Of a stretch of 64,000 nt of DNA, positions 1 to 64,000 are shown in pieces. A program made the translations under genes and the position numbers. The notes beneath the pieces were generated by a model that had not been told where the DNA came from, searched no databases, and worked only from the letters and a program-made list of their open reading frames with translations. The stretch comes from Natrinema mahii. Its GTDB lineage: Archaea > Halobacteriota > Halobacteria > Halobacteriales > Natrialbaceae. Within the stretch, counting starts at the first letter, position 1; every line of letters starts with the position of its first letter. The stretch covers positions 123,254-187,253 of the forward strand of contig JHUT02000005.1 in assembly GCA_000690595.2 (NCBI GenBank), read 5' to 3'.

Positions 1-813
1 CGTTCCGCTGCCGTCGGACTGGAGTCGCTTCGTCGTCTGGACGAGCGGGTGCCGGGCGTAGTCGACGACCTCGATGTCGTCGATTCGCTCTAAGTCTTCT
101 TTCTCGGCCGTCCGGGCCATCCCCAGATCGATCTCGTGATCGATGACGATGACGTAGGCGTCCATCTCGTCGATGTCCAGTCGGTCGGCCGCCAGCACGC
201 GGTGGTGGCCATCGGCCAGCAGGAGCGTGCCGCCGTTGTCGATGACCACCAGCGGCTCGGCCAGTCCCCGCTCGAGTTCGTACCGGCGGCCCTCGAGTTC
301 GTCGGCGTAGACCCGGCCCTGGGTGGGCGTGAGATCGGCGAGGGCGACGGTCCGGCGTTCCTCCGTGAGTTCGATCTCGTGGATCTGCTCTAGGGTCCGT
401 TTGAGTTTCCCGACCTTCTCGGGGGTGGCCCGCTCGATCTGGCTGCGGATGACGTCGGCGTTGGAGATGATCCCCACGAGGTTGCCCGCATCGTCGACGA
501 CGGGGAGTTTCTGGATGCCCGACCGGAGGATGACCCGGGCGGCGTCGGTCACCTTCATGTCGGGGTGGGCGACCAGCAGATCGGTCGCCATCACGGTAAA
601 GATCGGATCGTCGTCATCGGCCAGCAACAGGTCGCGGGCGCTAACGAAGCCCTCGACGCGGCGGCGCTCACAGACCGGAAAACCGCTGTGTTCGTCGCTC
701 TCGGCGATCCGGGTCGAGACCTCGCCGACGGTTTCGTCCGGCGACACCGTCGCGACATCGCGTGTCATGTAGTCTTTGACCTTGGGCTTCGTTCGGTCCG
801 ACACGACCTCCAT
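1..813 (-). CDS. CBS-pair / ParB-like nuclease domain protein (C-terminus outside window)
   Basis: The reading frame starts at ATG 813 and is open to base 1, so 271 residues are visible and the C-terminus is cut. Residues about 13-65 and 75-130 form two CBS motifs, beginning 'VKDYMTRDVATVSPDE' and containing 'GIQKLPVVDDAGNLVGIIS'. CBS pairs usually bind adenine nucleotides and regulate an attached domain. From about residue 160 there is a ParB/sulfiredoxin-like segment with the family hallmark 'LLADGHHR'. The combination suggests a nucleotide-sensing, DNA- or phosphate-transfer-related regulator. It is a stand-alone gene, transcribed away from the DHH gene's upstream side. The function is not known to me; the domain calls are firm and the role is inferred. 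Confidence 0.82.
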   Translation of the reverse strand, partial: MEVVSDRTKPKVKDYMTRDVATVSPDETVGEVSTRIAESDEHSGFPVCERRRVEGFVSARDLLLADDDDPIFTVMATDLLVAHPDMKVTDAARVILRSGIQKLPVVDDAGNLVGIISNADVIRSQIERATPEKVGKLKRTLEQIHEIELTEERRTVALADLTPTQGRVYADELEGRRYELERGLAEPLVVIDNGGTLLLADGHHRVLAADRLDIDEMDAYVIVIDHEIDLGMARTAEKEDLERIDDIEVVDYARHPLVQTTKRLQSDGSGT

Positions 814-887
814 ACGCGAACGAACGGCGGCCGAGCGCAAAAGTACTGTCACTGCCGCCCCATCGCGGCCGCCCACCCGTCACGCGC

Positions 888-2384
888 TCACGCGGATTCC
901 CCGCCGTCCGGCTCGCCGCGTTGCGTGAACAGCCACTCGCTGGTCTGGGTGTAGGCCCCGACCGGAACCCCCGGTCGCGTCTCGATCGCCTCGAAGAAGC
1001 GGTTCGTGATTACCTCCTCGACGACGCTGACGATCGACTCGATCTCGGCCTCGTCGTCGGCGCTGCCCAGAATACCGATCTCGAGTTGTGCGCCGGCCAT
1101 GTCGGCGTGACCGCCGGCGCTGCCGATCCGGTCGAACGCGTCCCGAAGCGTCTCGCCGAGATCGACGTCGGCGGCCCGCGAGCGGGCCGACACGTAGACC
1201 ATCTGCTCGTTGAAGCCGAAGACGAGCGTCGTCTCGACGCCCTCCATCGCGAGCAGCTGGTCGGCCGCCTGCGGCAGCGCGTCCCGATCGCCGATCCGGC
1301 CGACGCTTGCCACCGCGACCGAGTCGCGCTGGACCCGATTTTTGATCGCCCGCGCGATCGTCTCGAGGGTGTCGCCCTCGAGCGAGGGCTGCTCGATTTG
1401 GCGTAGGACCGACGCGTCCGCGTGGGGCGACAGCACGGATGCGGCCCGGAAGTCGGCGGGGGAGACCTCTCGGGTGAAGTCGTTCGTGTCGACCCGAATG
1501 CCGTACAACAGCGCCGTCGCCGTCGATGGATCGAACCCCAGATCGAACCGCTCTATGTACTCGGTCAGGACGGTACTGGTCGCGCCCGCACTCTGTCGGA
1601 GGTCGACGAAATCGCCGGGTACCGGGCCGCGCGGCGGGTGATGGTCGATGACGACGTCGACGTGCAGTTCCGTCGGGAGCTGGTCGTTGACCCCCGGCCG
1701 GGAGTGGTCGACCAGCGCGAACGCGGAATACTCCTCGAGCGAGTCGGTCGGGCCCACGTTTCGCAGGTCGAGGTCGAGTAAGTTGACCATCGCCCGGTTC
1801 TCCTGGTGGGAGATATCGCCGAAGTAGCAGGCGTCGGCCGAAACGCCGACGGACTCGGCGATGTCGACCAGCGCGACCGCGCTGGCGATCGCGTCGGGGT
1901 CGGGATTGTCGTGGGCCATGACCGCGAGTCGGCCGTCGATCGCCGCGAGTCGGTCCCGGAGTGCGATCGCCGATTCGGCCGACGGGCTCGCCGCCTCCGC
2001 GAGGACCCACTCCGACAGCGCGCTCGCGGGGCCGACGACCCTGTCCGCGAGGTCGTCGAAGCGCTCGCGGTCGGCGGCCGTCGCGTTGCCGCCCAGATAG
2101 GCCACGATCGCGGCCCCGGGAAACCGATCGCGAGCGGCCTCGAGCGCGGCCCGGTTGACGTCGGTGCGGTCGCTGCCGACGAAGATCACGTCCGGCCGGT
2201 CGACGGCGGCGACGGTCGCGGGATCGCTCGGATCGCCGTCTCGAGCCGGGATGCTCTCGTCTCGCAGCGTTTCGACGACGCCCTCGTCGTCGGTGATGAC
2301 GAGCAGCCGGCCGTCGCGCTCGGCGAGGCGGTCGATGATCCCCCGACAGACGGAGCCACAGCCGAGCACGAGCCGGAAACTCAT
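888..2384 (-). CDS. RCK N-terminal-DHH/DHHA1 phosphoesterase fusion
   Basis: This 498-residue protein has an N-terminal Rossmann half resembling TrkA/RCK ('LVLGCGSVCRGIIDRLAER', residues 4-22), then a DHH phosphoesterase domain from about residue 145. Metal-binding motifs are visible: 'HDNPDPDAIASA', 'ALVDHSRPG' and the family signature 'VVIDHHPPRG'. A glycine-rich DHHA1-like region near the C-terminus contains 'GSAGGHADMAGAQ'. DHH/DHHA1 proteins hydrolyse short oligonucleotides, pAp or cyclic dinucleotides; this haloarchaeal architecture adds a nucleotide-sensing domain. The exact substrate cannot be read from the sequence. It lies downstream of nuoN on the same strand with a gap of 46 bp, so read-through from the nuo operon is possible. 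Confidence 0.85.
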   Translation of the reverse strand: MSFRLVLGCGSVCRGIIDRLAERDGRLLVITDDEGVVETLRDESIPARDGDPSDPATVAAVDRPDVIFVGSDRTDVNRAALEAARDRFPGAAIVAYLGGNATAADRERFDDLADRVVGPASALSEWVLAEAASPSAESAIALRDRLAAIDGRLAVMAHDNPDPDAIASAVALVDIAESVGVSADACYFGDISHQENRAMVNLLDLDLRNVGPTDSLEEYSAFALVDHSRPGVNDQLPTELHVDVVIDHHPPRGPVPGDFVDLRQSAGATSTVLTEYIERFDLGFDPSTATALLYGIRVDTNDFTREVSPADFRAASVLSPHADASVLRQIEQPSLEGDTLETIARAIKNRVQRDSVAVASVGRIGDRDALPQAADQLLAMEGVETTLVFGFNEQMVYVSARSRAADVDLGETLRDAFDRIGSAGGHADMAGAQLEIGILGSADDEAEIESIVSVVEEVITNRFFEAIETRPGVPVGAYTQTSEWLFTQRGEPDGGESA

Positions 2385-2430
2385 TTGTCGCGGCTTGCGA
2401 CCCCGGCGGGTAAAAGCTACCGGGTGCGGC

Positions 2431-3957
2431 TCAGCCGACGACCGCGGCGGCCGCCTCGGTCGCGACGTCGGCGATCGGGCCGAAGGCCGCGAGGATGACC
2501 GCGGTCACGACGGCGGCGGCGATGATCGCCGCGTAGAGGCCGGTCGGCGTCGCGAGCGCGTCGCGCTCGCGGAGCGGCTCCTCGATCCACAGCGCCTTGA
2601 CGAGCCGGGAGTAGTAGTACAGCGAGAGCGTGCTGTTGATCACGAGCGCCGCGGCGGCGGCGAGCAGCGCCGTGTTCTCCGCCGCCGCCTCGATCGTGTG
2701 GCTAAACAGGAGGTACTTGCTCCCGAACCCGCCGAAGGGCGGGATGCCCGCGAGGCTGAACATGAAGACGGCCATCGCGGCGCAGGCGACCGGTGCCTGG
2801 GTCGCGAGCCCGTTGTAGTCCTCGAAGGTGCGGCCGACGCCCCAGTATTCGGCCAGCCCCACGAACAGGAACGCGCCCGTGTTCATGAAGCCATAGACCA
2901 GCAGGTGGATCATGGCCGCGCCCATGACGAGGTCGCCCGACGGCGTCGAGAGCGCCGCCAGCCCGATCAGCACGTAGCCCGCGTGGCCGATCGAGGAGTA
3001 CGCCAGCATCCGCTTGACGTTCTCCTGGGTCGCCGCCGCGAAGTTGCCCAGCGTCATCGTGACGATCGCCAGGATGACGAAGGCCCACGTCCAGTCGACG
3101 CCGATGACCGCCGTCGTCGCCTCGAGCGGGAACGCGGTCGTGAACACCCGGAACGCCAGCACGAAGCCGGCGGCCTTCGAGGCCGAGGAGAGGAACGCGG
3201 AGATCGGTGCGGGCGCGCCCTCGTAGGCTTCCGGTGCCCAGAAGTGGAACGGAACGCTGGCGGTCTTGAACGCGATGCCGCCGATCAGCATCAGGATGCC
3301 CAGTCCGAGCAGGCCGCCCATCTCGCCGGCCGCATCGAGGTTCGCCGCGATCGCCTCGAGCTGTAAGGAGCCGGTCGCGCCGTAGACCAGGCTGACGCCG
3401 TAGACGAAGATCGCCGACGACAGCGCGCCGATCAGGAAGTACTTCAGGCCGGCCTCGACGCTGCCGCGGTTGTCCTTCAGGATCGCGACCAGGGCGTACG
3501 ACGGCAGGCTCGTCAGCTCGAGTGCGATAAAGACCGTCACGAGGCTGTTCGAGACGGCCATCATCGACATCCCGGTCGCCGCGAGGGCCAGCAGCGAGTA
3601 GTACTCGGCCTGGTAGGCGTGATCCCGCAGGTAGTCGTGGCTCGCGACTGCGACCAAGGCGGTGACGACCGCCACGACGATCATGAAGAACAGCGCCAGC
3701 TGGTCGACGACGAACTGGCCGCCCATGATGTCGATGACGCCGTAGTTCTCGATTCCCGTCGCGCCGACGCCCGCGGCGGCATACCAGACCGCGACGGCCA
3801 GCGAGGCCAGCGCGCCGACGACGGTCGTCCCGGCAAAGAGGGTCCGGTTCGTCGTGTGGGGGTTGATGCTATCGAACGCGAACAGGACGAGCGCCGTCGC
3901 TGCGAGTAGCAGTGCCGGTGCGAGCGCCAGCCACTGGGGCAGGTCGACGACCGCCAT
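2431..3957 (-). CDS. nuoN: NADH-quinone oxidoreductase-type subunit N (antiporter-like)
   Basis: This is a 508-residue polytopic membrane protein with about 14 hydrophobic segments and the proton-translocating antiporter-like fold of complex I. Family signatures include 'EYYSLLALAATGMSMMAVS', 'ALELTSLPSYALVA' (with the conserved Glu in TM5) and 'LAGIPPFGGFGSKYLLF'. It is the last gene of the nuo operon. Its ATG (3957-3955) overlaps the TGA of nuoM (ATGA), which implies translational coupling. In haloarchaea this complex lacks NuoE/F/G and probably oxidises a carrier other than NADH, so the 'NADH' name is inherited from the family. Confidence 0.95.
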   Translation of the reverse strand: MAVVDLPQWLALAPALLLAATALVLFAFDSINPHTTNRTLFAGTTVVGALASLAVAVWYAAAGVGATGIENYGVIDIMGGQFVVDQLALFFMIVVAVVTALVAVASHDYLRDHAYQAEYYSLLALAATGMSMMAVSNSLVTVFIALELTSLPSYALVAILKDNRGSVEAGLKYFLIGALSSAIFVYGVSLVYGATGSLQLEAIAANLDAAGEMGGLLGLGILMLIGGIAFKTASVPFHFWAPEAYEGAPAPISAFLSSASKAAGFVLAFRVFTTAFPLEATTAVIGVDWTWAFVILAIVTMTLGNFAAATQENVKRMLAYSSIGHAGYVLIGLAALSTPSGDLVMGAAMIHLLVYGFMNTGAFLFVGLAEYWGVGRTFEDYNGLATQAPVACAAMAVFMFSLAGIPPFGGFGSKYLLFSHTIEAAAENTALLAAAAALVINSTLSLYYYSRLVKALWIEEPLRERDALATPTGLYAAIIAAAVVTAVILAAFGPIADVATEAAAAVVG

Positions 3958-5480
3958 CAGAGATCACCTCCCTGGACGATCGGATCGATTGCGTCGGTTA
4001 TCATGTCGAAGATCAGGTCGGGGGCCACGCCCAGCAGGATGACGAGTCCGAGCAGGACGATCAGCGACGCGACGTCGTGGGCCGGGGCGCGGCCGACCTC
4101 GTAGTCAGTTTCGAGTCGATACGGGCCGAAGACGGTCCGCTGGAGCGCGAACAGGAGATAGCCAGCGACGATGACGATGCCGAACATCGCCAGCGACGTA
4201 AAGGCGGCCGAGTACGAGAGCAACTCGGAGCCGAAGGAGCCAAAGAAGATGAAGTACTCGGCGGCGAAGCCGCTCATCAGCGGCAGTCCCATGTAGCCGA
4301 ACGCGCCGGCGATCAGCACGCCGACGGCGATCGGCATCCGGTCTGCCAGCCCGGACATGTCGGTGACCATCCGCGTGTGGGTCGCGTTGTAGATGACGCC
4401 GACGGCCATGAACATCAGCCCGGAGATCAGGCCGTGGGAGATCATCTGGAAGGTCGCGCCGCCGACCCCGAACTGGGTGTACGCCACGAGTCCGAGGATG
4501 ACGTAGCCCATCGACGAGACCGACGAGTAGGCGACGATCCGTTTTAAGTCGGTCTGGGCCAGCGCCAGCATCGCGCCGTAGATAACGCTGATGACGGCGA
4601 TCGCCGCGATCGGCACCGCGTAGGTCTCGACCTGATCGGGGAACATCGTGAAGTTGAACCGCAGCAGTGCGTAGGTCCCCATCTTCAGCAGGACGCCGGC
4701 CAGCAGGATCGAGGCCGGCGTCGGAGCCTCCACGTGGGCGTCGGGCAGCCACGTGTGGAACGGGACGATCGGCACCTTCACCGCGAAGCCGAGGAACAGC
4801 CCGATGAACACGACCGACGCGAGCGTCGTCCCGCTGAGGCCGAACAGGCCGTCGGGCCCGCCCTCGAGCATCGCGGTCGCGATCTCCGGCAGCGCGAAGG
4901 AGGTCACGTCGCCCAGCCCGAAGACCAGGGCGACGAACGAGCCGAACATCACCAGCGACGCTACGTTCGTGTAGACGAAGAACTTGATCGCGGCGTACTT
5001 GCGGCGCGGGCCGCCCCAGATCCCGATCAGCAGGTACATCGGGATCAGGACCGCCTCCCAGAAGACGAACCAGAGGAAGAAATCAAGCGCCGAGAAGACG
5101 CCGATCAGCATCGCCTCGATGAAGAGGACCAGCCCGTAGAACTGCGATTCGCGCTCGTCGATCGGGGTCCACGAACTGACGATCGCGAGCGTACAGAGGA
5201 TCGTCGTCAGGACCACCAGCGGGAGGCTGATCCCGTCGAGGCCGACGAACCACGAGATCGAGTAGTCGCCGATCTCGAGCCAGGCAGCCTGTGATTCGAA
5301 CGCGAGCTCGCCGCCCCGGAGGGCGTTCCCGCTGCCGTCGAAGGCTCCGAACAGCCACAGCGACAGGGCCGCCGGCACGAGGCTGATGGCGAAGGCGAGC
5401 TTGCCGGCGATGCGATTCGGCGCGACGAACGTGACGAGCGCGCCGATCAGTGCGACCGCGATCAGTGCTTCGATCATCAT
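3957..5480 (-). CDS. nuoM: NADH-quinone oxidoreductase-type subunit M (antiporter-like)
   Basis: This 507-residue membrane protein of the complex I proton-pumping arm shows NuoM landmarks: 'FLWFVFWEAVLIPMYLLIG' with the conserved TM5 Glu, 'KVPIVPFHTWLPDAHVEAPT' and 'VAYSSVSSMGYVILGL'. A GTG lies three codons upstream at 5489. I chose ATG 5480 because it overlaps the nuoL TGA (ATGA), the same coupling seen through most of the operon. It sits between nuoL and nuoN in the canonical order. Confidence 0.95.
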   Translation of the reverse strand: MMIEALIAVALIGALVTFVAPNRIAGKLAFAISLVPAALSLWLFGAFDGSGNALRGGELAFESQAAWLEIGDYSISWFVGLDGISLPLVVLTTILCTLAIVSSWTPIDERESQFYGLVLFIEAMLIGVFSALDFFLWFVFWEAVLIPMYLLIGIWGGPRRKYAAIKFFVYTNVASLVMFGSFVALVFGLGDVTSFALPEIATAMLEGGPDGLFGLSGTTLASVVFIGLFLGFAVKVPIVPFHTWLPDAHVEAPTPASILLAGVLLKMGTYALLRFNFTMFPDQVETYAVPIAAIAVISVIYGAMLALAQTDLKRIVAYSSVSSMGYVILGLVAYTQFGVGGATFQMISHGLISGLMFMAVGVIYNATHTRMVTDMSGLADRMPIAVGVLIAGAFGYMGLPLMSGFAAEYFIFFGSFGSELLSYSAAFTSLAMFGIVIVAGYLLFALQRTVFGPYRLETDYEVGRAPAHDVASLIVLLGLVILLGVAPDLIFDMITDAIDPIVQGGDL

Positions 5481-7531
5481 GCGAACCACCCTCCGAGATA
5501 GCCAAAGACGAGCAGTAAGGCGATGAACCCGCCCACCAACAGCGCCGCGTAGTTAGTCACGATCCCCGTCTGGATCCGCTTTACCCAATCGCTGCCGAAC
5601 AGGCTGATCGTCGAGGTGCCGTTGACCACCCCGTCGATGACGGTCTGGTCGAACCGGTCGGCCGCCCGCGCCAGCGGCAGCGTCAGGCCCTCCGCGAGCC
5701 AGACCTGATACTCGTCCTGGTAGTAGTTGCGCTTCAGGACGCCGTAGGCGCCGCCGAGTTTCGTCGTGTGCCGGTCCGGGTCGGGCACGTTGTACAGCGT
5801 GTGCGCCGTGACCGCGCCGGCGAGCGCGAGCCCGAGCGAGAGCCCCGCGCTCAGGAGCATCGTCGTCGTCTCGGAACCGATGTAACTCTCCTCGAAGGCC
5901 ATCTCGGCGACCGTCTCGTGGTAGTGGTGGTAGGTCAGTCCCTCGACGTAGCCGTACTCGCCGTCGAGCCAGAACTCGAGGAACGTGATGTCGACCCCCG
6001 CGAGCTTCGCGATCGGGGCCATGTTCACGAGGCCGGCGACGGCGGCGAGGGTCCCGAGCGCGAGCAGCGGGACCTTGACCGCCCACCCGACCGGGTGGGG
6101 GTCCTCGGCGGTGTCGGACCGGGGTTCACCGTGGAAGGTCAGGAAGACCATCCGGAACGTGTAGAAGCCGGTGAAGAACACGGCCACCAGCCCCATCGCG
6201 TAGGCCGCGAGGATGACCGGCTCGGAGAGGCCGACCGCCAGCGCGTCGAACAGCACCTCGTCTTTCGACCAGAAGCCGGAGAAGGGGACGATCCCCGCCA
6301 AGGCGAGCGCGCCGGCGAGGAAGGTGTAGTAGACGACGGGCGCTTTGTCCTTCAGACCGCCCATCTCCCACATGTCCTGTTCGTGGTGCATGAGGATGAT
6401 GACGGCACCGGCACCGAGGAACAGTAAGGCCTTGAAGAAGGCGTGGTTCATCAGGTGGAAGACGCCGGCGACGTAGCCGCCAACGCCCAACCCGAGCATC
6501 ATGTAGCCGTACTGGCTGATGGTCGAGTAGGCAAGCACCTGCTTGACGTCGTCTTTAACGACGGCCATCGTCGCCGCGAACAGGGCGGTGAAGCCGCCGA
6601 CGAAGGCGATGATCGCGAGCGCGGTCGGGGAGAGGGCGTAGTAGCCGAACATCCGGGCGACCAGATAGACCCCGGCCGCGACCATCGTCGCCGCGTGGAT
6701 GAGCGCGGAGACGGTGGTCGGACCCTCCATGGCGTCGGGGAGCCAGGTGTGGAAGGGGAACTGTGCGGACTTGCCGAGCACGCCGCCCAGCACGAGCAGT
6801 CCGGTGATCGTCACCCAGGTCTGGGCGTCGAAGCCGAACAACGTTGCGCCGTCCTCGATCGCCGTCTCGGCGGCCGTGACGAACGAGCCCTCGCCGGCGA
6901 AGCCGACCGTGCCGAACGTCGCCGCGATGGCGACGACCCCGATCAGGAAGAAGTAGTCACCGAAGCGGGTGACCAGGAACGCCTTCTTCGCGGCCGAGGG
7001 GGCCGATTCCGTGCGGAACCAGAACCCGATCAGCAGGTACGAACAGAGGCCGACGAGTTCGAAGAACATGAACGCCATCAGCAGGTTGTCCGCGAAGACG
7101 AAGGCGAGCATGCTGAACGTAAAGAGTCCGAGTTCGGCGTAGTATCGCGGCAGCCCGGTCTCGCCTTCGGCGTTCATGTAACCGAGGCTGAACACGTGGA
7201 CGAGCAGGGCGACCAGCGAGACGATCACCAGCATGAGCGCCGAGAGCGGATCGATCAGGATCCCGAACGTAAAGGCGACCGTCTCCGCGCCGGTTTCGCT
7301 CGCCGCTGCGCCGGCCGTCCACTCGTACAGCTGTGCGTGATGTTCGCCGCCGCCCGCGACGGCCGCGGCCATCACCAGCGAGACGACGAGCGACCCACCA
7401 GTCGCGATGATGCCCGGCAGCGCGCCTTTCTTCGGCAAGTGCCGCCCGAACAGGAGCGTGATCACGAACGCCACGAGCGGGAACACTGCGATCGCCGGTG
7501 CGAATCCGAACGGATCTGATGCCATTGCCAT
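5477..7531 (-). CDS. nuoL: NADH-quinone oxidoreductase-type subunit L (antiporter-like)
   Basis: This is a 684-residue protein, the largest membrane subunit of the complex I pump. Diagnostic stretches include 'FMFFELVGLCSYLLIGFW', 'KSAQFPFHTWLPDAMEGPTT' and 'LAYSTISQYGYMMLGLG'. A long C-terminal part follows the antiporter core, as expected for the NuoL lateral helix. A second ATG lies two codons in, so the start is ambiguous by two residues. It follows nuoK almost without a gap (nuoK stop at 7533). Confidence 0.95.
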   Translation of the reverse strand: MAMASDPFGFAPAIAVFPLVAFVITLLFGRHLPKKGALPGIIATGGSLVVSLVMAAAVAGGGEHHAQLYEWTAGAAASETGAETVAFTFGILIDPLSALMLVIVSLVALLVHVFSLGYMNAEGETGLPRYYAELGLFTFSMLAFVFADNLLMAFMFFELVGLCSYLLIGFWFRTESAPSAAKKAFLVTRFGDYFFLIGVVAIAATFGTVGFAGEGSFVTAAETAIEDGATLFGFDAQTWVTITGLLVLGGVLGKSAQFPFHTWLPDAMEGPTTVSALIHAATMVAAGVYLVARMFGYYALSPTALAIIAFVGGFTALFAATMAVVKDDVKQVLAYSTISQYGYMMLGLGVGGYVAGVFHLMNHAFFKALLFLGAGAVIILMHHEQDMWEMGGLKDKAPVVYYTFLAGALALAGIVPFSGFWSKDEVLFDALAVGLSEPVILAAYAMGLVAVFFTGFYTFRMVFLTFHGEPRSDTAEDPHPVGWAVKVPLLALGTLAAVAGLVNMAPIAKLAGVDITFLEFWLDGEYGYVEGLTYHHYHETVAEMAFEESYIGSETTTMLLSAGLSLGLALAGAVTAHTLYNVPDPDRHTTKLGGAYGVLKRNYYQDEYQVWLAEGLTLPLARAADRFDQTVIDGVVNGTSTISLFGSDWVKRIQTGIVTNYAALLVGGFIALLLVFGYLGGWFA

Positions 7532-7532
7532 C

Positions 7533-7838
7533 TTACCACCTCATCGTCGTCGGTACCGTGACGTCGACGTCACGGAAGTTGCGGTACAACACCAGGATGA
7601 TCCCGAGTCCGACGGCCACCTCGGCGGCCGCAAGCGCCATCGTAAACAGCGCGAACAGCTGGCCAGTGAGATTGCCGTGATAGAACGCGAACGCGATCAG
7701 ATTGATGTTGGCCGCGTTCAGCATCAGTTCGACGGACATCAGGAACAACAGTGCGTTGCGACGCGTCAGGACCCCGAAGAGGCCGATACAGAACACCGCC
7801 ATCGACAACAGCACGTAGTACTGCACGTCGACGGTCAT
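7533..7838 (-). CDS. nuoK: NADH-quinone oxidoreductase-type subunit K
   Basis: This 101-residue protein with three membrane segments has the normal length for NuoK. It has the family core 'NALLFLMSVELMLNAANINLIAF', whose buried Glu residues belong to the proton path in characterised complexes, and 'AAAEVAVGLGIILVLYRN' with the second conserved Glu. Its ATG at 7838 overlaps the stop of the preceding J-type gene (ATGA). Confidence 0.95.
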   Translation of the reverse strand: MTVDVQYYVLLSMAVFCIGLFGVLTRRNALLFLMSVELMLNAANINLIAFAFYHGNLTGQLFALFTMALAAAEVAVGLGIILVLYRNFRDVDVTVPTTMRW

Positions 7839-8230
7839 CGACCGTCACCTCCGGTCTCCGTGCCCCCGTCGGCGACGGCCGGCTCCGGCCCCTCGCTCGA
7901 GGCCTCGTCCGCGCTCGAGAGCGCGGAAACGGGTTCGCCTCCGTCCTCGCGTTTCGCGAGGACGAGCGAGGCGTCGAGCGCGGCGTCTAACGCGACGGCG
8001 ACGAGCAAGACGGCGGCGAGGAACGGTTCGGTCCCGCCGACCGTTTGCAGTTCGTCGTAGCCAAAGAGTGCGTAGCCGAGTTCGGCCGTGACCGAGATCC
8101 CCTCGGGGAACCCGGTCATGCCGCCGAAGGAAGCGTTGAGGGTGATCAACGCCATCACGGCGAACAGTCCGACTGCGAGTAGCCCCGGGACAAGCGTCTT
8201 GCCGAGTCGAAGTTTCGGGCCGGTCGTCAT
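7835..8230 (-). CDS. nuoJ2: NuoJ C-terminal-type subunit (split NuoJ, second part)
   Basis: This 131-residue protein starts at ATG 8230, which overlaps the stop of nuoJ1 (ATGA). It has two hydrophobic segments near residues 12-32 and 60-85, followed by an acidic hydrophilic tail. In haloarchaea the NuoJ subunit is commonly encoded as two consecutive genes, and position and topology fit the second half. The sequence alone is poorly conserved, so the call rests mainly on gene order. The frame stays open further upstream, but that portion overlaps nuoJ1 and has non-coding composition. Confidence 0.85.
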   Translation of the reverse strand: MTTGPKLRLGKTLVPGLLAVGLFAVMALITLNASFGGMTGFPEGISVTAELGYALFGYDELQTVGGTEPFLAAVLLVAVALDAALDASLVLAKREDGGEPVSALSSADEASSEGPEPAVADGGTETGGDGR

Positions 8231-8499
8231 GCCTGTACCACCTCGTCCGTCTCGGCGTCGTCGCGCTGGGTCAGCATGACGGCGAACGTGATGAGAACGA
8301 GGACCCCGCCGACGTAGACGAGGATCTGCATCATGGCGACGAACTCGGCCGCCAGCATCACGTAGTGGACCGCCACGCTGAGCAGCGCCACGCCCAGCAG
8401 GAGCGCCGAATGCCACGGGTCCTGCATGAGCACGACACCCACCGCACTGGCCAGCGTCACCCCGGCAAACAGCGCGAACGCGATCAGCTCATAGTTCAT
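8227..8499 (-). CDS. nuoJ1: NuoJ N-terminal-type subunit (split NuoJ, first part)
   Basis: This 90-residue protein with three membrane helices matches the N-terminal half of NuoJ: 'VVLMQDPWHSALLLGVALLSVAVHYVMLAAEF' spans the conserved region, and the segment 'QILVYVGGVLVLITFAVML' is typical of NuoJ TM3. It begins 41 bp after nuoI and ends in a four-base overlap with nuoJ2. Splitting of nuoJ is a known haloarchaeal trait rather than damage here. Confidence 0.92.
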   Translation of the reverse strand: MNYELIAFALFAGVTLASAVGVVLMQDPWHSALLLGVALLSVAVHYVMLAAEFVAMMQILVYVGGVLVLITFAVMLTQRDDAETDEVVQA

Positions 8500-8540
8500 G
8501 GTTGTGTTGATAGTGCCCGTTTACGGGACGGGCGGACCCG

Positions 8541-9002
8541 TTACTGGTAGTCGACCTCCCCTTCACCTTCACCGACCCACGCGCCGCGGTCGGGTTCGCG
8601 GGAGGCGAGTGGGTCGATGTCCTTGTACCACGGTACCGCCTTCAACTGCTCTTTGTTGTAGACGAAGTCGTGTTTCGTGTCCGCGGTGAACTCGAAGTTC
8701 TCCGTCAGGAGGATTGCATCGACGGGACAGACCTCCTCGCACAATCGACAGTAAATACACTGCCCGATGTGGAGGTTGTACTGTTCGCCGTTTCGCTGGT
8801 CGTCCATCACGATCTGAATCGTGTCGTTCGGACAGACGTTCTCACACTGGCGACACCAGATACACCGCTCCTGGCTGAACTTGTGGACGCCCCTGAACCG
8901 GGGCGAGACGTCGGGTGCGGTCTCCGGATACTCCACCGTGAAGGTGGAGCCGTCCAGTGCGTGTTTCATCGTCGTTGCCATCGATTTGAGTATCCCGATC
9001 AT
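8541..9002 (-). CDS. nuoI: Complex I ferredoxin-like subunit I (two [4Fe-4S])
   Basis: This 153-residue protein has two classic cluster motifs, CIWCRQCENVCP (residues 47-58) and CIYCRLCEEVCP (82-93), which ligate clusters N6a and N6b and pass electrons toward NuoB. ATG 9002 was chosen because it overlaps the nuoH stop (ATGA). The frame is open upstream, but that stretch lies inside nuoH. The N-terminal 40 residues contain a short amphipathic part that would sit at the membrane interface. Confidence 0.95.
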   Translation of the reverse strand: MIGILKSMATTMKHALDGSTFTVEYPETAPDVSPRFRGVHKFSQERCIWCRQCENVCPNDTIQIVMDDQRNGEQYNLHIGQCIYCRLCEEVCPVDAILLTENFEFTADTKHDFVYNKEQLKAVPWYKDIDPLASREPDRGAWVGEGEGEVDYQ

Positions 9003-10063
9003 GCTATCAGCCCCACGATCACTGCGGTCAGGACGAGATTGGCGAAAGCCAGCACAAGCAGTCCCTTCCAGCCGATCTCGATCAGTTGGTCGATCCGGAC
9101 CCGGGGCACCGCCGAGCGGAGCCACTGGGTCAGGAAGAATACCGCCCAGATTTTGACGAGGAACCAGACGATGCCGAGCGCTGCCGGGCCCGGGCCGGCC
9201 GGACCGCCAAGGAAGATCGTCGCGATGATCGCACCGCCGAGGAAAATGTGGATGAATTCACCCATGTACACCAACACGAAGTAGACCGAGGAGTACTCGG
9301 TCTGGTAGCCTGCGACGATCTCCGTCGGCGCCTCGGGGGTGTCGAAGGGGTTGCGACCAACCTCCGCGAAATTCGCCACGAGAAAGAGAATGAATGCGAA
9401 CGGATTGACCAGCGCGTACCAGCGCGGAATCTCCACGCCCGCGAGCGAGATCAGCGGTTCAGCCTGCGCCGCAACGATCTCGCTCATCTGCAACGTTCCG
9501 GCGAAGATTACGACCGACATTCCGGTAATAACGAGCGGAATCTCGTAGGCGATATTCTGTGCCACCGCGCGGAGGCCGCCGATCAGCGAGTACTTGTTCG
9601 CCGACGCGTAGCCGGCCATCACCAGGCCGAGACTCGCGATTCCCGAGACGGCAAAGGCGTACGCCAGCCCAACCTCGGGATCGGCGAGGTGGATACCGCT
9701 GCCCATCGGAATCACGGCAAAGCCAACCAGAGCCGAGCCTGCGATGATGATCGGTGCGAGGTCGTAGGCCGGCCGATCCGCGTTTTCCGGAATGACTAGT
9801 TCCTTCGAGAGCAATCGGATGGCGTCCGCGATGATGATGAATAGCCCTGCAGGGCCGAGACGGTTGACCGCAATTCGGTCGGTAAAAGCGGCAGTAACTT
9901 TCCGTTTGGCCCAGACGACCAGCCCGGCGTTCGCTAATATAAGGTTGCTTACTAGAAACGCTGCCAGAAACGCAGCAATGAACTCACCGGCAACGCCTAG
10001 TCCGATGAAGTCGGCGATACGGTCGGGAAGGAGAACTGTACTGGACTGAAGTAGCACAGCCAT
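8999..10063 (-). CDS. nuoH: Complex I quinone-site membrane subunit H
   Basis: This 354-residue membrane protein shows NuoH signatures 'RLGPAGLFIIIADAIRLLSKE' near the N-terminus and 'RNPFDTPEAPTEIVAGYQTEYSS', the conserved acidic loop lining the quinone cavity. ATG 10063 is preferred over a GTG at 10066. The stop TAG of the small upstream gene (10068-10066) is only two bases away, so this gene is probably translated by re-initiation from that ORF. Normally nuoH follows nuoCD directly; here about 9 kb of other genes separate them. Confidence 0.95.
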   Translation of the reverse strand: MAVLLQSSTVLLPDRIADFIGLGVAGEFIAAFLAAFLVSNLILANAGLVVWAKRKVTAAFTDRIAVNRLGPAGLFIIIADAIRLLSKELVIPENADRPAYDLAPIIIAGSALVGFAVIPMGSGIHLADPEVGLAYAFAVSGIASLGLVMAGYASANKYSLIGGLRAVAQNIAYEIPLVITGMSVVIFAGTLQMSEIVAAQAEPLISLAGVEIPRWYALVNPFAFILFLVANFAEVGRNPFDTPEAPTEIVAGYQTEYSSVYFVLVYMGEFIHIFLGGAIIATIFLGGPAGPGPAALGIVWFLVKIWAVFFLTQWLRSAVPRVRIDQLIEIGWKGLLVLAFANLVLTAVIVGLIA

Positions 10064-10065
10064 CA

Positions 10066-10392
10066 CTACTCCACCTCCGCCACTTCATTGTCCATCACGT
10101 CCGGGTTCGATACGGCTACTCTCAACCCAGTCTCGGGAGGAAAGGGCACGCTGACGCGCTGGACTGTTTGGACTCTTTCGTCGCGTACATCGGTGACCGG
10201 TGACGGCTGCAAGCTATTCATAATAAAATCACTTGGTATTCGATGTTCGGATACTACGTTCTCCAGCCCGATGCATGGTAAAGCTTCGAGTTGATGGTCG
10301 TATATTCCTTTCGAAATTAGGCAGTCATAGCCGGCGTAATACGGCTTTTCTCGGGCGATTTCGACTCTTTCCCGTTCTGTCCGTGATCCCAT
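10066..10392 (-). CDS. Unrecognised 108-residue protein coupled to nuoH
   Basis: I do not recognise a family. The predicted protein starts at ATG 10392 (a TTG lies eight codons upstream) and has no membrane segment and no cysteine cluster. It contains 'KPYYAGYDCLISKGIYDHQL' and ends 'NEVAEVE'. Its stop is two bases from the ATG of nuoH. A TATA-like element on this strand (10418-10432) would place the transcript start only about 8 bases upstream of ATG 10392, which implies a near-leaderless mRNA. It therefore appears to head a new nuoH-N transcription unit created when the operon was split. Alternatives are a degraded 3' fragment of a larger imported gene, or a true small regulator of the complex. 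Confidence 0.55.
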   Translation of the reverse strand: MGSRTERERVEIAREKPYYAGYDCLISKGIYDHQLEALPCIGLENVVSEHRIPSDFIMNSLQPSPVTDVRDERVQTVQRVSVPFPPETGLRVAVSNPDVMDNEVAEVE

Positions 10393-10417
10393 AGCGGAGA
10401 TATTTCGACTACCCAAT

Positions 10418-10438
10418 AGATTAATTTATAGTCACCAA
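10418..10438. promoter_or_regulatory. Divergent A+T-rich promoter between the nuoH unit and ubiA
   Basis: The bases read ATTAATTTATAGTCACC on the plus strand, starting within 'taga'; the reverse strand reads as a TATA box (CTATAAATTAAT) about 26 bases ahead of position 10400. It lies between two diverging genes, the 108-residue ORF (ATG 10392) and ubiA (ATG 10476), and could serve both. The 'GTCACCAA' at 10431-10438 recurs in the methyltransferase promoter. Transcript starts are inferred from archaeal TATA spacing. Confidence 0.5.
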
Positions 10439-10475
10439 TGAAAGTATACGGTAGAATGGCGGGTTGGGATTCGCA

Positions 10476-11399
10476 ATGACGGTCGATCCAAGAGTAGTAC
10501 TCGTATTACTCGTCGGGTTTGCAGCGATTAGTAGTAGACTGTACTACCCAAAAATCGTCGAATCACTTCTCGAGCGAACGATGCCGATGCTTCCCTCGAC
10601 AGTTTCCCACTGGGCACTGGCCGGTCTGGGATTCGTGGTTACAAGTGAGGCGAACGGAACGTTCAGGTGGGGCGACGTACTGTCGTTCGCGGCGGTTCCG
10701 CTGGTGATCCTTTTCGTCATTGCCGGAACGTGGCTTATAAACGACATCTTCGATAAGGAGACGGACGAACACGCCAATCCGGATCGACCGACAGTTCGTG
10801 GAACGGTATCGGACCGGACACTGTGGATCAGTGGCGGCGGGTGTGTCGTACTCGCTGGAGCCTTTGCAGCTACTGTTGGTTCGTTTGCGGTGGCGGTACT
10901 TGGGACGTTCCTGCTTGTCAACGTCATTTACTCGGTTCCGCCGCTTCGTCTCAAGTCCCATGCGCTCACGAATATGCTCTGTAATGGGACGCTCGGCGGA
11001 CTCAGCTTTTTGCTCGGGACCGCTGTGGTAGTTGCCCGACCAACACCGTTTGTTTCGAGTCTGTTCGTTGCGGTCACGATCGCCGTAAGCGTTAATATCC
11101 CGTACTGGGACTTGAAAGACGCAAAACACGACGCGAAATCGGGCTCGGATACGATCGTCGTCCGGTACGGGGCCGAAAACGTTAGACGAGGCCTCATGAT
11201 CGCGCTACCTGCGACGTATTTCGTGTTCGTCGCACTCCTTGCGCTGTTCGAATGGGTTCCCGTATTTGCAGGTATCGCCGCGCTCGCAGTGTACGTTCTC
11301 CACGCTCGTCGCGACGACTACCAGCAACTCGCGTACGAACTGGATTTGGTTAACGGGCTGAATCACGTGGTACTTGCAGCCGTGTACGTGTTGTCGTGA
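10476..11399 (+). CDS. UbiA-family prenyltransferase (possible terpene cyclase)
   Basis: This 307-residue integral membrane protein has about nine hydrophobic segments. Two aspartate-rich motifs typical of the UbiA superfamily are intact: N89-D90-x-x-D93-x-x-x-D97 ('LINDIFDKETD') and D212-x-x-D215-x-x-x-D219 ('WDLKDAKHD'), which bind the prenyl diphosphate through magnesium. UbiA enzymes transfer isoprenoid chains to quinone, haem, chlorophyll or lipid acceptors, and some members cyclise prenyl diphosphates. The P450 and methyltransferase neighbours favour a specialised metabolite. A TTG is in frame four codons upstream; I chose ATG 10476. The acceptor, if any, cannot be told from sequence. 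Confidence 0.88.
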   Translation: MTVDPRVVLVLLVGFAAISSRLYYPKIVESLLERTMPMLPSTVSHWALAGLGFVVTSEANGTFRWGDVLSFAAVPLVILFVIAGTWLINDIFDKETDEHANPDRPTVRGTVSDRTLWISGGGCVVLAGAFAATVGSFAVAVLGTFLLVNVIYSVPPLRLKSHALTNMLCNGTLGGLSFLLGTAVVVARPTPFVSSLFVAVTIAVSVNIPYWDLKDAKHDAKSGSDTIVVRYGAENVRRGLMIALPATYFVFVALLALFEWVPVFAGIAALAVYVLHARRDDYQQLAYELDLVNGLNHVVLAAVYVLS

Positions 11400-11465
11400 C
11401 GGCCCCAACCGATAGACGTCGAACCCGCTGCGGTAGTACTGACCACACTACGCAGTGGTGTGCAG

Positions 11466-11551
11466 CTATAGTAGCCACTGAAACGATTCACACACTGATC
11501 ACGACGCTGTCGTGCGATCAGGTGTGCAATGACTTTCAGTGGCTACTATAG
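11466..11551. mobile_element. 86-bp MITE-like inverted-repeat element
   Basis: Perfect 18-bp terminal inverted repeats, CTATAGTAGCCACTGAAA (11466-11483) and its complement (11534-11551), flank 50 bp that continue the palindrome imperfectly (ATT-CACAC-CTGATC on both arms). There is no coding capacity. No target-site duplication is evident in the immediate flanks. The shape fits a miniature inverted-repeat element mobilised in trans by a haloarchaeal transposase. Alternatively it could act as a bidirectional terminator between the converging ubiA and P450 genes. Confidence 0.65.
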
Positions 11552-11603
11552 AAGACGTACTTCGAGCGATCACCTGATCGCAACCGTCCTCCCTTGGAAT
11601 CGG

Positions 11604-12815
11604 TTAGGGGGCCTCGAACTCGACCGGGAGACGTTCGACGCCGTGCATAAACGTATTCCAGATCGGATCGGGAGTTGAGCAGTCAACGGACAGATCGTCG
11701 AATCGGGAGAGCAGCTGGGAGACAGCGACCTTCGTCTCGAGTCGTGCGAGTGATGCACCGAGACACGTGTGGATACCGTGTCCGTATCCGATGTGTGGAT
11801 TCGGGTGACGATCGGGAACGAACGTCTCGGCATCGTCGAATCGTCCCGAATCTCGGTTAGCCGATGCGAGCCAGACGATCACCGGCTTTCCGGGCTCTAC
11901 CGTCGTCTCGAGGACTGTCGTCTGGCGTGTGACCGTTCGGGAAACAGCGGGGACGGACGACTGATAGCGGGCGACTTCCTCGATTGCCGTCTCGAGTGCG
12001 GAGGCATTCCCAGCGAGTTCGTCGAACAGCGACGGATCTTCTTCAGCAAACGTACGAACGGTATTGGTGATGAGTCCGGTCGTGGTAATATTGCCCGCGA
12101 TGAGAAGGAGCGCAGGGAATCCGATAATTTCGGAGAAGGTGAGGGGGTCTCCATCGATATCGGCGTGAACAAAACGGCTGATAAGGTCATCACGTGGATT
12201 CTGCTTGCGCTCCTCAATGATCTCGTACATATACGTCGCAAACTCTTGGCCTGCCGCCGCTTGCTCGTCGATTAGCTCCGTTTCGTCCTCCGTTCGGATG
12301 CGGGTTAACGAGCGACACCACGACCGGAAGTCGCTACGATCGTCCTCCGGAATACCGAGCAGTTCCGCAATGACGATAATCGGTAGTGGGATCGCGAAAT
12401 CCGCCACGAGGTCCATCTCTCCGTCGTCTTCCACCTCGTCCAACAGCTCGGTAGCAAGAGATCGTATTCGGGATTCTAGCGGCTGTATCTCGCTTGGTCG
12501 AAAGAAATCGTTGGCGACATCTCGAAGTTCCGGATGGCGTGGTGGATCGATATTAAAAATCGTGTCGTCGAGGACGTTCATTCGATCGGTCGGTAGCTCG
12601 GTGTCTGACGAGAACGTTTCCCAGTCTTCCAGTACCGTCCGAACTGCGTCCCAGGTGAAGACCTCGTACCGGTCCTGGTCGGTATTGTAGTGGATTCCCG
12701 GCGACGTTTCTCGCATCTTCCTGTACCACGGGAAAGGATCGAGTTGCCGCTCGTCGGAGCGAAGTTGGGCAGGTGGGCGGACGAACGGATCATCTCGGGT
12801 TGGATTCGAACTCAT
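11604..12815 (-). CDS. Cytochrome P450 (bacterial class I type), copy A
   Basis: This 403-residue soluble P450 has an I-helix oxygen-binding motif AGNITTT (240-246), the K-helix ExxR at E280-R283, and a haem loop 'YGHGIHTCLG' with the ligand cysteine at 351. The usual Phe of the haem loop is replaced by Tyr. It resembles the P450 at 15075-16295 throughout (shared 'FNIDPPRHPELR/FAVDPPRHTKLR' and C-terminal 'DPIWN' segments), so the two are paralogs. No dedicated ferredoxin or reductase lies nearby, so electrons must come from partners encoded elsewhere. It converges on ubiA across the MITE-like element. The likely role is oxidative tailoring of the cluster's isoprenoid product; this is an inference. 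Confidence 0.93.
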   Translation of the reverse strand: MSSNPTRDDPFVRPPAQLRSDERQLDPFPWYRKMRETSPGIHYNTDQDRYEVFTWDAVRTVLEDWETFSSDTELPTDRMNVLDDTIFNIDPPRHPELRDVANDFFRPSEIQPLESRIRSLATELLDEVEDDGEMDLVADFAIPLPIIVIAELLGIPEDDRSDFRSWCRSLTRIRTEDETELIDEQAAAGQEFATYMYEIIEERKQNPRDDLISRFVHADIDGDPLTFSEIIGFPALLLIAGNITTTGLITNTVRTFAEEDPSLFDELAGNASALETAIEEVARYQSSVPAVSRTVTRQTTVLETTVEPGKPVIVWLASANRDSGRFDDAETFVPDRHPNPHIGYGHGIHTCLGASLARLETKVAVSQLLSRFDDLSVDCSTPDPIWNTFMHGVERLPVEFEAP

Positions 12816-12888
12816 CGGATATCAGAACCATACGTGGATGGGTAATAAAATTATTGTCACATATAGATTTGTTTTATGTGTTTGCCCC

Positions 12889-14259
12889 TCACTTTCGAAC
12901 TCGCATGGTGATCTCTTCGTTCGGCCGAAGCGTAAGCGACGCTCGGACCTCCGGATCGGGGTCGCTGAGTAATTCGAAATCGACATGCTGAGCGATAATC
13001 GAGATAATGATCTTCAATTCGATCATCGCGAACCGTTTTCCCAGACATGCTCGTGGTCCGGCACCGAACGGTATGTACGCACAGTCGGGTAGTTCCGTCT
13101 CGAATTCGTCGGTCCATCGCTCCGGTTCGAATGTGTCGGGATCAGCGAAAAACCGCCGGTCGGTCTGGATCTTATGCACTGGGATCGAAGCAACCGTCCC
13201 CGCGGGGAACTGATAGCCACCGATCTCGACCGGATCGACTGCCTCGCGGTACAGCTGAGGGGCCGGTGGGTAGAGGCGCATGGCTTCTTTGGCAACGGCG
13301 GTCGTATACTCGAGTTCCTGAAGATCCGTTAGCGTTGGCGAATCGCCTCCGAGAACCGCCTCGTGTTCCTCGTCCAGTTTCTCGCGTTTCTCGGGGTGTT
13401 GAGAGAGGAGAAGCCAGGTATACGTGAGCGCGAGAGACGTCGTATCGTCGCCAGCGATAAAGAACGTAATGAGATGATCGCGAATTTCTTCGTGCGAGAG
13501 TCCCTCTCCGTCGGTGCCCGCTGCACTCAGGAGGTGATCGAGGAAGTCGTTCGGCCGCTCCGAAGAAGTCGTCCGTTCCTCGATGATTCGATCTACTTTC
13601 TCCTGCAGCTCGGACGCTGTTCGGTTAAAACGAAGGTTAGTCGGCGTCGGAACCCACCTCGGGAGATACGACGACAGATTTCGCGGATCCGACCGTTCGT
13701 TCAGGGCATCAGTTGTCCGACCGATAACGTTGTCGCGTTCGGAGATCTCCAGGTCGAACATCGATTTCGAAATGATCCGCAACGTGAGATATGACATCTC
13801 TTCGCGTAGCGAGATCACTGCTCCGTCGTCCCACTCGCGAATGAGATTCTGGGCGTACTCCACCATTATCGAGGTGTATTCCGAGATTCGATCTCTAGTA
13901 AACATCGGCTGCAACGTCTGTCGTTGTCGCCGCCATTGTTCTCCCTCAGTGAAGATTATCCCGGACGGACTGATATCTTGGCCACCGAACTGATCGGCGA
14001 AGAACTTGGTGTAGTCGTCAGAATCGGTGATCAATATCTGTTTCGCGTACTTTGGATGATAGACCGAACAGAAATTCAGGTTTCCGATCCGATATTCGAC
14101 GATCTGCCCGTACTTCTCGAGTCGGTCGTGAAACGCGAACGGGTCGCGAGCGAGGTGGTGCATGTGTCCGATCACTGGCAGTCCAGTTGGTCCGTGCGGG
14201 CGGGATCTGCCTCGTTCGATCGGTGACCCGTCAGATGCGGTTCGACGTTTTTCAGCCAT
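12889..14259 (-). CDS. Cytochrome P450 (CYP4/CYP102-like fatty-acid hydroxylase type), copy B
   Basis: This 456-residue P450 is of a different lineage from its two neighbours. It shows an N-terminal proline-rich hinge 'PHGPTGLPVIGHMHHL', I-helix AGDDTT (269-274), ExxR at E325-R328, PERF-like 'PERW', and haem motif 'FGAGPRACLG' with the cysteine at 405. The FxxGxRxCxG form with Arg is typical of class II/CYP102-like and eukaryotic P450s that hydroxylate fatty acids or terpenoids. ATG 14259 gives a normal N-terminus; the frame is open about 56 codons further upstream, but that part looks non-coding. The gap to copy A is 73 bp, containing copy A's promoter. Confidence 0.93.
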   Translation of the reverse strand: MAEKRRTASDGSPIERGRSRPHGPTGLPVIGHMHHLARDPFAFHDRLEKYGQIVEYRIGNLNFCSVYHPKYAKQILITDSDDYTKFFADQFGGQDISPSGIIFTEGEQWRRQRQTLQPMFTRDRISEYTSIMVEYAQNLIREWDDGAVISLREEMSYLTLRIISKSMFDLEISERDNVIGRTTDALNERSDPRNLSSYLPRWVPTPTNLRFNRTASELQEKVDRIIEERTTSSERPNDFLDHLLSAAGTDGEGLSHEEIRDHLITFFIAGDDTTSLALTYTWLLLSQHPEKREKLDEEHEAVLGGDSPTLTDLQELEYTTAVAKEAMRLYPPAPQLYREAVDPVEIGGYQFPAGTVASIPVHKIQTDRRFFADPDTFEPERWTDEFETELPDCAYIPFGAGPRACLGKRFAMIELKIIISIIAQHVDFELLSDPDPEVRASLTLRPNEEITMRVRK

Positions 14260-14646
14260 TACAGTTGATAATTTCTTCCGAGGAAATACTATTTTCGATA
14301 GTTCAGTGGGTGGATAATTACTCCGGTCGTGTCCGATAATATCCAGTGTGAATTGAGTCTCCGTTGCACGTCTTAATGCCGATGATCGACCGTACGACCG
14401 GGACGGACGCCAAAGCGGACAAACCATTCCGAATTCGAACGCTGCTCGTCACCGAGCGAACGAGCAGGTAGCAAACGAGAGGCAAGAGGCATTGACTGCC
14501 ACGTGAATCGTCCCGATCGGGAGGACACAGATCTGGTTTCGCGATCGAGCAGCGTCCCTAACCTGCTAGCCAAGGACGACAGTTGGATCGTTATTCATGC
14601 ATAAAGGCACAAAATACTTAATTATATATCTTCAATTAACATTCGT
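14260..14646. promoter_or_regulatory. Intergenic region with the MTH865-like gene promoter
   Basis: These 387 bp separate two diverging genes and no convincing gene is visible. A TATA-like run CTTAATTATATATC (14617-14630) sits about 23 bases before ATG 14647, giving a near-leaderless transcript to the right. A weaker A+T patch near 14262-14290 could serve the P450 to the left. The rest shows only ordinary composition. Confidence 0.5.
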
Positions 14647-14904
14647 ATGGTAGACAGAGATGAACTTCGCGGACAAATTGTAGAAGCCGTCGAGGACGCG
14701 TCCTATCCAGTCACAGACATCATGGAGTTAGTACCAGCCCTTCCACGGGGACCGAGTACACGGTTCGAGTCGGGTGATTTTTCGACGACACCGATGGAAC
14801 TCTCGATGGATATCCCACAAGGTTCATTGAACTTTCCGTACGAAACGCCCGAAGACTTCGCGGACGACTTGCTCGACGAGATGGAGAAGGCCGAGATAAT
14901 CTGA
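14647..14904 (+). CDS. MTH865-like small acidic protein
   Basis: This 85-residue acidic protein matches the small archaeal MTH865 family (helical, EF-hand-like fold in the solved methanogen member) by the pattern 'REQIVEA.EDA.YPV....ELVPALP.GP.TRFE', seen here from residue 8 to 40. It ends in an acidic helix 'DFADDLLDEMEKAEII'. The molecular role of the family is unknown. Haloarchaeal genomes usually carry such genes outside metabolic clusters; here it stands alone between two P450s that face the other way and has its own strong TATA box. It may be a regulatory or carrier-like partner of the cluster, which is speculation. Confidence 0.72.
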   Translation: MVDRDELRGQIVEAVEDASYPVTDIMELVPALPRGPSTRFESGDFSTTPMELSMDIPQGSLNFPYETPEDFADDLLDEMEKAEII

Positions 14905-15074
14905 TTCACTGGACGAGGTAATACCTCTGATCCTCCACTCAACGACGGAATCGCGTGGGTACGCAAACGCGGCCCGGACTGCATCGGGGATTCATCCCAA
15001 CTCCCGTGAAGCCGACCGACCGTCTTGGGGCTGAATCTCGTCGTCGGACATATACCGTCGTCTCACGGACCGGA

Positions 15075-16295
15075 TTATTTCGGTTCGAATTCAATGTTGA
15101 GTTCCTTGAAGCCGTGTAGTGCCGGATTCCAGATTGGATCTAGTTCGTCGTCGACGAGGCGGATATCGGTGAGTCGTTCGAACAATGTCCCGAGTGCTTT
15201 CCGCATGACCAGCCGTGAGAGGGTTGCACCGATACAGATGTGTACTCCGTGGCCGAACGATAGGTGCGGATTTGGTGAACGGTCGGGGACGAACGTCTCC
15301 GGATTGTCAAACGTCGATCCGTCGCGATTAGCCGAGGCGATCCAGACCATCACGAGTTCCCCTTTCTGCAGTTGTTTTCCGTGGAACTCGAAGTCACGGC
15401 TGGCCATCCGGGTCGGTTTCGGGAACGTCGGACGGTACCGGAGTACTTCCTCTATTGCAGTGGCCAGTGCGTCGTCGTTCCCTGCGAGGTCGTCGAAGAG
15501 ACCCGGGTCCGAGTTCCAGAGACAGGTCATCGCGTTCGCCATCTCGAGGGTCGTCGTTGCGTTACCCGCCAGCAGGAGCAGAATGCCGTAGCCGACGATA
15601 TTGTCGATAGGCATCGGCTCTCCATCAATTTCGGACTGTGCTAGCAAACTGATGAAGTCGTCACCAGGCTCTTCACGGCGCTCTCTCGCCAATCGAGAGA
15701 ACAATTCGTTCATCTCCGTACTCGCCTGTTCTTGTTTCTGGATGGACTGTTCGACCGAGGAAAACTGGCCGCGAGTAATAATGTTATTCCAGCGAACGAA
15801 CGTATCGATATCGTCACTGGGCAATCCGAGCATTCGAGTAATCGTTCGCACCTGGATCGGCTGGGCGAAGTCCTCGATGAATTCCATTTCCCCGTCATCA
15901 GCGATGTCATCGATGAGGTCGTTCGCGAGTCGTTCGACGACGGGACCGTACTCGCGGATATTGTCCGATTTGAAGAACTCGTCAGCCGGTTTACGGAGTT
16001 TCGTATGTCGAGGGGGGTCCACCGCGAAGATCGTATCCCGAATCAGCCCGTTTCTGACGGCCAGGTTCGGCGTCGATTTGAATCGATCGTGATCGGTAAG
16101 TGCCTCTTTGGCGGCATCGTACCCAAATATCTCCCAGTACCCCTGTTCCTTGTTGAATCGAACGGGATGGCTTCGTCGTTGCTTTCGGAGCCACGGAAAC
16201 GGGTTGCGTTGTCTTTCCTTTGATCGCAGCGGCTCGATCGGAGACATCCATCCGGCGAGCGTCGGCTCTTCGTCGGGCATTGTCATATGTTTCAT
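15075..16295 (-). CDS. Cytochrome P450 (bacterial class I type), copy C
   Basis: This 406-residue P450 has the I-helix motif AGNATTT (243-249), ExxR at E283-R286 and haem loop 'FGHGVHICIG' with the ligand cysteine at 354. It is a paralog of copy A (same length, parallel sequence blocks). Several ATGs lie close together at the start (codons 1, 4 and 6); position 16295 is the longest. A TATA-like run (16300-16335, e.g. TATAATAATATTATA) lies just upstream. With the oppositely oriented methyltransferase it shares a 288-bp divergent promoter region. It probably oxidises the same pathway intermediate series as copy A. Confidence 0.93.
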   Translation of the reverse strand: MKHMTMPDEEPTLAGWMSPIEPLRSKERQRNPFPWLRKQRRSHPVRFNKEQGYWEIFGYDAAKEALTDHDRFKSTPNLAVRNGLIRDTIFAVDPPRHTKLRKPADEFFKSDNIREYGPVVERLANDLIDDIADDGEMEFIEDFAQPIQVRTITRMLGLPSDDIDTFVRWNNIITRGQFSSVEQSIQKQEQASTEMNELFSRLARERREEPGDDFISLLAQSEIDGEPMPIDNIVGYGILLLLAGNATTTLEMANAMTCLWNSDPGLFDDLAGNDDALATAIEEVLRYRPTFPKPTRMASRDFEFHGKQLQKGELVMVWIASANRDGSTFDNPETFVPDRSPNPHLSFGHGVHICIGATLSRLVMRKALGTLFERLTDIRLVDDELDPIWNPALHGFKELNIEFEPK

Positions 16296-16531
16296 ACGGA
16301 AGATTATTAATTATTTCGACCCTATAATAATATTATATCTGGGCCAGTAACGTAGCCCGATATTGTGAGGCGAACACCCAATCGTCCTGCCGGTTGAGCC
16401 GAAACGATTCGTTTGTTGAGTATCGTGACGAAATCCAATTCCCTTCTGGGCGGGTGCCCATCCCACTGCCATCCGAATAAGTGGGGATTGAATTCGATCG
16501 ATGCGACAGTTGATGAATAAATAGATATTGA

Positions 16532-16549
16532 TTTATATATTGTCACCAA
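16532..16549 (+). promoter_or_regulatory. Promoter of the methyltransferase gene
   Basis: TTTATATATTGTCACCAA is a strong TATA-like element followed by GTCACCAA, the same octamer found next to the TATA box of ubiA (10431-10438). It lies 35-52 bases ahead of ATG 16584. The surrounding 16296-16583 region is A+T-rich and holds no gene. Confidence 0.5.
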
Positions 16550-16583
16550 ATAATTTATTTCTCCCCGGTTCGAATGCCCACTA

Positions 16584-17441
16584 ATGAGTTCGAACATAAC
16601 GAAAAGCGATATCCGAAAGTACTACGAGGAGAACCATCTCTCGTTCGAGGACGGCTGGGTTGAGGAACAGGACCACAAGGGAATCCACGTCGGCTACTAC
16701 GATGACAACCAGATGGATCACGACGAGGCCATCGAGAACATGACGCGGTTCGGAGCTGATCGAATCGATATCCAATCCGACGATCGCGTTCTCTGCGCGG
16801 GATGTGGAATCGGTGGCCCTGCAGTCTGGATCGCCGCAAACCGCGGTGCGAATGTGGTCGGAATCAATATCAGTGAATCTCAACTCGAGCAGGCGCGCAC
16901 GCTGGCGAAGAACGAAGGCGTGACTGATCGAACACAGTTCCAGTACGACGATTTCACGGAGATGTCGACGCTCGAGGAAGACGCGTTCGACGTCGTGTGG
17001 GGGCTCGAAGCGATTTGTTATGCCAAGAGCAAGCGAGCGTTCCTAGAGGAGGCACACCGCGTCCTTCGACCGGGCGGACGGCTGATCGTCATTGACGGGT
17101 TTATGAATATACGGTCCCCTTCCCCGTCGGGGAAGCGGAAGATGAAAAAATGGCTCGATGCGTGGGCGATTCCACACCTCACACACGTCGACGACTTCCG
17201 AGGATATCTCGACGAGATCGGGTACCGAGAACTCGAGGAGGAAGAAATAACCTCACGAGTGATCAAGTCACTCAAACTCATGTACCTGTACAGTCTGTAC
17301 GGGTATCCGGTCTCGAAGGCCCTCCAAATGCTTGGCCGGCAAACGGAATCGCAGGTTCAGAACACCGTTGGCTGCCATTACGTCTATCGATCGATAACCG
17401 ACGGCCTCTGGACGTACAACGTATTCACTGCCGAGAAGTAG
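16584..17441 (+). CDS. SAM-dependent methyltransferase (SmtA / tocopherol-MT-like)
   Basis: This 285-residue class I methyltransferase has motif I 'VLCAGCGIGGPAVWIA' (69-84, the SAM-binding glycine loop), a motif II acidic 'GINISESQLEQA', and the post-motif region 'FDVVWGLEAICYAKSKRAFLEEAHRVLRPGG'. The N-terminal 'YYDDNQMDHDEAIENM' resembles the small-molecule C/O-methyltransferases that act on isoprenoids and tocopherols. It is transcribed away from P450 copy C from a shared A+T-rich region with TATA at 16532-16541. The probable role is methylation of the cluster product; the substrate is unknown. Codon choice is more A/T-tolerant than in the nuo genes. Confidence 0.88.
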   Translation: MSSNITKSDIRKYYEENHLSFEDGWVEEQDHKGIHVGYYDDNQMDHDEAIENMTRFGADRIDIQSDDRVLCAGCGIGGPAVWIAANRGANVVGINISESQLEQARTLAKNEGVTDRTQFQYDDFTEMSTLEEDAFDVVWGLEAICYAKSKRAFLEEAHRVLRPGGRLIVIDGFMNIRSPSPSGKRKMKKWLDAWAIPHLTHVDDFRGYLDEIGYRELEEEEITSRVIKSLKLMYLYSLYGYPVSKALQMLGRQTESQVQNTVGCHYVYRSITDGLWTYNVFTAEK

Positions 17442-17665
17442 CTGACCCGATGCCACCTTGATCGATCGGTTTTGCAGGTTTCCGTGACTCGGTCCGGTTT
17501 CGTGTCGGTGCATCTGGGCTGTGTGCAGACCGTGTGAGTGTAGAATCGTCAGCCGGTCGCCGATCCGGTCGGCGGAACACTTGCTGAGTATCCTACGGAA
17601 CGCAGCACCGAATCCCCGGAAAGTATCGGCGATCGAAACTGTACCAGGGTTTCGAAGAGGGGTTC

Positions 17666-18211
17666 TCAGGAACCGCTATCGAAGGCATCGAGTGTAGCGA
17701 CTGCGTCGTCGATGGTCGGATGGATTTCGTCGGCGTAGTATTGAACGAAGTGCGGAGCGGGCTCGCTGACGACGACAGTCGGTATACCGTGCCTCCGAGC
17801 GTGTAGTAGCTCTGCCATCGTCCCACAGGACGGTTCTGGGAGATACGCGAGGAAGACATCCGCTTGTTCGACCAGTTCCAGATCCCGTTCGACGATCGAC
17901 GAAACGATCGAATCGGGAGTGTGTTCGGGGACGATTTCCGGTGATTCGAGTACGGCCGTGGCCGACGTGTCTTCAATTGCGGCCGTAATCGCGTCGAGAA
18001 ACGGTTCGCTCTGTAATTTCTCGAAATCGAGTGCTTGCAACGGATTGGTTCGATCGGAATTAACCGTCGCGAGCTGTTCGAATACATCCACGTATTGATC
18101 GACCGGTGAGAATCCGTGTTTATCGAGGAGCGTATAGATCCGTACTCGATAGTCGACGATGGTGTCTACGTCTCTGAAGTCGATCGGTCCAGCGACGAAA
18201 ACATCGGTCAT
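17666..18211 (-). CDS. Nucleoside 2-deoxyribosyltransferase-like protein
   Basis: This 181-residue protein opens 'DVFVAGPIDFRD' and contains 'LVEQADVFLAYLPEPSCGTMAELLHARRHGIPTVVV', the pattern of the nucleoside 2-deoxyribosyltransferase / DUF4406 Rossmann-like family (AGP motif, D-x-x-x-A and the GT-x-E-x-x-x-A catalytic Glu). Such proteins cleave N-glycosidic bonds or bind nucleotides. Its start (18211) overlaps the stop of the upstream ASKHA gene by four bases, so the two are co-translated. The actual substrate is unknown, and pairing with an acetate-kinase-like protein suggests joint chemistry on a phosphorylated or nucleotide-like metabolite. Confidence 0.75.
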   Translation of the reverse strand: MTDVFVAGPIDFRDVDTIVDYRVRIYTLLDKHGFSPVDQYVDVFEQLATVNSDRTNPLQALDFEKLQSEPFLDAITAAIEDTSATAVLESPEIVPEHTPDSIVSSIVERDLELVEQADVFLAYLPEPSCGTMAELLHARRHGIPTVVVSEPAPHFVQYYADEIHPTIDDAVATLDAFDSGS

Positions 18212-19194
18212 GGGTGCTGAACGCGGGGGCTGTTTTTAACTGGAACGCCCAGTATATCTTGCTTTCCGACGTGGACATCTCTGGCGATCATCGCTGCTCC
18301 GGCCGCGGTACTGAACTCCGAACAGTGTTGTACCGGTGCCAGTTCACCGAGCGACTCTCGTAACTTTCCTTGGACGTCAACAGGGGATTCAAGCCGGCTG
18401 AGCCGACCACTGAGCGCGATTCCGTCGAGTGATTCGTCGTGGACGTGGTTCGCGAATGCGAATAGGGAGTAAACGTTGTGGAGCGTCGCGAAGTAAACCA
18501 TTTCGAGAAGCTCCGGATCTAATGTTTCCTTTACGTCTTCGAACGTGTACCCCGACCGCCGCAGGATGCCGGAATCCATGAATATGTCTGAGAAATCGGC
18601 CTCGTCATGAAGCACGCGACGGACCGATCCAAGCCCTGCCCATCCGTGAACGAGACCGATCCAGTGGAAGGCACCAACGAGGCGTCCGTCGTAAACGAGT
18701 GTTGCCATTGCGGAGGAACTCGCGTTTGCTGCAATGAAGTGGTTCGCGTCACCGGTGAACTGATCCGCTGCATACCGAGTCATCGCCACCTTGTCTGCTC
18801 CTGTTATCGTATTGTAATGGCTAAAATACGGATGCAAACAGTCGATATGATGGTTTACACCGGGGAACGCGACTGTCGGAATGTCTGATTGCTGGAGGTC
18901 GTCGAAGACCTTCGAACCAGTTCCCGACGGGTGTCCGGCCCCGAGGTTATCAACAACACCTCGATTCTCTACGGTTTCTATCGGACGGATCTCTCCGAAA
19001 TTGTCGCCATAACTGTAGCCGATGGCCGCCATCTGGATCGCGTCGACATCGACGTGTTCGGACAGTAAATCCACATACGACCATTCGTTTTCGTTTTCCG
19101 GAGATCGTTCAATGACGAACGTCTCTCGATCTCCTGTCTCCGATACGAGACTAGTTTTTACGCCTGTTGTGGAATGATCTATTCCAATATACAT
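18208..19194 (-). CDS. ASKHA-fold protein resembling methanogenesis marker protein 12
   Basis: This 328-residue protein begins 'MYIGIDHSTTGVK', a phosphate-1 motif of the acetate kinase/sugar kinase/Hsp70 fold. The following blocks resemble the methanogenesis marker 12 (UPF0285) family as I recall it: 'AAIGYSYGDN', 'VENRGVVDNLGAGHPSGTGSKVFDDL', and 'IPTVAFPGVNHHID...YNTITGADKV'. That family is considered nearly restricted to methanogens and has no proven activity. ATG 19194 is about 20-25 bases from a strong TATA element, so the transcript is near-leaderless. It is followed by the overlapping deoxyribosyltransferase-like gene. An alternative is a distant FGGY/BcrAD-type ATPase. The assignment is from remembered sequence pattern, not a search. 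Confidence 0.65.
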   Translation of the reverse strand: MYIGIDHSTTGVKTSLVSETGDRETFVIERSPENENEWSYVDLLSEHVDVDAIQMAAIGYSYGDNFGEIRPIETVENRGVVDNLGAGHPSGTGSKVFDDLQQSDIPTVAFPGVNHHIDCLHPYFSHYNTITGADKVAMTRYAADQFTGDANHFIAANASSSAMATLVYDGRLVGAFHWIGLVHGWAGLGSVRRVLHDEADFSDIFMDSGILRRSGYTFEDVKETLDPELLEMVYFATLHNVYSLFAFANHVHDESLDGIALSGRLSRLESPVDVQGKLRESLGELAPVQHCSEFSTAAGAAMIARDVHVGKQDILGVPVKNSPRVQHP

Positions 19195-19212
19195 GGAATA
19201 CAGATACTATAT

Positions 19213-19231
19213 CACAAATATTTATATTTGT
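19213..19231 (-). promoter_or_regulatory. TATA element with 18-bp palindrome upstream of the ASKHA gene
   Basis: ACAAATATTTATATTTGT at 19214-19231 is an inverted repeat with 8-bp arms around TT. It includes the TATA-like core AAATATAAATATTT on the minus strand, about 20-25 bases from ATG 19194. A palindrome covering a TATA box is the expected geometry for a repressor operator, but the A+T composition alone could also produce it. Confidence 0.45.
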
Positions 19232-19273
19232 TGATTATGGAATCGTTCGTGTGAACTAGGGTAATGAAAAGAT

Positions 19274-19558
19274 TTGCGCTTCGCTGTCGGCGGTATGGGT
19301 CGAACAGGCGCAAAACTCCATGCTTTCACGCGGGGAGAGATACCGCCACAGACTCAACCGATAGCGCGTAGCCCGCACGTCTGCGAGTTATGTGATACTG
19401 TGAGAAACGCGGACGTGACTGGAGCGGTGAATATTCAGAGAAAGATAGCGAGCGTCCCCGAATAGGGAATATGAGTAACGATCGTTTGGCATGGCCAGCA
19501 GTCTATATGTCTCACCGACTTTCAGGACGTCTCGTACCGAAAGAATACACGGCCTGGA
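19274..19558 (+). pseudogene. TnpB (IS200/IS605-type) C-terminal relic
   Basis: The frame ending at 19465 reads '...HVCELCDTVRNADVTGAVNIQRKI', the end of the zinc ribbon and the RuvC-III motif (NAD-x-N/T-AA/GA-x-NI) of TnpB. After a frame change near 19463 the next frame continues '...NMSNDRLAWPAVYMSHRLSGRLVPKEYTAWNP', which has the shape of the usual C-terminal tail of haloarchaeal TnpB. The N-terminal 80-90 percent is missing and the remainder is frameshifted, so it is dead. It abuts the 3' end of nuoCD on the opposite strand and marks the border of the island. No TnpA lies nearby. Confidence 0.7.
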
Positions 19559-19632
19559 ATCCTCGTACCCCACCGCTGAGAAAATCGGAGGTTGCGAGGG
19601 AAGCGGACTTCGATTTGTGTGATTCGTGAGTT

Positions 19633-19650
19633 CCCGACCATCAGGGCGGG
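19633..19650 (+). repeat. Imperfect hairpin resembling an IS605-type right end
   Basis: CCCGACCATCAGGGCGGG is followed by 'atgaatgtca', downstream of the TnpB relic. It resembles the imperfect right-end hairpin and trailing 'ATGTCA' of haloarchaeal IS200/IS605 elements. The arms are imperfect and the TGTCA overlaps the stop of nuoCD (19658-19660). The call depends on the adjacent relic. Confidence 0.4.
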
Positions 19651-19657
19651 ATGAATG

Positions 19658-21313
19658 TCACCGATCGACTTCGCCGAGTACGATATCTAGACTCCCCAAC
19701 GACGCGATCAGGTCCGGGATGTACTCGCCTTCGGACATCTCGGGCAGTGCCGAGAGGTTGTGGAAACACGGGCTCCGGATCTTGAACCGACCCGGCTTGT
19801 CGGTGCCGTCCGAGCGGATGTAGATCCCGAGTTCGCCTTTCGCACCTTCGACGGCGCGATAGATCTCCGTGTCGGCGTCCGGCTTCAGCGTCCGCGGCAC
19901 GTTGCTCTGGACGGTGCGTTCGTCCTCGGGCCAGTCCTCGAGCAGGTCGAGACACTGCTCGATGATCTTCGCGGACTCCTCGACTTCTTGCATGCGCACG
20001 AGGACCCGAGAGTAGTTGTCACAGCCGTCCTCGGTGACGACGTCCCACTCGAGGTTGTCGTAGTAGCCGTAGGGGTCGTCCCGGCGGAGGTCGTAGTCGA
20101 TGCCCGAGCCGCGGGCGACGGGGCCGGTACAGCCGTACTGTTTGGCCACTTCCGGTTCCAAGATTCCGGTGTCGTGGGTCCGGACCTGGAAGATCTCGTT
20201 GCCGGTCAGCAGGTCGTGGTACTCGTCGACCTTCGCGGGCAGCCCGTCGAGGAAGTCGCGGGTCTTCTCGATGAACTCCTTGCGGGGCTCGGGCAGGTCC
20301 CAGGCGACCCCGCCCAGCCGGAAGTAGTTGAACATGAGCCGCTGGCCGGTCAGGTCCTCTAAGATGTCTTGGACGACCTCGCGGTCGCGCATGCCGTACT
20401 GGAAGATGGCGGTGAAGTCGCCGTAGACGTCGAGCGCGAAGGTCGCAAGCGCGAGCATGTGGGAGGCGATCCGGCACAGCTCCGCGCCCATCGTCCGGAT
20501 GACCTGCGCGTACTCGGGGACCTCGATGTCCGCGAGATCCTCGGCCGTACGCGCGTAGGCCCACTCGTTGAGGAGGCCGGCCGAGACGTAGTCCCAGCGG
20601 TCGGGGTAGGGCATGATCTGATGCCGGTAGGTCCCTTGCTGGCACATCTGCTCCTCACAGCGGTGCAGGTAGCCGATGTCGGGGTCGACGTCGACGACCG
20701 TCTCGCCGTCCAGGACCGTTTCGATGTGGAGGACGCCGTGGGTCGCCGGGTGGTGGGGACCGATGTTGAGGAACATCGTGTCCGACTCGTCATCGTGGTG
20801 GTCCGGCTGGACCGGGTTGGCGTGTTCGCTCAGGGTCACCAGCTGCGGTTTCTCCTGGTTGTAGTCCTCGGAGAGCGGATGGCCCTGCCACGTCTCGGGC
20901 AGGAGGATCCGTCGCGGGTCGGGGTGGCCCTCGTAGTCGATCCCGACGAGGTCGAAGGCTTCCCGCTCGTGCCAGTCGGCGGTTCGGAAGACCGGTTCGG
21001 CGCTCTGGCTGACCGGATCGTCGGTCGTCGTCGGCACGACGATCGAGACCTCCTGGGTCGGGTCGGCGTACTTCCGGAGGTGGTAGATCGACTCGTACCG
21101 GTCGGCGTACTGCTGGGCCGTGAGGTTCGCGAGGTGGTCGAAGCCGGCCTCGTCGCGCAGGTCCGAGAGGACCGATTGGACGTCGTCCGGCCGGACGACG
21201 AACCCCGGCGCGTTCAAATGGTCGTCGCGCGCGAGCGCGCGGTCACCGAGCAGCGCCTCGAGGTCGTCGTCCGATAGCTCGATCGCCGGGTCGCGCTCGA
21301 GTCCCGTACTCAT
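19658..21313 (-). CDS. nuoCD: Complex I fused subunit CD
   Basis: This 551-residue fusion has an N-terminal NuoC-like (30 kDa) domain with '[35 protein letters not shown]' followed by the 49-kDa NuoD domain from about residue 180: '[15 protein letters not shown]', '[11 protein letters not shown]' and the C-terminal '[27 protein letters not shown]'. The quinone-site His and Asp region is intact. The C/D fusion is normal in haloarchaea and many bacteria. Its ATG overlaps the nuoB stop. Downstream, where nuoH should follow, the TnpB relic and the island begin, so this gene now ends the proximal nuo transcript unless read-through is long. Confidence 0.95.
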
Positions 21314-22017
21314 GGCGAATCAGCCCAGTTATAGCGCATGACCAGATCATCTTCGTCGATGTCGTCGGCGAGCTTCTGGACGAGTTCGTCTTTGGGCAGG
21401 TCGCCGAACTCCTCGAGTTCGTAGGGCTTGACCACGACTGGCGTGGACTCGCCGTTGCGGATCCGTTCCTGGAGTTTCGCGATGCCGTAGACGAGCGCCT
21501 CCGGTCGGGGCGGGCAACCGGGGACGTGGATGTCGATGGGGATGATCTCCTCGGCGCCCTTGACGACGTTGTACCCCTCCTGGAAGGGGCCGCCGGAGAT
21601 GGTACACGAGCCCATGCCGACGACGAACTTGGGTTCGGGCATCTGGTCGTAGACCCGCTTCATGCGGGGGCCGAACTTCGAGACGATCGTCCCGGGGACG
21701 ATCATCACGTCGGCCTGTCGGGGCGAGGCCCGCGGCACGCCGGCCCCGAAGCGGTCCAGGTCGTGTTTGATCGCGTAGGTGTGCATCATCTCGATGCTGC
21801 AACACGCGATCCCGAACTGGAGCATGAACATGGAGTTGCCCCGCACCCAGTTCATGAACTTGTCGAACTTCGTGAGGATGAACGGCGTGGAGCCGAAGGC
21901 CTCCCGAAGTTTGGAGTTGAAGCGGTCGTCGGCACCTTCGCCGATCCGCGAGTCGCGGGTGTCCGTCGACGGTGCGGTGCTGTCGTAGATCGACTGGCGT
22001 GGTTGGTCGCTGCTCAT
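21310..22017 (-). CDS. nuoB: Complex I subunit B ([4Fe-4S] cluster N2)
   Basis: This 235-residue protein contains the N2 cluster ligands: the tandem cysteines 72-73 ('[11 protein letters not shown]'), the cysteine of '[14 protein letters not shown]' and that of '[10 protein letters not shown]'. The flanking '[16 protein letters not shown]' is also diagnostic. The N-terminal 40 residues are a haloarchaeal hydrophilic extension. ATGA overlaps join it to nuoA upstream and nuoCD downstream. It passes electrons from NuoI to quinone. Confidence 0.95.
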
Positions 22018-22421
22018 TGTCTGTCAGCCTCAAGTTGGTCGGCCGTTCGGGCCCACTGTACTGCGCCTGTGCGCCACGCCCACGCGAGTCCGACCAGCAG
22101 GATACCGACGAACAACAGCATCGGCCCGAGCGCGCGGACGAGCGAAATCTCCGGCGACGCGAGGGCATCCTGGTAGGCGACCGCCCACGGGAACAACAGG
22201 ACGGTCTCGATATCGAAGACGACGAACAGAAGCGCAACCATGTAGTACTGAATATTGAACCGGATGCGCGTGCCGCCGGTCGGAACCTCGCCACTCTCGT
22301 AGGTGGCGCGTTTGCTCGTTTCGGGCACGGTGGGTCGCAGGAGAGACGATACCGACATCATCCCGAGCGGTATCAGTACCCCGACGAGTGCCAGCGCCCC
22401 GATGGCGATCCAATCATTCAT
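22014..22421 (-). CDS. nuoA: Complex I membrane subunit A
   Basis: This 135-residue protein has three membrane helices and the NuoA signature 'ATYESGEVPTGGTRIRFNIQYYMVALLFVVFDIETVLLFPWAV', including the conserved acidic residue pair in helix 2. ATG 22421 is chosen because the membrane segment starts right after it; an in-frame upstream ATG at 22457 would add a 12-residue cysteine-containing leader. It is the first gene of the nuo operon. Confidence 0.93.
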   Translation of the reverse strand: MNDWIAIGALALVGVLIPLGMMSVSSLLRPTVPETSKRATYESGEVPTGGTRIRFNIQYYMVALLFVVFDIETVLLFPWAVAYQDALASPEISLVRALGPMLLFVGILLVGLAWAWRTGAVQWARTADQLEADRQ

Positions 22422-22726
22422 CTCCGTAACGTTCGGGGCTTCAAACCGCACGCACATAAGGGTTGATTCTTTGTTTTTCGGGGAAACACGGGCCGAGACG
22501 CGACTTCAGCGAACGCGGACCTTCGTGAATAATCACTGGAGACTATATATGGCTGCTTGAAGAGTGAACGGATCGGTAAGCAGTCGTTACGGACGCCCCC
22601 AAATCGGCCGATACACGTCGACAACAGGACTCACATTCCCCCATCCGAACGTATTCGGTTGACCGAACGGTCACGGCGGTCGAGCGCGAACGTCCGGACC
22701 GGAACCGACTGCTGCGTGTCGGGCAG
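22422..22726. other. Intergenic region upstream of nuoA and downstream of purE
   Basis: No gene is visible in these 305 bp. On the minus strand an A+T patch CCATATATAGTC (about 22541-22552) is the best TATA candidate for the nuo operon and would leave a leader of roughly 95-100 bases before ATG 22421. No strong terminator hairpin for purE is apparent. Confidence 0.4.
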
Positions 22727-23365
22727 TTACTCCTCTCGGTTCCGGAACGCCGGCGTCCCCCGATCGTGTAGCTCCCGCGAAACGTCACCGACGCCCGCCC
22801 GCAGGTCCTCGTGATAGGCGACGAGGCGGTCACGCACCGCCTCGTGCTGGCGGGCGAGGATCTGGGCGGCCGAGAGCGCGGCGTTGAACGATTTCCCGGC
22901 GTCGACCGCGACCAGCGGCGCGCCCGTCGGCATCCCGATGACGCTGTCGACGGACTTCTCCTGGACCGGAACGCCGATTACCGGCAGCGGGTACGCGATC
23001 GAGGCGGTCATGTTCGGCAGGTCCGCGGACTTGCCGCCCGCGCCGGCGATGATCACCTCGAGGCCCCGTTCCTCGGCCGTCTCGGCGTAAGCCGTCATTA
23101 AGTCCGGCGTGCGGTGGGCGGAGGTGACGTAGGTCTCGAACGTAAACCGTTCCGCGGGCGGGGTCTCGAAGTCGGTCTGTTCGGCGAAGTCGAGTTCCTC
23201 GACGAGGGCGTCGTAGGCCCCGCGGCGCTTCCCGCCGGTCAGCATCGTCTCGAGGTCGGAGTCACTGCCCATGACGATCCCGACGTCCGGGGTTTCGGCG
23301 GGCGGGCGGTCCTGCGCGGCCTCGTCCTGGAGCCGGTCGATCAGATCGGTGACGCTGTCGCTCAT
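22727..23365 (-). CDS. purE: N5-carboxyaminoimidazole ribonucleotide mutase
   Basis: This 212-residue PurE rearranges N5-CAIR to CAIR in purine biosynthesis. The family blocks 'VGIVMGSDSDLETM', 'YVTSAHRTPDLM', 'IIAGAGGKSADLPNMTAS' and 'VIGVPVQEKSVDSVIGMPTGAP' are all intact, including the catalytic His of 'SAHR'. A 25-residue acidic N-terminal extension and a loop insertion after 'SDLETM' are haloarchaeal features. It follows purK by 64 bp on the same strand, so PurK product is handed directly to PurE. Confidence 0.95.
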   Translation of the reverse strand: MSDSVTDLIDRLQDEAAQDRPPAETPDVGIVMGSDSDLETMLTGGKRRGAYDALVEELDFAEQTDFETPPAERFTFETYVTSAHRTPDLMTAYAETAEERGLEVIIAGAGGKSADLPNMTASIAYPLPVIGVPVQEKSVDSVIGMPTGAPLVAVDAGKSFNAALSAAQILARQHEAVRDRLVAYHEDLRAGVGDVSRELHDRGTPAFRNREE

Positions 23366-23429
23366 AGGGGACGATCGGCGGGGGAATGACTTGAAACGGT
23401 GGCAAACGGACCGAGTGAGTCGACGGACG

Positions 23430-24644
23430 CTACGAGCGGAACGTGACCGCGCTTTCGACCTCGCGGGCGGTCTCGAGCAGGTCCTCGACCGCGGCGTCTT
23501 CGTCGCCGGCCGACAGCGTCACGTGGCCCAGCTTTCGCAGCGGGCGCGCGTCCCGTTTGCCGTACCAGTGCAGCGAGGCGGCGGGTGTCTCGAGGATTTC
23601 GTCGAGGTCGGACAGCTGTGCGGGCCGTTCCTCGTCCACGTCGCCGAGCAGGTTCGTCATCACGGTCGGCGAGCGCAGCGCGGTCGAGCCCAGCGGCCAG
23701 CCCAGCACGGCCCGGACGTGTTGTTCGAACTGCGAGGTCTGTGCGCCCTCGATCGTCCAGTGGCCGGAGTTGTGCGGGCGCGGCGCGATCTCGTTGAGGA
23801 GGATCTCGCCGTCGCCCTCTCGCGGGCCCTGCCCGCTCGAGCCATCCGAGGCGCTCCGCGCCTCGCTCGTTTCGAACAACTCGATCCCGTAGACGCCTCG
23901 TCCATCCATTACATCAAGTACGTCACGCGCGACCGCGTGAGCGCGCTCGGTGACGGCCTCGCTCGAGCGCGCCGGGACGATCGTCTCCCGGAGGATTTCG
24001 TCCTCGTGGACGTTTTCTCCGATCGGGAATGTCGCGATTTCGTCCTCCCCCTTGACCGCGATGACCGAGATCTCGCGCTCGAAGTCGACGAACGACTCGA
24101 CCATCGCGGGGCCGGCGACCGACTCGAGGGCGTCTTCGGCGTCGGCTTTCGACTCGACGGGGACGTTCCCGCGGCCGTCGTAGCCGCCGGTACGGGCTTT
24201 GCACATCACCGGCGCGCCGTAGTCGTCGATCGCGGCCCGAATATCGTCGGCGTCCTCGACCGCGCGAAACGGCGGGACCGGGACGCCGGCGGCCTCGAGT
24301 TCCCGCTTCTGGACGAGCTTGTCGTGGATCGTCTCGAGCGTCGCGGGGTCGGGGTGGACCGGCGTCCCCGTCTCCTCGCTGACGCGGTCCAGGACCCGCT
24401 GGTCGGCCAGTTCGATCTCGAACGTGAGGACGTCGGCCCGCGTCGCGAGGTCGCGGATCGCCGCCTCGTCGTCGAACGCGGCGACGATCTGGTCGCGGGC
24501 CACGGGCGCCGCCGGACAGTCCGGCGTCGGATCGAGGACGATCACCTCGACGCCAAGCGGCGCGGCCGCCTCGGCGAGCATTCGCCCGAGCTGTCCACCA
24601 CCGACCACGCCGACCGTCGGGCCCGGCGTTCGGAGCGTCGTCAT
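23430..24644 (-). CDS. purK: 5-(carboxyamino)imidazole ribonucleotide synthase
   Basis: This 404-residue ATP-grasp enzyme carboxylates AIR with bicarbonate. It shows the N-terminal Rossmann 'TVGVVGGGQLGRMLAEAA', ATP-grasp segments 'PVMCKARTGGYDGRGNVPV', 'EREISVIAVKG' and the C-terminal metal-site region 'LLNEIAPRPHNSGHWTIEGAQTSQFEQHVRAVLG'. The start is ATG 24644; the frame stays open far upstream on this strand, but that part is antisense to the lipoprotein gene and non-coding. A small acidic insertion rich in Ser/Glu (the 'SEARSASDGSSGQGP' region) sits before the metal site. Confidence 0.95.
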   Translation of the reverse strand: MTTLRTPGPTVGVVGGGQLGRMLAEAAAPLGVEVIVLDPTPDCPAAPVARDQIVAAFDDEAAIRDLATRADVLTFEIELADQRVLDRVSEETGTPVHPDPATLETIHDKLVQKRELEAAGVPVPPFRAVEDADDIRAAIDDYGAPVMCKARTGGYDGRGNVPVESKADAEDALESVAGPAMVESFVDFEREISVIAVKGEDEIATFPIGENVHEDEILRETIVPARSSEAVTERAHAVARDVLDVMDGRGVYGIELFETSEARSASDGSSGQGPREGDGEILLNEIAPRPHNSGHWTIEGAQTSQFEQHVRAVLGWPLGSTALRSPTVMTNLLGDVDEERPAQLSDLDEILETPAASLHWYGKRDARPLRKLGHVTLSAGDEDAAVEDLLETAREVESAVTFRS

Positions 24645-24683
24645 TACGCGCCGGTTCTCGTCGCCCGCGCTTAAGAATTCGCA

Positions 24684-24714
24684 AACGCCCCCGATCGCAG
24701 CGTCTGGGGGCGTT
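24684..24714. repeat. Strong hairpin upstream of purK
   Basis: AACGCCCCC (24684-24692) and GGGGGCGTT (24706-24714) form a perfect 9-bp stem with a 13-base loop. It is 40-70 bases upstream of purK and in the divergent region shared with the lipoprotein gene (TATATATA at 24763-24770). On the plus strand it is followed by CTTCTATAAAAA. It could be a leader element of purK or a boundary structure. Confidence 0.45.
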
Positions 24715-24798
24715 CTTCTATAAAAACGCCCGGGGAGACCACCCCGGTCGGAAGCCCGAGGGGAGTATATATAGAGCTGGCAACACACAGACACGAAC

Positions 24799-25632
24799 AT
24801 GCAACGACGAGTCTCCCGGCGCCGGGTACTCGCCGGGGGCGGCCTCGGCGCGCTCGCGTCGCTCGCGGGCTGTCTCGCGACCGGGCGAGGGGAAACGGAA
24901 ACCGTCACCGAAACGTTCGACACCGAGGGGATACGCGAGGTGTCGCTCGACACCGAGAACGGCTCGGTCACCGTCGAGGGAGCCGCGGACGACGCGACCA
25001 CGCTCGAGATCCGCGGCCACAAGGCCGCCCCCACGGAGGGGTCCCTCGAGTCGCTGACCCTCGAGACCGACCGGCGCGACGAACGGCTCGCGGTCGAGAC
25101 CGACAGCGAGGACGTCCCGTTCCTGATCGGTCCGGATCCGAAATTCGACCTCGAGGCGACGGTGCCGGCCGAGGTGGACGTGATCCGCGGGGAGACGACC
25201 AACGGCGACGTCACCGTCCGAGACACGGCCGGCGATTTGATCGCCGAGACGACCAACGGGGATATCGACGTCGAGGGGATCGACGGGGGACTGACAGCCG
25301 AGAACACCAACGGTTCGATAACGGTCTCCGAGGTCAGCGGCGACGTTCGGGCGGAGACGACCAACGGAAGCATCGACGTGACCCTCACGGCGGACGGCGG
25401 GGACCTGACCGCCGAGACCACCAACGACTCGATCACCGTCCGTACCCCGCCGTCGATCGACGCGACCGTCACCGCATCGGCGACGAACGGCGAGGTGTCG
25501 TTCGAGGGATTCGACGGCGTGACGGCCAACGACGGGGACGACACGACGGTAACGCTCGGCGACGGCGGCCGGCGGCTCCGTCTCGAGACGACCAACGGCT
25601 CCGTGACGGTCCAACGCGAGGGCGAGGAATAG
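24799..25632 (+). CDS. Tat-exported lipoprotein with DUF4097-like beta repeats
   Basis: This 277-residue protein begins with a twin-arginine motif (RRVSRRRVLAGGG) and lipobox 'LASLAGC' with Cys25 or so, so it is probably exported folded and lipid-anchored outside. The mature part is a series of short beta repeats, several containing 'ETTNGDV/ETTNGSI/ENTNGSI' at spacings of about 19 residues (DUF4097 adhesin-like right-handed beta structure). TATATATA at 24763-24770 places the transcript start just before ATG 24799. The function is unknown; cell-surface scaffolding is an inference. Confidence 0.85.
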   Translation: MQRRVSRRRVLAGGGLGALASLAGCLATGRGETETVTETFDTEGIREVSLDTENGSVTVEGAADDATTLEIRGHKAAPTEGSLESLTLETDRRDERLAVETDSEDVPFLIGPDPKFDLEATVPAEVDVIRGETTNGDVTVRDTAGDLIAETTNGDIDVEGIDGGLTAENTNGSITVSEVSGDVRAETTNGSIDVTLTADGGDLTAETTNDSITVRTPPSIDATVTASATNGEVSFEGFDGVTANDGDDTTVTLGDGGRRLRLETTNGSVTVQREGEE

Positions 25633-25737
25633 TCACGGTCCGCCGCGCCCGGCACGACCGCTCCGTTCGCCACCGGACGGCTCCGTCGATCGCCGGAGAA
25701 CGGTACCTCTTTTACCCGCCCTCCCTACCGCTCGCGT

Positions 25738-26160
25738 ATGACCACGCTCGGACTGGTGGTCGCGCAGTTCAACCGCCCGATCACCGAGCAGATGGAGCAG
25801 GAGGCCCTCGAGGCGGCCACCGCCGCTGGCGCCGAGGTGTACGAGACGGTCCAGGTCCCCGGCGCGTACGACGCGCCGCTTGCAGCCGACCGGCTCGCGC
25901 GCCGCGACGCCGTCGACGCCGTCGCCGTCGTCGGCACCGTCATCACCGGCGACACGGACCACGATCAGGTGATCACCGACGCCACCGCCCAGCGGCTCTC
26001 CGACGTGAGTCTCGAGCGTGACACCCCCGTGACCCTCGGCGTGACCGGCCCCGGCATGTCCGCCGCGGAGGCCCGCGAGCGCGTCGAGAACGCGGCGAAA
26101 GCCGTCGAGGGCGCGCTCGATCTCGTCGACGAACTTCCGGATCCCGATTCCCAACAATGA
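25738..26160 (+). CDS. ribH: 6,7-dimethyl-8-ribityllumazine synthase
   Basis: This 140-residue protein catalyses the penultimate riboflavin step. Typical blocks are the N-terminal 'LVVAQFNRPITEQM', 'VQVPGAYDAPLAADRLA' and 'VVGTVITGDTDHDQVITDA', with the catalytic His in the GDT-DH segment. The stop overlaps the start of the following aminotransferase (ATGA), so the two genes are co-transcribed although their pathways differ. Confidence 0.92.
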   Translation: MTTLGLVVAQFNRPITEQMEQEALEAATAAGAEVYETVQVPGAYDAPLAADRLARRDAVDAVAVVGTVITGDTDHDQVITDATAQRLSDVSLERDTPVTLGVTGPGMSAAEARERVENAAKAVEGALDLVDELPDPDSQQ

Positions 26161-27302
26161 CGATGGAATTCACCGACCGCGTCTCCCGAGTCGAACCGTC
26201 CGCAACGCTTGCCATCTCCGCGCTCGCGACCGAACTCGAGAACGAGGGCGAAGACGTCGTCGACCTCTCGGTCGGCGAACCCGACTTTCCCACGCCCGAG
26301 AACATCGTCGAGGCGGGCAAGGCAGCGATGGACGCCGGCCACACCGGCTACACCACCTCCGCCGGCATCCTCGAACTGCGCGAAGCGATCGCCGACAAAC
26401 TGGCCGCCGACGGCCTCGAGCATACCACCGACGAGATCATCGTCACGCCCGGCGCGAAGCAGGCGCTGTACGAGATCGTCCAGGCGCTCGTCGAGGACGG
26501 CGACGAGGTCGTCCTGTTAGACCCCGCGTGGGTCTCCTACGAGGCCATGGTCAAGATGGCCGGCGGCGACCTGACCCGCGTCGACCTCTCCGATTCGGAC
26601 TTCCAACTCGAGCCCGCGCTCGACGACCTCGCGGCCGCCGTCTCCGACGAGACCGAACTGCTCGTCGTCAACTCCCCCTCGAACCCCACCGGCGCGGTCT
26701 ACTCCGACGCCGCGCTCGAGGGCGTCCGCGATCTGGCCGTCGAACACGATATCACCGTCATCTCCGACGAGATCTACAAGGAGATCACCTACGGCGTCGA
26801 GCCCACCAGTCTGGGCACCCTCGAGGGGATGGCCGACCGCACCGTCACCGTCAACGGCTTCTCGAAGGCCTACTCGATGACCGGCTGGCGGCTGGGCTAC
26901 TTCGCCGGCCCCGAGGATCTGATCGACCAGGCCGGCAAACTCCACAGCCACTCGGTCTCCTCGGCCGTGAACTTCGTCCAACACGCCGGTCTCGAGGCCC
27001 TCGAGACCGAGGAGCCGGTCGCCGAGATGGTCGACGCCTTCGAGGACCGGCGCGATCTCGTCGTCGACCTGCTCGACGACCACGGCATCGACGTCGCCGA
27101 ACCCGAGGGCGCGTTCTACATGATGGTCCCCGTCGACGACGACGACCAGGCCTGGTGCGAGGGCGCGATCGAGGACGCCCACGTCGCGACCGTCCCCGGC
27201 AGCGCCTTCGGCACGCCCGGCTACGCACGGATTTCCTACGCCGCGAGCGAGGAGCGACTCGAAGAGGGCATCGAGCGACTGGCCGAGGAAGGCTACCTGT
27301 AG
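26157..27302 (+). CDS. PLP-dependent class I aminotransferase (aspartate-type)
   Basis: This 381-residue fold-type I aminotransferase shows 'VVDLSVGEPDFPTPENIVEA', 'GYTTSAGILELREAIADKL', 'VVNSPSNPTGAVYS', 'VISDEIYKEITYG' and the PLP-lysine segment 'TVNGFSKAYSMTGWRLGYFAG'. The C-terminal 'ISYAASEERLEEGIERL' carries the conserved substrate-binding Arg region. It probably transaminates aspartate or aromatic amino acids; specificity cannot be read. A second ATG lies two codons in. It overlaps ribH by four bases. Confidence 0.92.
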   Translation: MTMEFTDRVSRVEPSATLAISALATELENEGEDVVDLSVGEPDFPTPENIVEAGKAAMDAGHTGYTTSAGILELREAIADKLAADGLEHTTDEIIVTPGAKQALYEIVQALVEDGDEVVLLDPAWVSYEAMVKMAGGDLTRVDLSDSDFQLEPALDDLAAAVSDETELLVVNSPSNPTGAVYSDAALEGVRDLAVEHDITVISDEIYKEITYGVEPTSLGTLEGMADRTVTVNGFSKAYSMTGWRLGYFAGPEDLIDQAGKLHSHSVSSAVNFVQHAGLEALETEEPVAEMVDAFEDRRDLVVDLLDDHGIDVAEPEGAFYMMVPVDDDDQAWCEGAIEDAHVATVPGSAFGTPGYARISYAASEERLEEGIERLAEEGYL

Positions 27303-27390
27303 CGCTTCTCGAGAGTTCGAGACTGCGACTCGTTTGCTGTCGATCGCTATCAGCCGCGGATTTATATACGAAGCCGCAGCCACGCTCCGC

Positions 27391-27977
27391 ATGGAGTGTC
27401 CGACGTGTGGGAAATCGCTGTCCACCGAACGAGGGATGCGCCAGCACCACACGAAGGTACACGGCGATCCGCTTCCGAACCGGACGTGTAGCGGCTGCGG
27501 GCTCGAGTTCTACGACCCGAAGGCGCGTCGTGAGTACTGCGACGACTGCGATCCGAACGCCGGCGAACACAACGGGAACTGGCGCGACGCGACAGAACGG
27601 ACCGACTGCGAGCGCTGCGGATCGACGAGCAAAAGCGGGGGTTCTTCTGTACGCTCGCGTGCTACGGCGACTGGCTGTCGGCGAACGTCGTCGGCCCGGC
27701 CCACCACCAGTGGGAGGGCGGGCCAATCGAATACGGCCGCTCGTGGTGGCGAGTCCGACGACGCGCACTCGAGCGAGACGACTACGAGTGCCAACACTGT
27801 GGCGTCGGCGCGGCGGAACTCGAGCGAAATCCGGACGTCCATCACCTCGAGCCCGTCCGGTCGTTCGAGGACCCCGAGGACGCACACGCACTGGAGAACG
27901 TGGTGACGCTCTGTCGGAGCTATCATCGACGCGCCGAGGAAGGTCAAATAGCCGTTTCGTCCGCCGGCGAAAAGTAA
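27391..27977 (+). pseudogene. Frameshifted zinc-finger HNH endonuclease gene
   Basis: From ATG 27391 the protein begins 'MECPTCGKSLSTERGMRQHHTKVHG' (C2H2-type finger), then two CxxC pairs 'CSGCG' and 'CDDCDP', and 'HNGNWRDATERTDCERCGS'. At about 27620 the coding potential jumps to another frame, which reads '...KRGFFCTLACYGDWLSANVVGPAHHQWEGG', then the HNH core 'ECQHCG...NPDVHHLEPV...ALENVVTLCRSYHRRAEEG' and stops at 27975-27977. The usual second Cys of the last zinc pair is replaced by Tyr (CRSYH). The junction looks like a deletion of intermediate sequence plus a shift. The gene is presumably inactive; a sequencing error alone would not explain the missing middle part. Confidence 0.75.
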
Positions 27978-28013
27978 CACTATTGTGCGGCGGTTTCGTA
28001 TGCCGGAAGTGAA

Positions 28014-28061
28014 GTCCCGTGGTGGTGAGCAAATCCGATGGATTTGCGAACGACACGGGAC
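28014..28061. repeat. Nested hairpin sharing the tRNA-Gln 5' sequence
   Basis: Outer arms GTCCCGTG (28014-28021) and CACGGGAC (28054-28061) enclose an inner perfect stem GCAAATCC-gat-GGATTTGC (28029-28047). The left outer arm with flanks (AGTCCCGTGGTG, 28013-28024) is identical to the first 12 bases of the tRNA-Gln that starts 54 bases downstream. It could be a cruciform, a processed RNA structure, or a terminator-like element. Confidence 0.6.
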
Positions 28062-28077
28062 GACGAGTGAAACGAAG

Positions 28078-28180
28078 AGTCCCGTGGTGTAGTGGCCAAT
28101 CATATGGGCCTTTGGACGTGTTCGGTTCGTTCCGTCACGGAAGCAAGCCCATGACGGCAGTTCGAATCTGCCCGGGACTA
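28078..28180 (+). tRNA. trnQ: tRNA-Gln (anticodon UUG) with intron
   Basis: The acceptor arms AGTCCCG (28078-28084) and CGGGACT (28173-28179) plus discriminator A (28180) frame a full tRNA. The T arm contains TTCGAAT. The anticodon stem TGGGC/GCCCA is interrupted: after C-TTTG-G (anticodon 28112-28114) about 30 bases (28116-28145, arms CGTG...CACG) intervene before A38 and the 3' stem half. Introns at position 37/38 are the canonical archaeal site, and a short intron in tRNA-Gln is known from haloarchaea. The spliced length would be 73; CCA is not encoded. Confidence 0.92.
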
Positions 28181-28257
28181 TATAATTTATTTGATAGGTT
28201 TCGAGAGGCCTCGACTCGAGCCCCGGTGGCCGAGTCGTCGGCACCGGTCGGCTATCG

Positions 28258-28449
28258 CTACCCGGTGTCGACGTTCTCGTCCGATTCCTCGAGCGAGTCG
28301 TCGACGAGTTCGAAGTCGGCCGAGCCGCAGGAACAGCCCTCCTGCCCGATGATCTTGATTTCGCCGTCCGGCCACTGTCGCGCGGCGTAGACGGAGTCAC
28401 AGGCGATACACGCTGCGAGTACCCGCGTTACGTCGTCTCTGTGTGCCAT
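28258..28449 (-). CDS. Small zinc-ribbon-like protein
   Basis: This 63-residue acidic protein has two cysteine pairs, 'CIACDSVY' and 'GCSCGSADF', consistent with a small zinc ribbon. It ends in an acidic tail 'DDSLEESDENVDTG'. Such short CxxC proteins are conserved in haloarchaea without assigned function. The cysteine arrangement resembles half of an Ofd1/rubrerythrin-type metal knuckle, but I cannot name a family. Confidence 0.65.
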   Translation of the reverse strand: MAHRDDVTRVLAACIACDSVYAARQWPDGEIKIIGQEGCSCGSADFELVDDSLEESDENVDTG

Positions 28450-28638
28450 CCCCAGCGTGGAGTTATGAGAACTCCTGAATCAACCTTTCTACTCGAGAAA
28501 TGGCCCGACGGCGGCGACCTGACGACGCGGTCGCGGTGGACGATGTCGCCCCACGTTTCTCGCCACGATCGCCGCGCCGGGGTCCGCTCGAGTCGCCGAC
28601 CGTGAACGCCCGACACGGGCGGTCGCGGCGAGAAACGC

Positions 28639-29031
28639 CTATTCGTTGAGGTGGGATCGATACCCTTTGGGTTCGAATCCGCGCCGGCAGATCACGCGCT
28701 TGCGACCGACGGTGATCGCGCTGATCTGGTCGTCGTCTTCCATCCGGTCGATGACGTCCTCGAGGCGGTCCTGTGCCCAGCCGGTCTCCTCGCGGACGGT
28801 CGATTGGTCGACGCGGCCGCCGCGTTTGACGAGCAGTCTGAGGATTTTGTCTTCGTCGGGGAGTTCGCCCTCGTCGACGCCGTACTCGATCTCTTCGGCG
28901 TAGCTCAACGTTTCGTCGTCGTGGTCGTCGTCCGGTTCCTCGGTCGCCGCCGCGGACTCGTCCGATGGGGTCTCGTCGGTCGAGTCGCTCCAGAGAGAGG
29001 AGAGCCGCGTCCAGAGTGTGTTGAATACCAT
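28639..29031 (-). CDS. Winged-helix DNA-binding protein
   Basis: This 130-residue protein starts at ATG 29031. The N-terminus is Ser/Thr/Asp-rich and disordered-looking; residues about 60-125 form a winged helix-turn-helix: 'DEDKILRLLVKRGGRVDQSTVREETGWAQDRLEDVIDRMEDDDQISAITVGRKRVICRRG'. This is the haloarchaeal MarR/IclR-like small regulator type. An A+T-rich stretch at 29081-29100 (TTTTATGTTTTGTATATG) upstream may hold its promoter. Targets are unknown. Confidence 0.78.
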   Translation of the reverse strand: MVFNTLWTRLSSLWSDSTDETPSDESAAATEEPDDDHDDETLSYAEEIEYGVDEGELPDEDKILRLLVKRGGRVDQSTVREETGWAQDRLEDVIDRMEDDDQISAITVGRKRVICRRGFEPKGYRSHLNE

Positions 29032-29330
29032 GTGTTGATCACGCTCCGCTGGGACTACCACAGCTTGAACGCCCACCTACCTTGATTTTATGTTTTGTAT
29101 ATGGCATGACTGCGTACAGTCGGTTCTGTCGTGACTATCGTGACGTGACCGTCGGCGAATAGCGACAGCCTTGCGACCCGCAAGTCAGTTATCACTTTCA
29201 GCGACCGACAGGCTCGCCGACCAACGCGAACCGACGGGTCGCGGACGCGTCTCAGTCCGTTGAGTGACCGTCATTCACCCCTTCCGTCGTTTCCTCGAGT
29301 CGGAAGCGGGTTCGAACGGGTGGCTCGCTC
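29032..29330. other. Intergenic region
   Basis: These 299 bp hold an A+T-rich promoter-like patch near 29083-29104 for the winged-helix gene. I see no gene, RNA or repeat in the rest. Confidence 0.4.
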
Positions 29331-30137
29331 TCAGTGGTCGGTCGACCCGACGGTCTCGAGGTACGTCTCGGCGAGCGCGTCGAGCGCCTCGTGACCGTTC
29401 GTCGAGTGGGGTGCCGTCAGCGGCGAGACGCTGATGCGACCCTCGACGACGGCCCGGCGGTCGGTCCCCTCGGGGTCCGGCAGCGATTCGGGGTTCATGT
29501 CCTCCCAGACGCGGTCCTTGAGGGTGACGTGTGCGCCGTTGCGTTCGGCGTCCATCTCGTAGCGTTTCGAGGGGCGGGTGATCTCGATCGGGGCGGGGTC
29601 GCCGTCGGCCACCGGAACGTTGACGTTGAGGTACGCGGCGTGGTCGAAGACGCCGGCACCGAGGGCGTGCTCGGCCAGATAGCTCGTCACGCGGGTCGCC
29701 TCGGCGTAGTCGGCAGCGGTCAGGTCGGTCTCGGCCAGCGAGGTGCCGGCGGCGGGGACGTACATCGAGGTGGCAATCGCCGGCACGTCGAAGAACGCGG
29801 CCTCGACGGCGGCGCTGATCGTTCCCGAACGCCCGAGGACGTACTCGCCGAGGTTCGCGCCCTTGTTACAGCCCGCGACGACCAGGTCGGGGAACGGGCC
29901 GAGTTCGGCCAGCCCTGCGACGACGCAGTCCGCCGGCGTCCCGTGGACCGCATACCCCAGCTCGCGCTCGTCGACCTCGACCTCGTGGGAGAGCGACCGA
30001 CCGCAGGCGCTGCGGTCGTCGGCCGGGGCGACGACGGTCACGTTGGCGTGCTCCGAGAGGGCGTCGTACAGCGCCCTGATACCGGTGCTGTCGATCCCGT
30101 CGTCGTTGGTTAACAGGATCTCGAGGTCGTCGCTCAT
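29331..30137 (-). CDS. surE: 5'/3'-nucleotidase SurE
   Basis: This 268-residue protein has the SurE metal site: 'ILLTNDDGIDSTGI' (Asp12-Asp13), 'VVAPADDRSACGRSLS' and 'LVVAGCNKGANLGEYVLGRSGTISAAVEAAF'. SurE is a metal-dependent phosphatase of nucleoside monophosphates. ATG 30137 aligns the conserved motif with the usual N-terminal position; the upstream 21 codons in frame look like untranslated sequence. It stands alone. Confidence 0.94.
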   Translation of the reverse strand: MSDDLEILLTNDDGIDSTGIRALYDALSEHANVTVVAPADDRSACGRSLSHEVEVDERELGYAVHGTPADCVVAGLAELGPFPDLVVAGCNKGANLGEYVLGRSGTISAAVEAAFFDVPAIATSMYVPAAGTSLAETDLTAADYAEATRVTSYLAEHALGAGVFDHAAYLNVNVPVADGDPAPIEITRPSKRYEMDAERNGAHVTLKDRVWEDMNPESLPDPEGTDRRAVVEGRISVSPLTAPHSTNGHEALDALAETYLETVGSTDH

Positions 30138-30269
30138 ATCGCTCCCGTTGGACGGCGACGCGAAAAGCCCACCGCTTCCGGACGTATCCACACGGTCCAC
30201 TGTCAGTCATTGCCGGTGGGTCCGCGGCCGCCCTGCGGCCCAACCGGGACATCGGGACGGCAACCCGTC

Positions 30270-31841
30270 TCAGGCGATCCGGTCGACGATCGTCTCCTCG
30301 TCGACGACCAGGTTGTACGCGCCCTCGTCGTCGTTCCACAGCGCGAGCGCGCCCTCGAACGAACAGAGTTCGCCGTAGTCGGCCTCGAGCAGGTTCTGAT
30401 TGAGGGCCGTCTCTCTGGTGACGACGGCGTAGTGGTCGGTGTCCTCGCTGCCGTCGCTGATCTTGAACAGGGGGTTCGACCGCCCGCCGCCGCGACCGTT
30501 CGCCCCCTCGTCCGACAGCGACCGGCTGAGTTTCGCCGCCACCAGATCGATCCGCTCGGTGACGTGGCGCTCCATCTCGGCCATCTTCGCCCACTCGTCG
30601 GTGTCTAACGCCATCTCGGTCCGCCGGCGACCGTCGACGCGCAACAGCGAGTAGGAGAACTGGACGTCGACGTTCTCGAACTCGCCGGGGTCGTGGTCGG
30701 CGTCGTCGGCCGGCGTCGCCTCGTCGAGTCGGCGCTGGAACGACGGGGTCTCGAGGTCGGGCCGAACGTCGAACGACCAGCCGCGATCCGACGGCGTCTC
30801 GCCGGGCCAGAGGCGAACGGTGGGACCGTAGACGGTCACCGCACCGCGCCGGTAGACGGCCGGGTCGTCGTCGTTCTCGCCCTCGCCGTCCGTGGCCACT
30901 GGGACCTCGTCGCGATCCCACAGCCGCTCGCCCTCGAGGTCGCGTTCGACTTCGCGCAGGCCGACGCTCGTGTTCTTGTCCGCGGGGGCCATCGCGAGGA
31001 GGGTTCCCTCGGGCGCGAGCGTCTCGAGGGCCGATCGCGCAACGGCGACGGGGTCCTCGAGTTCGCTCAGGACGTTACAGGCCAGCACGAGGTCGAACCC
31101 GTCGTCGGGCGCGGTCGGGTCGAACCCGGCCGACCCCTCGCCGGCGGCGGCTTCCGCGGGGTCGAACGCCTCGGCGGTCGTCCGGTGGATCGTCGGGTGG
31201 ACGTTCCGGTCGGTCTCCGCGAGCAGTTCCTCGAGGACGTCCGCGGCGGCGCTGGGTTCGACCGCGTGGTAGTCGACCAGGGCGTCGTCGGGCAGGTAGT
31301 CACAGAGCCCGAGCGCGGGGCCGCCGACCCCCGCACCGAGATCGAGGACGCGGAGGTCCCGACCGAGCAGTCCCCGGTCGGCGAGGTCGTCGAGCGCGTA
31401 CTGGACCGCCGCGTAGTAGGCCGGCAGGTGATAGATCGCGTAGCCGGCCGCCACGTCGTCGTCGTACTCGACCGACCGGCCCTCGAGGTAGTCCGCCTTG
31501 AACCGCCGAATGGTCGATCGCAGCAGGTCGCCCGAGGCACCCTCGAACCAGTTCGGCCCGTAGCGGTCAGCCAACAGGTCCTCGAGGCGGCGCTCGTACT
31601 CGCTGGGAAATTGCTCGACCGGGCCGCGACGGGGTCGGACCGGCTCGTCCGCGACCGGGACGAAGGTGCCGTCGTCGCGCTCGAGTAGCCCGAGGTCGGC
31701 GGCCTCCTCCCGGAGGAGTTGTCGGACCACCGCTGGATGGGGGGTGCCCTCGACGTAGTCACAGATCTCGTCGGGATCGATCGGTCGGACGTTGCGCAGA
31801 TACTTCGCGTTCGATCGGACGGCCTCGCGTTGGTCACTCAT
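30270..31841 (-). CDS. Rsm22-like SAM-dependent methyltransferase
   Basis: This 523-residue protein starts at ATG 31841, overlapping the prephenate dehydrogenase stop by eight bases. The N-terminal part (1-110) is a helical region with 'PRRGPVEQFPSEYERRL'. The methyltransferase core follows: 'YAIYHLPAYYAAVQYALDDL' then motif I 'LRVLDLGAGVGGPALGL' and 'FDLVLACNVLSEL'. This is the arrangement of Rsm22, the mitochondrial ribosome small-subunit associated methyltransferase family. The C-terminal part carries ribosome-factor-like segments and a long Glu/Asp-rich loop. I see no cysteine-rich cluster of the eukaryotic members. The role in ribosome or tRNA modification is inferred. Confidence 0.78.
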   Translation of the reverse strand: MSDQREAVRSNAKYLRNVRPIDPDEICDYVEGTPHPAVVRQLLREEAADLGLLERDDGTFVPVADEPVRPRRGPVEQFPSEYERRLEDLLADRYGPNWFEGASGDLLRSTIRRFKADYLEGRSVEYDDDVAAGYAIYHLPAYYAAVQYALDDLADRGLLGRDLRVLDLGAGVGGPALGLCDYLPDDALVDYHAVEPSAAADVLEELLAETDRNVHPTIHRTTAEAFDPAEAAAGEGSAGFDPTAPDDGFDLVLACNVLSELEDPVAVARSALETLAPEGTLLAMAPADKNTSVGLREVERDLEGERLWDRDEVPVATDGEGENDDDPAVYRRGAVTVYGPTVRLWPGETPSDRGWSFDVRPDLETPSFQRRLDEATPADDADHDPGEFENVDVQFSYSLLRVDGRRRTEMALDTDEWAKMAEMERHVTERIDLVAAKLSRSLSDEGANGRGGGRSNPLFKISDGSEDTDHYAVVTRETALNQNLLEADYGELCSFEGALALWNDDEGAYNLVVDEETIVDRIA

Positions 31842-32604
31842 TCTCGGACTCGTTCCGGGTATCGCTTGCTCCGTGCCAGTTCGCCGCCGCCTCCCGGTAG
31901 AGGGCGGCGAGTTCGTCGGCGTCGGCGTCGGCGACCGCGGCGGCGGCGTCGGCGACCGCGTCCGCGCCGTCGAACGTCGCCTGAATGTCCGCATAGACCC
32001 GCGGCGTGCCCGCGGTCACCTGCCGAGCGAGTCGCCCCATCTCCTCGTAGATCGGCGTCTCGAACCCCTCGGGAACCGCCTCCGCCGCGAGCGCGAACGA
32101 CAGCACCGCGGCGTGGGTCGCCGCCTGGACCGTCTCCATGGCCTCGTCGTGTTCCGTCGCCGTCGTCTCGACCAGATCGTTGTCCCGCGTCTCGAGTGCG
32201 GCCAGCAACTCGTCGGTGACCGGTCCCGCCCGCTCGCGGACGACGGCGATCGAGCCGGGGGCGCGCTCGGGGGCGAAGAGGGGATGCAGGCTCGCCCGCT
32301 CGAGATCGGCGGCGTGCCGTTCCATCGCCTCGAGTGCGGGCGTCATCACGCCCGAAACGTCGACGATCGCCCGCTCGGCTCGGCCAGCCTGAGCGGCGAT
32401 CGCGTCGGCGACCGTCGTCATCGGCACCGCGAGACAGACCGCGTCGTAGGTCCGGTCCCCCTCGAGGTCGGCGACCTCGCCGCCGACCGTCTCGGCCGCG
32501 GCCGCCGCGGCGTCGTCGTCGACGTCGGCGAACGCGATCCGGTCGTCGATCGCGTCCCCGAACCACGACCCCATCGACCCCGCGCCGACGATCAGTACGT
32601 CCAT
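31834..32604 (-). CDS. tyrA: Prephenate (or arogenate) dehydrogenase
   Basis: This 256-residue NAD(P)-dependent enzyme of tyrosine synthesis begins with the Rossmann 'DVLIVGAGSMGSWFG'. It contains 'DAVCLAVPMTTVADAI', 'IVDVSGVMTPALEAM', the catalytic-His region 'ERASLHPLFAPERAPG' and 'QAATHAAVLSFALA'. It is shorter than bacterial bifunctional TyrA and lacks chorismate mutase and ACT domains, as in other haloarchaea. It overlaps the downstream Rsm22-like gene. Confidence 0.9.
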   Translation of the reverse strand: MDVLIVGAGSMGSWFGDAIDDRIAFADVDDDAAAAAAETVGGEVADLEGDRTYDAVCLAVPMTTVADAIAAQAGRAERAIVDVSGVMTPALEAMERHAADLERASLHPLFAPERAPGSIAVVRERAGPVTDELLAALETRDNDLVETTATEHDEAMETVQAATHAAVLSFALAAEAVPEGFETPIYEEMGRLARQVTAGTPRVYADIQATFDGADAVADAAAAVADADADELAALYREAAANWHGASDTRNESENE

Positions 32605-32802
32605 CGCCCGCCCCTACCCCCCGACGTTGCAAAAGCCGTTCGATCCGTCCGATCCCGTGAGCGATCGCGAGGGACGCCGCTTCCCGATCACGCCCCAAAC
32701 GACGAGCCGGGCGGTCGACCCGGCGTTCGGCAGTGACAGCCGGCCGCTCGATTGTCGTTGTTTGGGCCGGGCTACTTGAGGCAGCGCCACCGAGGAACGG
32801 GC

Positions 32803-33867
32803 ATGACACGGATCGGAATCGTCGGTGCAGGTGCCGGTGCAGCCGCCGCGGCCTACGGGCTCGAGGAAGCGACACCGGACGCCGAGGTAACGGTACTCGA
32901 GAAGTCCCGCGGCGTCTGCGGACGGGCCGCGACCAGACGCCGCGACGGCACGGTCTACGACTACGGCGCGAACTACGTCAAGTCCGACGACGAGCGGGTC
33001 GTCGACCTGCTGACCGAGACGCTCGACACCGACGGGCTGGTCGATATCCCGGAGCCGGTCTGGACCTTCGACGCCGACGGCGAGGTGTCGCCGGGCGAGG
33101 ACCGCGACGAGTCCAAGTGGACCTACCGGCGGGGACTGACTCAGGTCGCCAAACGACTGTTCGCCCGGACCGACGCGACGGTCCATCGAGAGACGCGGGT
33201 CGAACGGGTGATTCGGGACGGCGACGGCGAAGAGAGCGGCGAGACGGCGGGGGTCTGGCACCTCGAGGACACCGGCGGCCGGCGGTGGGGGCCGTTCGAC
33301 GTTCTGCTGCTGAACCCGCCGGCGCCACAGACCGCCGAACTGCTGCGGTCGGCCGACTGGGAGAGCGACGTTCGGAACCGCCTCGTCGACGCCGTCGGCG
33401 CCGTTCCCTTCCGGACGATCTGGACCGGGATCTTTCACTACCCGTTCGAACTCGAGGCCCCCTACTACGCGCTGGTCAACGCGGACAAGGCCCACGAGGT
33501 TGGCTGGGTCGCCCGCGAGGAGTGCAAGCCCGGCCACGTTCCCGACGGCGAGTCGCTGCTGGTGGTTCAGGCCAACCACGAGTGGTCGGTCGAGCGCTAC
33601 GACGAGTCGCCTGCGGAGAACGTGACGGAGCTAGCCCATCTGGCGGCCGAGCTACTCGAGGACGAGCGCCTGCGCGAGCCCGACTGGACCGACCATCAGG
33701 GGTGGCGATACGCCCTCCCCGAGGACGGCGTCGCCCGCGACCCGCTCCAGTTGGCCGAGGCCGACGGGCTCTACTGTCTCGGCGACTGGGTCGCCGGCGA
33801 GTCCCGACTCCACGCGGCGTTGCGCAACGGCCTCGAGGTCGCCGAGCGCGTCGCCGAGCGCCGGTAG
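32803..33867 (+). CDS. FAD-dependent oxidoreductase, renalase-like
   Basis: This 354-residue flavoprotein has an N-terminal dinucleotide fold 'RIGIVGAGAGAAAAAYGL' and the amine-oxidase/renalase hallmarks 'VLEKSRGVCGRAATRRRDGTVYDYGANYVK' and C-terminal 'GLYCLGDWVAGESRLHAALRNGLEVAERV'. Renalase-type enzymes oxidise aberrant dihydronicotinamides; substrate preference here is unknown. The frame is open upstream, but ATG 32803 puts the FAD motif at the normal position. It converges on trkA with a gap of four bases. Confidence 0.85.
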   Translation: MTRIGIVGAGAGAAAAAYGLEEATPDAEVTVLEKSRGVCGRAATRRRDGTVYDYGANYVKSDDERVVDLLTETLDTDGLVDIPEPVWTFDADGEVSPGEDRDESKWTYRRGLTQVAKRLFARTDATVHRETRVERVIRDGDGEESGETAGVWHLEDTGGRRWGPFDVLLLNPPAPQTAELLRSADWESDVRNRLVDAVGAVPFRTIWTGIFHYPFELEAPYYALVNADKAHEVGWVAREECKPGHVPDGESLLVVQANHEWSVERYDESPAENVTELAHLAAELLEDERLREPDWTDHQGWRYALPEDGVARDPLQLAEADGLYCLGDWVAGESRLHAALRNGLEVAERVAERR

Positions 33868-33871
33868 TCGC

Positions 33872-35209
33872 TCACAACGCCCCGGCGACCGCGTCCAACA
33901 CGGCGGTCTCGACGAACAGGACCACGTGATCGCCGCCCTCGACGACCGTTTCGCCCCGGGGCGTGATCAGTTCGCCCGGGCGGCTGATCGCGCCGACGAC
34001 GACGCCCTCGGGGAGGTCGGCCATCGCCGACTGAATCGAGCGCTCGAAGAGAACGCTGTCGGCGTCGATTTCGATCTCGAGGACTTCGGCGCGGTCGGAC
34101 TCGAGCATGGCGACGTTTTCGGTCCGCCGTCTGCGCGTAAAGCGGGTGATCTCCTCGGCCGTGACCAGCCGGGGGTTGACCGCGACGTCGATCCCGACCG
34201 TCTCGAAGAGGTCGACGTACTCGGCGGACTCGACGACCCCGATCGTCCGCTCGACGCCGAGCCGTTTGGCCAGCAGGGAGACGAGCAGGTTCTTCTCGTC
34301 GCTCTCCAAGGCGGCGACCACGATGTCCGATTCGGCGACGTGTTCCCGGACGAGGAAGTCGATATCCGTCGCGTCGCTCTCCAGCACGAGCGTCCCCGGC
34401 AGGCGCTCGGCCAGTTCGCGCGCCCGCTCGGGTTCGCGTTCGATCAGCCGGGATTCGAACCCCTCGGCCTCGAGCAGTCGGGCGGTCTGGACGCCGATCT
34501 CCGTCCCGCCGACGATGACGACCTCGTGGGCGTCCTCGAGGGCCGGTGTCGGCGTCAGGGCGCTCGCGAACGCCCGGACGCTGGCTTCGGAGCCGATCAC
34601 GACCGCCGCGTCGCCGGCCCTGATCACTGTCTCGCCCCGCGGTACGACGACCTCATCCTCGCGCAACAGGGCCGCGAACGTCAGCGATTCGAACCGGTCG
34701 GCCGCCGAGACGGTCTCGCCGGCGATCGGACTCTCCGGCCCGATCTCGAACTCGGCCATCCGAACGAGGCCGTCCGCAAACGTCTCGACGTCGTGTGCGC
34801 CGGGCAGCCCGGCGATCCGGACGATCGTCTCGGCGGTCTGGAGGTCCGTACAGACCATGAAGTCGACGCCGAAGGCACCCATCGACTCCTCCCAGGTGCG
34901 CAGCAGGGTCGTCTGCCTGACGCGGGCGATCGTGAACGGATCGCCGACCGCTTTGGCCGCTCCACAGACGATGATGTTCGTCTCGTCGACGTCCGTGCTG
35001 GCGATGACCAGGTCCGCGTCCGCGATGCCGGCTTCCCGGAGCGTCTCGATCGCCGTCCCATCGCCGCGGATCGCCAGCACGTCGTGGGAGTAGGTGATCT
35101 CCTCGACCCGATCGTCGTCCGTATCGACGACCGCGACGCGGTGGTCGGCCGCGAGGCTCGCCGCGATGTTCGAGCCCACTTCGCCCGCACCGACGACGAT
35201 CACGCGCAC
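33872..35209 (-). CDS. trkA: Trk potassium uptake regulatory subunit
   Basis: This 445-residue cytoplasmic protein has two tandem RCK modules, each with an NAD-binding Rossmann (residue 1 'MRVIVVGAGEVGSNIA' and about 225 'EVVIVGGTEIGVQTA') followed by a TrkA-C domain ('EFEIGPESPIAGETV' and 'EIEIDADSVLFERSI'). It gates a TrkH channel encoded elsewhere, a key component for a salt-in halophile. Length and arrangement are standard. Confidence 0.93.
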   Translation of the reverse strand: MRVIVVGAGEVGSNIAASLAADHRVAVVDTDDDRVEEITYSHDVLAIRGDGTAIETLREAGIADADLVIASTDVDETNIIVCGAAKAVGDPFTIARVRQTTLLRTWEESMGAFGVDFMVCTDLQTAETIVRIAGLPGAHDVETFADGLVRMAEFEIGPESPIAGETVSAADRFESLTFAALLREDEVVVPRGETVIRAGDAAVVIGSEASVRAFASALTPTPALEDAHEVVIVGGTEIGVQTARLLEAEGFESRLIEREPERARELAERLPGTLVLESDATDIDFLVREHVAESDIVVAALESDEKNLLVSLLAKRLGVERTIGVVESAEYVDLFETVGIDVAVNPRLVTAEEITRFTRRRRTENVAMLESDRAEVLEIEIDADSVLFERSIQSAMADLPEGVVVGAISRPGELITPRGETVVEGGDHVVLFVETAVLDAVAGAL

Positions 35210-35395
35210 CGACGCCTCACCCCCCGCGGATGCGAGCCGACGCTGCTGGCGCTCATGGTCGGGGCTGTCGCCGTCGAACGGGAAGTCGGTTCGGCCTGCA
35301 CCTCGCGGCGGGACAGCGGTCGACGAGCGACTCGAGCGAGCGAAGTCGGTGGGTCGGCCGCTGGGCGGTCCGAACCCCTCACGGATGCGTTCGGT

Positions 35396-35917
35396 TCAGG
35401 GCATTTCGTGGACGGTTAGCTCCACGTCCCGCGGTCGCCCCTCGATGTCCGCGACCAGCCGCCGGACGACCTCGCGGGCCTCCCCGAGCAGTTTCGGCTC
35501 GACCGTCCGGACGACCCAGTCCAGCGAGACGAACCGGGGTAGCGAGACGGCGTCCTTGTTCGCCGAGTAGGGGTCATAGACCGCCTCGAAGTAGATCCGG
35601 CTGGCCGTCTCGGCGTCCGGCGGTGCCGATTCCGGCTCGGGTTCGACGCGCCACTCCCCGCGGGCGTCGAGGTGATTGACGAGTCGCCACGTGAGCGATG
35701 TCGGGGCCGAGATGTCGGTCACCCGCGAACGGGCCGTGTAGCTGAGCTTCCACCACGTCAGCTCGAGGTCGTAGACGGAGCCGACGCCGCCGTCGCCGTC
35801 GACGCGGACCTCCTTCAGGTGGTCCGTGTATCGCGGGTAGTCGGTAAAGGAGCGGACGTACGGAAAGACCTCCTCGGGCGACCGATGGGCGAGCGTGCTG
35901 AGGAGAATTCGGTCCAC
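35396..35917 (-). CDS. SRPBCC / polyketide-cyclase-like lipid-binding protein
   Basis: This 173-residue protein is read from GTG 35917, 'VDRILLSTLAHRSPEEVFPYVRSFTDYPRYTDHLKEVRV', the typical START-like SRPBCC opening. It ends with an amphipathic C-terminal helix 'LLGEAREVVRRLVADIEGR'. The family binds hydrophobic ligands in a helix-grip pocket (coenzyme Q-binding COQ10-like proteins belong here). No ATG gives a better start. The ligand is unknown. It lies downstream of the M48 protease on the same strand. Confidence 0.78.
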   Translation of the reverse strand: MDRILLSTLAHRSPEEVFPYVRSFTDYPRYTDHLKEVRVDGDGGVGSVYDLELTWWKLSYTARSRVTDISAPTSLTWRLVNHLDARGEWRVEPEPESAPPDAETASRIYFEAVYDPYSANKDAVSLPRFVSLDWVVRTVEPKLLGEAREVVRRLVADIEGRPRDVELTVHEMP

Positions 35918-35991
35918 GGCGGCCGTACGACGGGTCCGAAAGTAAGGATTGCCATCCGATCGACGGCGTCGGCGCGATCGGCCCCTCACCG

Positions 35992-37191
35992 TCAGCCGCT
36001 CGGCGCCGTCTCGCTCCCGCGGGCGTCGTCGGTCGCATCGATCCCGTCACGGACCGCCTCGATCCGGTCCCCGATCGGCGGGTGATGGGTCGCCAGACTG
36101 TAGAGCAGCCCCGCCTCGCGGCGCGTGTCGTTCGCGTCCGCGAGGCGCTCCAAGGCCGCGACCATCGCCTCGCGGCCAGCTTGTCGGGCGGCGTAGGCGT
36201 CGGCCCGGAACTCCTGCCAGCGCGCGAGCCCGCCCAGCAAGACGACGTGGTAGACAGCGTAGAGCCCCATGAACGGCAGGAAAAAGCCGAGGAAACCGAG
36301 CGATTCCTCGAGCGCGCCGAAGCCGACGAACTCGGCCCCGGCGATCCAGACACCGAAGACGGCGACGGTCAGCAGGCCGCGTTGCCAGAGGTGCCGGCCC
36401 GCGACGTGGCCGAACTCGTGGGCGAGGATCGCGCGCAGTTCGTCGTCGTCGCACTCGGCCAGCAGATAGTCGGTCAGGAAGACGTACCGCAGGCCGGGGA
36501 CGGTGCCCGCGACGAGGGCGTTGGCGGTCTTGGTCGACTCCCCCTCGAGCAGGAAGAGTCCGCGGGGCCGATAGCCCAGGTCCGCACAGAGTCGTTCGAC
36601 CCGTTCGCGGCGCTGGCCCTCGAGCGGGACCCGGTCCTGAAAGAGCAGGATCAGGTACGGCGAGAGACCGAAGCCGACGAAGACGACGGCTCCGAGTCCC
36701 CCGATCAGGACCGGCAGCGACGATCCGAAGACCGACTGGATCGCGAAAAAGCCCGCCAGTGCGACCCCGACGGAGACGGCGGTGATCCCCATCACCGCGA
36801 GGACGCCCGTGACGACTCGCCACAGCGACGCCGACGTGTCCCGGAGCGAACGCACCGTCGGGTAGGTGCCAAGCGCCATCCCAACGAGCGGCAGCGTGAC
36901 GACCCCGAACGAGACCAGCACGATCGCGCCGACCTTGAGGACGGCGAGGCCGCCGAGTTCGGGGCCTCCGGTCCCGACCGCGGCGAGCGCTCGGTCGATC
37001 ACCTCGAGCGCATACAGCCCGATGATCGCCGCGACCGGGAGGGTGAATCCGCCGACCTGCTGGGCGCGGTTGAGCCGGTGGAGCCGATCCTCGACGGGTT
37101 CGTCCAGCGCCTCGACCCGGGCGGCGTACGCGCGGAACCCGAGGAACGGGACGACCGCGAGCGCGAGCAGGAACGCGGCGGCGACGAACAT
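35992..37191 (-). CDS. M48-family membrane zinc metalloprotease (HtpX-like)
   Basis: This 399-residue protein starts at ATG 37191 with a hydrophobic N-terminus and has about seven membrane segments. The zinc site is H-E-F-G-H ('ILAHEFGHVAGRHLW') with the third ligand Glu in 'ARWQEFRADAYAARQAG'. M48 proteases degrade damaged or misfolded membrane proteins. The frame is open far upstream, but that part is antisense to the oxidoreductase gene and is not real. A+T-rich promoter sequence precedes ATG 37191. Confidence 0.92.
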   Translation of the reverse strand: MFVAAAFLLALAVVPFLGFRAYAARVEALDEPVEDRLHRLNRAQQVGGFTLPVAAIIGLYALEVIDRALAAVGTGGPELGGLAVLKVGAIVLVSFGVVTLPLVGMALGTYPTVRSLRDTSASLWRVVTGVLAVMGITAVSVGVALAGFFAIQSVFGSSLPVLIGGLGAVVFVGFGLSPYLILLFQDRVPLEGQRRERVERLCADLGYRPRGLFLLEGESTKTANALVAGTVPGLRYVFLTDYLLAECDDDELRAILAHEFGHVAGRHLWQRGLLTVAVFGVWIAGAEFVGFGALEESLGFLGFFLPFMGLYAVYHVVLLGGLARWQEFRADAYAARQAGREAMVAALERLADANDTRREAGLLYSLATHHPPIGDRIEAVRDGIDATDDARGSETAPSG

Positions 37192-37344
37192 ACGGGGGCG
37201 TTCATTGGTTCGGCTCAAAATAGTGTTGGACGTGTCACAGTACCGCCGCTCGAGGGAGGCGAGACCGTCCCGGTCCGCGACTTCCAGAGTGACGCCACCG
37301 GGGGCGGGGTCTGGGACTTCCGGTCGACGGAAACCTTCTATATA

Positions 37345-37363
37345 CCGTCCGGTCAACGGACGG
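37345..37363 (+). promoter_or_regulatory. Inverted repeat between TATA box and ATG of the flavoprotein gene
   Basis: CCGTCCG (37345-37351), GTCAA, CGGACGG (37357-37363) is a perfect 7-bp inverted repeat. It lies directly after the TATA-like CTATATACC (37338-37346) and two bases before ATG 37366. The position over the transcript start fits a repressor operator, or a stem that would sequester the start of a leaderless mRNA. Confidence 0.5.
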
Positions 37364-37365
37364 TC

Positions 37366-38103
37366 ATGCGAGACGTCTGTATCGTCGGCGGGGGCGTCGC
37401 CGGCCTCGCCGCCTCGATCTTCACCGCTCGCGCGGGACTGGACACCCTCGTTATCGACGGGGGCGAATCCATTCTGGCGCGCAACGCCAGCCTCGAGAAC
37501 TACCCCGGCTTTCCCGACGGGATCGACGCCCGTCGCTATCTGCGACTGAGCCGCGAGCAGGCCCGCACCGCCGGTGCCGCGTTCGAACTCGGGCGCGTGA
37601 CGCGTGCGGAACCAGTCGACGAGACGGACCTCGAGCAGGGCTTTCGCCTCGAGACCGCGGGCGGCGAGCCGCTCGAGGCCCGCCGGGTGATCGCGGCCTC
37701 GTGGTCGGACAGCAACTACCTCGTGCCGCTGGACGTGGGTCGCATCCAACGGGGGAGCAAGCACTTCGTCAGCACCGACGCAGCCGGGCGGACGGCCGTC
37801 GACGGCGTCTACGCCGCGGGCCGGCTGGCCGAGGAACCCCACCAGGCGATCGTCGCGGCCGGCCACGGCGCGAAGGTCGGCCTCGCCGCCGTTCACGACT
37901 CGGATGCGAACTTCTATCACGACTGGGTCACCCCCGAGGGCTATTTCACCGGCCGCGGCCGTGAGGTACCGCCCGGCTGCGAGGAGATCGACGACGACGA
38001 GCGACTCGAGCGAGATGAGACCGCGAGAGCGCGCATGCTCGAGGCCTTCGAGGAGCCGTTAGACGAGGAGCCGACGATGCACCCGAGCGTCGCGGAGGAC
38101 TAA
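37366..38103 (+). CDS. Truncated thioredoxin-reductase-like FAD oxidoreductase
   Basis: This 245-residue flavoprotein has an FAD-binding 'DVCIVGGGVAGLAASIFTARAGLDTLVIDGG', 'ENYPGFPDGID' and the C-terminal 'VDGVYAAGRLAEEPHQAIVAAGHGAKVGLAAV', all typical of thioredoxin reductases. It is about 70 residues shorter than the family norm, lacks the redox-active CxxC and has no second NADPH-binding Rossmann domain; where these should be it reads 'AASWSDSNYLVPL'. Two-domain haloarchaeal relatives may act as ferredoxin- or flavin-linked oxidases. Partner and substrate are unknown. Confidence 0.82.
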   Translation: MRDVCIVGGGVAGLAASIFTARAGLDTLVIDGGESILARNASLENYPGFPDGIDARRYLRLSREQARTAGAAFELGRVTRAEPVDETDLEQGFRLETAGGEPLEARRVIAASWSDSNYLVPLDVGRIQRGSKHFVSTDAAGRTAVDGVYAAGRLAEEPHQAIVAAGHGAKVGLAAVHDSDANFYHDWVTPEGYFTGRGREVPPGCEEIDDDERLERDETARARMLEAFEEPLDEEPTMHPSVAED

Positions 38104-38174
38104 CGACGCTCACAGGAAGACGATCGGCGCGATCGACCGCACCCTTTTGCCCGCCGGCCGCGTTCGTCCGGTCG

Positions 38175-38890
38175 ATGGAGGTCGCCATCCTCACCGTTGG
38201 CGACGAAGTACTCGCCGGAGACATCGCGAACGCGCAGTGGCTCGCGACCCGGGTAACCGACAGCGGCGCGACCGTCGATCGGATCCTGACGATCCCGGAC
38301 GACCGCGACCGCATCGCGGCGACGCTCCGAGAGTGGACGACCGCCGTCGACGCCACGATCGTGACCGGCGGGCTCGGCGGCACCCACGACGACGTCACCG
38401 CCGACGCGCTCGCGGACGCGTTCGACCGTGAGTTGGTCGTCGACGACACCGTCCGGCAGGACGTCCTCGAGAAGGTCGCCGACTACCGGAATCTCGATCC
38501 CGAGACGGTCACGGCCGAGGAACTGGACTTCGACGTCGACGCGTGGGCGTCGCTACCCGCGGGAGTCGTCCGGTACTCAACCCGGGAGGGCTCTGTCCGG
38601 GCTGTGTGATCGACACCGTGTACGCGTTCCCGGGCGTCCCCGTGAGATGCAGGCGCTGTTCGAGCGCATCGCTCCCGAGTTCGGCGGCGACGCGGTCTCG
38701 AGGACCGTCTATACCCCCAGCCGGAGGCGTCAGTAGTCGAAGCGGTCGCGAGCGGTTCGACGTGACGATCGGCAGCTATCCGGACACCAAGCAGCGAAAC
38801 CGGCTGAAGGTGACCGGCACTGATCCCGAGCGCGTCGACGCGGCGCTCGAGTGGTTGGGTGACCGAATCGAACTCGAGGCCGACGGGTAG
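38175..38890 (+). pseudogene. CinA/MoaB-type molybdopterin-binding domain gene, multiply frameshifted
   Basis: From ATG 38175 the frame gives an intact N-terminus 'EVAILTVGDEVLAGDIANAQWLA' and 'DATIVTGGLGGTHDDVTADALADAF', a MoCF-biosynthesis fold. Coding then shifts three or four times: near 38567, to the frame reading 'LNPGGLCPGCVIDTVYAFPGVPV'; near 38640, to 'EMQALFERIAPEFGGDAVSRTVYTP'; and near 38715-38755, to 'RFDVTIGSYPDTKQRNRLKVTGTDPERVDAALEWLGDRIELEADG'. All expected parts are present in the right order, separated by one- or two-base losses. It is a recent pseudogene, or has a cluster of sequencing errors. Confidence 0.8.
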
Positions 38891-39165
38891 CGCCGTCGGA
38901 ACCATCCTGCGATGCTCCGCTACGTTCGGTGGGTTCCGGGAATCACCGATGAGTGACTCGAGCCGAGGGTGGCGAGTTCGGGACGAGACCTCGAAGAACC
39001 GCCTGCTCGAGGAGTTCGAGCCGAGTAACTGTCGGACGAGGGAGTTTCGTCCCACCGACTTATCGAGAGCGACCAGTCACCGGGACCTTTCCTGCTCGAT
39101 CAACCGACATCTAGAGGCAGATGTGAAGCCCAGAACGCTGGAGCGGTTACGAACGGGACGTTCCT
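38891..39165. other. Intergenic region
   Basis: No gene, RNA or clear repeat is visible in these 275 bp between the CinA-like pseudogene and the converging pilin-like gene. Confidence 0.4.
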
Positions 39166-40074
39166 TCACGAGCGAAGTTCTTCGACCTTGTCCTCGAGTT
39201 CGCTCTTACTAGCGACTTTTTCGAGTCCGTCATGCGTCGCCCCGCCGCTGATGCTAACGTCGTCCGAATCGCCCGTATAGTAGATCTTCCCGTCGATGGT
39301 ACTGTCGTCGACGTTGATACTCCCCGTCGCGAGAACGGGCCCGTCGACCGTACTGTCGCCGTCGATGTCGACGTTCCCGTCACTGTAGACGAAGCGCGTG
39401 ATCCTCGCCTCGTCCGTCATGGTGATGTCGTTACCGCCGGCGATAACGTAGCCGTACACGTCGGCGTCGTCGACGTCGATGTCACCGGCGGAGGTGTTGA
39501 CGTCCCCGACCAGCGCGCTGTCGTTATTGATGTCGAAGTTGCGGTCCTCGCTCGAGCTGGTGAAATCGCACTCGACGGTGTCGCCGGTGTCGATCGTGAC
39601 ATCGTTGCTGTTAGCCATGCCGGTACTGGTGAGCGGGCCGTCGGCGGCACAACTGTAGTCCCACCACGGCGGGGAGGTCCCGCGGAGTCGGTACGTATCG
39701 AGAAGCGTCTGAGAACCGACCACTTGCAGGCGATCACCGACCTGAAAGTTACAATCGGTCTGATCGATCGTGATCGTATCGCCCGACTCGATAGCGCCCG
39801 AACTGGGCCACTCGCGACACTCAGACCCGTCCTGTAACTGAACGTATGTTCCGTCTCCCGAGAGGCTGCGAGCATCTTCGATTCCGATGATCACCTCCCC
39901 GGAGGGCTGTTCTTGGTATACCAGATCCGCTCGAGGGGGGCTGTCGACGAGATCGGTACTCAGCACGGCCGCGCCGAGAACCGCCATCCCCATCGTGACC
40001 ATCCCGACCAGGAGGACGGTCCCGACCACGACTGAGACGCCCCGGTCGTCGCGAGACGAGCGACGCAAATTCAT
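39166..40074 (-). CDS. Pilin-like protein with repetitive bactofilin-like C-terminal part
   Basis: This 302-residue protein begins with the archaeal type IV pilin N-terminal domain: 'DDRGVSVVVGTVLLVGMVTMGMAVLGAAVL', a short basic leader then one hydrophobic helix, with a likely PibD cleavage near the Gly of 'RGVS'. The middle is an Asp/Thr-rich beta region with four cysteines. Residues about 180-285 are short repeating strands ('INNDSALVGDVNTSAGDIDVDDADVYG', 'DITMTDEARITRFVYSDGNVDIDGDSTVDG') that read like a beta-helix/bactofilin-type polymerising fold. It is a single gene without pilus assembly genes nearby. It is probably extracellular or surface-attached. Confidence 0.75.
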   Translation of the reverse strand: MNLRRSSRDDRGVSVVVGTVLLVGMVTMGMAVLGAAVLSTDLVDSPPRADLVYQEQPSGEVIIGIEDARSLSGDGTYVQLQDGSECREWPSSGAIESGDTITIDQTDCNFQVGDRLQVVGSQTLLDTYRLRGTSPPWWDYSCAADGPLTSTGMANSNDVTIDTGDTVECDFTSSSEDRNFDINNDSALVGDVNTSAGDIDVDDADVYGYVIAGGNDITMTDEARITRFVYSDGNVDIDGDSTVDGPVLATGSINVDDSTIDGKIYYTGDSDDVSISGGATHDGLEKVASKSELEDKVEELRS

Positions 40075-40222
40075 TGGACGTACTTACTATCACAGTCACT
40101 AACGGTTTTCGGTGGCGAACTCGTCGACGTCGCTTCGTCGCACGAAACGGCGACGACGGACGAGCGGTGCGACCGCGGGACGACGGTACGCCTAAAGGGA
40201 CCCCTTCCGAAGTACCCGGCAT

Positions 40223-41395
40223 ATGCTCGAGGGAGTCAACGTCGCGCTCGGGATCACGGGATCGATCGCGGCCGTCAAGACGGTCGAACTCGCCCACGAG
40301 TTGCGACGCCGGGGGGCGACGGTCCGCGGCGTGATGACCGACAGCGCTCGGGGGATCGTCCACCCCTGGGCCGTGGAGTTCGCCACCGAGAACGACGTCG
40401 TCACCGAGATTACAGGGGGCGTCGAACACGTCGACCTCTGTGGGTACGACGGCTGGGCCGACGTCTTCCTGATCGCGCCCGCCACCGCGAACACCGTCGG
40501 GAAGATCGCGGGAGCCGTCGACGACACGCCCGTCACGACCTGTGCGACGACCGCGCTCGGGGCCGACACGCCGGTCGTGATCGCGCCGGCGATGCACGAA
40601 CCGATGTACGACCACCCCGGCGTCCTCGAGGCCATCGACACCGTCGCCGAGTGGGGCGTCGACTTCGTCGATCCCCGCCTTGAGGAGGGGAAAGCCAAGA
40701 TCGCCAGCGAGGAGGCGATCGTCTGTGACGTCGCCCGCGCGGCCGGCGATCGGCCCCTCGAGGGCGAGTCGGTCGTCGTCACCAGCGGCGCGACCAGCGA
40801 GCCGATCGATCCCGTCCGGATCGTCACGAACCGCTCGTCGGGCAAGATGGGGCGGGCGGTCGCGAGGGCCTGCTACGTTCGGGGTGCGGACGTGACGCTG
40901 GTGCAGGACGGCCCCAAGGTACCATACGCCGACGTTCGCGACGTCGAGAGCGCCGCGGAGATGCTCGCGGCGACGCGGGCGGCCTGCGAGGACGCCGACG
41001 CCCTGGTGTCGGCGGCCGCGATCGGCGACTACACCGTCGCGGAGAGCGACGAGAAGATCCGCTCGGGGAAGGAGTTGACCCTCGAGCTCGAGCCGACGCC
41101 GAAGCTCATCGACGAGGTCCGTGCCGAGTTCCCGGAGCTGCCGATCGTCGGCTTCAAGACCGAGACCTCCGGCGACGAGGAGGCGATGATCGAGCAGGCC
41201 CGGACGACCTTGGAGCGGGCGGGACTTGCCTTCGTCGTCGCCAACGACGCGAGCGTGATGGGCGAGGACCGGACGACGGCGCTGCTGGTCCACGCCGGCG
41301 ACGCCGCCCGCTACGAGGGGACGAAGGCCGGACTCGGTGGCGAGATCGCCGACTCGATCGCGGCGGTACTGGGCGCGGACGCGACGTCGAAGTAA
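40223..41395 (+). CDS. coaBC: Phosphopantothenoylcysteine decarboxylase / phosphopantothenate-cysteine ligase
   Basis: This 390-residue bifunctional enzyme of coenzyme A synthesis has an N-terminal flavin-binding decarboxylase half ('VALGITGSIAAVKTVELAHELRRRG', 'ADVFLIAPATANTVGKIAGAVDD', 'APAMHEPMYDHP') and a CoaB ligase half ('VVVTSGATSEPIDPVRIVTNRSSGKMGRAVARAC', 'VSAAAIGDYTVAE', 'VGFKTET'). Length and order are standard for archaeal Dfp. The start, ATG 40223, lies about 150 bp from the divergent pilin-like gene. Confidence 0.95.
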   Translation: MLEGVNVALGITGSIAAVKTVELAHELRRRGATVRGVMTDSARGIVHPWAVEFATENDVVTEITGGVEHVDLCGYDGWADVFLIAPATANTVGKIAGAVDDTPVTTCATTALGADTPVVIAPAMHEPMYDHPGVLEAIDTVAEWGVDFVDPRLEEGKAKIASEEAIVCDVARAAGDRPLEGESVVVTSGATSEPIDPVRIVTNRSSGKMGRAVARACYVRGADVTLVQDGPKVPYADVRDVESAAEMLAATRAACEDADALVSAAAIGDYTVAESDEKIRSGKELTLELEPTPKLIDEVRAEFPELPIVGFKTETSGDEEAMIEQARTTLERAGLAFVVANDASVMGEDRTTALLVHAGDAARYEGTKAGLGGEIADSIAAVLGADATSK

Positions 41396-41507
41396 TCGAA
41401 CAGGTCTGGTCAGGAGAATTATATAGGTGCAGTTCATCGCCCGAACCGATGGGAATACGATCGGGTACGGAACCACACGCGCTGCCGGCCGGGACCGGTA
41501 GCGCGAG

Positions 41508-42146
41508 GTGATCGTGGTGGCCCAACAACAGCGTCCGCCGGACGCCGACACTGACGACGAGACCGACGGCGGCGACGATGACGAGAGCGACGAGGTGGAG
41601 GAACGGCTCACCAAGGGCGAGATCTTCGAAGTGCTTCGCAATCAGCGACGGCGGTACGTCCTCCAGTTTCTCAAGCAGGACAACCGCCCCGTGGAACTCG
41701 GCGACCTCGCCCAGCAGATCGCCGCCTGGGAGTACGAGACAACTCTCGAGGGCGTCACGCCCGAACAGCGAAAGCGGGTCTATACGACGCTTCAGCAGAC
41801 GCACCTTCCGAAGATGGACACGTCGGGCATCCTCGAGTTCGATTCCGACCGGGGCGTCATCGAGCCGACCGAGCGGACCCGGGACATCAGCGTCTACCTC
41901 GAGATCGTCCCCGGCCGGGAGTTCGCCTGGCGGGAACTGTACCTCTCGCTCGGTGCGATCAGTTGCGCACTGGTCGCCGCGCTGTGGCTGGAGATCTATC
42001 CGCTGACGGCGCTTTCGAATCTCGTCTGGATGGCCGTCATCGCGGTGGCGGTGACCGTCACCGCCGTCGCACACATCTATCACGAGCGAAATATGCGCCT
42101 CGGCCACGGGGAGCAGCCGCCCGAACTCAGCTACGGCGAGCGGTAA
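41508..42146 (+). CDS. Winged-helix membrane protein (DUF7344-like)
   Basis: This protein of about 210 residues has an acidic N-terminus, then an HTH-like domain 'LTKGEIFEVLRNQRRRYVLQFLKQDNRPVELGDLAQQIAAWE...RKRVYTTLQQTHLPKMDTSGILEFD', which is the haloarchaeal DUF7344 pattern. Two membrane segments follow at about 145-185. This is a membrane-anchored predicted regulator. The start is one of GTG 41508, 41514 or 41517 (an in-frame stop lies just upstream). A TATA-like ATTATATAGG near 41418 would leave a leader of about 65 bases, unusually long for this window. The signal is unknown. Confidence 0.8.
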   Translation: MIVVAQQQRPPDADTDDETDGGDDDESDEVEERLTKGEIFEVLRNQRRRYVLQFLKQDNRPVELGDLAQQIAAWEYETTLEGVTPEQRKRVYTTLQQTHLPKMDTSGILEFDSDRGVIEPTERTRDISVYLEIVPGREFAWRELYLSLGAISCALVAALWLEIYPLTALSNLVWMAVIAVAVTVTAVAHIYHERNMRLGHGEQPPELSYGER

Positions 42147-42260
42147 GCGGGCCCGAGACCGCGGAGACGGGACAAGACGGGGAAGCGATCGGCGTTCGAC
42201 GCCTGCGATCCCGTCCGCGCGTATCGTCAAGTTTTACTCCGCTACCGTCCCACCGACGAC

Positions 42261-42830
42261 ATGGATCAACTCAAGCGATCGCTCCTCGAGGCACCGATCA
42301 TCGAGAAGAACGGCTATCACTATTTCGTCCATCCGATCAGCGACGGAGTCCCCAAACTCGATCCGACCCTGCTGCGCGAGATCGTCATCCGAATCATCCG
42401 GAAGGCCCAGCTCGAGGAAGTCGACCGGATCGTCACCCCGGCGGCGATGGGCATTCACATCTCGACGGCGGTCTCGCTGATGACCGACATCCCGCTGACC
42501 GTGATCCGCAAGCGCCAGTACGGCCTCGACGACGAGGTCGCGATCTCCCAGCAGACCGGCTACTCGGAGAACGAGATGTACATCAACGACGTCCGAGAGG
42601 GCGAGCGGGTGCTGGTTCTCGACGACGTCCTCTCGACGGGGGGGACCCTCGCGGCGGTCCTGGACGCCCTCGGCGAGATCGGCGCGGAAGTCATCGACAC
42701 GGTCGCGGTCATCAAGAAGGTCGGCGGCGAGAACAAGGTCGACGACGCGGGCTACGACGTCAAGACGCTGATCAACGTCGACGTCATCGACGGCGAAGTC
42801 GTCATCATCGACGAAGAAGGCGACGACTGA
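42261..42830 (+). CDS. hpt: Hypoxanthine/guanine phosphoribosyltransferase
   Basis: This 189-residue archaeal-type HGPRTase has the PRPP-binding motif '[21 protein letters not shown]' and '[15 protein letters not shown]', with the N-terminal '[21 protein letters not shown]' typical of the archaeal subfamily. It salvages purine bases. It is a stand-alone gene with an A+T patch (AAGTTTTA, about 42228-42236) ahead of ATG 42261. Confidence 0.92.
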
Positions 42831-42993
42831 GACGATTCGGCACGTCGCGCCAGTTCACGGGTGCGGGCCCGAACTCGAGCTAGTTCTCCGCCGATCGAAA
42901 TCCCTGTTTTCCCCCCTATAGCGACCTCTTCTGTGCATTTGTGTAGTGATCAATGCAATAAACGCCAGTTCCTTCTCCGTTCGTTGTCGACAC

Positions 42994-43004
42994 GTTTATA
43001 ATAC
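42994..43004 (+). promoter_or_regulatory. Promoter of the peptide ABC transporter operon
   Basis: GTTTATAATAC lies about 20-27 bases ahead of ATG 43020/43026, giving a leaderless or near-leaderless transcript. The upstream part of the 189-bp gap contains nothing else recognisable. Confidence 0.6.
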
Positions 43005-43019
43005 TTGTGTGGGTAACCC

Positions 43020-44849
43020 ATGCCTATGTCCGACATACCGGATGTACCAAATGTAGATCGATCGCGGCGACAAATGCTTGCTCTCCTTGGCGGCAGCGCA
43101 TCAGTCGGGCTCGCTGGGTGTTCGGCCCTTCTCAGCGACGACGACGACGAAGACGACGAAACCGACTTCGAGACGAGCGAACACGCCGAGAAAGCACAGG
43201 ACGCCTGGGAGCGTATCGTAAACAACCCGGGCCCCGACGCGGAAGAGACGCGTACCGAAGCGTACATCGAGATCGAGGAGGCCGTCCGGGACGACATGGT
43301 CATGCTCCCGATGTACCACAGCAAGGGCGAGTTCTTCTGGTACGACAACGTCGACCTCCCCCGGATCGGTGCCCTCGGACGCCACCACGTCAAACACAAC
43401 CGGACCGAAGTCGAGGGCGATTCGGAACTGAACCTGCTCAACGCGACCTTCGACGAGCTGGACCCGATCATGTCGACGGACACCGCGTCCGCCGAGGTCA
43501 TCGCCCAGCTCTACGACACGCTGACCAACTATCCCGCCGGCGTCGCCCAGGTCGAGAATCAGCTGCTCGAGTCCTTCGAGACGTCCGACGACGGGCTGAC
43601 GTGGACGTTCACGCTCAAAGACGGCATCCAGTTCCACGACGGGACGGACCTGACCGCCGACGACGTCAAGTACTCGTTCCGCCGGCTCGCCGAATCCGAG
43701 TTCAGCGAACGGGCGAACTTCATCACCAGTTCGACGAGCGGTCTCGGTATCGAACACGAGACGACTGATGACGGCGGCGTCGTCCCCGATTCGCTGGCGA
43801 TCGATGTCGTCGACGACCTCACGTTCGAGATCACTCTTCAAGAGCCGAACCCGGCCGTACTGGACGTTCTTACGTACAACGGATTCTCCATCGTTCCGGA
43901 GGGCATCGTCGGCGATATCGAAGGGTACGACGGCGAGGTCAGTCACGACGAGTTCCGGACCGAGATGGCCAACGGGACCGGTCCGTTCGAGTACGACGAG
44001 TTCAGCCCCGGCGAAAGTGTCCGACTCGTCCGCAACGACGACTTCTACGGGACCGTCGCGAGCGTCGAATCCATCCACTGGGAGATCAACGAGGACCCCG
44101 AATCCAAGTTCACCTACGCGATGGAGAAAAACGCCGACTTCTTCGAGATTCCGACCTCGTACTACGACCCCGACCTCATCGACGCCGAGACCGACGACAA
44201 CGGCCGGGAGTTCGGTACGTACGGGGAGTTCGAGAACGGCGAGACCACGAACTACCTCGCGGTCCCCGAACTCGGCACGTACTATTTCGCGTTCAACGTC
44301 ACGAACGTCCCCGCACCCGTCCGAAAGGCCGTCGCGTACGTCACGAACCACGAGGAGTTCATCAACGACATCCTCCAGAACCGCGGCTTCGAAGCGTTCA
44401 GCTTCACGCCGCCGGCGATGTGGCCGACCGGACAGGACGGCTACCAGGACTGGAAAGACGAGTGGCCCTACGGCGTCAACGACATGGACCGCGACGGAGC
44501 GGAAGAGGTCCTCAAGGAGGCCGGCTTCACCGAGGACGACCCGTTCGAGATGGAAGCGACCGTCTACAAGACGAGTCCGACTTTCCAGGACATGGCCGAC
44601 GAACTCGCTCGCAGGCTTTCCGGGATCGGCGTCGACCTGAACACCAAGACGACGGAGTTCTCGACGCTTCAGGACCGCGGTGAGGACGGCGACCTCGAGA
44701 TGTTTTCGCTCGGCTGGATCTGGAGTTGGCCGGACGTCGCGTACGGCCACTTCGGCTTCGAGCCGAAGAACACCGACACGTCGAAGATGCCGAACGAGGC
44801 GACCGGCTACTACCTCGACTGGCAAGCGAACCTGGAAGACGAGTCCTAA
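43020..44849 (+). CDS. Peptide-type ABC transporter substrate-binding lipoprotein, apparently circularly permuted
   Basis: This 609-residue solute-binding protein (family 5) has a twin-arginine signal 'RSRRQMLALLGGSASVGLAGC' with the lipobox Cys at about 34. After an Asp/Glu linker, residues 55-130 read '...KAQDAWERIVNNPGPDAEETRTEAYIEIEEAVRDDMVMLPMYHSKGEFFWYD...', the kind of segment that in relatives forms the C-terminus. The normal domain start 'SELNLLNATFDELDPIMSTDTASAEVIAQLYDTL' follows, and the protein ends early at 'TGYYLDWQANLEDES'. Both termini lie close together in this fold, so permutation is structurally plausible. It binds oligopeptides or similar solutes outside the membrane for the importer encoded next. 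Confidence 0.88.
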   Translation: MPMSDIPDVPNVDRSRRQMLALLGGSASVGLAGCSALLSDDDDEDDETDFETSEHAEKAQDAWERIVNNPGPDAEETRTEAYIEIEEAVRDDMVMLPMYHSKGEFFWYDNVDLPRIGALGRHHVKHNRTEVEGDSELNLLNATFDELDPIMSTDTASAEVIAQLYDTLTNYPAGVAQVENQLLESFETSDDGLTWTFTLKDGIQFHDGTDLTADDVKYSFRRLAESEFSERANFITSSTSGLGIEHETTDDGGVVPDSLAIDVVDDLTFEITLQEPNPAVLDVLTYNGFSIVPEGIVGDIEGYDGEVSHDEFRTEMANGTGPFEYDEFSPGESVRLVRNDDFYGTVASVESIHWEINEDPESKFTYAMEKNADFFEIPTSYYDPDLIDAETDDNGREFGTYGEFENGETTNYLAVPELGTYYFAFNVTNVPAPVRKAVAYVTNHEEFINDILQNRGFEAFSFTPPAMWPTGQDGYQDWKDEWPYGVNDMDRDGAEEVLKEAGFTEDDPFEMEATVYKTSPTFQDMADELARRLSGIGVDLNTKTTEFSTLQDRGEDGDLEMFSLGWIWSWPDVAYGHFGFEPKNTDTSKMPNEATGYYLDWQANLEDES

Positions 44850-44989
44850 CGACGATACGACTCCGCTTCCGGTCCCCGTTCTTAAAACAATGAGAAGCGA
44901 AATATTTAGATGCGTGTGGGAAAGTCAAATCGACGTATACGTATGAAAGATTGTTCGAAAAACGACCACCCAACCGTTCGTGAGCACTT

Positions 44990-46018
44990 ATGAGTCGGTG
45001 GAGATACTTCTTCAAGCGGCTACTGCTCTCCGTACCGGTCCTCTTTCTCGTAATGACGTTCATATTCGTCCTCCTACGGATGGGACCGGTCGACCCTGTG
45101 GCCGCTCGACTCGGCCCCGAGGCGTCGGGAGCCGAGGCCGCTCGAATGCGCGAACGGCTCGGGCTCAACGACCCCCTCTGGGAACAGTACCTTGACTTCA
45201 TAACGGACCTGCTGACCCTCGACCTGGGCAAGTCCTGGGTTATCTACGGCGATATGGAGGTGACCCGAATCATCTCGTTCGCCGGCCCACCGACGCTCTG
45301 GCTGGGGTTCTGGGCGATCCTGCTCCCGCTGTTCATCGGTATCCCGCTCGGGTTCTACGCCGGACTGCGGCCCAACAGCGGGGGCGACTACATCGCCTCC
45401 GTGGGCGGTATCCTGTGGCAGGCGATGCCGAACTTCTGGCTGAGCATCATCCTCCTCGCCGCCCTGCGCAAGACCAAAGGCGGCGGCTGGTTCGGGTTCG
45501 ACTGGTACACGCTCGGACCGGACATCAGGAGTATCACGGGCACGCCCGAGCTGGCGTTCGCCACGGCCAGCGGTATCGATTGGGGCACACTCGCCAGTGA
45601 CATCAAGCTCATCCTCCCGCCGGCGCTGGTTCTCGGGTCGGCCTCGATGGCCGCGGAACTCCGTATCGGACGGACCGCCATCCTCGAGACGATCAACTCG
45701 AACTACGTCGAGACGGCCAAAGCGAAGGGGCTGACGAACCGCGTCATCATCTGGAAACACGTCTTCAGAAACGCACTGATTCCGCTGGTGCCGGTCATCA
45801 CGAACGAGGCGTTCCTGCTGATCGGGGGGTCGGTCATCGTCGAGTATCTCTTCAACATCAACGGACTCGGGAAGATTTTCTTCCAGGCGACGGTACAGGG
45901 AGACCTGCCGCTTGCCGGAGCACTGCTGTTTATCTTCACGGTCGTGATCATCCTACTGAATATCCTCCAGGACTTCCTGTACACGATTATCGATCCACGA
46001 GTGGGGTACGAACGATGA
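44990..46018 (+). CDS. dppB: Peptide ABC transporter permease (DppB type)
   Basis: This 342-residue permease has about six membrane helices. It begins 'WRYFFKRLLLSVPVLFLVMTFIFVLLRMGPVDP', typical of DppB/OppB, and carries the coupling EAA loop 'NSNYVETAKAKGLTNRVIIWKHVFRNALIPLVPVI'. It ends 'YTIIDPRVGYER', the DppB C-terminus. It starts 140 bp after the binding-protein gene; that gap has an A+T-rich patch (44881-44910) and may hold a second promoter or processing site. The ATG of the next gene overlaps its stop. The substrate class is inferred from family. Confidence 0.93.
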   Translation: MSRWRYFFKRLLLSVPVLFLVMTFIFVLLRMGPVDPVAARLGPEASGAEAARMRERLGLNDPLWEQYLDFITDLLTLDLGKSWVIYGDMEVTRIISFAGPPTLWLGFWAILLPLFIGIPLGFYAGLRPNSGGDYIASVGGILWQAMPNFWLSIILLAALRKTKGGGWFGFDWYTLGPDIRSITGTPELAFATASGIDWGTLASDIKLILPPALVLGSASMAAELRIGRTAILETINSNYVETAKAKGLTNRVIIWKHVFRNALIPLVPVITNEAFLLIGGSVIVEYLFNINGLGKIFFQATVQGDLPLAGALLFIFTVVIILLNILQDFLYTIIDPRVGYER

Positions 46019-47748
46019 GTGTGAGAGCATCCTTCGAACCGAACGAGACGACAGACGAATCGAGGTCCCTCCGCGAACGCGTCGCCGACAATCCCGGGCC
46101 GGCGCGGTTCTGGCTGCTTGGCACCGCCGTGTTGGTCGCCCTCGAGTTCGGCCGATACATGGGTTGGGCCCAGCAGCTCGTAGGGGCAGTCAAATACGTC
46201 ATCGGTCTGGTAGGGCTGATCCCCACCTGGATCGGCGACTCGGTCGGCGAGGCGACCGTTCCGATCGTCAGCTACTTCGTGAGCGACGCGATCACGCTGG
46301 TCTTGCTGTTCGGGATCGCCGTTCTCGTTACCAGATTCACGTCCTGGTCCGCCGTGGACCAGTTCGATCTCGGTCTGAGCGATCGTCTCGTCCGATTCCT
46401 CGAGCGAGCCGTCCTGACGGTCGTTCTAGCCACGATCGCGGTTCTGTTTGCGTTCACGCCGGTCGGCGGACTCGTCAACGGCGCGATCGACGGCGTGTTC
46501 AACACCCTGTCGTCGATTCCGACGCTCACGAGCCGCGAAGTCATCTCCAATCAGGGCCACAGAACGCCTGGCGGCGGCTGGGACGGGACGTTCCTCGGCC
46601 TCTCGCCGGCAGTGGCGTGGGGGATTCGGACGTTGCTCGTCTACGGCTACGCCCTCACCATGATCGTCTGGACCTGGAAGGGGTACACGATCTTCCGGGA
46701 ACACTACCGGAAAGCGGACTGGACGCCGCGGGACGACACGCTCCGTCGATTCCGAACCCACTACTGGGGACTGTTCGGGCTGATCGTCGTACTCATGTTC
46801 ATCGTCACGGCGCTATGGGCACCGGCTATCAGTCCCACTACGGCGGACCAGAACATCGCCTCTCCCTACGAGTACGAGATCGAGTACCTCAACGACGACG
46901 GCGACGTCGTGACGACCACGCCCGGACAGGCAAACCTCAACAGCCAATCGAACGGGCAAAACACGATCGGTCCGATGAGTTACGACGACTACGACCGCTG
47001 GTCACCGTTGGGAACGACATCGTCCGGACAGAACTTGCTCACCCATATCGCCTACGGCGCGCAGACGTCGCTGGTGATCGGGCTCCTCGCGATCGGTCTC
47101 GGTGGACTGATCGCGGTCACGATGTCGATGCTAACCGCCTACTACAAGGGGATCGTCGACATCCTGACGGTGATCACGAGCGACACGATCATCTCGATCC
47201 CGGCATTTCTGCTCGTGATGATGTTATCAGTCATCTTCAATCAGGGGAACCATCCGATTGCGGAACCGCTCAACGGCGGGCTTCTCCTCGGGCTGATCTT
47301 CGCGTTCGTCTACTGGCCGGGGATGTGGCGAACGATCCGCGGCCCGTCGTTACAGGTCGCCGAGGAGGAGTGGGTCGACGCCGCGAGGAGTTACGGACAG
47401 ACGCCGGTAAACACGATGCGTAAACACATGGCACCATACATCGCAGGGTATATAATGATATACGGCTCGCTACTGCTCGGTGGAATCATCATCTCCACGG
47501 CAGCACTCTCGTTCCTCGGTCTGGGTATCGAAGGATCGACTCCCGAGTGGGGACGGCTCATCAACGACGGACGATCGTTCGTCGGCACGTCGTCATGGCA
47601 CGTCGCGACCATCCCGGGACTGATGATCGTCCTCGTGGTCACCGCGTTCAACGCACTGGGTGACGGTCTCCGGGATGCGATCGATCCGGAGGCGGATACC
47701 GGCGGGACCGACGACACCGGTACTGCGGCGGCCGGAGGTGGTGGATAA
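46015..47748 (+). CDS. dppC: Peptide ABC transporter permease (DppC type) with long N-terminal extension
   Basis: This 577-residue protein is almost twice the usual DppC length. The permease core lies in the C-terminal 250 residues: 'YDRWSPLGTTSSGQNLLTHIAYGAQTSLVIGL', EAA loop 'EEEWVDAARSYGQTPVNTMRKHMAPYIAGYIMIYGSLLLGG', and 'GRLINDGRSFVGTSSWHVATIPGLMIVLVVTAFNALGDGLRDAIDP'. The N-terminal 300 residues add four to six hydrophobic segments and a long hydrophilic loop. The extension is absent from bacterial DppC and appears to be a haloarchaeal variant. It overlaps dppB (ATGA) and the ATPase gene (stop/ATG at 47748). Confidence 0.9.
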   Translation: MSVRASFEPNETTDESRSLRERVADNPGPARFWLLGTAVLVALEFGRYMGWAQQLVGAVKYVIGLVGLIPTWIGDSVGEATVPIVSYFVSDAITLVLLFGIAVLVTRFTSWSAVDQFDLGLSDRLVRFLERAVLTVVLATIAVLFAFTPVGGLVNGAIDGVFNTLSSIPTLTSREVISNQGHRTPGGGWDGTFLGLSPAVAWGIRTLLVYGYALTMIVWTWKGYTIFREHYRKADWTPRDDTLRRFRTHYWGLFGLIVVLMFIVTALWAPAISPTTADQNIASPYEYEIEYLNDDGDVVTTTPGQANLNSQSNGQNTIGPMSYDDYDRWSPLGTTSSGQNLLTHIAYGAQTSLVIGLLAIGLGGLIAVTMSMLTAYYKGIVDILTVITSDTIISIPAFLLVMMLSVIFNQGNHPIAEPLNGGLLLGLIFAFVYWPGMWRTIRGPSLQVAEEEWVDAARSYGQTPVNTMRKHMAPYIAGYIMIYGSLLLGGIIISTAALSFLGLGIEGSTPEWGRLINDGRSFVGTSSWHVATIPGLMIVLVVTAFNALGDGLRDAIDPEADTGGTDDTGTAAAGGGG

Positions 47749-49085
47749 TGTCGGTAGCGACGTCAACCGATCCGATCCTCGACGTTCGGAACCTCCAGAC
47801 GGCGTTCTTCACCGAAAAGGAGACCATCCGAGCGGTCGACGGGATCTCGTTCGACATCCGACGGGGCGAAACCGTCGGCATCGTCGGCGAGAGCGGCTCG
47901 GGCAAGAGCGTGACCGCCCGATCGATCATGGGACTCGTCGACTCGCCGGGACGCACCCTCCGCGGCAGTAGCGTCCAATTCAACCACCTCGAGACGGTTC
48001 GAGAGTACGCCTCGAAGTTCCCGGATCGCACCGTCGACCTCGAGACGGTGGCGGCCGACTACGACCCGGTCGCCCTGTTCGACCGCGAGACGGTCGATCT
48101 CACGCCGGCTGCGTTCGGTTGCGAAAACGCCGCCGACGTGCCGCTTGCGGACATCGTCGCTGCCGGCTACGGCGACGAGCTCGGTCTCGTCGACGAGGAC
48201 GACTGCGTGTTCGTCACGGACGGCAGCCCCGACACGCCGACGGAGATCGACGACGGATTCGTCGAGATCACGCGTCTCAGCGGCGAACCGCGGCGACGTA
48301 TGCGCGGTGGACGGATCGCGATGGTGTTCCAGGACCCGCTGACGAGTCTCAACCCCGTCTACACGGTCGGAAACCAGATCAAGGAGTCCGTCCGGCTCCA
48401 CCAAGGACTGCGTGGCGAAGCGGCGACGCAGGAAGCGATCGATCTGCTCGAGGCCGTCGGCATCCCCGACGCTCGTCGCCGCGTCAACGAGTATCCACAC
48501 CAGTTCTCCGGCGGGATGCGTCAGCGAGCCGTGATCGCGATGGCGCTGGCCTGTGAGCCGGAGTTGCTGATCTGTGACGAGCCGACGACGGCACTCGACG
48601 TGACGATTCAGGCGCAGATCCTCGACCTGCTCGCCGATCTACAGGCGGAACGGGATCTCTCGATGATGTTCATCACCCACGACATGGGCGTGATCGCGGA
48701 GATCTCCGATCGAGTAAACGTCATGTACGCCGGGGAAATCGTCGAAACGGCCGACGTGAACGAGCTGTTTACGGACCCGAGACATCCGTACACGCGCGGC
48801 CTGCTCGAGTCGATTCCGGGACAGCAATCCGGAGACCGACTCCAGACGATCGAAGGGAACGTTCCGACGCCGAACGAACCGGCGACGTCCTGTCGGTTCG
48901 CACCGCGGTGTCCGAAAGCGTTCGACGAGTGCGATACCGTTCATCCCGTCCCGGTTTCGGTCGACGAGGGGGCCGACGATCACACTGCGGCGTGCCTGCT
49001 CTGTCCCGAACACCGCTCGACGGACGACGCAATCGACCAGCACCGCCGACGAAACGCGAGACGGACCGGAGGCGATACCGAATGA
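47748..49085 (+). CDS. dppD: Peptide ABC transporter ATPase (DppD type) with inserted domain
   Basis: This 445-residue ATPase has Walker A '[11 protein letters not shown]', signature '[15 protein letters not shown]', Walker B '[12 protein letters not shown]' and the DppD C-terminal cysteine motif '[15 protein letters not shown]'. Between Walker A and the Q-loop ('[12 protein letters not shown]') there is an insertion of about 80 residues, including '[32 protein letters not shown]', that bacterial homologs lack. The insertion should sit at the membrane-facing side. The stop overlaps the start of dppF. Confidence 0.92.
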
Positions 49086-50434
49086 GTCACGAAGTGAGCC
49101 ACGAACCGATAGCGACCGAGACCGACGTACCGACCGACAGTGACGGCGACGTGATGATCGAAGTCGAGGGGCTGAAAACCTACTACGAGAACAGCGGACT
49201 CCTCGGTGGGAAGCCGGTCAAGGCCGTCGACGGCGTCTCGTTCGATATTCGCCGGGGTGAGACGCTCGGCCTCGTCGGCGAGTCCGGGTGTGGCAAGACG
49301 ACGCTGGGGCGGACGCTCCTCCAACTCGAGGATGCGACCGACGGCGAGATCCGGTTCGACGGCGTCGATATCACGACCCTCGGGGGCGACGATCTCCACG
49401 AGTGGCGGCGAAACGCCCAGATGGTGTTTCAGGACCCGGAATCGAGCCTCAACGACCGAATGACGATCGGCGAAATCGTCCGTGAGCCGCTGGACGTTCA
49501 CGAGTGGGAGACGCCGCAAGCGCGGCGTCAGCGCGTCAAAGAGTTGCTCGATACCGTCGGCCTCCAGCGCGAACACTACTACCGCTATCCCCACCAGTTC
49601 TCCGGCGGCCAGCGCCAGCGGATCAGTATCGCCCGCACCCTGGCGCTCGAGCCGGATTTCGTCGTCCTCGACGAGCCGGTCTCGGCGCTCGACGTCTCCG
49701 TGCAGGCAGAAATCATCAACCTGCTCGAGGACCTGCAAAACGAGTTCGGGCTGACGTACCTGTTTATCGCACACGACCTCTCCGTCGTTCACCACCTCTG
49801 TGACCGGGTCGCGGTGATGTACCTCGGGAACATCATGGAGATCGGGCCGACCGAGGAACTGTTCACCGATCCGGCGAACCCGTATACGCACGCGTTGTTG
49901 TCGGCGATTCCGGAACCGGATCCGACCGTCGAGCGCGATCGTATCACGCTCCACGGAACGCCGCCGAATCCCCGATACCCGCCCGCCGGCTGCCCGTTCA
50001 GCACGCGCTGTCCGGCACGAATCCGCCCGGCGGAGTATCGCGATCTCGACGACGAACTCTGGAACCGGCTCAACACGCTCCGTGACCTGCTCAGCGAGCG
50101 CCAGCGCGCGGAGCGCTCGGTTCGCGATCGGCTCCGCGCGGTAGTCGGGAAAGACACGCGCTTCGGGACGGTCGAGGAGACCTACGACGAACTGTTCGGG
50201 GACCAGAAGGTGCCGGCACGCGTCCAGTCGGTTCTGGACGAAATCGCGACGCTCGCTCGGAACCACGACGAGGGCGAGGCGATCGCCGTCTTCAACGAGG
50301 CGTTCGGCAGCGTCTGTGACGACGAACCACCGGCATATCACGACGTGAGCGACGGCGGGCACCAGAGCTACTGTCATCGGCATACCAACGAGTATCGATC
50401 TACGGACGCCGTCCTCGAGAACCGCCACGGGTAA
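49082..50434 (+). CDS. dppF: Peptide ABC transporter ATPase (DppF type) with C-terminal insertion
   Basis: This 450-residue ATPase starts at ATG 49082, overlapping the dppD stop (ATGA). Walker A '[11 protein letters not shown]', Q-loop '[11 protein letters not shown]', signature '[15 protein letters not shown]' and Walker B '[12 protein letters not shown]' are intact. In the oligopeptide/dipeptide C-terminal domain the usual cysteine motif is split: '[13 protein letters not shown]' is followed by about 100 charged residues before '[12 protein letters not shown]...QSYCHRH'. It is the last transport gene; the small membrane protein gene follows with a gap of two bases. Confidence 0.92.
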
Positions 50435-50436
50435 CG

Positions 50437-50880
50437 ATGTCGTCGACCGACGCATTCGGTGACCGACTTCGGGTACTCGGGCGCGTCGGGCTGGACGCGA
50501 TCACGTACGCGATCACCGTCGCGGTGCTCACCGGTATCGGAGCGGTGATCGTCGGCGTCGCGACCGGTGGCGGGATCGTCCGTGCGAAGTACCTACTGTT
50601 CGTCGCCGGGTGGATACTCCTCGCGTACGCGACGGTACGGCTGTGGCCGACGTCTCCCGACGACGTCGGCTCCCCGTCGAACCGTGGCGTCACCGAACCG
50701 ATACCCACAACCCACGATTCGACGCGATTTCAGTCGTTCGTCCGGGCGCTGCCGCCGTTGCGGTGGATCCAACTGCCGCCGTCCGAAAAGCGGCTCACGC
50801 CGCCGGGGAAACTCCTGCTCGGCGGTCTCCTGGTGCTGTTGCTGTCGTTTCTCATGGAGACCGCGTTCGGGGTCGGCTGA
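50437..50880 (+). CDS. Small haloarchaeal membrane protein
   Basis: This 147-residue protein has three hydrophobic segments (about 18-40, 45-65 and 120-142) and a proline/threonine-rich loop. I recognise it only as an uncharacterised haloarchaeal type. It begins two bases after the dppF stop, so it is probably co-transcribed with the transporter, although the pairing may be incidental. Confidence 0.7.
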   Translation: MSSTDAFGDRLRVLGRVGLDAITYAITVAVLTGIGAVIVGVATGGGIVRAKYLLFVAGWILLAYATVRLWPTSPDDVGSPSNRGVTEPIPTTHDSTRFQSFVRALPPLRWIQLPPSEKRLTPPGKLLLGGLLVLLLSFLMETAFGVG

Positions 50881-50930
50881 GATCGCTACCTCCGGAAAGA
50901 GTTAACCGACTCCTCTGTTGACAGTGGTGT

Positions 50931-51449
50931 ATGCGCGACGATATCGGCGCTGCCGATCCCGGTTCGCTCCGACGTCGGGATCCGCAGGGCGTCCAGACGG
51001 AAGCCTGGAAACAAACGCTCGAGGACACGGAAGCGATCGCTCAGGAACGTCGCGACGAGGGTTGGGAGGTCGTCACCATCATGGCCGCACACACCGATAC
51101 CGTAAGCCGTGACATGGGCGACGACGATCGGTTCGGTCTCGTTCACGTGATTCCGAACAACTACGTCGAGACCTTTACCGAGATCTTCGACAGCGACGAG
51201 TTCACCGAGTATCTGGCGTACGGGACCGAGATCGACGGGTTCATGTTCGTCGTCACGGAGCTGATCGACCCGGAGACCGAGCGATCGATCCTGATTCCCA
51301 GTCGATACGATCTTGCCCGCGCCGACGGCATGCTCACGTCCGCCGAGGACGAAGATGCCCTCTACACCCACGTCAAGACGATCGACGGGACGATCCTCGG
51401 GACCTTCGAACACGACGAGTACGAGCCGTTCGTCGCCAGGAACGCGTAA
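50931..51449 (+). CDS. Conserved haloarchaeal soluble protein of unknown function
   Basis: This 172-residue acidic soluble protein has no cysteine or obvious motif. Recognisable stretches are 'GWEVVTIMAAHTDTVSRDMGDDDRFGLVHVIPNNYVETF' and 'DGFMFVVTELIDPETERSILIPSRYDL'. It has the composition of an alpha/beta cytosolic protein seen across haloarchaea. It follows the membrane protein gene by 50 bp and may be read from the same transcript. Confidence 0.7.
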   Translation: MRDDIGAADPGSLRRRDPQGVQTEAWKQTLEDTEAIAQERRDEGWEVVTIMAAHTDTVSRDMGDDDRFGLVHVIPNNYVETFTEIFDSDEFTEYLAYGTEIDGFMFVVTELIDPETERSILIPSRYDLARADGMLTSAEDEDALYTHVKTIDGTILGTFEHDEYEPFVARNA

Positions 51450-51842
51450 CCGTCGGGTCCGCGGTTCTCGTGGCACTCATCGACGTACTCGAGGCGTGGA
51501 GCGACCGCTGCAGTCTTCGCTCCGGTCGCAGCCGGTACGATCGTTGCTCTCTCAATCTTCACGCGCGGACCCGCGCGCGAGCGGATCATTTAATGAGCGA
51601 CGCGGCACGGCGACTCTCTTCCCGCACGCCCTCTACTGACGGCCCGCTCGCTTCGATTCCCCGGCTCGGCGGTGACCGGTGGAAACCCGTCTGGACCGGA
51701 ACCGACACGATCACCGCCGAGATCCGGGACGGTGACTGAACCCACGTGGGTCACGGATTCGCTTCTGGTCCGTGGGTGTCCGCTCGCACATAGTGGGTCG
51801 GTATCATACTACTCTATGTGGATAGGGAACAATAGACGTAGT
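51450..51842. other. Intergenic region before the hydrolase gene
   Basis: These 393 bp include one possible very short ORF (51593-51739) and an A+T-richer patch near 51805-51840 that may hold the hydrolase promoter. Nothing else stands out. Confidence 0.4.
51593..51739 (+). CDS. Possible 48-residue small protein
   Basis: ATG 51593 follows a short A+T patch (ATCATTTA) and opens a frame 'MSDAARRLSSRTPS...RLGGDRWKPVWTGTDTITAEIRDGD' with an acidic C-terminus typical of halophile proteins. No family is recognised. The frame is also open upstream, so it may be chance. Confidence 0.3.
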   Translation: MSDAARRLSSRTPSTDGPLASIPRLGGDRWKPVWTGTDTITAEIRDGD

Positions 51843-53210
51843 ATGGCACCGACCGAACTGGCCAGCGAGGAGTGGTGGAGCGAGTACCGGGACGTCGTAA
51901 ACGCGGACCCGGAGATGACCCAGCACGGCCGGGACGCGTTCGACGAGAACTTCGTGGTCGGCATCGGCGACGACCACTTCCTGTTGGAGATGCAGGACGG
52001 CGAGGTGCGAGATGTCCGGACGCCGGGGCTGGACGACGCGTGGTCGTTCGGCGTCGTCGGGCCGCGCGAAGCGTGGGACGAGTTCGTCAGCGAGGTCCCG
52101 GCGGCCCACCACAACGAGGTGTTCGCCTCCTTCTACCGGACCGCAGTCAAGGGCGAGGGAGGATACTTCGACCTCATCGGCAATCATAAAACTATCTTCC
52201 AGAACTTCCGGTCGGTCCAGCGCGCGCTCGAGTTGATGCGGACGGCCCACAACGGCGGCGAACCGCCCACTGTGGGGACGCACCGACCGGAGGAGCCGAC
52301 GGACGAGCCCATTACGGGCCGGTACGTCACCGTCGACCTCGACGGCGTCGACCACCGCATCTACTACGAAGCGGCCGGGCCGGAAGACGGCATCCCCCTG
52401 CTCTGTCAGCACACGGCCGGCTGTAACAACCAGCAGTGGCGCCACGTGCTGAACGATTCGGAGATCACCGACCACTTCCGAGTGATCGCGTACGACCTGC
52501 CGCGCCACGGGAAGTCGGTCCCGCCATCGAGCGAATCGTGGTGGGCCGACCGGTACGACCTTACCGCCGAGCGGTTCACCGATACCATCGTCTCGATCGC
52601 CGACGCGCTCGAACTCGAGGACCCGGTCTTCATCGGCTCGAGCATGGGCGGCACGGTCACGCTCGAACTCGCGGACTGGTACCCCGAGCGGTTCCGGGCG
52701 CTGATCGGCCTCGAGGCGGGCCTGGTCACGCCCGGGTTCTACATCCAGTGGCTCGATCACCCACACGTCAACGCGAACGACGTCAACTCCCACGCGACGT
52801 GGGGACTGATGGCGCCACACGGCCCCGAGTGGGCGCGCCGTGAAACCCTCTATCTGTACGAACAGGGTGCCAACGGCGTCCTCAAAGGCGACCTCCACTA
52901 CTACTCCATGGACCACGACTACAGCGAGTCCGCCGCCGAGATCGACGCCACGCAGGTCCGGCTGTACCTCATGAACGGCGAGTACGACTACCTGACTAAC
53001 CCCGACGACGCCCGCGAGGCCGCCGACGCCATCGGCGAGGGAGCGACCGCCCACGAGATGAAAGCGACCGGTCACTTCCCGATGAGCGAGCGCCCGGCGC
53101 TGTTCCGGGCCTATCTCAAGCCCGTTCTCGACGACATCCGCGGCGTCCGAGACGAACCGGTCCCCGAAGTCTTCGCGCCCGAGGACATCGGCGTTGACGC
53201 CAACAGGTGA
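51843..53210 (+). CDS. Alpha/beta hydrolase with SCP2-like N-terminal domain
   Basis: This 455-residue protein starts at ATG 51843. The N-terminal 140 residues ('EEWWSEYRDVVNADPEM...FVVGIGDDHFLLEMQDGEVRDV...WSFGVVGPREAWDEF') resemble a sterol-carrier/SCP2-type hydrophobic ligand domain. The rest is an alpha/beta hydrolase: oxyanion region 'LLCQHTAGCNNQQWRHVL', nucleophile elbow 'GSSMGG' with the catalytic Ser, acid 'NGEYDYLTNP' and His 'TGHFPMSE'. The fusion suggests hydrolysis of a bulky lipid- or terpenoid-like substrate. The next gene begins six bases after its stop. Substrate is unknown. Confidence 0.82.
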   Translation: MAPTELASEEWWSEYRDVVNADPEMTQHGRDAFDENFVVGIGDDHFLLEMQDGEVRDVRTPGLDDAWSFGVVGPREAWDEFVSEVPAAHHNEVFASFYRTAVKGEGGYFDLIGNHKTIFQNFRSVQRALELMRTAHNGGEPPTVGTHRPEEPTDEPITGRYVTVDLDGVDHRIYYEAAGPEDGIPLLCQHTAGCNNQQWRHVLNDSEITDHFRVIAYDLPRHGKSVPPSSESWWADRYDLTAERFTDTIVSIADALELEDPVFIGSSMGGTVTLELADWYPERFRALIGLEAGLVTPGFYIQWLDHPHVNANDVNSHATWGLMAPHGPEWARRETLYLYEQGANGVLKGDLHYYSMDHDYSESAAEIDATQVRLYLMNGEYDYLTNPDDAREAADAIGEGATAHEMKATGHFPMSERPALFRAYLKPVLDDIRGVRDEPVPEVFAPEDIGVDANR

Positions 53211-53216
53211 TCGCTC

Positions 53217-53993
53217 GTGACCGACCACGACTCTCCCTCCGGCCCCCTCGAGGGAACGACCGTGTCGCCGCCACAGCTCATCAAGAACGCGCGGATGCTC
53301 ATCGTCGGCTACGAGGCCGACACCGAGGTCCTCGAGGCGGCGCTGCCGCCCGGCCTCGAGCCGCACCCGAACGGCCTCGTCCAGATGAACATGTACCGAG
53401 TGCCGTCGGCCGAGCAGACGGCCCATCTCGATCCGTACACCCTGACCTATCTGACGGTCGAAGTCGCCGATCACGACAGTCGCGCGGTCAGTGACGCGCA
53501 GGGCGAACTGCCGGTTCCCGGCCGGTTCTGGGTCGGGTACTGGACCGATTCGCCCCAGCTGCAGGCGTACACCCGCGAGAACGCCGGTCTACCGAGCCTT
53601 CCCGGCTCGTGTGCGTGGACGGAAGACGACGGCGAACTCGTCTCGACGCTCTCGGTCGACGGCGAGCCAGTCATCGAAGCCGAAGCGAGCGTCGGTGACG
53701 ACCAGATCGACACGCTCACCGGCCACCTCCACTACTACGCCCACCGGCAGCTCCCGGACCCGACGGGGAGTCGCGCACAGATCAGCGAACTCCTCGAGTT
53801 CCCGATCCCCTTCGTCAGCGAACTGTACGAGGCCGACGTCGACCGCATCGACTTCGATTTCCCCGCGGAGTCGGGGTTCCAGCGGTTCGCTCCCGTCGAC
53901 CCCCTCTCGACGCCGTCGGTCCTCCACGGGACGGTCACGTTCACCTACCCGCAGGGTCGCCGGCTCCGCGACTACCTCGCCGAGGACTCGTAG
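53217..53993 (+). CDS. Acetoacetate decarboxylase-like protein
   Basis: This 258-residue protein is read from GTG 53217; no ATG fits better. It contains 'GLVQMNMYRVPSAEQTAHLDPYTLTYLTVEVA' and the beta-cone segment typical of the acetoacetate decarboxylase superfamily (ADC). I cannot place the catalytic Lys of classical ADC with confidence, so it may be a non-decarboxylating member that binds or cyclises oxo-acids. It is co-transcribed with the hydrolase; together they may process a keto ester or a ring-cleavage product. Confidence 0.7.
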   Translation: MTDHDSPSGPLEGTTVSPPQLIKNARMLIVGYEADTEVLEAALPPGLEPHPNGLVQMNMYRVPSAEQTAHLDPYTLTYLTVEVADHDSRAVSDAQGELPVPGRFWVGYWTDSPQLQAYTRENAGLPSLPGSCAWTEDDGELVSTLSVDGEPVIEAEASVGDDQIDTLTGHLHYYAHRQLPDPTGSRAQISELLEFPIPFVSELYEADVDRIDFDFPAESGFQRFAPVDPLSTPSVLHGTVTFTYPQGRRLRDYLAEDS

Positions 53994-54212
53994 GCCCCGC
54001 CTCTCGACTGTCTCGAGTGGGGGTTCGACCGCGGCCTCGAGCCGCCATCGGGAGGGGGGTTCGACTCGCGGTCGGACCGACGCTTTCGATGTCGAGCGCT
54101 CATCCTGTGATACCTGTCGCTCGCGGATTCGTCCACAGCAGCATTTCCGCGGGAAGAAGCGTTGACCCACGCCAGCACGTTCGCTTCGCTCGAGCGCGGT
54201 CTGCTCAACCGA

Positions 54213-54266
54213 CCACCGTACTATTCGACGCTCGCGTCAGAAGTATAGCGGGAGGTAGATTTGAAC
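54213..54266. repeat. att-like direct repeat carrying the tRNA-Met 3' end (copy 1)
   Basis: The sequence CCACCGTACTAT...CGACGCTCGCG...GTCAGAAGTA, followed by the last 21 bases of the tRNA (TAGCGGGAGGTAGATTTGAAC, complement orientation, 54246-54266), matches 54457-54524 nearly perfectly. The only differences are two small insertions in the downstream copy. Confidence 0.75.
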
Positions 54267-54398
54267 AACGCGAAGACGTACTCGCTCACTTCGTTCGCTG
54301 CGTGCGTCTTCTCTCGTTCAAATCTACTCGTCGTGTTGTCCGGGATTCAGGACTCACTCCTCGCTACGCTCGTCGTTCGTCGTTGAATCCCTGAAAAG

Positions 54399-54419
54399 TA
54401 GCGGGAAGTAGATTTGAAC
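54399..54419. repeat. Third, diverged copy of the tRNA-Met 3' end
   Basis: These 21 bases match the tRNA 3' end with one mismatch (GGGAAG in place of GGGAGG). Short inverted fragments of the same T-arm sequence (TTCAAATCTACT near 54317, TTCAAATCCACC near 54447) lie nearby. Confidence 0.65.
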
Positions 54420-54456
54420 CACGGTCGCAGTGAAACAGCTCCCTGATTCAAATCCA

Positions 54457-54524
54457 CCACCGTACTATACTCGACGCTCGCGGACTTGCTCGCGTCAGAA
54501 GTATAGCGGGAGGTAGATTTGAAC
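54457..54524. repeat. att-like direct repeat (copy 2, overlaps intact tRNA-Met)
   Basis: This is the partner of 54213-54266. It runs into the intact tRNA gene, so the tRNA 3' end is part of the duplicated unit, as expected for integrase attachment sites. Confidence 0.7.
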
Positions 54525-54578
54525 TACCGATCTGCGGGTTATGAGCCCGCCGGAATCTCCTGGCTATCCCATCCCGCT
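54504..54578 (-). tRNA. trnM: Initiator tRNA-Met (anticodon CAU)
   Basis: Read on the minus strand, the acceptor AGCGGGA pairs with TCCCGCT, discriminator A. The anticodon stem has three consecutive G-C pairs around CTCATAA, the hallmark of initiator tRNA. The T loop contains TTCAAAT. The total is 75 bases, with no intron and no encoded CCA. Its 3' side faces the att-like repeats. Confidence 0.93.
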
Positions 54579-54644
54579 ACCAGTTCATACCCGAGTGTGC
54601 TAGTTAAGGGTTGTGATTCGGTCGCCGTATGCGGATTTCTACCG

Positions 54645-55091
54645 TTAGTCCTGATGGACCTGCCACGTGTAGAGGCTCTCGCAGGTGTAGTTGACGAAGA
54701 AGCCGACGCCGATGCCGACCACGTTCGCCGCGACGTACCAGATCGCGTAGCGACGGACTAAAAGCGTCAACACGGCGAGCGTCACGAGAAAGCCGCCGAA
54801 CCGAACGACGTTCGAGCGCAGGAACCGCCTCGCGAGCGGCCGTAGCCCGACTTCCCCGTACTCCGAGAAGGTCCATCGCTCGTTGATCGCGAAGATGACT
54901 GCGATCCCGAGCTCCCAGGAGAGAATCTTCGCGACGACCGGCCCGAGAACCGTCGCTTCGACCAGCAGGACGAGAACGACGTTGTCGACGGTCGCACCGA
55001 CCGCCCCGACCCCGACGAACTGCCCGAACCGCGTCGTCGAGAGCAAGGCTCGAGCCCGCGTTCTGACGGCCTCCGTGAGGGAATCACTCAT
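54645..55091 (-). CDS. GtrA-family membrane protein
   Basis: This 148-residue protein has four membrane helices and the GtrA signatures 'FGQFVGVGAVGATVDNVVLVLLV' and 'IAVIFAINERWTFSEYG', ending with 'GIGVGFFVNYTCESLYTW'. The family is linked to polyprenyl-linked sugar translocation or cell-surface glycosylation. It is a stand-alone gene here. Confidence 0.9.
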   Translation of the reverse strand: MSDSLTEAVRTRARALLSTTRFGQFVGVGAVGATVDNVVLVLLVEATVLGPVVAKILSWELGIAVIFAINERWTFSEYGEVGLRPLARRFLRSNVVRFGGFLVTLAVLTLLVRRYAIWYVAANVVGIGVGFFVNYTCESLYTWQVHQD

Positions 55092-55246
55092 CGTGGACTC
55101 TCGAGCGTACTCTCCAGTGGCGACGGCGACGGTTTCCCTTTTGCGATCGATCCGCGAAACTGACAGTCACCGAGGAGAAATCGATCGCCAGTCGGTTCCG
55201 GTGAGCGGGCCGAATTCGCGCTCGCGAACGCGCGCGCCAGACTCGA

Positions 55247-55525
55247 TCAGACCGCCAGGTCGCTTTTCGCCCGGACGACCTCGACGTCATCGGCGTCGAC
55301 GTGGTCGACGTCGAGGAAATGCGGCGTGAAGTTTCGCTTCTCGTAGTCCTCGTACTCGTCCTCGTCGCCGACGGTACACCAGAGCTGGACCCGATCGGGA
55401 CCGTGGTACTCGCCGTTGCGGTTGATCCCGAAACAGACCACCTCGGACTCCCCCTCGTCCCCCTCGTACCGAACGATGGCCCCGTTGCGGATGCCGGGAT
55501 CGCCGTGGATGATGAGCTGTTTCAT
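55247..55525 (-). CDS. Conserved haloarchaeal protein, HAH_0734-like
   Basis: This 92-residue acidic protein has 'MKQLIIHGDPGIRNGAIVRYEGDEGESEVVCFGINRNGEYHGPDRVQLWCTVGDEDEYEDYEKRNF', a compact beta-rich sequence. It matches a small haloarchaeal family that I recall as HAH_0734-like, and is often encoded next to the rpl44e translation cluster. No function is known. It diverges from rpl44e across a 170-bp gap. Confidence 0.7.
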   Translation of the reverse strand: MKQLIIHGDPGIRNGAIVRYEGDEGESEVVCFGINRNGEYHGPDRVQLWCTVGDEDEYEDYEKRNFTPHFLDVDHVDADDVEVVRAKSDLAV

Positions 55526-55694
55526 ACGCGAGCGTTCACAGGAGAGACGATTAAACGCTTCGGAGCGGTGGTGTCGGCCCTGATCGAGGCCGCCCCGACG
55601 GCGACCGGCCGCGGAACCGCCGGCCGGCGACGACGGGGACGAACCAAACGGGTTTTAAACAGCGGTGTCTTAGCCCACGGCAAGTGAGATAACC

Positions 55695-55976
55695 ATGCAG
55701 ATGCCACGCCGCTTCAATACGTACTGCCCGCACTGCAACGAACACCACGAACACGAAGTCGAGAAGTCCCGAACCGGCCGTTCCTCGGGAATGAAATGGG
55801 ACGCTCGCCGTACCCGGCGTAACTCCTCGTCGATCGGGAACTCCGGTCGCTTCTCGAAGGTACCCGCCGGCGAAAAGCCCACGAAGAAGACCGACCTCAA
55901 ATACCGCTGCAGCGAGTGCGGCAAGGCCCACCTCCGCGAGGGATGGCGCGCCGGCCGACTCGAGTTCCAGGAGTGA
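55695..55976 (+). CDS. rpl44e: 50S ribosomal protein L44e
   Basis: This 93-residue protein has four zinc-ligand cysteines in two pairs, 'YCPHC' and 'YRCSECGK', with the family sequence '[37 protein letters not shown]'. It binds near the E site of the large subunit. A TTTTAAA element (about 55653-55659) may be its promoter. It is the first gene of a translation operon. Confidence 0.96.
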
Positions 55977-55981
55977 TACCA

Positions 55982-56155
55982 ATGGCAGGAAATTTCTACA
56001 GCGTCCGATGCAGTGACTGCGAGAACGAACAGACCGTCTTCGGCAAGGCCTCCACGGAGGTCGCCTGTGCCGTCTGTGGCACGACGCTTGCCCGACCGAC
56101 CGGCGGCAACGCCGAGATCGACCACGAGATCGTCGAGACAGTCGAGTCACGATGA
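55982..56155 (+). CDS. rps27e: 30S ribosomal protein S27e
   Basis: This 57-residue zinc-ribbon protein carries two cysteine pairs, '[11 protein letters not shown]' and '[14 protein letters not shown]', at the standard spacing for S27e. It starts five bases after the rpl44e stop; its stop overlaps the ATG of eIF2-alpha (56152-56155). Confidence 0.95.
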
Positions 56156-56952
56156 AATACAGCGGCTGGCCCGACCCCGGCGAACTCGTCGTCGGCAAGA
56201 TCGACGAGATCGAGGACTTCGGCGTCTTCGTCGATCTCGAGGAGTACGAGGAGAAACGCGGACTGATCCACATCTCCGAGGTCGCCAGCGGCTGGATCAA
56301 GAACGTCCGCGATCACGTCCGCGAGGGACAGATCGTCGTCTGTAAGGTCCTCGATGTCGACGAGGGCTCCCAGCAGATCGACCTCTCGCTGAAAGACGTC
56401 AACGACCACCAGCGCTCCGACAAGATCCAGGAGTGGAAAAACGAGCAGAAGGCCGACAACTGGATGGAGCTGGCCTTCGGCGAGGAGATCGACGACGAGG
56501 TCTACACCGCGATCGCGAACGAACTGATCGCGGCCCACGGCGGCCTCTACGACGGCTTCAAACAGGCCGCCATCCACGGCGAGGAGGCCCTCGAGGACAC
56601 CGACCTCGACGACGACGAGATCGCGGCGATCGTCGACACGGCTCGCGAGAACGTCTCGGTGCCGTACGTCAACGTCACCGGCTACGTCGATCTCGAGAAC
56701 CCGTCGCCGAGCGGCGTCGACGGGATCCGCGAGGCGCTGGAAGCCGCCGAGGGCAACGGTGAAGTACCCGAGGAAGTCGACCTCGAAGTGAGCTACGTCG
56801 GCGCGCCCGAGTACCGCATCGAGGTGCAAGCGCCCAACTACAAGACCGCCGAATCCGAACTCGAGGAGAGCGCCGATCGGGCGATCGCCGCGATCGAGGG
56901 CGAGGGCGGCGCGGGCGAGTACCACCGCGAGCGACGCACCGACGACGAATGA
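56152..56952 (+). CDS. eif2a: Translation initiation factor 2 subunit alpha
   Basis: This 266-residue aIF2-alpha has the S1-type OB fold at the N-terminus ('[62 protein letters not shown]'), a helical middle domain and a C-terminal alpha/beta domain ('[26 protein letters not shown]') that contacts aIF2-gamma. Its length is normal. Stop and start overlap with nop10. Confidence 0.95.
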
Positions 56953-57128
56953 AATCGGACATCCGGGTGTGTTCGGCGTGGCACGACGTCCACGATCGCC
57001 CGGTGTATACGCTTTCTTCGACCTGTCCGGAGTGTGGTGCCGATGCCGAAAACAGCGCGCCGGCGCCGCTCGACCCCGCGGACCCCCATGGCGAGTACCG
57101 ACGCTCTCTTAAACGTCGCAACCGCTGA
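56949..57128 (+). CDS. nop10: H/ACA ribonucleoprotein component Nop10
   Basis: This 59-residue protein is too short to stand out by length alone but is clear by sequence: zinc ribbon '[28 protein letters not shown]' (the first pair reads C-8-H, the second CxxC), then '[24 protein letters not shown]', the conserved Nop10 tail. The archaeal member works with Cbf5 in RNA-guided pseudouridylation. ATG 56949 overlaps the eIF2-alpha stop. The first zinc pair having only one clear Cys is notable. Confidence 0.88.
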
Positions 57129-57135
57129 TAGGGGT

Positions 57136-57903
57136 ATGGACGAACTCGAGATCGACGCGGTCGCCGAGGTCGAACTGGACGACCCCGTTCTCGTCGAGGG
57201 GTTGCCCGGGGTCGGACACGTCGGCACGCTGGCCGTCGAACACGTACTCGAGGAACTCGAGGGCGAGAGTACGCTCGTGCGACGGATCTACTCCCGCGAG
57301 TTCCCGCCCCAGGTCAGCGTCGAGGACGGCGTCTCGGAACTGACCTGTGCCGAGATTCACGCCGTCGAGGTTCCTGACGGCCGTGACCTTCTGCTGCTGA
57401 CCGGCGATCACCAGGCCCAGAGCAACGCCGGCCACTACACGCTGACCGACGCCTTCCTCGACGTCGCCGAGGAATTCGGCGCGACCGAAGTCTACGCGTT
57501 AGGCGGCGTGCCGACGGGCGAACTCATCGAGGAGTACGCCGTCGTCGGGGCCGTCAGCGACGAGTCGCTGCTCGAGGCCCTCGAGGACGCGGGCGTCGAG
57601 TTCCGCGAGGACGAGCCGGCTGGCGGCATCGTCGGCGTCTCCGGGCTCCTGCTCGGACTCGGCGAGCGCCGCGGGTTCGACGCGGCTTGCCTGATGGGCG
57701 AGACCAGCGGTTACCTCGTCGATCCGAAAAGCGCCCGGGCGGTACTGGAGGTCCTCGAGGATGTCCTCGACTTCGAACTCGACTACGAGTCCCTGGACGA
57801 GCGGGCCGACGAGATGGAGGAGGTCATCGGCAAGATCCAGGAGATGGAACAGCAACAGGGCATGGACGTCCCGACCGACGACGACCTGCGTTACATCGGC
57901 TAG
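57136..57903 (+). CDS. Proteasome assembly chaperone family protein (PAC2-like)
   Basis: This 255-residue protein has the PAC2 pattern 'LVEGLPGVGHVGTLAVEHVLEELEGES', 'LLLLTGDHQAQSNAGHYTLTDAFLDVAEEFGATEVYALGGVPTGE', and a C-terminal coiled segment 'ADEMEEVIGKIQEMEQQQGMDVPTDDDLRYIG', whose HbYX-like ending (hydrophobic-Tyr-x) is used by such chaperones to dock on proteasome alpha subunits. It is the last gene of the translation operon. Confidence 0.85.
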   Translation: MDELEIDAVAEVELDDPVLVEGLPGVGHVGTLAVEHVLEELEGESTLVRRIYSREFPPQVSVEDGVSELTCAEIHAVEVPDGRDLLLLTGDHQAQSNAGHYTLTDAFLDVAEEFGATEVYALGGVPTGELIEEYAVVGAVSDESLLEALEDAGVEFREDEPAGGIVGVSGLLLGLGERRGFDAACLMGETSGYLVDPKSARAVLEVLEDVLDFELDYESLDERADEMEEVIGKIQEMEQQQGMDVPTDDDLRYIG

Positions 57904-58137
57904 GCGGGGCCGCGACGCGTTCCTATCGATTGCTACGACTGGTGAGGCAGAGCGGGTTCGACCGGGCAGTCGCTTAACTCCGCGGCCGCCGCGAGAACCT
58001 GCTCGAGCGCCCCGTTCTCGGCGAGTGTGACCGTCCCGTCGCGAGCGGTCGTCGAGCAGGTACTGTCATCGGCGCTCGCGAGGACGCCGAACGCGTCGGT
58101 GGGTGGCGTCGCGGTCGGGAACGACCGTCTGCGGGAA
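57904..58137. other. Intergenic region with possible decayed ORF
   Basis: On the minus strand a frame '...FGVLASADDSTCSTTARDGTVTLAENGALEQVLAAAAELSDCPVEPALPHQS' ends with TAG at 57933-57935 and has coding-like composition, but no acceptable start is visible within it. It may be a small gene whose start I cannot define, or a remnant. Nothing else is seen in these 234 bp. Confidence 0.3.
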
Positions 58138-58917
58138 CTACTCCTCGAGGACTTCGTAGGAGACGTCGGCGTCGCGAAGCGCGTCGGTGACCCTGCCGAC
58201 CTCGTTGGTCGTGGCGACGGCCGTCACCTCGAGGCCGCGTTTGGCCCCGTCGGCGGCGACGGAGCCCGCCGCGAACGTGACCGTCGGATCGGTTCCGGCC
58301 TCCCGGCAGGCGACGATCGCCTCGACGCCGGCGGCGACGACGAAGTCGGCGTCGGCACAGCGGTCGGCGACGGTCTCGGACTCGATCGCGCGGCTCCCGC
58401 CGGCCCGGACGCCGGGGACCTGCAGGACGGTCACCGAGCCGGGCTCTAAGTCCATGACGCCCTCGAAGCTGGTGACGCCGACGTCGGTGCCGGCTGCGGC
58501 GTCCGTGGTGGCGACGCCGGTCGCCGGCCCCTCGTCGCCGGGCGTCGCGTGGAGCAGTCCGTCCCTGACCGACAGCGAGACCGTGTCGCCCTCCTCGATG
58601 TCGTCGGTCGCGATGTAGGCGGCCTCGCTCATCGCGCCGAGGATGTCGCCGGTCACGTGGTCCGCGAACCGGCGGATGTCGTCGGCGGTCCGAAACAGCC
58701 AGTCGACGCCTTCGTTGGTGACGCGATACCGCGACCGCCCCTCCTTCTCGACGAGGCCGTCGTCGACGAGTTCGCGGATGTACTCGCTGACGGCCTGACT
58801 CGTTACGCCGACTTCCTCGGCGATCTCCCCCTGACTGACCGCGGGCTGTCGTTCCGCGATCTGGACGAGGATCCGAAACCGCGTCGCGGCCCGCTTGTTA
58901 TCGAGGACGTCGACCAT
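58138..58917 (-). CDS. Winged-helix transcriptional regulator with a large effector-like domain
   Basis: This 259-residue protein starts at ATG 58917. The N-terminal HTH is 'KRAATRFRILVQIAERQPAVSQGEIAEEVGVTSQAVSEYIRELVDDGLVEKEGRSRYRVT'. The rest (about 80-259) has a glycine/alanine-rich alpha/beta fold ('VTVLQVPGVRAGGSRAIESETVADRCADADFVVAAGVEAIVACREAG') suggestive of a nucleotide- or metabolite-binding effector domain. It is a haloarchaeal type without assigned ligand. The frame is open far upstream, but that region overlaps artA in antisense. Confidence 0.82.
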   Translation of the reverse strand: MVDVLDNKRAATRFRILVQIAERQPAVSQGEIAEEVGVTSQAVSEYIRELVDDGLVEKEGRSRYRVTNEGVDWLFRTADDIRRFADHVTGDILGAMSEAAYIATDDIEEGDTVSLSVRDGLLHATPGDEGPATGVATTDAAAGTDVGVTSFEGVMDLEPGSVTVLQVPGVRAGGSRAIESETVADRCADADFVVAAGVEAIVACREAGTDPTVTFAAGSVAADGAKRGLEVTAVATTNEVGRVTDALRDADVSYEVLEE

Positions 58918-59058
58918 ATGCCGATGGTTAGCGGGAGCGATGCAAAAAGGTACGCGGTCGCGCCGTCGGTCGACCGCCGCGTCTCGCCGGACCGTGGCGC
59001 GGTCGCGACCGCGAGGCGTCAAGTTGATAGCGGGAGAGTCCCTCGGGATTACGTGACT

Positions 59059-60078
59059 ATGCCGGCCCTCCCAGCGACGACCGCGGCTCCCGGTTCGGTC
59101 GTCGGTTCCGTGACGGAACCCGCAACGTTGCTCTCGATGAGTGTCGGGTCCGTTCCCCTGTCGGACGCCCTCGCCTGGACCGCGATCGGCGCGTTCGTCG
59201 TCGCGGCGGTCCTCCAGTGGTCCGGTGCCGTCGATTCGGCCCGCTATCTCGCCGCGGGTGCCTGGGTCGTCTTCGGCGTCTTCTGGCTGACGCTTGCCCC
59301 CCACTACTACCTCGAGGTCAAGAGCCCGATCGAGACGCTACTGACGGTGGCGGCGCTGCCGCTGTGTGCCTACACCGGCTATCTGCTCGCTCAGGGACGG
59401 GCGTCGCTGCTCTTGCTCTCGAAGGCCGTCGCGTTCATGGGCCTGATCTACCTGCCCGTCGAGACGATCGCGATCGTGCGCACGTGGCTGATCGAGACGA
59501 CCGCCGCCCAGACCCACTTCGGGATGGAACTGCTCGGCCACAGCCCCGGCCTCGAGGAAGGGGCAAACGGCTATCAGAGCCGCTTTGCCTTCGATCCCGA
59601 CGAGACGGTGACCGGCCGGACGACCTACATCATCACGGCCTGTACGGGTATCGGGAGCATGGCCATCTTCGGCGGCCTCATCGCCGCCGTCAAAGCGCCG
59701 CTCAAGCGGAAGGCGGTGGCCTTCGCGCTCGCCGTCGGCGTCATCTGGTTCCTGAACCTCGTCCGGAACGTCTTCATCGGGCTGGCCTCGCCGTGGGGCT
59801 GGTTCCAGCAGGACATCTTCGTCACCATCGCGACGGAGTTCATGGGCGCGCCGGCCGACCGAACCTCCTACATCGTGGCCCACAACTTCATCGCCCAGTC
59901 GCTGTCGATCGTCGCCCTGCTGGGCATCACCTACATCGTGATCCGCATCCTCCCGGAGGTCCTCGAGCCCCTCGAGGACGTCCTCTACATCCTGACCGGG
60001 ACGGAGTACGACCTCGCGGACGCGCTCGGACAAGAGGTGCGGACCGACGGCGGGACGACGGCCGACGCGGACCGATGA
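59059..60078 (+). CDS. artA: Archaeosortase A
   Basis: This 339-residue integral membrane transpeptidase has about eight hydrophobic segments. The catalytic Cys195 lies in 'IITACTGIGSMAIFGG', with the essential Arg236 ('LNLVRNVFIGL') and R268/H275 ('ADRTSYIVAHNF') in place. ArtA cleaves PGF-CTERM tails and attaches surface proteins such as the S-layer glycoprotein to archaetidyl lipids. ATG 59059 is the longest good start; MSVGS at 59137 is an alternative closer to the first helix. The stop overlaps the next gene (ATGA). Confidence 0.92.
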   Translation: MPALPATTAAPGSVVGSVTEPATLLSMSVGSVPLSDALAWTAIGAFVVAAVLQWSGAVDSARYLAAGAWVVFGVFWLTLAPHYYLEVKSPIETLLTVAALPLCAYTGYLLAQGRASLLLLSKAVAFMGLIYLPVETIAIVRTWLIETTAAQTHFGMELLGHSPGLEEGANGYQSRFAFDPDETVTGRTTYIITACTGIGSMAIFGGLIAAVKAPLKRKAVAFALAVGVIWFLNLVRNVFIGLASPWGWFQQDIFVTIATEFMGAPADRTSYIVAHNFIAQSLSIVALLGITYIVIRILPEVLEPLEDVLYILTGTEYDLADALGQEVRTDGGTTADADR

Positions 60079-60794
60079 CCGCGCCCGACGTCGAGATCGA
60101 CGTCCCCGTCGCCGTCCACGACCGGGCAATCTTCCTTCCGGCGACCGCGACGCTCGTCCTCGCAGACGTCCATCTCGGAAAAGCCGCTGCCTCGAGCGTC
60201 GACGCGCCGATCGACGACGGGGCCGACGTTCGCGACCGGCTCGCAACGGCGCTCGAGGCGACCGATCCGGAGACGGTCGTCGTCGCGGGCGATCTCCTCC
60301 ACTCGTTCTCGCGGTTGCCGCGGGGCCTCGAGCGCGACCTCGAGGCGGTCGTCGCGACCGTCGCGGACGCCGGTGCGGAGCTGGTCGTTACGCCGGGCAA
60401 CCACGATACGATGCTCGGGGAGGTCTTCTCGGGGCGGACCGTTCCCGAGTACCGGCCGGACGGTGGCGAGACGGTGATCTGTCACGGCCACGAGCCGCCG
60501 GCAACGACCGCCGAGCGGTACGTTATCGGCCACGACCACCCCGCGCTGTCGGTCGAGGGCCGCAAGCTTCCCTGTCTCCTCTACGGGCCGGACTGCTACG
60601 AGGGCGCGGACGTGATCGTCCTCCCGGCGTTTACGCGCCTCGCGGCCGGCGCGACCGTCAACGGAATGCGCGGCCGGGACTTCCAGTCGCCGCTGGTCCG
60701 TGACCCCGATGCCTTCTACCCCGCGGTCAGGGACGCCGCGACGGACGAGGTGCTGTGGTTCCCGCCGCTCGGACGGTGCCGGCGGCTCCTGTAG
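60075..60794 (+). CDS. Metallophosphoesterase
   Basis: This 239-residue calcineurin-like phosphoesterase carries all metal motifs: 'LVLADVHLGKAAA' (DxH), 'VVVAGDLLHSF' (GD), 'LVVTPGNHDTML' (GNHD), 'VICHGHEP' and 'YVIGHDHP' (GHxH-like). It is of the small YfcE/MJ0936-like cytosolic type, with ligase-associated relatives. It overlaps artA by four bases, an operon arrangement I cannot explain functionally. Confidence 0.88.
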   Translation: MTAPDVEIDVPVAVHDRAIFLPATATLVLADVHLGKAAASSVDAPIDDGADVRDRLATALEATDPETVVVAGDLLHSFSRLPRGLERDLEAVVATVADAGAELVVTPGNHDTMLGEVFSGRTVPEYRPDGGETVICHGHEPPATTAERYVIGHDHPALSVEGRKLPCLLYGPDCYEGADVIVLPAFTRLAAGATVNGMRGRDFQSPLVRDPDAFYPAVRDAATDEVLWFPPLGRCRRLL

Positions 60795-61007
60795 TCACTC
60801 CACTCGTTCCGAGACAGCCGCTCGAGGCGGTCGGACCGCGGGGGCGACGACGGCCGCCTGAACGGTGACCACGAGGTTTCTGAAGAAGTCGCTGAACGTG
60901 ATCAACAGCACGGCGGCCAGCACGATCAGGAGAAGAAAGCTAAAGAAGATAATCGCCGCCTGTCGCCCGGTGAGGTCCGCCCCCTCGAGGAGTTCGTCGA
61001 TGGCCAT
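60795..61007 (-). CDS. Small single-helix membrane protein
   Basis: This 70-residue protein starts at ATG 61007, 'MAIDELLEGADLTGRQAAIIFFSFLLLIVLAAVLLITFSDFFRNLVV', with one strong membrane helix and a basic C-terminal tail. No family is recognised. It converges directly on the phosphoesterase gene, with its stop adjacent to that gene's stop at 60794/60795. Confidence 0.65.
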   Translation of the reverse strand: MAIDELLEGADLTGRQAAIIFFSFLLLIVLAAVLLITFSDFFRNLVVTVQAAVVAPAVRPPRAAVSERVE

Positions 61008-61102
61008 GGATGCCTGTCGACGGAACACCGCCCAGCGACGTAGTCGTTGGGCCGTCGAGTGACTGTCCCGGGACGAGACAGTCGCTCGAGTCGACTCGCG
61101 AA

Positions 61103-62407
61103 TCAACCCGACAGGTCGTCGATGACCGCTTCGGCCGCCCGCCGCCCGCTCTCCATCGCGCCCTGGATCGAGGACCACTGCGTGTAGTCGCCGGCCAGAT
61201 AGACCGGCCCCGCGGGGTCGCGAGCGTCGGGGAGTCGGTCGTGGATCCCCGGCGGCTGGTCGAACTGCGCGAACGGGATCCGCTCGGTACGTAGCGTCTC
61301 GAGGTCGTCGAACCCGCGCTCGGGATACCACGACTCGAGGGAGCGCCGGGTCCGTTCGGCCAGTTCGTCGTCGCTCGCCGTCTGCTCCCCGAGATAGGTC
61401 GCGCTGATCAGCGTCGCGTCGTCGGGCGCGTACTCGGGGGCGACAGCGCTGTGGGGCACCACGTGGTTCGGCCCTCGCCCGGTCGCGTTCAGCAGGAGCC
61501 GACGGCCGGTCCCCAGATCGGTTCCCGCCGGGAGCGCGTAGTACTGGGTGATACAGCCCCGCGCCTCGGTCGGGATCGACTCGACCCCCGTCAGCTCCCG
61601 CGCCGTCGGCGGATCGGTCGCGACGACGACCGCGTCGGCCTCGAGGGTCTCGGCGTCGGTCTCGACAGCGACGGAGCCGGCAGCGTCGTGCTCGCCGCTG
61701 CTCGAGTCGTCGGCCGCGACCGACTCGACCGTGACATTCGTTCGGATCGTTCCATCGACCTCGCGGACGCGGTCGGCCAGTTGCGAGGGGATCGCTTCCA
61801 TGCCGGCGGCCGGGACCACCGTCTCGCCCGCCGCGAGGGTTCGGAAGGTGTACTCGAAGACACGCCGCGAGGTCGAAAGCGAGCGGTCGAGCGTGATCCC
61901 GCCGTAGAACGGTGCGACGAAGCCCTCGATGAACCGTTCGGAGAACCCCCGACTACGGAGGAAGTCGTCGATCCGCTCGTCGTCTCGGTCGAAGATGTCG
62001 TCCGGATCGGTCCGCCGGAGCCGGAGCCAGAGCCGGGCCACGCGGAGCGCGTCGCCGACCGAGACGTACGGGTTCGACAGCGTCGCCGGGATCGTCTTCG
62101 GTTCGCGGAGCGGGTCCGCGAGCGTCGACAGCCCGTCGGGGCCGGCGATCGTCGCTCCGGGCGCGAACCGGCGCAGCGTCAGTTCCCGGAGGTCGAGTTC
62201 GCGCCGAACGGCGGGATAGGCGGTAAAGCAGACCTGAAAGCCCCGGTCGAACCGAAAGCCGTCCCGCTCGCGGGTTCGGACGCGGCCCCCGGGCGTCTCG
62301 CGGCGTTCGAACAACGTCACGTCTGCACCGGCGGCGGCGAGGTGCCGGGCGGCGACGAGCCCGGCCAGCCCACCGCCGGCGACGGCTACCTGCGGAGTCG
62401 AGCGCAT
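61103..62407 (-). CDS. FAD-dependent oxidoreductase, phytoene desaturase/protoporphyrinogen oxidase-like
   Basis: This 434-residue flavoprotein starts at ATG 62407 with the FAD motif 'QVAVAGGGLAGLVAARHLAAAGADVTLFERRETPGGRVRTRERDGFRFDRGFQV'. It contains 'FVAPFYGGITLDRSLSTSRRVFEYTFRTLAAG' and ends 'VYLAGDYTQWSSIQGAMESGRRAAEAV', the carotenoid-desaturase/amine-oxidase superfamily ending. The substrate may be a carotenoid, porphyrinogen or amine; I lean to a desaturase-like role because haloarchaea carry several such copies, but cannot decide. Confidence 0.86.
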   Translation of the reverse strand: MRSTPQVAVAGGGLAGLVAARHLAAAGADVTLFERRETPGGRVRTRERDGFRFDRGFQVCFTAYPAVRRELDLRELTLRRFAPGATIAGPDGLSTLADPLREPKTIPATLSNPYVSVGDALRVARLWLRLRRTDPDDIFDRDDERIDDFLRSRGFSERFIEGFVAPFYGGITLDRSLSTSRRVFEYTFRTLAAGETVVPAAGMEAIPSQLADRVREVDGTIRTNVTVESVAADDSSSGEHDAAGSVAVETDAETLEADAVVVATDPPTARELTGVESIPTEARGCITQYYALPAGTDLGTGRRLLLNATGRGPNHVVPHSAVAPEYAPDDATLISATYLGEQTASDDELAERTRRSLESWYPERGFDDLETLRTERIPFAQFDQPPGIHDRLPDARDPAGPVYLAGDYTQWSSIQGAMESGRRAAEAVIDDLSG

Positions 62408-62531
62408 AGCCGTTGATCGATCGCCGATCAATAAAAGAGTCGACCCAACAGTGCAGGACCGGGCGCGCCGGCCACCCGCTCCGCGGCCGCCGTGGCGAGA
62501 CGCCGATTCGCCGTCGCGTTCCCGCCGCGTC

Positions 62532-62702
62532 TCACACGTCCGTCAGCAACCGAAGCGCGAGTCCGATGACGATGACGGCGACCCCGCCGAGGGCGCTGGC
62601 GATCGGCGGAATCGGGACGACAAGCAGCACCACGCCGGCGAGGACGACGAGCGTCGAGAGCTTGACCATGTGTCCGATACGTCGCCGCGACGGATAGGCC
62701 AT
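62532..62702 (-). CDS. Small two-helix membrane protein
   Basis: This 56-residue frame starts at ATG 62702 (a second ATG follows 11 codons in): 'MVKLSTLVVLAGVVLLVVPIPPIASALGGVAVIVIGLALRLLTDV', two short membrane helices with a Pro-rich turn. Similar tiny transporter-associated or uncharacterised membrane proteins occur in haloarchaea. No specific function. Confidence 0.6.
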   Translation of the reverse strand: MAYPSRRRIGHMVKLSTLVVLAGVVLLVVPIPPIASALGGVAVIVIGLALRLLTDV

Positions 62703-62899
62703 CGGCACGCATTCACAGCGGTCGCGAGCGACCGTCGAACCGGGCTGTCGTCCGACCGAGGGCGTGACGCGCGGATCGGTCGTAGCCACGCGGCCGCGGA
62801 CCGCGAGGCGACGGGGAGGCGTTACGGGGTCACGGTTGCCCGACTGTGGTCGCTTGCCGTGGCCGGTACGGTTTTGCCCGTCGCGGCGGCGTTGTCGGT

Positions 62900-63376
62900 A
62901 TGGGAGCAAACGACACGGAGACCGAAGAGCGAGCGGCGGACGGCCCCGCGTTCCAGCCGGTCTTCGAGAACCGCGTTCGGTTCGCCGAGACCGACCAGCA
63001 GGGCATCGTCTTCTACGGGGAGTACTTCACCTTTCAGGACGAGGCCGTCTCCGCGTTCTTCCGCGCGATCGACTACGGCTACGACCGCATGCGCGCGGAC
63101 GGCTGGCAGATCCACGTCGTCAACACCGAGTTGAACTACCGAACCGGCGCGGAGTTCGAGGACGTGATCGTCAACGAACTCCGGGTCGCCGATATCGGCA
63201 CCTCGAGTCTCGAGTACGAGTACCGGGCGAGACGGAAGGTCGACGACGCGGTCCTGGCGGACGGCACCGTCACGCAGGTCGCCGTCGACACCGAGACCGA
63301 GGAGCCGACCCGGATTCCCGACGCGTTCCGCGAGGCCGTCGCGGCGTTCCAGGGCGGCCTCGAGACCGACGGGTAG
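62900..63376 (+). CDS. Acyl-CoA thioesterase (hotdog fold)
   Basis: This 158-residue 4HBT-type thioesterase shows the active-site pattern 'VRFAETDQQGIVFYGEYFTFQDEAVSAFFRAIDYGYDRM' (Asp of D-x-x-G) and 'ADGTVTQVAVDTE'. It hydrolyses small acyl-CoAs. ATG 62900 gives a short acidic leader before the fold. It stands alone. Confidence 0.88.
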   Translation: MGANDTETEERAADGPAFQPVFENRVRFAETDQQGIVFYGEYFTFQDEAVSAFFRAIDYGYDRMRADGWQIHVVNTELNYRTGAEFEDVIVNELRVADIGTSSLEYEYRARRKVDDAVLADGTVTQVAVDTETEEPTRIPDAFREAVAAFQGGLETDG

Positions 63377-63425
63377 AGCCGCTGATTCCAGTCGAATCGA
63401 TCAAAAAACGAGCGCGAACCGCCGG

Positions 63426-64000
63426 TCAGTGGACGCCGACGTACGCCTCGCGGACGTAGTCGTTGTCCGTGAACTCGTCGTGTGGGCCCGAGAGTTCGAT
63501 CTCGCCGGTCTCGATCAGCGAGAGCCGGTCCGCGTGGTTCAGCGCGAACGTCGAGTTCTGCTCGGCCAGCAGGATCGTCAGCCCCTCCTCTTGCTGGAGT
63601 TTCTCGAGCGCTTCGCCGATGTCCTCGATGATGACCGGCGCGAGCCCGAGCGTCGGCTCGTCCAACATGAGCATGTCGGGGTCGCTCATCAGCGCGCGGC
63701 CGACGGCGAGCATCTGCTGTTCGCCGCCGCTCATGGTCTCGGCCTCCTGCTCGCGGCGGTCGTCCAGCCGCGGGAACAGGTCGTAGACCATCTCGAGGTC
63801 GTCCCGCACCGCCGCCTTGTCGTCGCGGAACTGCGCGCCCATCAGCAGGTTCTCGTGGACCGAGAAGTACGGGAACAGGTCCCGGTCCTCGGTGCAGTAG
63901 ATGAGCCCGGACTCGACGATCTCCTGGGACGGCTGTCCCGCGAGATCGCGGCCGGCGTAGCTGATCGATCCCTCGTAGTCGAGGAAGCCAGCGACGGCGT
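63426..64000 (-). CDS. livF: Branched-chain amino acid-type ABC transporter ATPase (N-terminus outside window)
   Basis: The frame is open to the right edge; 191 residues are visible and Walker A lies beyond base 64000. It shows 'VAGFLDYEGSISYAGRDL', the LivF-type 'GLIYCTEDRDLFPYFSVHENLLMGA', signature 'MSGGEQQMLAVGRALM', Walker B 'MLMLDEPTLGLAP' and 'ILLAEQNSTFALNHADRLSLIETGEIELSG'. The C-terminus 'DYVREAYVGVH' is complete at 63426. It is the LivF-like half of an importer whose other genes must lie to the right. Confidence 0.9.
   Translation of the reverse strand, partial: AVAGFLDYEGSISYAGRDLAGQPSQEIVESGLIYCTEDRDLFPYFSVHENLLMGAQFRDDKAAVRDDLEMVYDLFPRLDDRREQEAETMSGGEQQMLAVGRALMSDPDMLMLDEPTLGLAPVIIEDIGEALEKLQQEEGLTILLAEQNSTFALNHADRLSLIETGEIELSGPHDEFTDNDYVREAYVGVH

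Follow-up and report, generated by a model that had tools for sequence, protein, structure and literature searches.

An AT-rich island of foreign appearance, which interrupts the complex I operon of Natrinema mahii between nuoCD and nuoH, probably carries a mobile gene cluster for a specialised isoprenoid pathway, the product of which would be an oxidised and methylated isoprenoid. The island occupies approximately 10.07-19.65 kb of the window, the 64,000-nucleotide stretch of contig JHUT02000005.1 that was analysed. The original prediction described a cluster of a UbiA prenyltransferase, three cytochrome P450s and one SAM methyltransferase at 10476-17441. All five genes are present there as open reading frames with Pfam matches far above the curated cut-offs, but the interval was too small: genes for three further proteins, which we call MTH865-like, NDT-like and MM12-like, also lie inside the island (Table 1). 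The first reading had also missed the location in the nuo operon and the MITE.

In the pathway that we propose, the UbiA enzyme would join a host polyprenyl diphosphate to an acceptor, two or three of the P450s would hydroxylate or further oxidise the prenylated product, and the methyltransferase would cap an oxygen or a carbon. The MM12-like and NDT-like proteins would probably act on the polar part of the molecule, preparing or modifying it. That a single pathway unites these genes in this genome is inferred, as are the sequence of its steps, its head group and its product. That the acceptor could be derived from a nucleotide or from ribose is speculation on our part.

Table 1. Features of the Natrinema mahii island and its borders, in window coordinates.
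Feature	Position	Strand	Basis
nuoH, island border, first ~60 codons divergent	8999..10066	-	Pfam/NCBIfam
Small ORF, 108 aa, between island and nuoH	10066..10392	-	ORF reading
UbiA-superfamily prenyltransferase	10476..11399 (ORF start 10464/10476)	+	PF01040
MITE, 86 bp, perfect 18-nt terminal inverted repeats	11466..11551	.	Inverted repeat, >40 genome copies
Cytochrome P450 A	11604..12815	-	Pfam, motifs, tree
Cytochrome P450 B	12889..14259, longest ORF to 14427	-	Pfam, NCBIfam, motifs
MTH865-like small protein	14647..14904	+	PF07747, 78 bits
Cytochrome P450 C, relative of A	15075..16295	-	Pfam, motifs, tree
SAM-dependent methyltransferase, small-molecule type	16584..17441	+	Pfam, nearest solved structures
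NDT-like protein, probably of the nucleoside deoxyribosyltransferase / DNPH1 (NMP N-glycosidase) superfamily	17666..18211	-	PF05014 below cut-off, profile, fold
MM12-like ASKHA-fold protein, probable small-molecule kinase or ATPase	18208..19194	-	TIGR03281 just below cut-off, fold
nuoCD, island border	19658..21313	-	Pfam/NCBIfam

Several features indicate that the island moves horizontally: its low GC content, congeners in which the site is empty, a sibling locus on a plasmid and two insertions at nuoCD|nuoH. In a composition scan of the window, GC was 0.53-0.57 over ~10.05-19.65 kb and 0.65-0.70 around it. We conclude that the island splits a complex I operon because the flanks lie on the same strand, with nuoCD and nuoB on one side and nuoH, nuoI and nuoL on the other; nuoH and nuoCD were identified by Pfam and NCBIfam matches, and nuoB, nuoI and nuoL are what we take these genes to be from their sequence and position. 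nuoCD and nuoH are adjacent, 14-68 bp apart, in 24 of 24 other congener genomes. The gap is 0-24 bp in 25 other Haloarcula genomes, which have no island at this site, and in Haloarcula amylolytica the same gene families are also inserted at nuoCD|nuoH, in a different order. Insertion within this conserved respiratory operon is thus found in two archaeal families. In the two hosts, nuoH diverges over its first ~60-70 codons, and the third-position GC of this region is 0.55 and 0.70 compared to 0.85-0.94 in sampled relatives. A single shared transfer of both islands with a common nuoH end was considered and found no support, as the two nuoH starts are 46% alike against a background of 47%.

The island is not a single operon: its genes occupy both strands and seem to have several promoters. 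A transposase-like remnant was also found, and the MITE is a later insertion that is not part of the pathway. The 108-aa open reading frame next to nuoH had no match in a Pfam search and belongs to no known family. A search for a shared promoter element found TATA-N-GTCAC upstream of both the UbiA and methyltransferase genes; it is a lead only, since we estimate that chance alone would give about one TATA match of this kind. A related 23-nt repeat is upstream of P450A and the methyltransferase gene.

The prenyltransferase belongs to the UbiA superfamily (PF01040, 99.4 bits; cut-off, 34.2) and has both Asp-rich motifs, NDIFDKETD (NDxxDxxxD) and DLKDAKHD (DxxDxxxD). Against models of known equivalogs (MenA, DGGGP synthase, chlorophyll synthase and others), its best NCBIfam score was 64.8 bits, below the cut-off of 269. 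In a tree, it falls with proteins from Halocatena marina and H. amylolytica in a clade of UbiA enzymes from accessory clusters (support 98/99), and the seven further UbiA-family genes in the genome all fall outside this clade. Those encoded elsewhere include a MenA-like gene and other housekeeping UbiA genes.

The three P450s score 81, 308 and 94 bits in Pfam, and each contains the I-helix AGxxTT, the ExxR motif and the haem Cys loop. Together with the UbiA motifs and the intact SAM motif I region of the methyltransferase, this agrees with the earlier reading that the active sites are intact. The same reading had P450A and P450C as relatives and P450B as another lineage, and the identities bear this out: A and C are 41% identical over 391 aa, and B matches A along just part of its sequence, at ~26% identity. 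P450B probably starts at 14259 (Met57 of the longest open reading frame) and not at 14427, judging from the beginning of the Pfam match at residue 77 and from the sequence upstream of Met57. In a tree, P450A and P450C group with the P450s from the H. amylolytica cluster and that of the MAG QS_1_68_20 (98/91), in a clade distinct from one that is widespread among haloarchaea; this tree has long branches, and the joining of P450A with the QS_1 protein may be a long-branch effect, of which the software warned. The nearest solved structures to P450A are 5l90 and YjiB, both of which we take to be CYP109-type enzymes. Substrates of CYP109 enzymes are described as including terpenoids (PMC9962201). 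For P450B, the nearest solved structures are 7wzl and 3dbg and the nearest NCBIfam models are albaflavenone and pentalenene oxygenases, all with scores far below curated cut-offs. The relatives of P450B reach just ~34% identity and may match it no more closely than at family level. The presence of P450B-like and UbiA-family genes beside other haloarchaeal cyclases favours a terpenoid substrate for P450B but does not prove it.

The methyltransferase matches Methyltransf_11 with 74 bits, and its nearest solved structures (MitM, 3bus and a D-glucose O-methyltransferase) are small-molecule methyltransferases. The MTH865-like protein also occurs in the H. amylolytica cluster (49% match).

The names MM12-like and NDT-like carry the suffix because neither protein reaches the curated cut-off of its sequence family. 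The genes overlap by 4 bases, and they are the most constant pair across related loci. The MM12-like protein scores 179.7 bits (179.1 in a second scan) against TIGR03281 (methanogenesis marker 12), just below the cut-off of 180.85; by sequence, it is a close relative of that family, and we do not file it as a member. Its predicted model (pLDDT 72, pTM 0.78) matches acetate, butyrate and ROK (sugar) kinases with E values down to 2e-9, and on this basis it is an ASKHA-fold protein and probably a small-molecule kinase or ATPase. A literature search on its function gave nothing usable. The NDT-like protein scores 26.3 bits against PF05014 (cut-off, 28.8); the five siblings scanned likewise score below the cut-off. 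It has a profile match to 2-deoxyribosyltransferase (E = 1e-4). The top matches of its model (pLDDT 83) include DNPH1/RCL and deoxyribosyltransferases, with moderate similarity (TMt mostly 0.6-0.7, rmsd mostly 4-6 Å). D110 and E134 are invariant in six sequences; by comparison with Rcl, these residues are presumably catalytic. The polar part on which the pair would act is perhaps a ribose- or nucleotide-derived head.

The gene set recurs in at least six other haloarchaeal loci, so the possibility raised with the original prediction, that the genes never occur together elsewhere, is refuted. In a search of genome contigs for MM12, a single-protein query found none and an alignment-based query found matches. 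Among 391 haloarchaeal genomes, the query included, relatives of UbiA, MM12 and the methyltransferase were found in 8, 8 and 37. In H. amylolytica, the genes between nuoH and nuoCD are NDT, MM12, UbiA, amidohydrolase, methyltransferase, MTH865 and P450A; a single block of ~7 kb holds MM12, NDT, UbiA, the methyltransferase, MTH865 and P450A. Natrialba aegyptia has two methyltransferases, a glycosyltransferase, a P450B-like gene, NDT and MM12. Haloarcula pellucida has a glycosyltransferase, a squalene-hopene-cyclase (SHC)-family cyclase, a TylF-like methyltransferase, MM12 and NDT. In QS_1_68_20, a P450 51% identical to P450A adjoins MM12. In H. marina and on the Halorussus caseinilyticus plasmid NZ_CP119811.1, the genes follow one order, amidohydrolase-MM12-NDT-ABC ATPase-two permeases-cyclase-MMPL-polyprenyl synthetase-UbiA, and are 71-84% identical; on the plasmid, this is a tight co-directional operon behind a GMP reductase-type gene, with several genes overlapping. 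Gene content differs among loci, and no two of the P450/methyltransferase type have an identical set.

Across ~390 genomes, with the query left out and genome relatedness ignored, MM12 shared two genomes each with UbiA (0.11 expected, P = 0.004, hypergeometric), the methyltransferase (0.16 expected, P = 0.009) and the cyclase (0.09 expected, P = 0.003), small overlaps whose P values are indicative because the cut-offs for presence (E up to 1e-38 for UbiA and up to 1e-70 for the methyltransferase) were picked after the searches had been seen. Co-occurrence of UbiA and the methyltransferase was not significant (P = 0.13). The genes are neighbours as well in every shared genome, a fact that does not enter the test.

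SHC-family cyclases were found in 5 of 371 haloarchaeal genomes. Two are in MM12-family loci and the other three adjoin an MMPL gene; two of these three loci also have a P450B-like gene. The one UbiA-like neighbour of a non-MM12 cyclase that was tested belongs to the UbiA family by Pfam, and a similar gene in another locus (L174) is assigned by resemblance only. The cyclase relatives carry D-W-D-D, which fits DxDD, a motif of class II cyclases. No squalene-hopene cyclase (PF13243) was found in the Natrinema mahii genome, and thus a cyclised product is not implied there. A search of the sibling stretches for an analogue of the radical-SAM protein HpnH found only chance CxxxCxxC frames.

The island could instead modify the respiratory quinone, with UbiA prenylating an aromatic ring, the P450s hydroxylating it, the methyltransferase methylating it and Nuo using the modified quinone. 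Prenylation, hydroxylation and methylation fit the logic of quinone synthesis, and both the Natrinema mahii and the H. amylolytica islands are between nuoCD and nuoH. However, housekeeping UbiA genes, one of them MenA-like, lie apart from the island in this genome, the other sibling loci examined contain no nuo genes, and MM12, NDT, the amidohydrolase and the cyclase have no role in a quinone pathway. We consider this explanation unlikely. Of the two pathway types in the original prediction, a functional cluster of the prenyl or terpenoid type is favoured by the recurrence of the cluster and by the SHC-family cyclase, polyprenyl synthetase and exporters in its siblings; the prenyl-quinone type is disfavoured by those separate UbiA genes.

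It is quite improbable that the island serves catabolism or detoxification of terpenoids or aromatics, with the P450s as first oxygenases. P450s often open catabolic routes, and a more distant MM12 (G389) adjoins a salicylyl/anthraniloyl-CoA hydroxylase-like gene, but UbiA, the methyltransferase and the polyprenyl synthetase and cyclase of sibling loci are biosynthetic, and no ring-cleavage or beta-oxidation genes were seen in the island. Equally improbable is a pile-up of independent genes at an insertion hot spot, an idea that the operons on the plasmid and on chromosomes have already made less likely. The mixed strands, MITE, transposase-like remnant, low GC and twofold use of the site would fit it, but it is at odds with the repeated grouping of the same families at unrelated sites, one of them a co-directional operon on a plasmid, and with co-occurrence above chance.

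We favour a specialised isoprenoid cluster, and we speculate on a broader version of it that is possible, though rather doubtful. The loci could be a mobile haloarchaeal pathway family for nucleotide- or ribose-headed isoprenoids, in which the head, a sugar or nucleotide, would be prepared by MM12 and the NDT-like protein, the isoprenoid would come from UbiA or a class II cyclase, and its decoration would fall to P450s and methyltransferases, with some members making a sterol- or hopanoid-like cyclic lipid. If true, such lipids would occur in a domain reported to lack them; according to a 2019 review, archaea make neither sterols nor hopanoids (PMC6770870). As of 2023, no archaeal gene clusters apart from those for halocin and bacterioruberin (and lanthipeptides) had been confidently tied to a secondary metabolite (PMC10105419), and most archaeal P450s are described as having no known function (PMC9962201). 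No described haloarchaeal pathway was matched to the cluster. Oxidised and methylated isoprenoid chemistry is hardly known in archaea, and the locus family, rare but recurring, is a testable gene set in cultivable strains. Through it, isoprenoid tailoring genes become linked to a protein related to a methanogen marker, and SHC-family genes are seen in haloarchaea.

The cluster resembles, in part, several known systems. Like the bacterial terpenoid clusters for albaflavenone and pentalenolactone (terpene synthase, P450s and methyltransferase), it combines an isoprenoid-forming enzyme with P450s of related families, although a class I terpene synthase was not identified in the island and we know of no counterpart of MM12 or NDT in those clusters. 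With the bacteriohopanepolyol pathway (SHC, HpnH, HpnG, HpnI and HpnN), sibling loci share a DxDD SHC-family cyclase, a putative N-glycosidase-fold protein and an MMPL transporter, and a sibling glycosyltransferase gives a weak match to HpnI; no HpnH-like gene was found in the sibling stretches searched, Natrinema mahii lacks SHC, and the likeness is an analogy only. The bacterioruberin genes, with their UbiA-type lycopene elongase, also place a UbiA-superfamily enzyme on an isoprenoid, although the paralog in this genome that we take to be Lye-like from its motif (L159) groups elsewhere in the UbiA tree. Lastly, although its passages on archaeal P450 operons mention no association with a prenyltransferase, MM12 or NDT, PMC9962201 tabulates haloarchaeal P450s that, like those of the island, are beside SAM methyltransferases, in an operon without a redox partner.

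The 5' end of nuoH (window 9850-10066), which borders the island, is divergent and richer in AT. The nuoH 5' end of H. amylolytica, the other host in which an island occupies the nuoCD/nuoH site, is likewise divergent and AT-richer. The island contains an 86-bp MITE (Table), of which the genome carries over 40 copies. The short ORF at the island edge, with its weak domain match (Table), is possibly a transposase remnant.

Mutually similar TATTGTCAC-type elements are located 5' of P450A (window 12852-12874) and 5' of the methyltransferase gene (window 16538-16560), and there is a TATA-GTCAC match upstream of UbiA (window 10427). These upstream elements are a weak candidate for a shared operator.

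The window genome contains a second relative of the island methyltransferase (L061, G000:C1:98149-98982), in which one TGA breaks the frame. In locus L053 (10905-14270), a salicylyl-CoA 5-hydroxylase/oxidoreductase-like gene adjoins a distant relative of MM12, the methanogenesis marker 12-like protein. In a region of a Haloferax larsenii plasmid (L168, 8696-12876), three genes of the prenyltransferase type occur together with one gene each of the geranylgeranyl reductase and phosphoribosyltransferase families; loci L010, L011, L013 and L014 are similar to this region.

Features of the island and of a cyclase-bearing plasmid operon
Feature	Sequence	Position	Strand	Description
MITE, 86 bp	window	11466-11551		perfect 18-nt terminal inverted repeats
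Short ORF	window	19274-19465	+	TNB-domain match (Cas12f1-like/TnpB), 17.9 vs cut-off 26.3 bits
Halorussus caseinilyticus plasmid operon	L167	11565-25606		GMP reductase-type gene, amidohydrolase, MM12, NDT, ABC, SHC-family cyclase, MMPL, polyprenyl synthetase, UbiA

Other haloarchaea have loci that bear a cyclase of the squalene-hopene cyclase (SHC) family. One is the Halorussus caseinilyticus plasmid operon (Table). Three more SHC-family cyclase loci (L174, L175 and L176) have an MMPL gene, and two of the three also contain a P450.

Follow-up and report, generated by a model that had tools for sequence, protein, structure and literature searches.

A haloarchaeal sister clade of methanogenesis marker 12 and its NDT-like partner in isoprenoid-type gene clusters

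Introduction

What does a homologue of methanogenesis marker 12 (MMP12) do in a halophilic archaeon? The question is raised by an open reading frame in a 64,000-nucleotide stretch of the Natrinema mahii genome (contig JHUT02000005.1; hereafter the window), which a sequence-only reading had assigned to an MMP12-like member of the ASKHA superfamily, with the suggestion that this family has a more general chemistry. According to the part of the published marker work consulted, several markers persist in non-methanogens and their repurposed functions are not confidently inferable (PMC9635834); MMP12 in haloarchaea is not named in the part examined (PMC9635834). In the open-licence literature we found neither a function for MMP12 nor a paper on an MMP12/UPF0285 gene in haloarchaea.

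Results

The ORF (18208-19194, minus strand) encodes 328 amino acids from an ATG start with no internal stops, and a whole-genome search found one copy in the host. All four blocks from which the resemblance to the MMP12/UPF0285 pattern had been read, GIDHSTTG, GYSYGDN, ENRGVVDNLGAGHPSGTGSKVFDD and IPTVAFPGVN, are present in the translation. TIGR03281 (methan_mark_12, methanogenesis marker 12) was the single NCBIfam family found for the protein (E 8.1e-53, 179.7 bits), and the alignment spans the whole length (residues 1-319 against profile positions 1-325 of 326). Judged by profile score, this match is far beyond chance, although it lies 1.2 bits below the curated (equivalog) cut-off of 180.85 bits. 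Pfam returned zero families up to E 10, and therefore no match by sequence to a sugar-kinase, DUF1464 or BcrAD model; the result that would have contradicted the MMP12 assignment, a best match to a sugar kinase or BcrAD with none to MMP12, was not what the searches gave. FGGY/ROK sugar-kinase Pfam matches were likewise absent from the two haloarchaeal proteins tested, and one of three methanogen-type proteins tested gave a weak ROK match (E 0.0011). Since the window protein scores 179.7 bits and only two of the eight positive haloarchaeal genomes exceed the cut-off, it is best described, on sequence grounds, as a true MMP12 homologue in a sister clade, borderline and not filed as MMP12 proper.

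The distribution of the family in Halobacteria is patchy. TIGR03281 matched in 8 of 391 genomes, representing 7 of 86 genera, and exceeded the curated cut-off in 2 of the 391. A halo-type profile was positive for 2 of 125 genomes from the host's family, where the host is the sole positive member of its genus, and for 9 of 146 genomes from the family of genome G114. Across the phylum, TIGR03281 matched 235 of the 392 genomes sampled, nearly all outside Halobacteria; these are called methanogen-type here by family match and kinship. Of 52 pattern stretches in named genome contigs nine were confirmed, and every one of these belongs to a haloarchaeon (Haloarcula pellucida, H. amylolytica, Halocatena marina, Natrialba aegyptia, two Halosimplex, Haloarculaceae H-GB1-1 and two MAGs), and among 72,556 plasmid records one, a Halorussus caseinilyticus plasmid, was positive. 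McrA was absent from all eight MMP12-positive haloarchaeal genomes and present in both control genomes (2/2), in agreement with the original remark that the host shows no methanogenesis genes in view. A phage or virus origin was rejected: the MMP12-like protein had no phage match, and 17 pattern stretches in viral contigs yielded no confirmed case. A defence system was also rejected, with zero PADLOC models for this protein or for the NDT-like partner described below. Three genomes of one family (f15; G498, G544 and G451, loci L096, L097 and L098) gave very weak TIGR03281 matches (E 8e-5 to 5e-4), which may be remote ASKHA relatives.

Eight halo-clade and 19 methanogen-type sequences were aligned. 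The window protein is 37-54% identical to the former and 24-31% to the latter, and 18 positions are invariant in 27/27 sequences, including H7, T9, R78, K135, S159 and S160. All eight halo sequences differ around the SHGASPEK and SDxSSN blocks. Read by eye, the alignment shows that in the halo sequences GADK or LDK replaces SPEK, DHST replaces DHGT, SSS replaces SSN with loss of the preceding Asp, and the FAPG (or like) piece of the methanogen-type sequences corresponds to a four-column gap in 8/8 halo sequences. No Cys is conserved in the halo clade; the three columns with five or more Cys of 27 carry none in the eight halo sequences aligned. When 31 sequences were placed in a tree, a long branch separated the 12 halo rows from the rest (support 100/100, 100% of bootstrap trees), and a further tree, which had four more rows including one wrong ORF, agrees with it. 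A single origin of the haloarchaeal subfamily is the simplest reading.

Since the shared core is kept and the FAPG, SHGASPEK and SDxSSN regions are altered, it is plausible that the halo clade and MMP12 have an ATP-dependent chemistry in common, with a different substrate. To this extent the suggestion of a wider family chemistry is partly supported; a broader role for methanogen MMP12 itself would go beyond this comparison. The name "methanogenesis marker" does not cover the halo clade. Its members resemble MMP12 (TIGR03281, UPF0285) in whole-length homology, core motifs and size, but they sit on a long sister branch, with the window protein just under the cut-off, lack the FAPG piece, occur in a host without McrA and have another gene setting. 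At the 19 usable methanogen-type loci, of 20 asked for from the 235 positive genomes, no NDT-like partner was clustered with MMP12, and a 2-oxoacid oxidoreductase-like cluster, named by eye, recurs in some of them only.

The AlphaFold2 model of the MMP12-like protein had a pLDDT of 87.8 and a pTM of 0.90. Foldseek gave 257 matches at E 0.001 or better; the best 50 of these were nearly all ASKHA kinases, headed by acetate, butyrate and propionate kinases (4dq8_A, E 5e-11). The first 21 rows of VIA-align 2 were all acyl kinases (Z 16.6-19.8), among them butyrate kinase 2 (1x9j_F, Z 19.8, rmsd 4.0, 297 aligned) and Methanosarcina acetate kinase (1g99_A, Z 19.3, rmsd 3.6, 293 aligned). Next came MK0840, a putative sugar kinase (4bgb_B, Z 16.6, rmsd 4.3, 243 aligned) and, lower in the list, by CoaX (9b78_A, Z 15.7, rmsd 3.9, 232 aligned), a benzoyl-CoA reductase subunit (9gai_C, Z 15.4, rmsd 3.5, 207 aligned), and glucokinases, as well as hexokinase and ROK types at Z about 15. 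The predicted fold is that of an actin-like two-domain ASKHA protein, nearest to acyl (butyrate/acetate) kinases, and the ASKHA assignment made from the letters is upheld by the model.

Acetate kinases have the catalytic residues Arg91, Asp148, His180 and Arg241. When the MMP12 profile was compared with nine acetate kinases in local mode, the resulting alignment was weak but full-length (probability 42%; E 2.6e-4, for a single comparison), and in global mode it was nonsense. The weak local alignment, which is uncalibrated, does not place all four of these residues; in it the Arg241 stretch falls on an HG stretch of MMP12 and not on an Arg. The predicted fold is thus that of acyl kinases, while the substrate site seems to differ. 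Acetate and butyrate kinases (PF00871) are the closest solved folds, but the MMP12-like protein has no PF00871 match up to E 10. The MMP12 family profile found zero solved structures by sequence at E 1 or better, and single-sequence matches at E 0.2 and 0.57 were set aside as chance.

Directly downstream of the MMP12-like gene lies an NDT-like gene (17666-18211, minus strand, 181 aa), whose ATG overlaps the MMP12-like stop by 4 nt. The same order is found at six loci (the window, L068, L069, L070, L071 and L113, hereafter pair loci), and the genes overlap in all six, by 4 nt in the window, L068 and L071 and by 8 nt at L069, L070 and L113. PF05014 scores 26.4 bits on the window partner (E 8.3e-6) against a cut-off of 28.8 bits, and less in relatives. 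The model (pLDDT 83.5) matches NDT/MilB/DNPH1 folds at Z 11-14: 7o62_B (Z 14.2, rmsd 2.1, 125 aligned), NDT 8pqr_A (Z 13.0, rmsd 2.6, 131 aligned), MilB with CMP 4jem_B (Z 12.8, rmsd 3.0, 129 aligned), DNPH1 8rpt_B (Z 12.3, rmsd 2.7, 127 aligned) and BlsM 5vto (Z 11.8, rmsd 3.0, 128 aligned). MilB and BlsM are N-glycosidases of nucleoside-antibiotic pathways. The acidic E134, within a PSCGTxxE block, is invariant in 6/6 partners, and from fold and block together the partner probably acts as an N-glycosidase. Compared with NDT, DNPH1, MilB and BlsM, it shares the fold and the invariant block, but it falls below the PF05014 cut-off, has a longer middle part and forms a group of its own, with strong matches restricted to MMP12-like loci.

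This restriction is seen in the 391 genomes, 12 of which were positive with an NDT-like profile. The five strong matches (E 7e-88 or better) are all in MMP12-positive genomes, five of the eight, and the remaining seven are short, low-scoring matches with E 2.6e-5 or worse. The sixth pair is on the Halorussus plasmid. The NDT-like gene is absent at L072-L076 (tblastn, best E 0.008) and from G274 (genome search). In all, 6/12 halo-clade sequences have neither an NDT partner nor the terpenoid gene set nearby, and therefore the module is not their sole setting. On the 31-sequence tree NDT pairing requires three changes, with no single clean origin.

In the window the pair lies in a 9.7 kb low-GC island (9914-19661; GC 53.9% versus 65.9 and 66.2% on its two sides) that is inserted in the nuo operon, between nuoCD on the right (19658-21313, minus strand; best copy 92-99% identical in 25 congeners) and nuoH on the left (8999-10066, minus strand; PF00146 for 9801-10066). 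Besides the pair, the island carries genes for a UbiA-family prenyltransferase, three P450s, an MTH865-like protein and a methyltransferase. The UbiA gene (10464-11399, plus strand) matches NCBIfam UbiA-type models, all under cut-off (best E 7e-18), is 39% identical to a Halorussus UbiA, and by eye has both Asp-rich motifs. Two P450s are CYP119-like (11604-12815, minus strand, PF00067 E 9e-23, and 15075-16295, minus strand, PF00067 E 9.7e-27; 44% and 41% to L070 P450). The third (12889-14427, minus strand, PF00067 E 1.9e-91) is of the type found beside squalene-hopene-cyclase-like (SQHop-type) cyclases in other haloarchaea, being 34-35% identical to the cyclase-adjacent P450s at L148 and L149. 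The small MTH865-like protein (14647-14904, plus strand) is 49% identical to an L070 protein whose L012 copy matches PF07747 (E 8e-23), and the SAM-dependent methyltransferase (16584-17441, plus strand, PF08241 E 2e-20) has relatives at L070 (49%) and L071 (39-42%). A possible TnpB C-terminal remnant is present at the right edge (19268-19462, plus strand; PF07282 E 0.0039, under cut-off).

The island is missing at this site in the four congeners fetched out of 25 listed (86-96% nucleotide identity in the flanks), in which nuoCD and nuoH stand side by side. Homology of nuoH to congeners ends at 9913-9923, and the location of its 5' end within the diverged stretch fits entry of the island by recombination from a low-GC relative, which we infer to be its origin. 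The nuoCD-nuoH interval of Haloarcula amylolytica also contains a gene set resembling that of the island but arranged differently (L012:8388-15752, 54.7% GC). A similar set at this site is thus seen in two haloarchaeal families, with about 54% GC in both. The host genome also has a second nuoCD-like gene (G000:C6:159638-161248, 76% identical).

Each of the six pair loci has UbiA, SQHop-type cyclase, P450 or methyltransferase genes nearby. UbiA is found at four (the window, L069, L070 and L113); P450 and a methyltransferase of the window's family each at three (the window, L070 and L071); a cyclase at three (L068, L069 and L113), with none near the pair in the window; a deaminase-type amidohydrolase at three (L069, L070 and L113); a glycosyltransferase at two (L068 and L071); and polyprenyl synthase with MMPL and ABC transporters at two (L069 and L113). 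The amidohydrolases show similarity to deaminases of the 5'-deoxyadenosine/SAH type, in every case below the cut-off. On the Halorussus plasmid, 11 genes run on one strand: GMP reductase (at this one pair locus only), amidohydrolase, MMP12-like, NDT-like, three ABC-type, cyclase, MMPL, polyprenyl synthase and UbiA. Read from their families, these recurrent neighbours would fit prenylation (UbiA, polyprenyl synthase), cyclisation (SQHop-type cyclase), oxidation (P450) and methylation, and at some loci also purine handling (GMP reductase, deaminase-type amidohydrolase) and export. Halosimplex-like loci without the NDT pair have a FilR1-type regulator among their neighbours, and at L076 the MMP12-like gene is near an aromatic acyl-CoA oxygenase-like fusion and a benzoate-CoA ligase family protein. 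In this MAG (L016/L076:9995-13360) the fused FAD/old-yellow-enzyme protein, which is like salicylyl-CoA 5-hydroxylase, is encoded directly downstream of a divergent MMP12-like gene.

SQHop-type cyclases were located at L068:7376-9190, L069:13642-15882, L113:15813-17894, L148:8625-10595, L149:8985-10925 and L150:8654-10804. A DWDD block is present in five of these six and not in the L150 ORF as called; at L068, L069 and L113 it reads DWDDTA. PF13243 was above cut-off for the L069 and L113 cyclases, and the squalene-hopene cyclase equivalog TIGR01507 scored 190.8 bits on the L113 cyclase against a cut-off of 431, far below it. Haloarchaeal SQHop-type cyclases often stand beside an MMPL/RND transporter. 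The 391 genomes gave ten cyclase matches, five strong and five weak. Three of the five strong genomes lack MMP12; an MMPL-type transporter is nearby in all three (3/3) and a P450 of the 12889-14427 type in two of them. The cyclase is not specific to the MMP12-like/NDT-like module.

A hopanoid pathway proper was considered and rejected. HpnH exceeded the cut-off in none of the eight MMP12-positive haloarchaeal genomes, and since 14/14 control genomes also match HpnH below cut-off, such weak matches mean nothing. Relatives of the window locus are like hopanoid clusters (SHC, HpnG, HpnH, HpnN) in combining a DWDD SQHop-type cyclase, an RND/MMPL transporter and a nucleosidase-like enzyme. They are unlike them in that the SHC match and the HpnN match of the MMPL protein are far below cut-off, HpnH over cut-off is lacking, and UbiA and P450 are found instead. 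A 2019 review states that archaea lack homologues of sterol and hopanoid genes (PMC6770870); the haloarchaeal squalene-hopene-type cyclases with RND transporters contrast with that statement.

Discussion

In the explanation that we favour, tentatively and with a little under even confidence, the MMP12-like protein has no part in methanogenesis. It would be an acyl- or phosphotransferase that depends on ATP and acts, together with the N-glycosidase, on a putative nucleoside-derived intermediate of an isoprenoid product. It would be the ATP-using half of a two-gene module found in acquired isoprenoid-type clusters of a few haloarchaea. The substrate of the N-glycosidase would be a purine nucleoside or nucleotide intermediate, whose base-sugar bond it would break. 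The MMP12-like protein would spend ATP on forming a phosphate or acyl-phosphate, either on the released moiety or on the linked one. In this way a nucleoside-derived piece could be prepared for, or removed from, the terpenoid product. The whole-length TIGR03281 match, the missing McrA, the acyl-kinase-like fold, the invariant core, the overlapping NDT-like gene and the recurrent neighbours speak for this account. Against it count the six halo-clade sequences outside the module, with L076 beside genes of aromatic acyl-CoA type, the HG stretch at the position of Arg241 together with the weak similarity to acetate kinase, and the occurrence of GMP reductase at a single locus. The methanogen homologue may carry out similar ATP chemistry on another substrate.

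The main rival is salvage of a nucleoside by-product, which we consider unlikely although it has the best standing of the alternatives. Deaminase, N-glycosidase and an MMP12-like kinase would recycle a modified nucleoside to base and sugar phosphate; 5'-deoxyadenosine or an SAH-type product of the cluster methyltransferases would be an example of such waste, and the terpenoid genes would be bystanders or the waste source. The sub-cut-off resemblance of the amidohydrolases to deaminases of such compounds agrees with this, as do the NDT fold of the partner and the presence of sugar kinases among the ASKHA folds at Z about 15. However, the amidohydrolase is at 3/6 pair loci only, acyl kinases outscore hexokinase and ROK sugar kinases (Z 16.6-19.8 in the first 21 rows), and the window's methyltransferase family is at 0/3 cyclase-bearing pair loci.

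It is rather improbable that the MMP12-like protein is a non-catalytic ATP sensor or scaffold regulating the N-glycosidase. The overlapping genes and the loss of the Asp of the methanogen SDxSSN block would suit such a role, but in half of the halo clade there is no N-glycosidase to regulate, and the polar core is conserved. Still less probable is a remnant of ancestral methanogenesis, kept vertically in haloarchaea with its old job. Methanogenesis remnants do persist in other archaea according to the part of the marker study consulted (PMC9635834), and on the tree the halo clade lies next to methanogen-type sequences from its own phylum; against this stand the patchy occurrence (8/391 Halobacteria genomes, 2/125 in the host's family and the host alone in its genus), the low-GC island with an empty site in 4/4 congeners, the plasmid-borne copy and the absence of McrA. 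Least credible is an ATP-driven electron activase (archerase) of the BcrAD/HgdC type serving an iron-sulphur enzyme: the superfamily is the same, benzoyl-CoA reductase subunit 9gai_C is matched at Z 15.4 and a fused aromatic oxidoreductase adjoins the MMP12-like gene at L076, but the lack of a conserved Cys in the halo clade speaks against it and no iron-sulphur reductase was found among the island proteins scanned.

Returning to the favoured explanation of a transferase acting with the N-glycosidase, a bolder form of it can be put forward, which we regard as doubtful. A few haloarchaea would make a cyclic terpenoid with a nucleoside-derived (purine or ribosyl) group, the relative of MMP12, a universal protein of methanogens, would be the ATP-dependent enzyme that builds that group together with the N-glycosidase, and methanogen MMP12 would perform kindred chemistry on a cofactor. 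Making terpenyl purines of the 1-tuberculosinyladenosine and agelasine type would call for a class II cyclase, along with a prenyl diphosphate and a purine nucleoside. The resemblance is one of inferred logic only, and the proposed haloarchaeal terpenoid would be an archaeal counterpart of ribosyl-hopanoids or terpenyl purines.

For the family, the halo clade ties an MMP12 relative to a partner enzyme and to a recognisable kind of pathway, which makes its chemistry testable. Named hosts of this clade include Haloarcula pellucida, H. amylolytica, Natrialba aegyptia, Halocatena marina, Halorussus caseinilyticus and Halosimplex.
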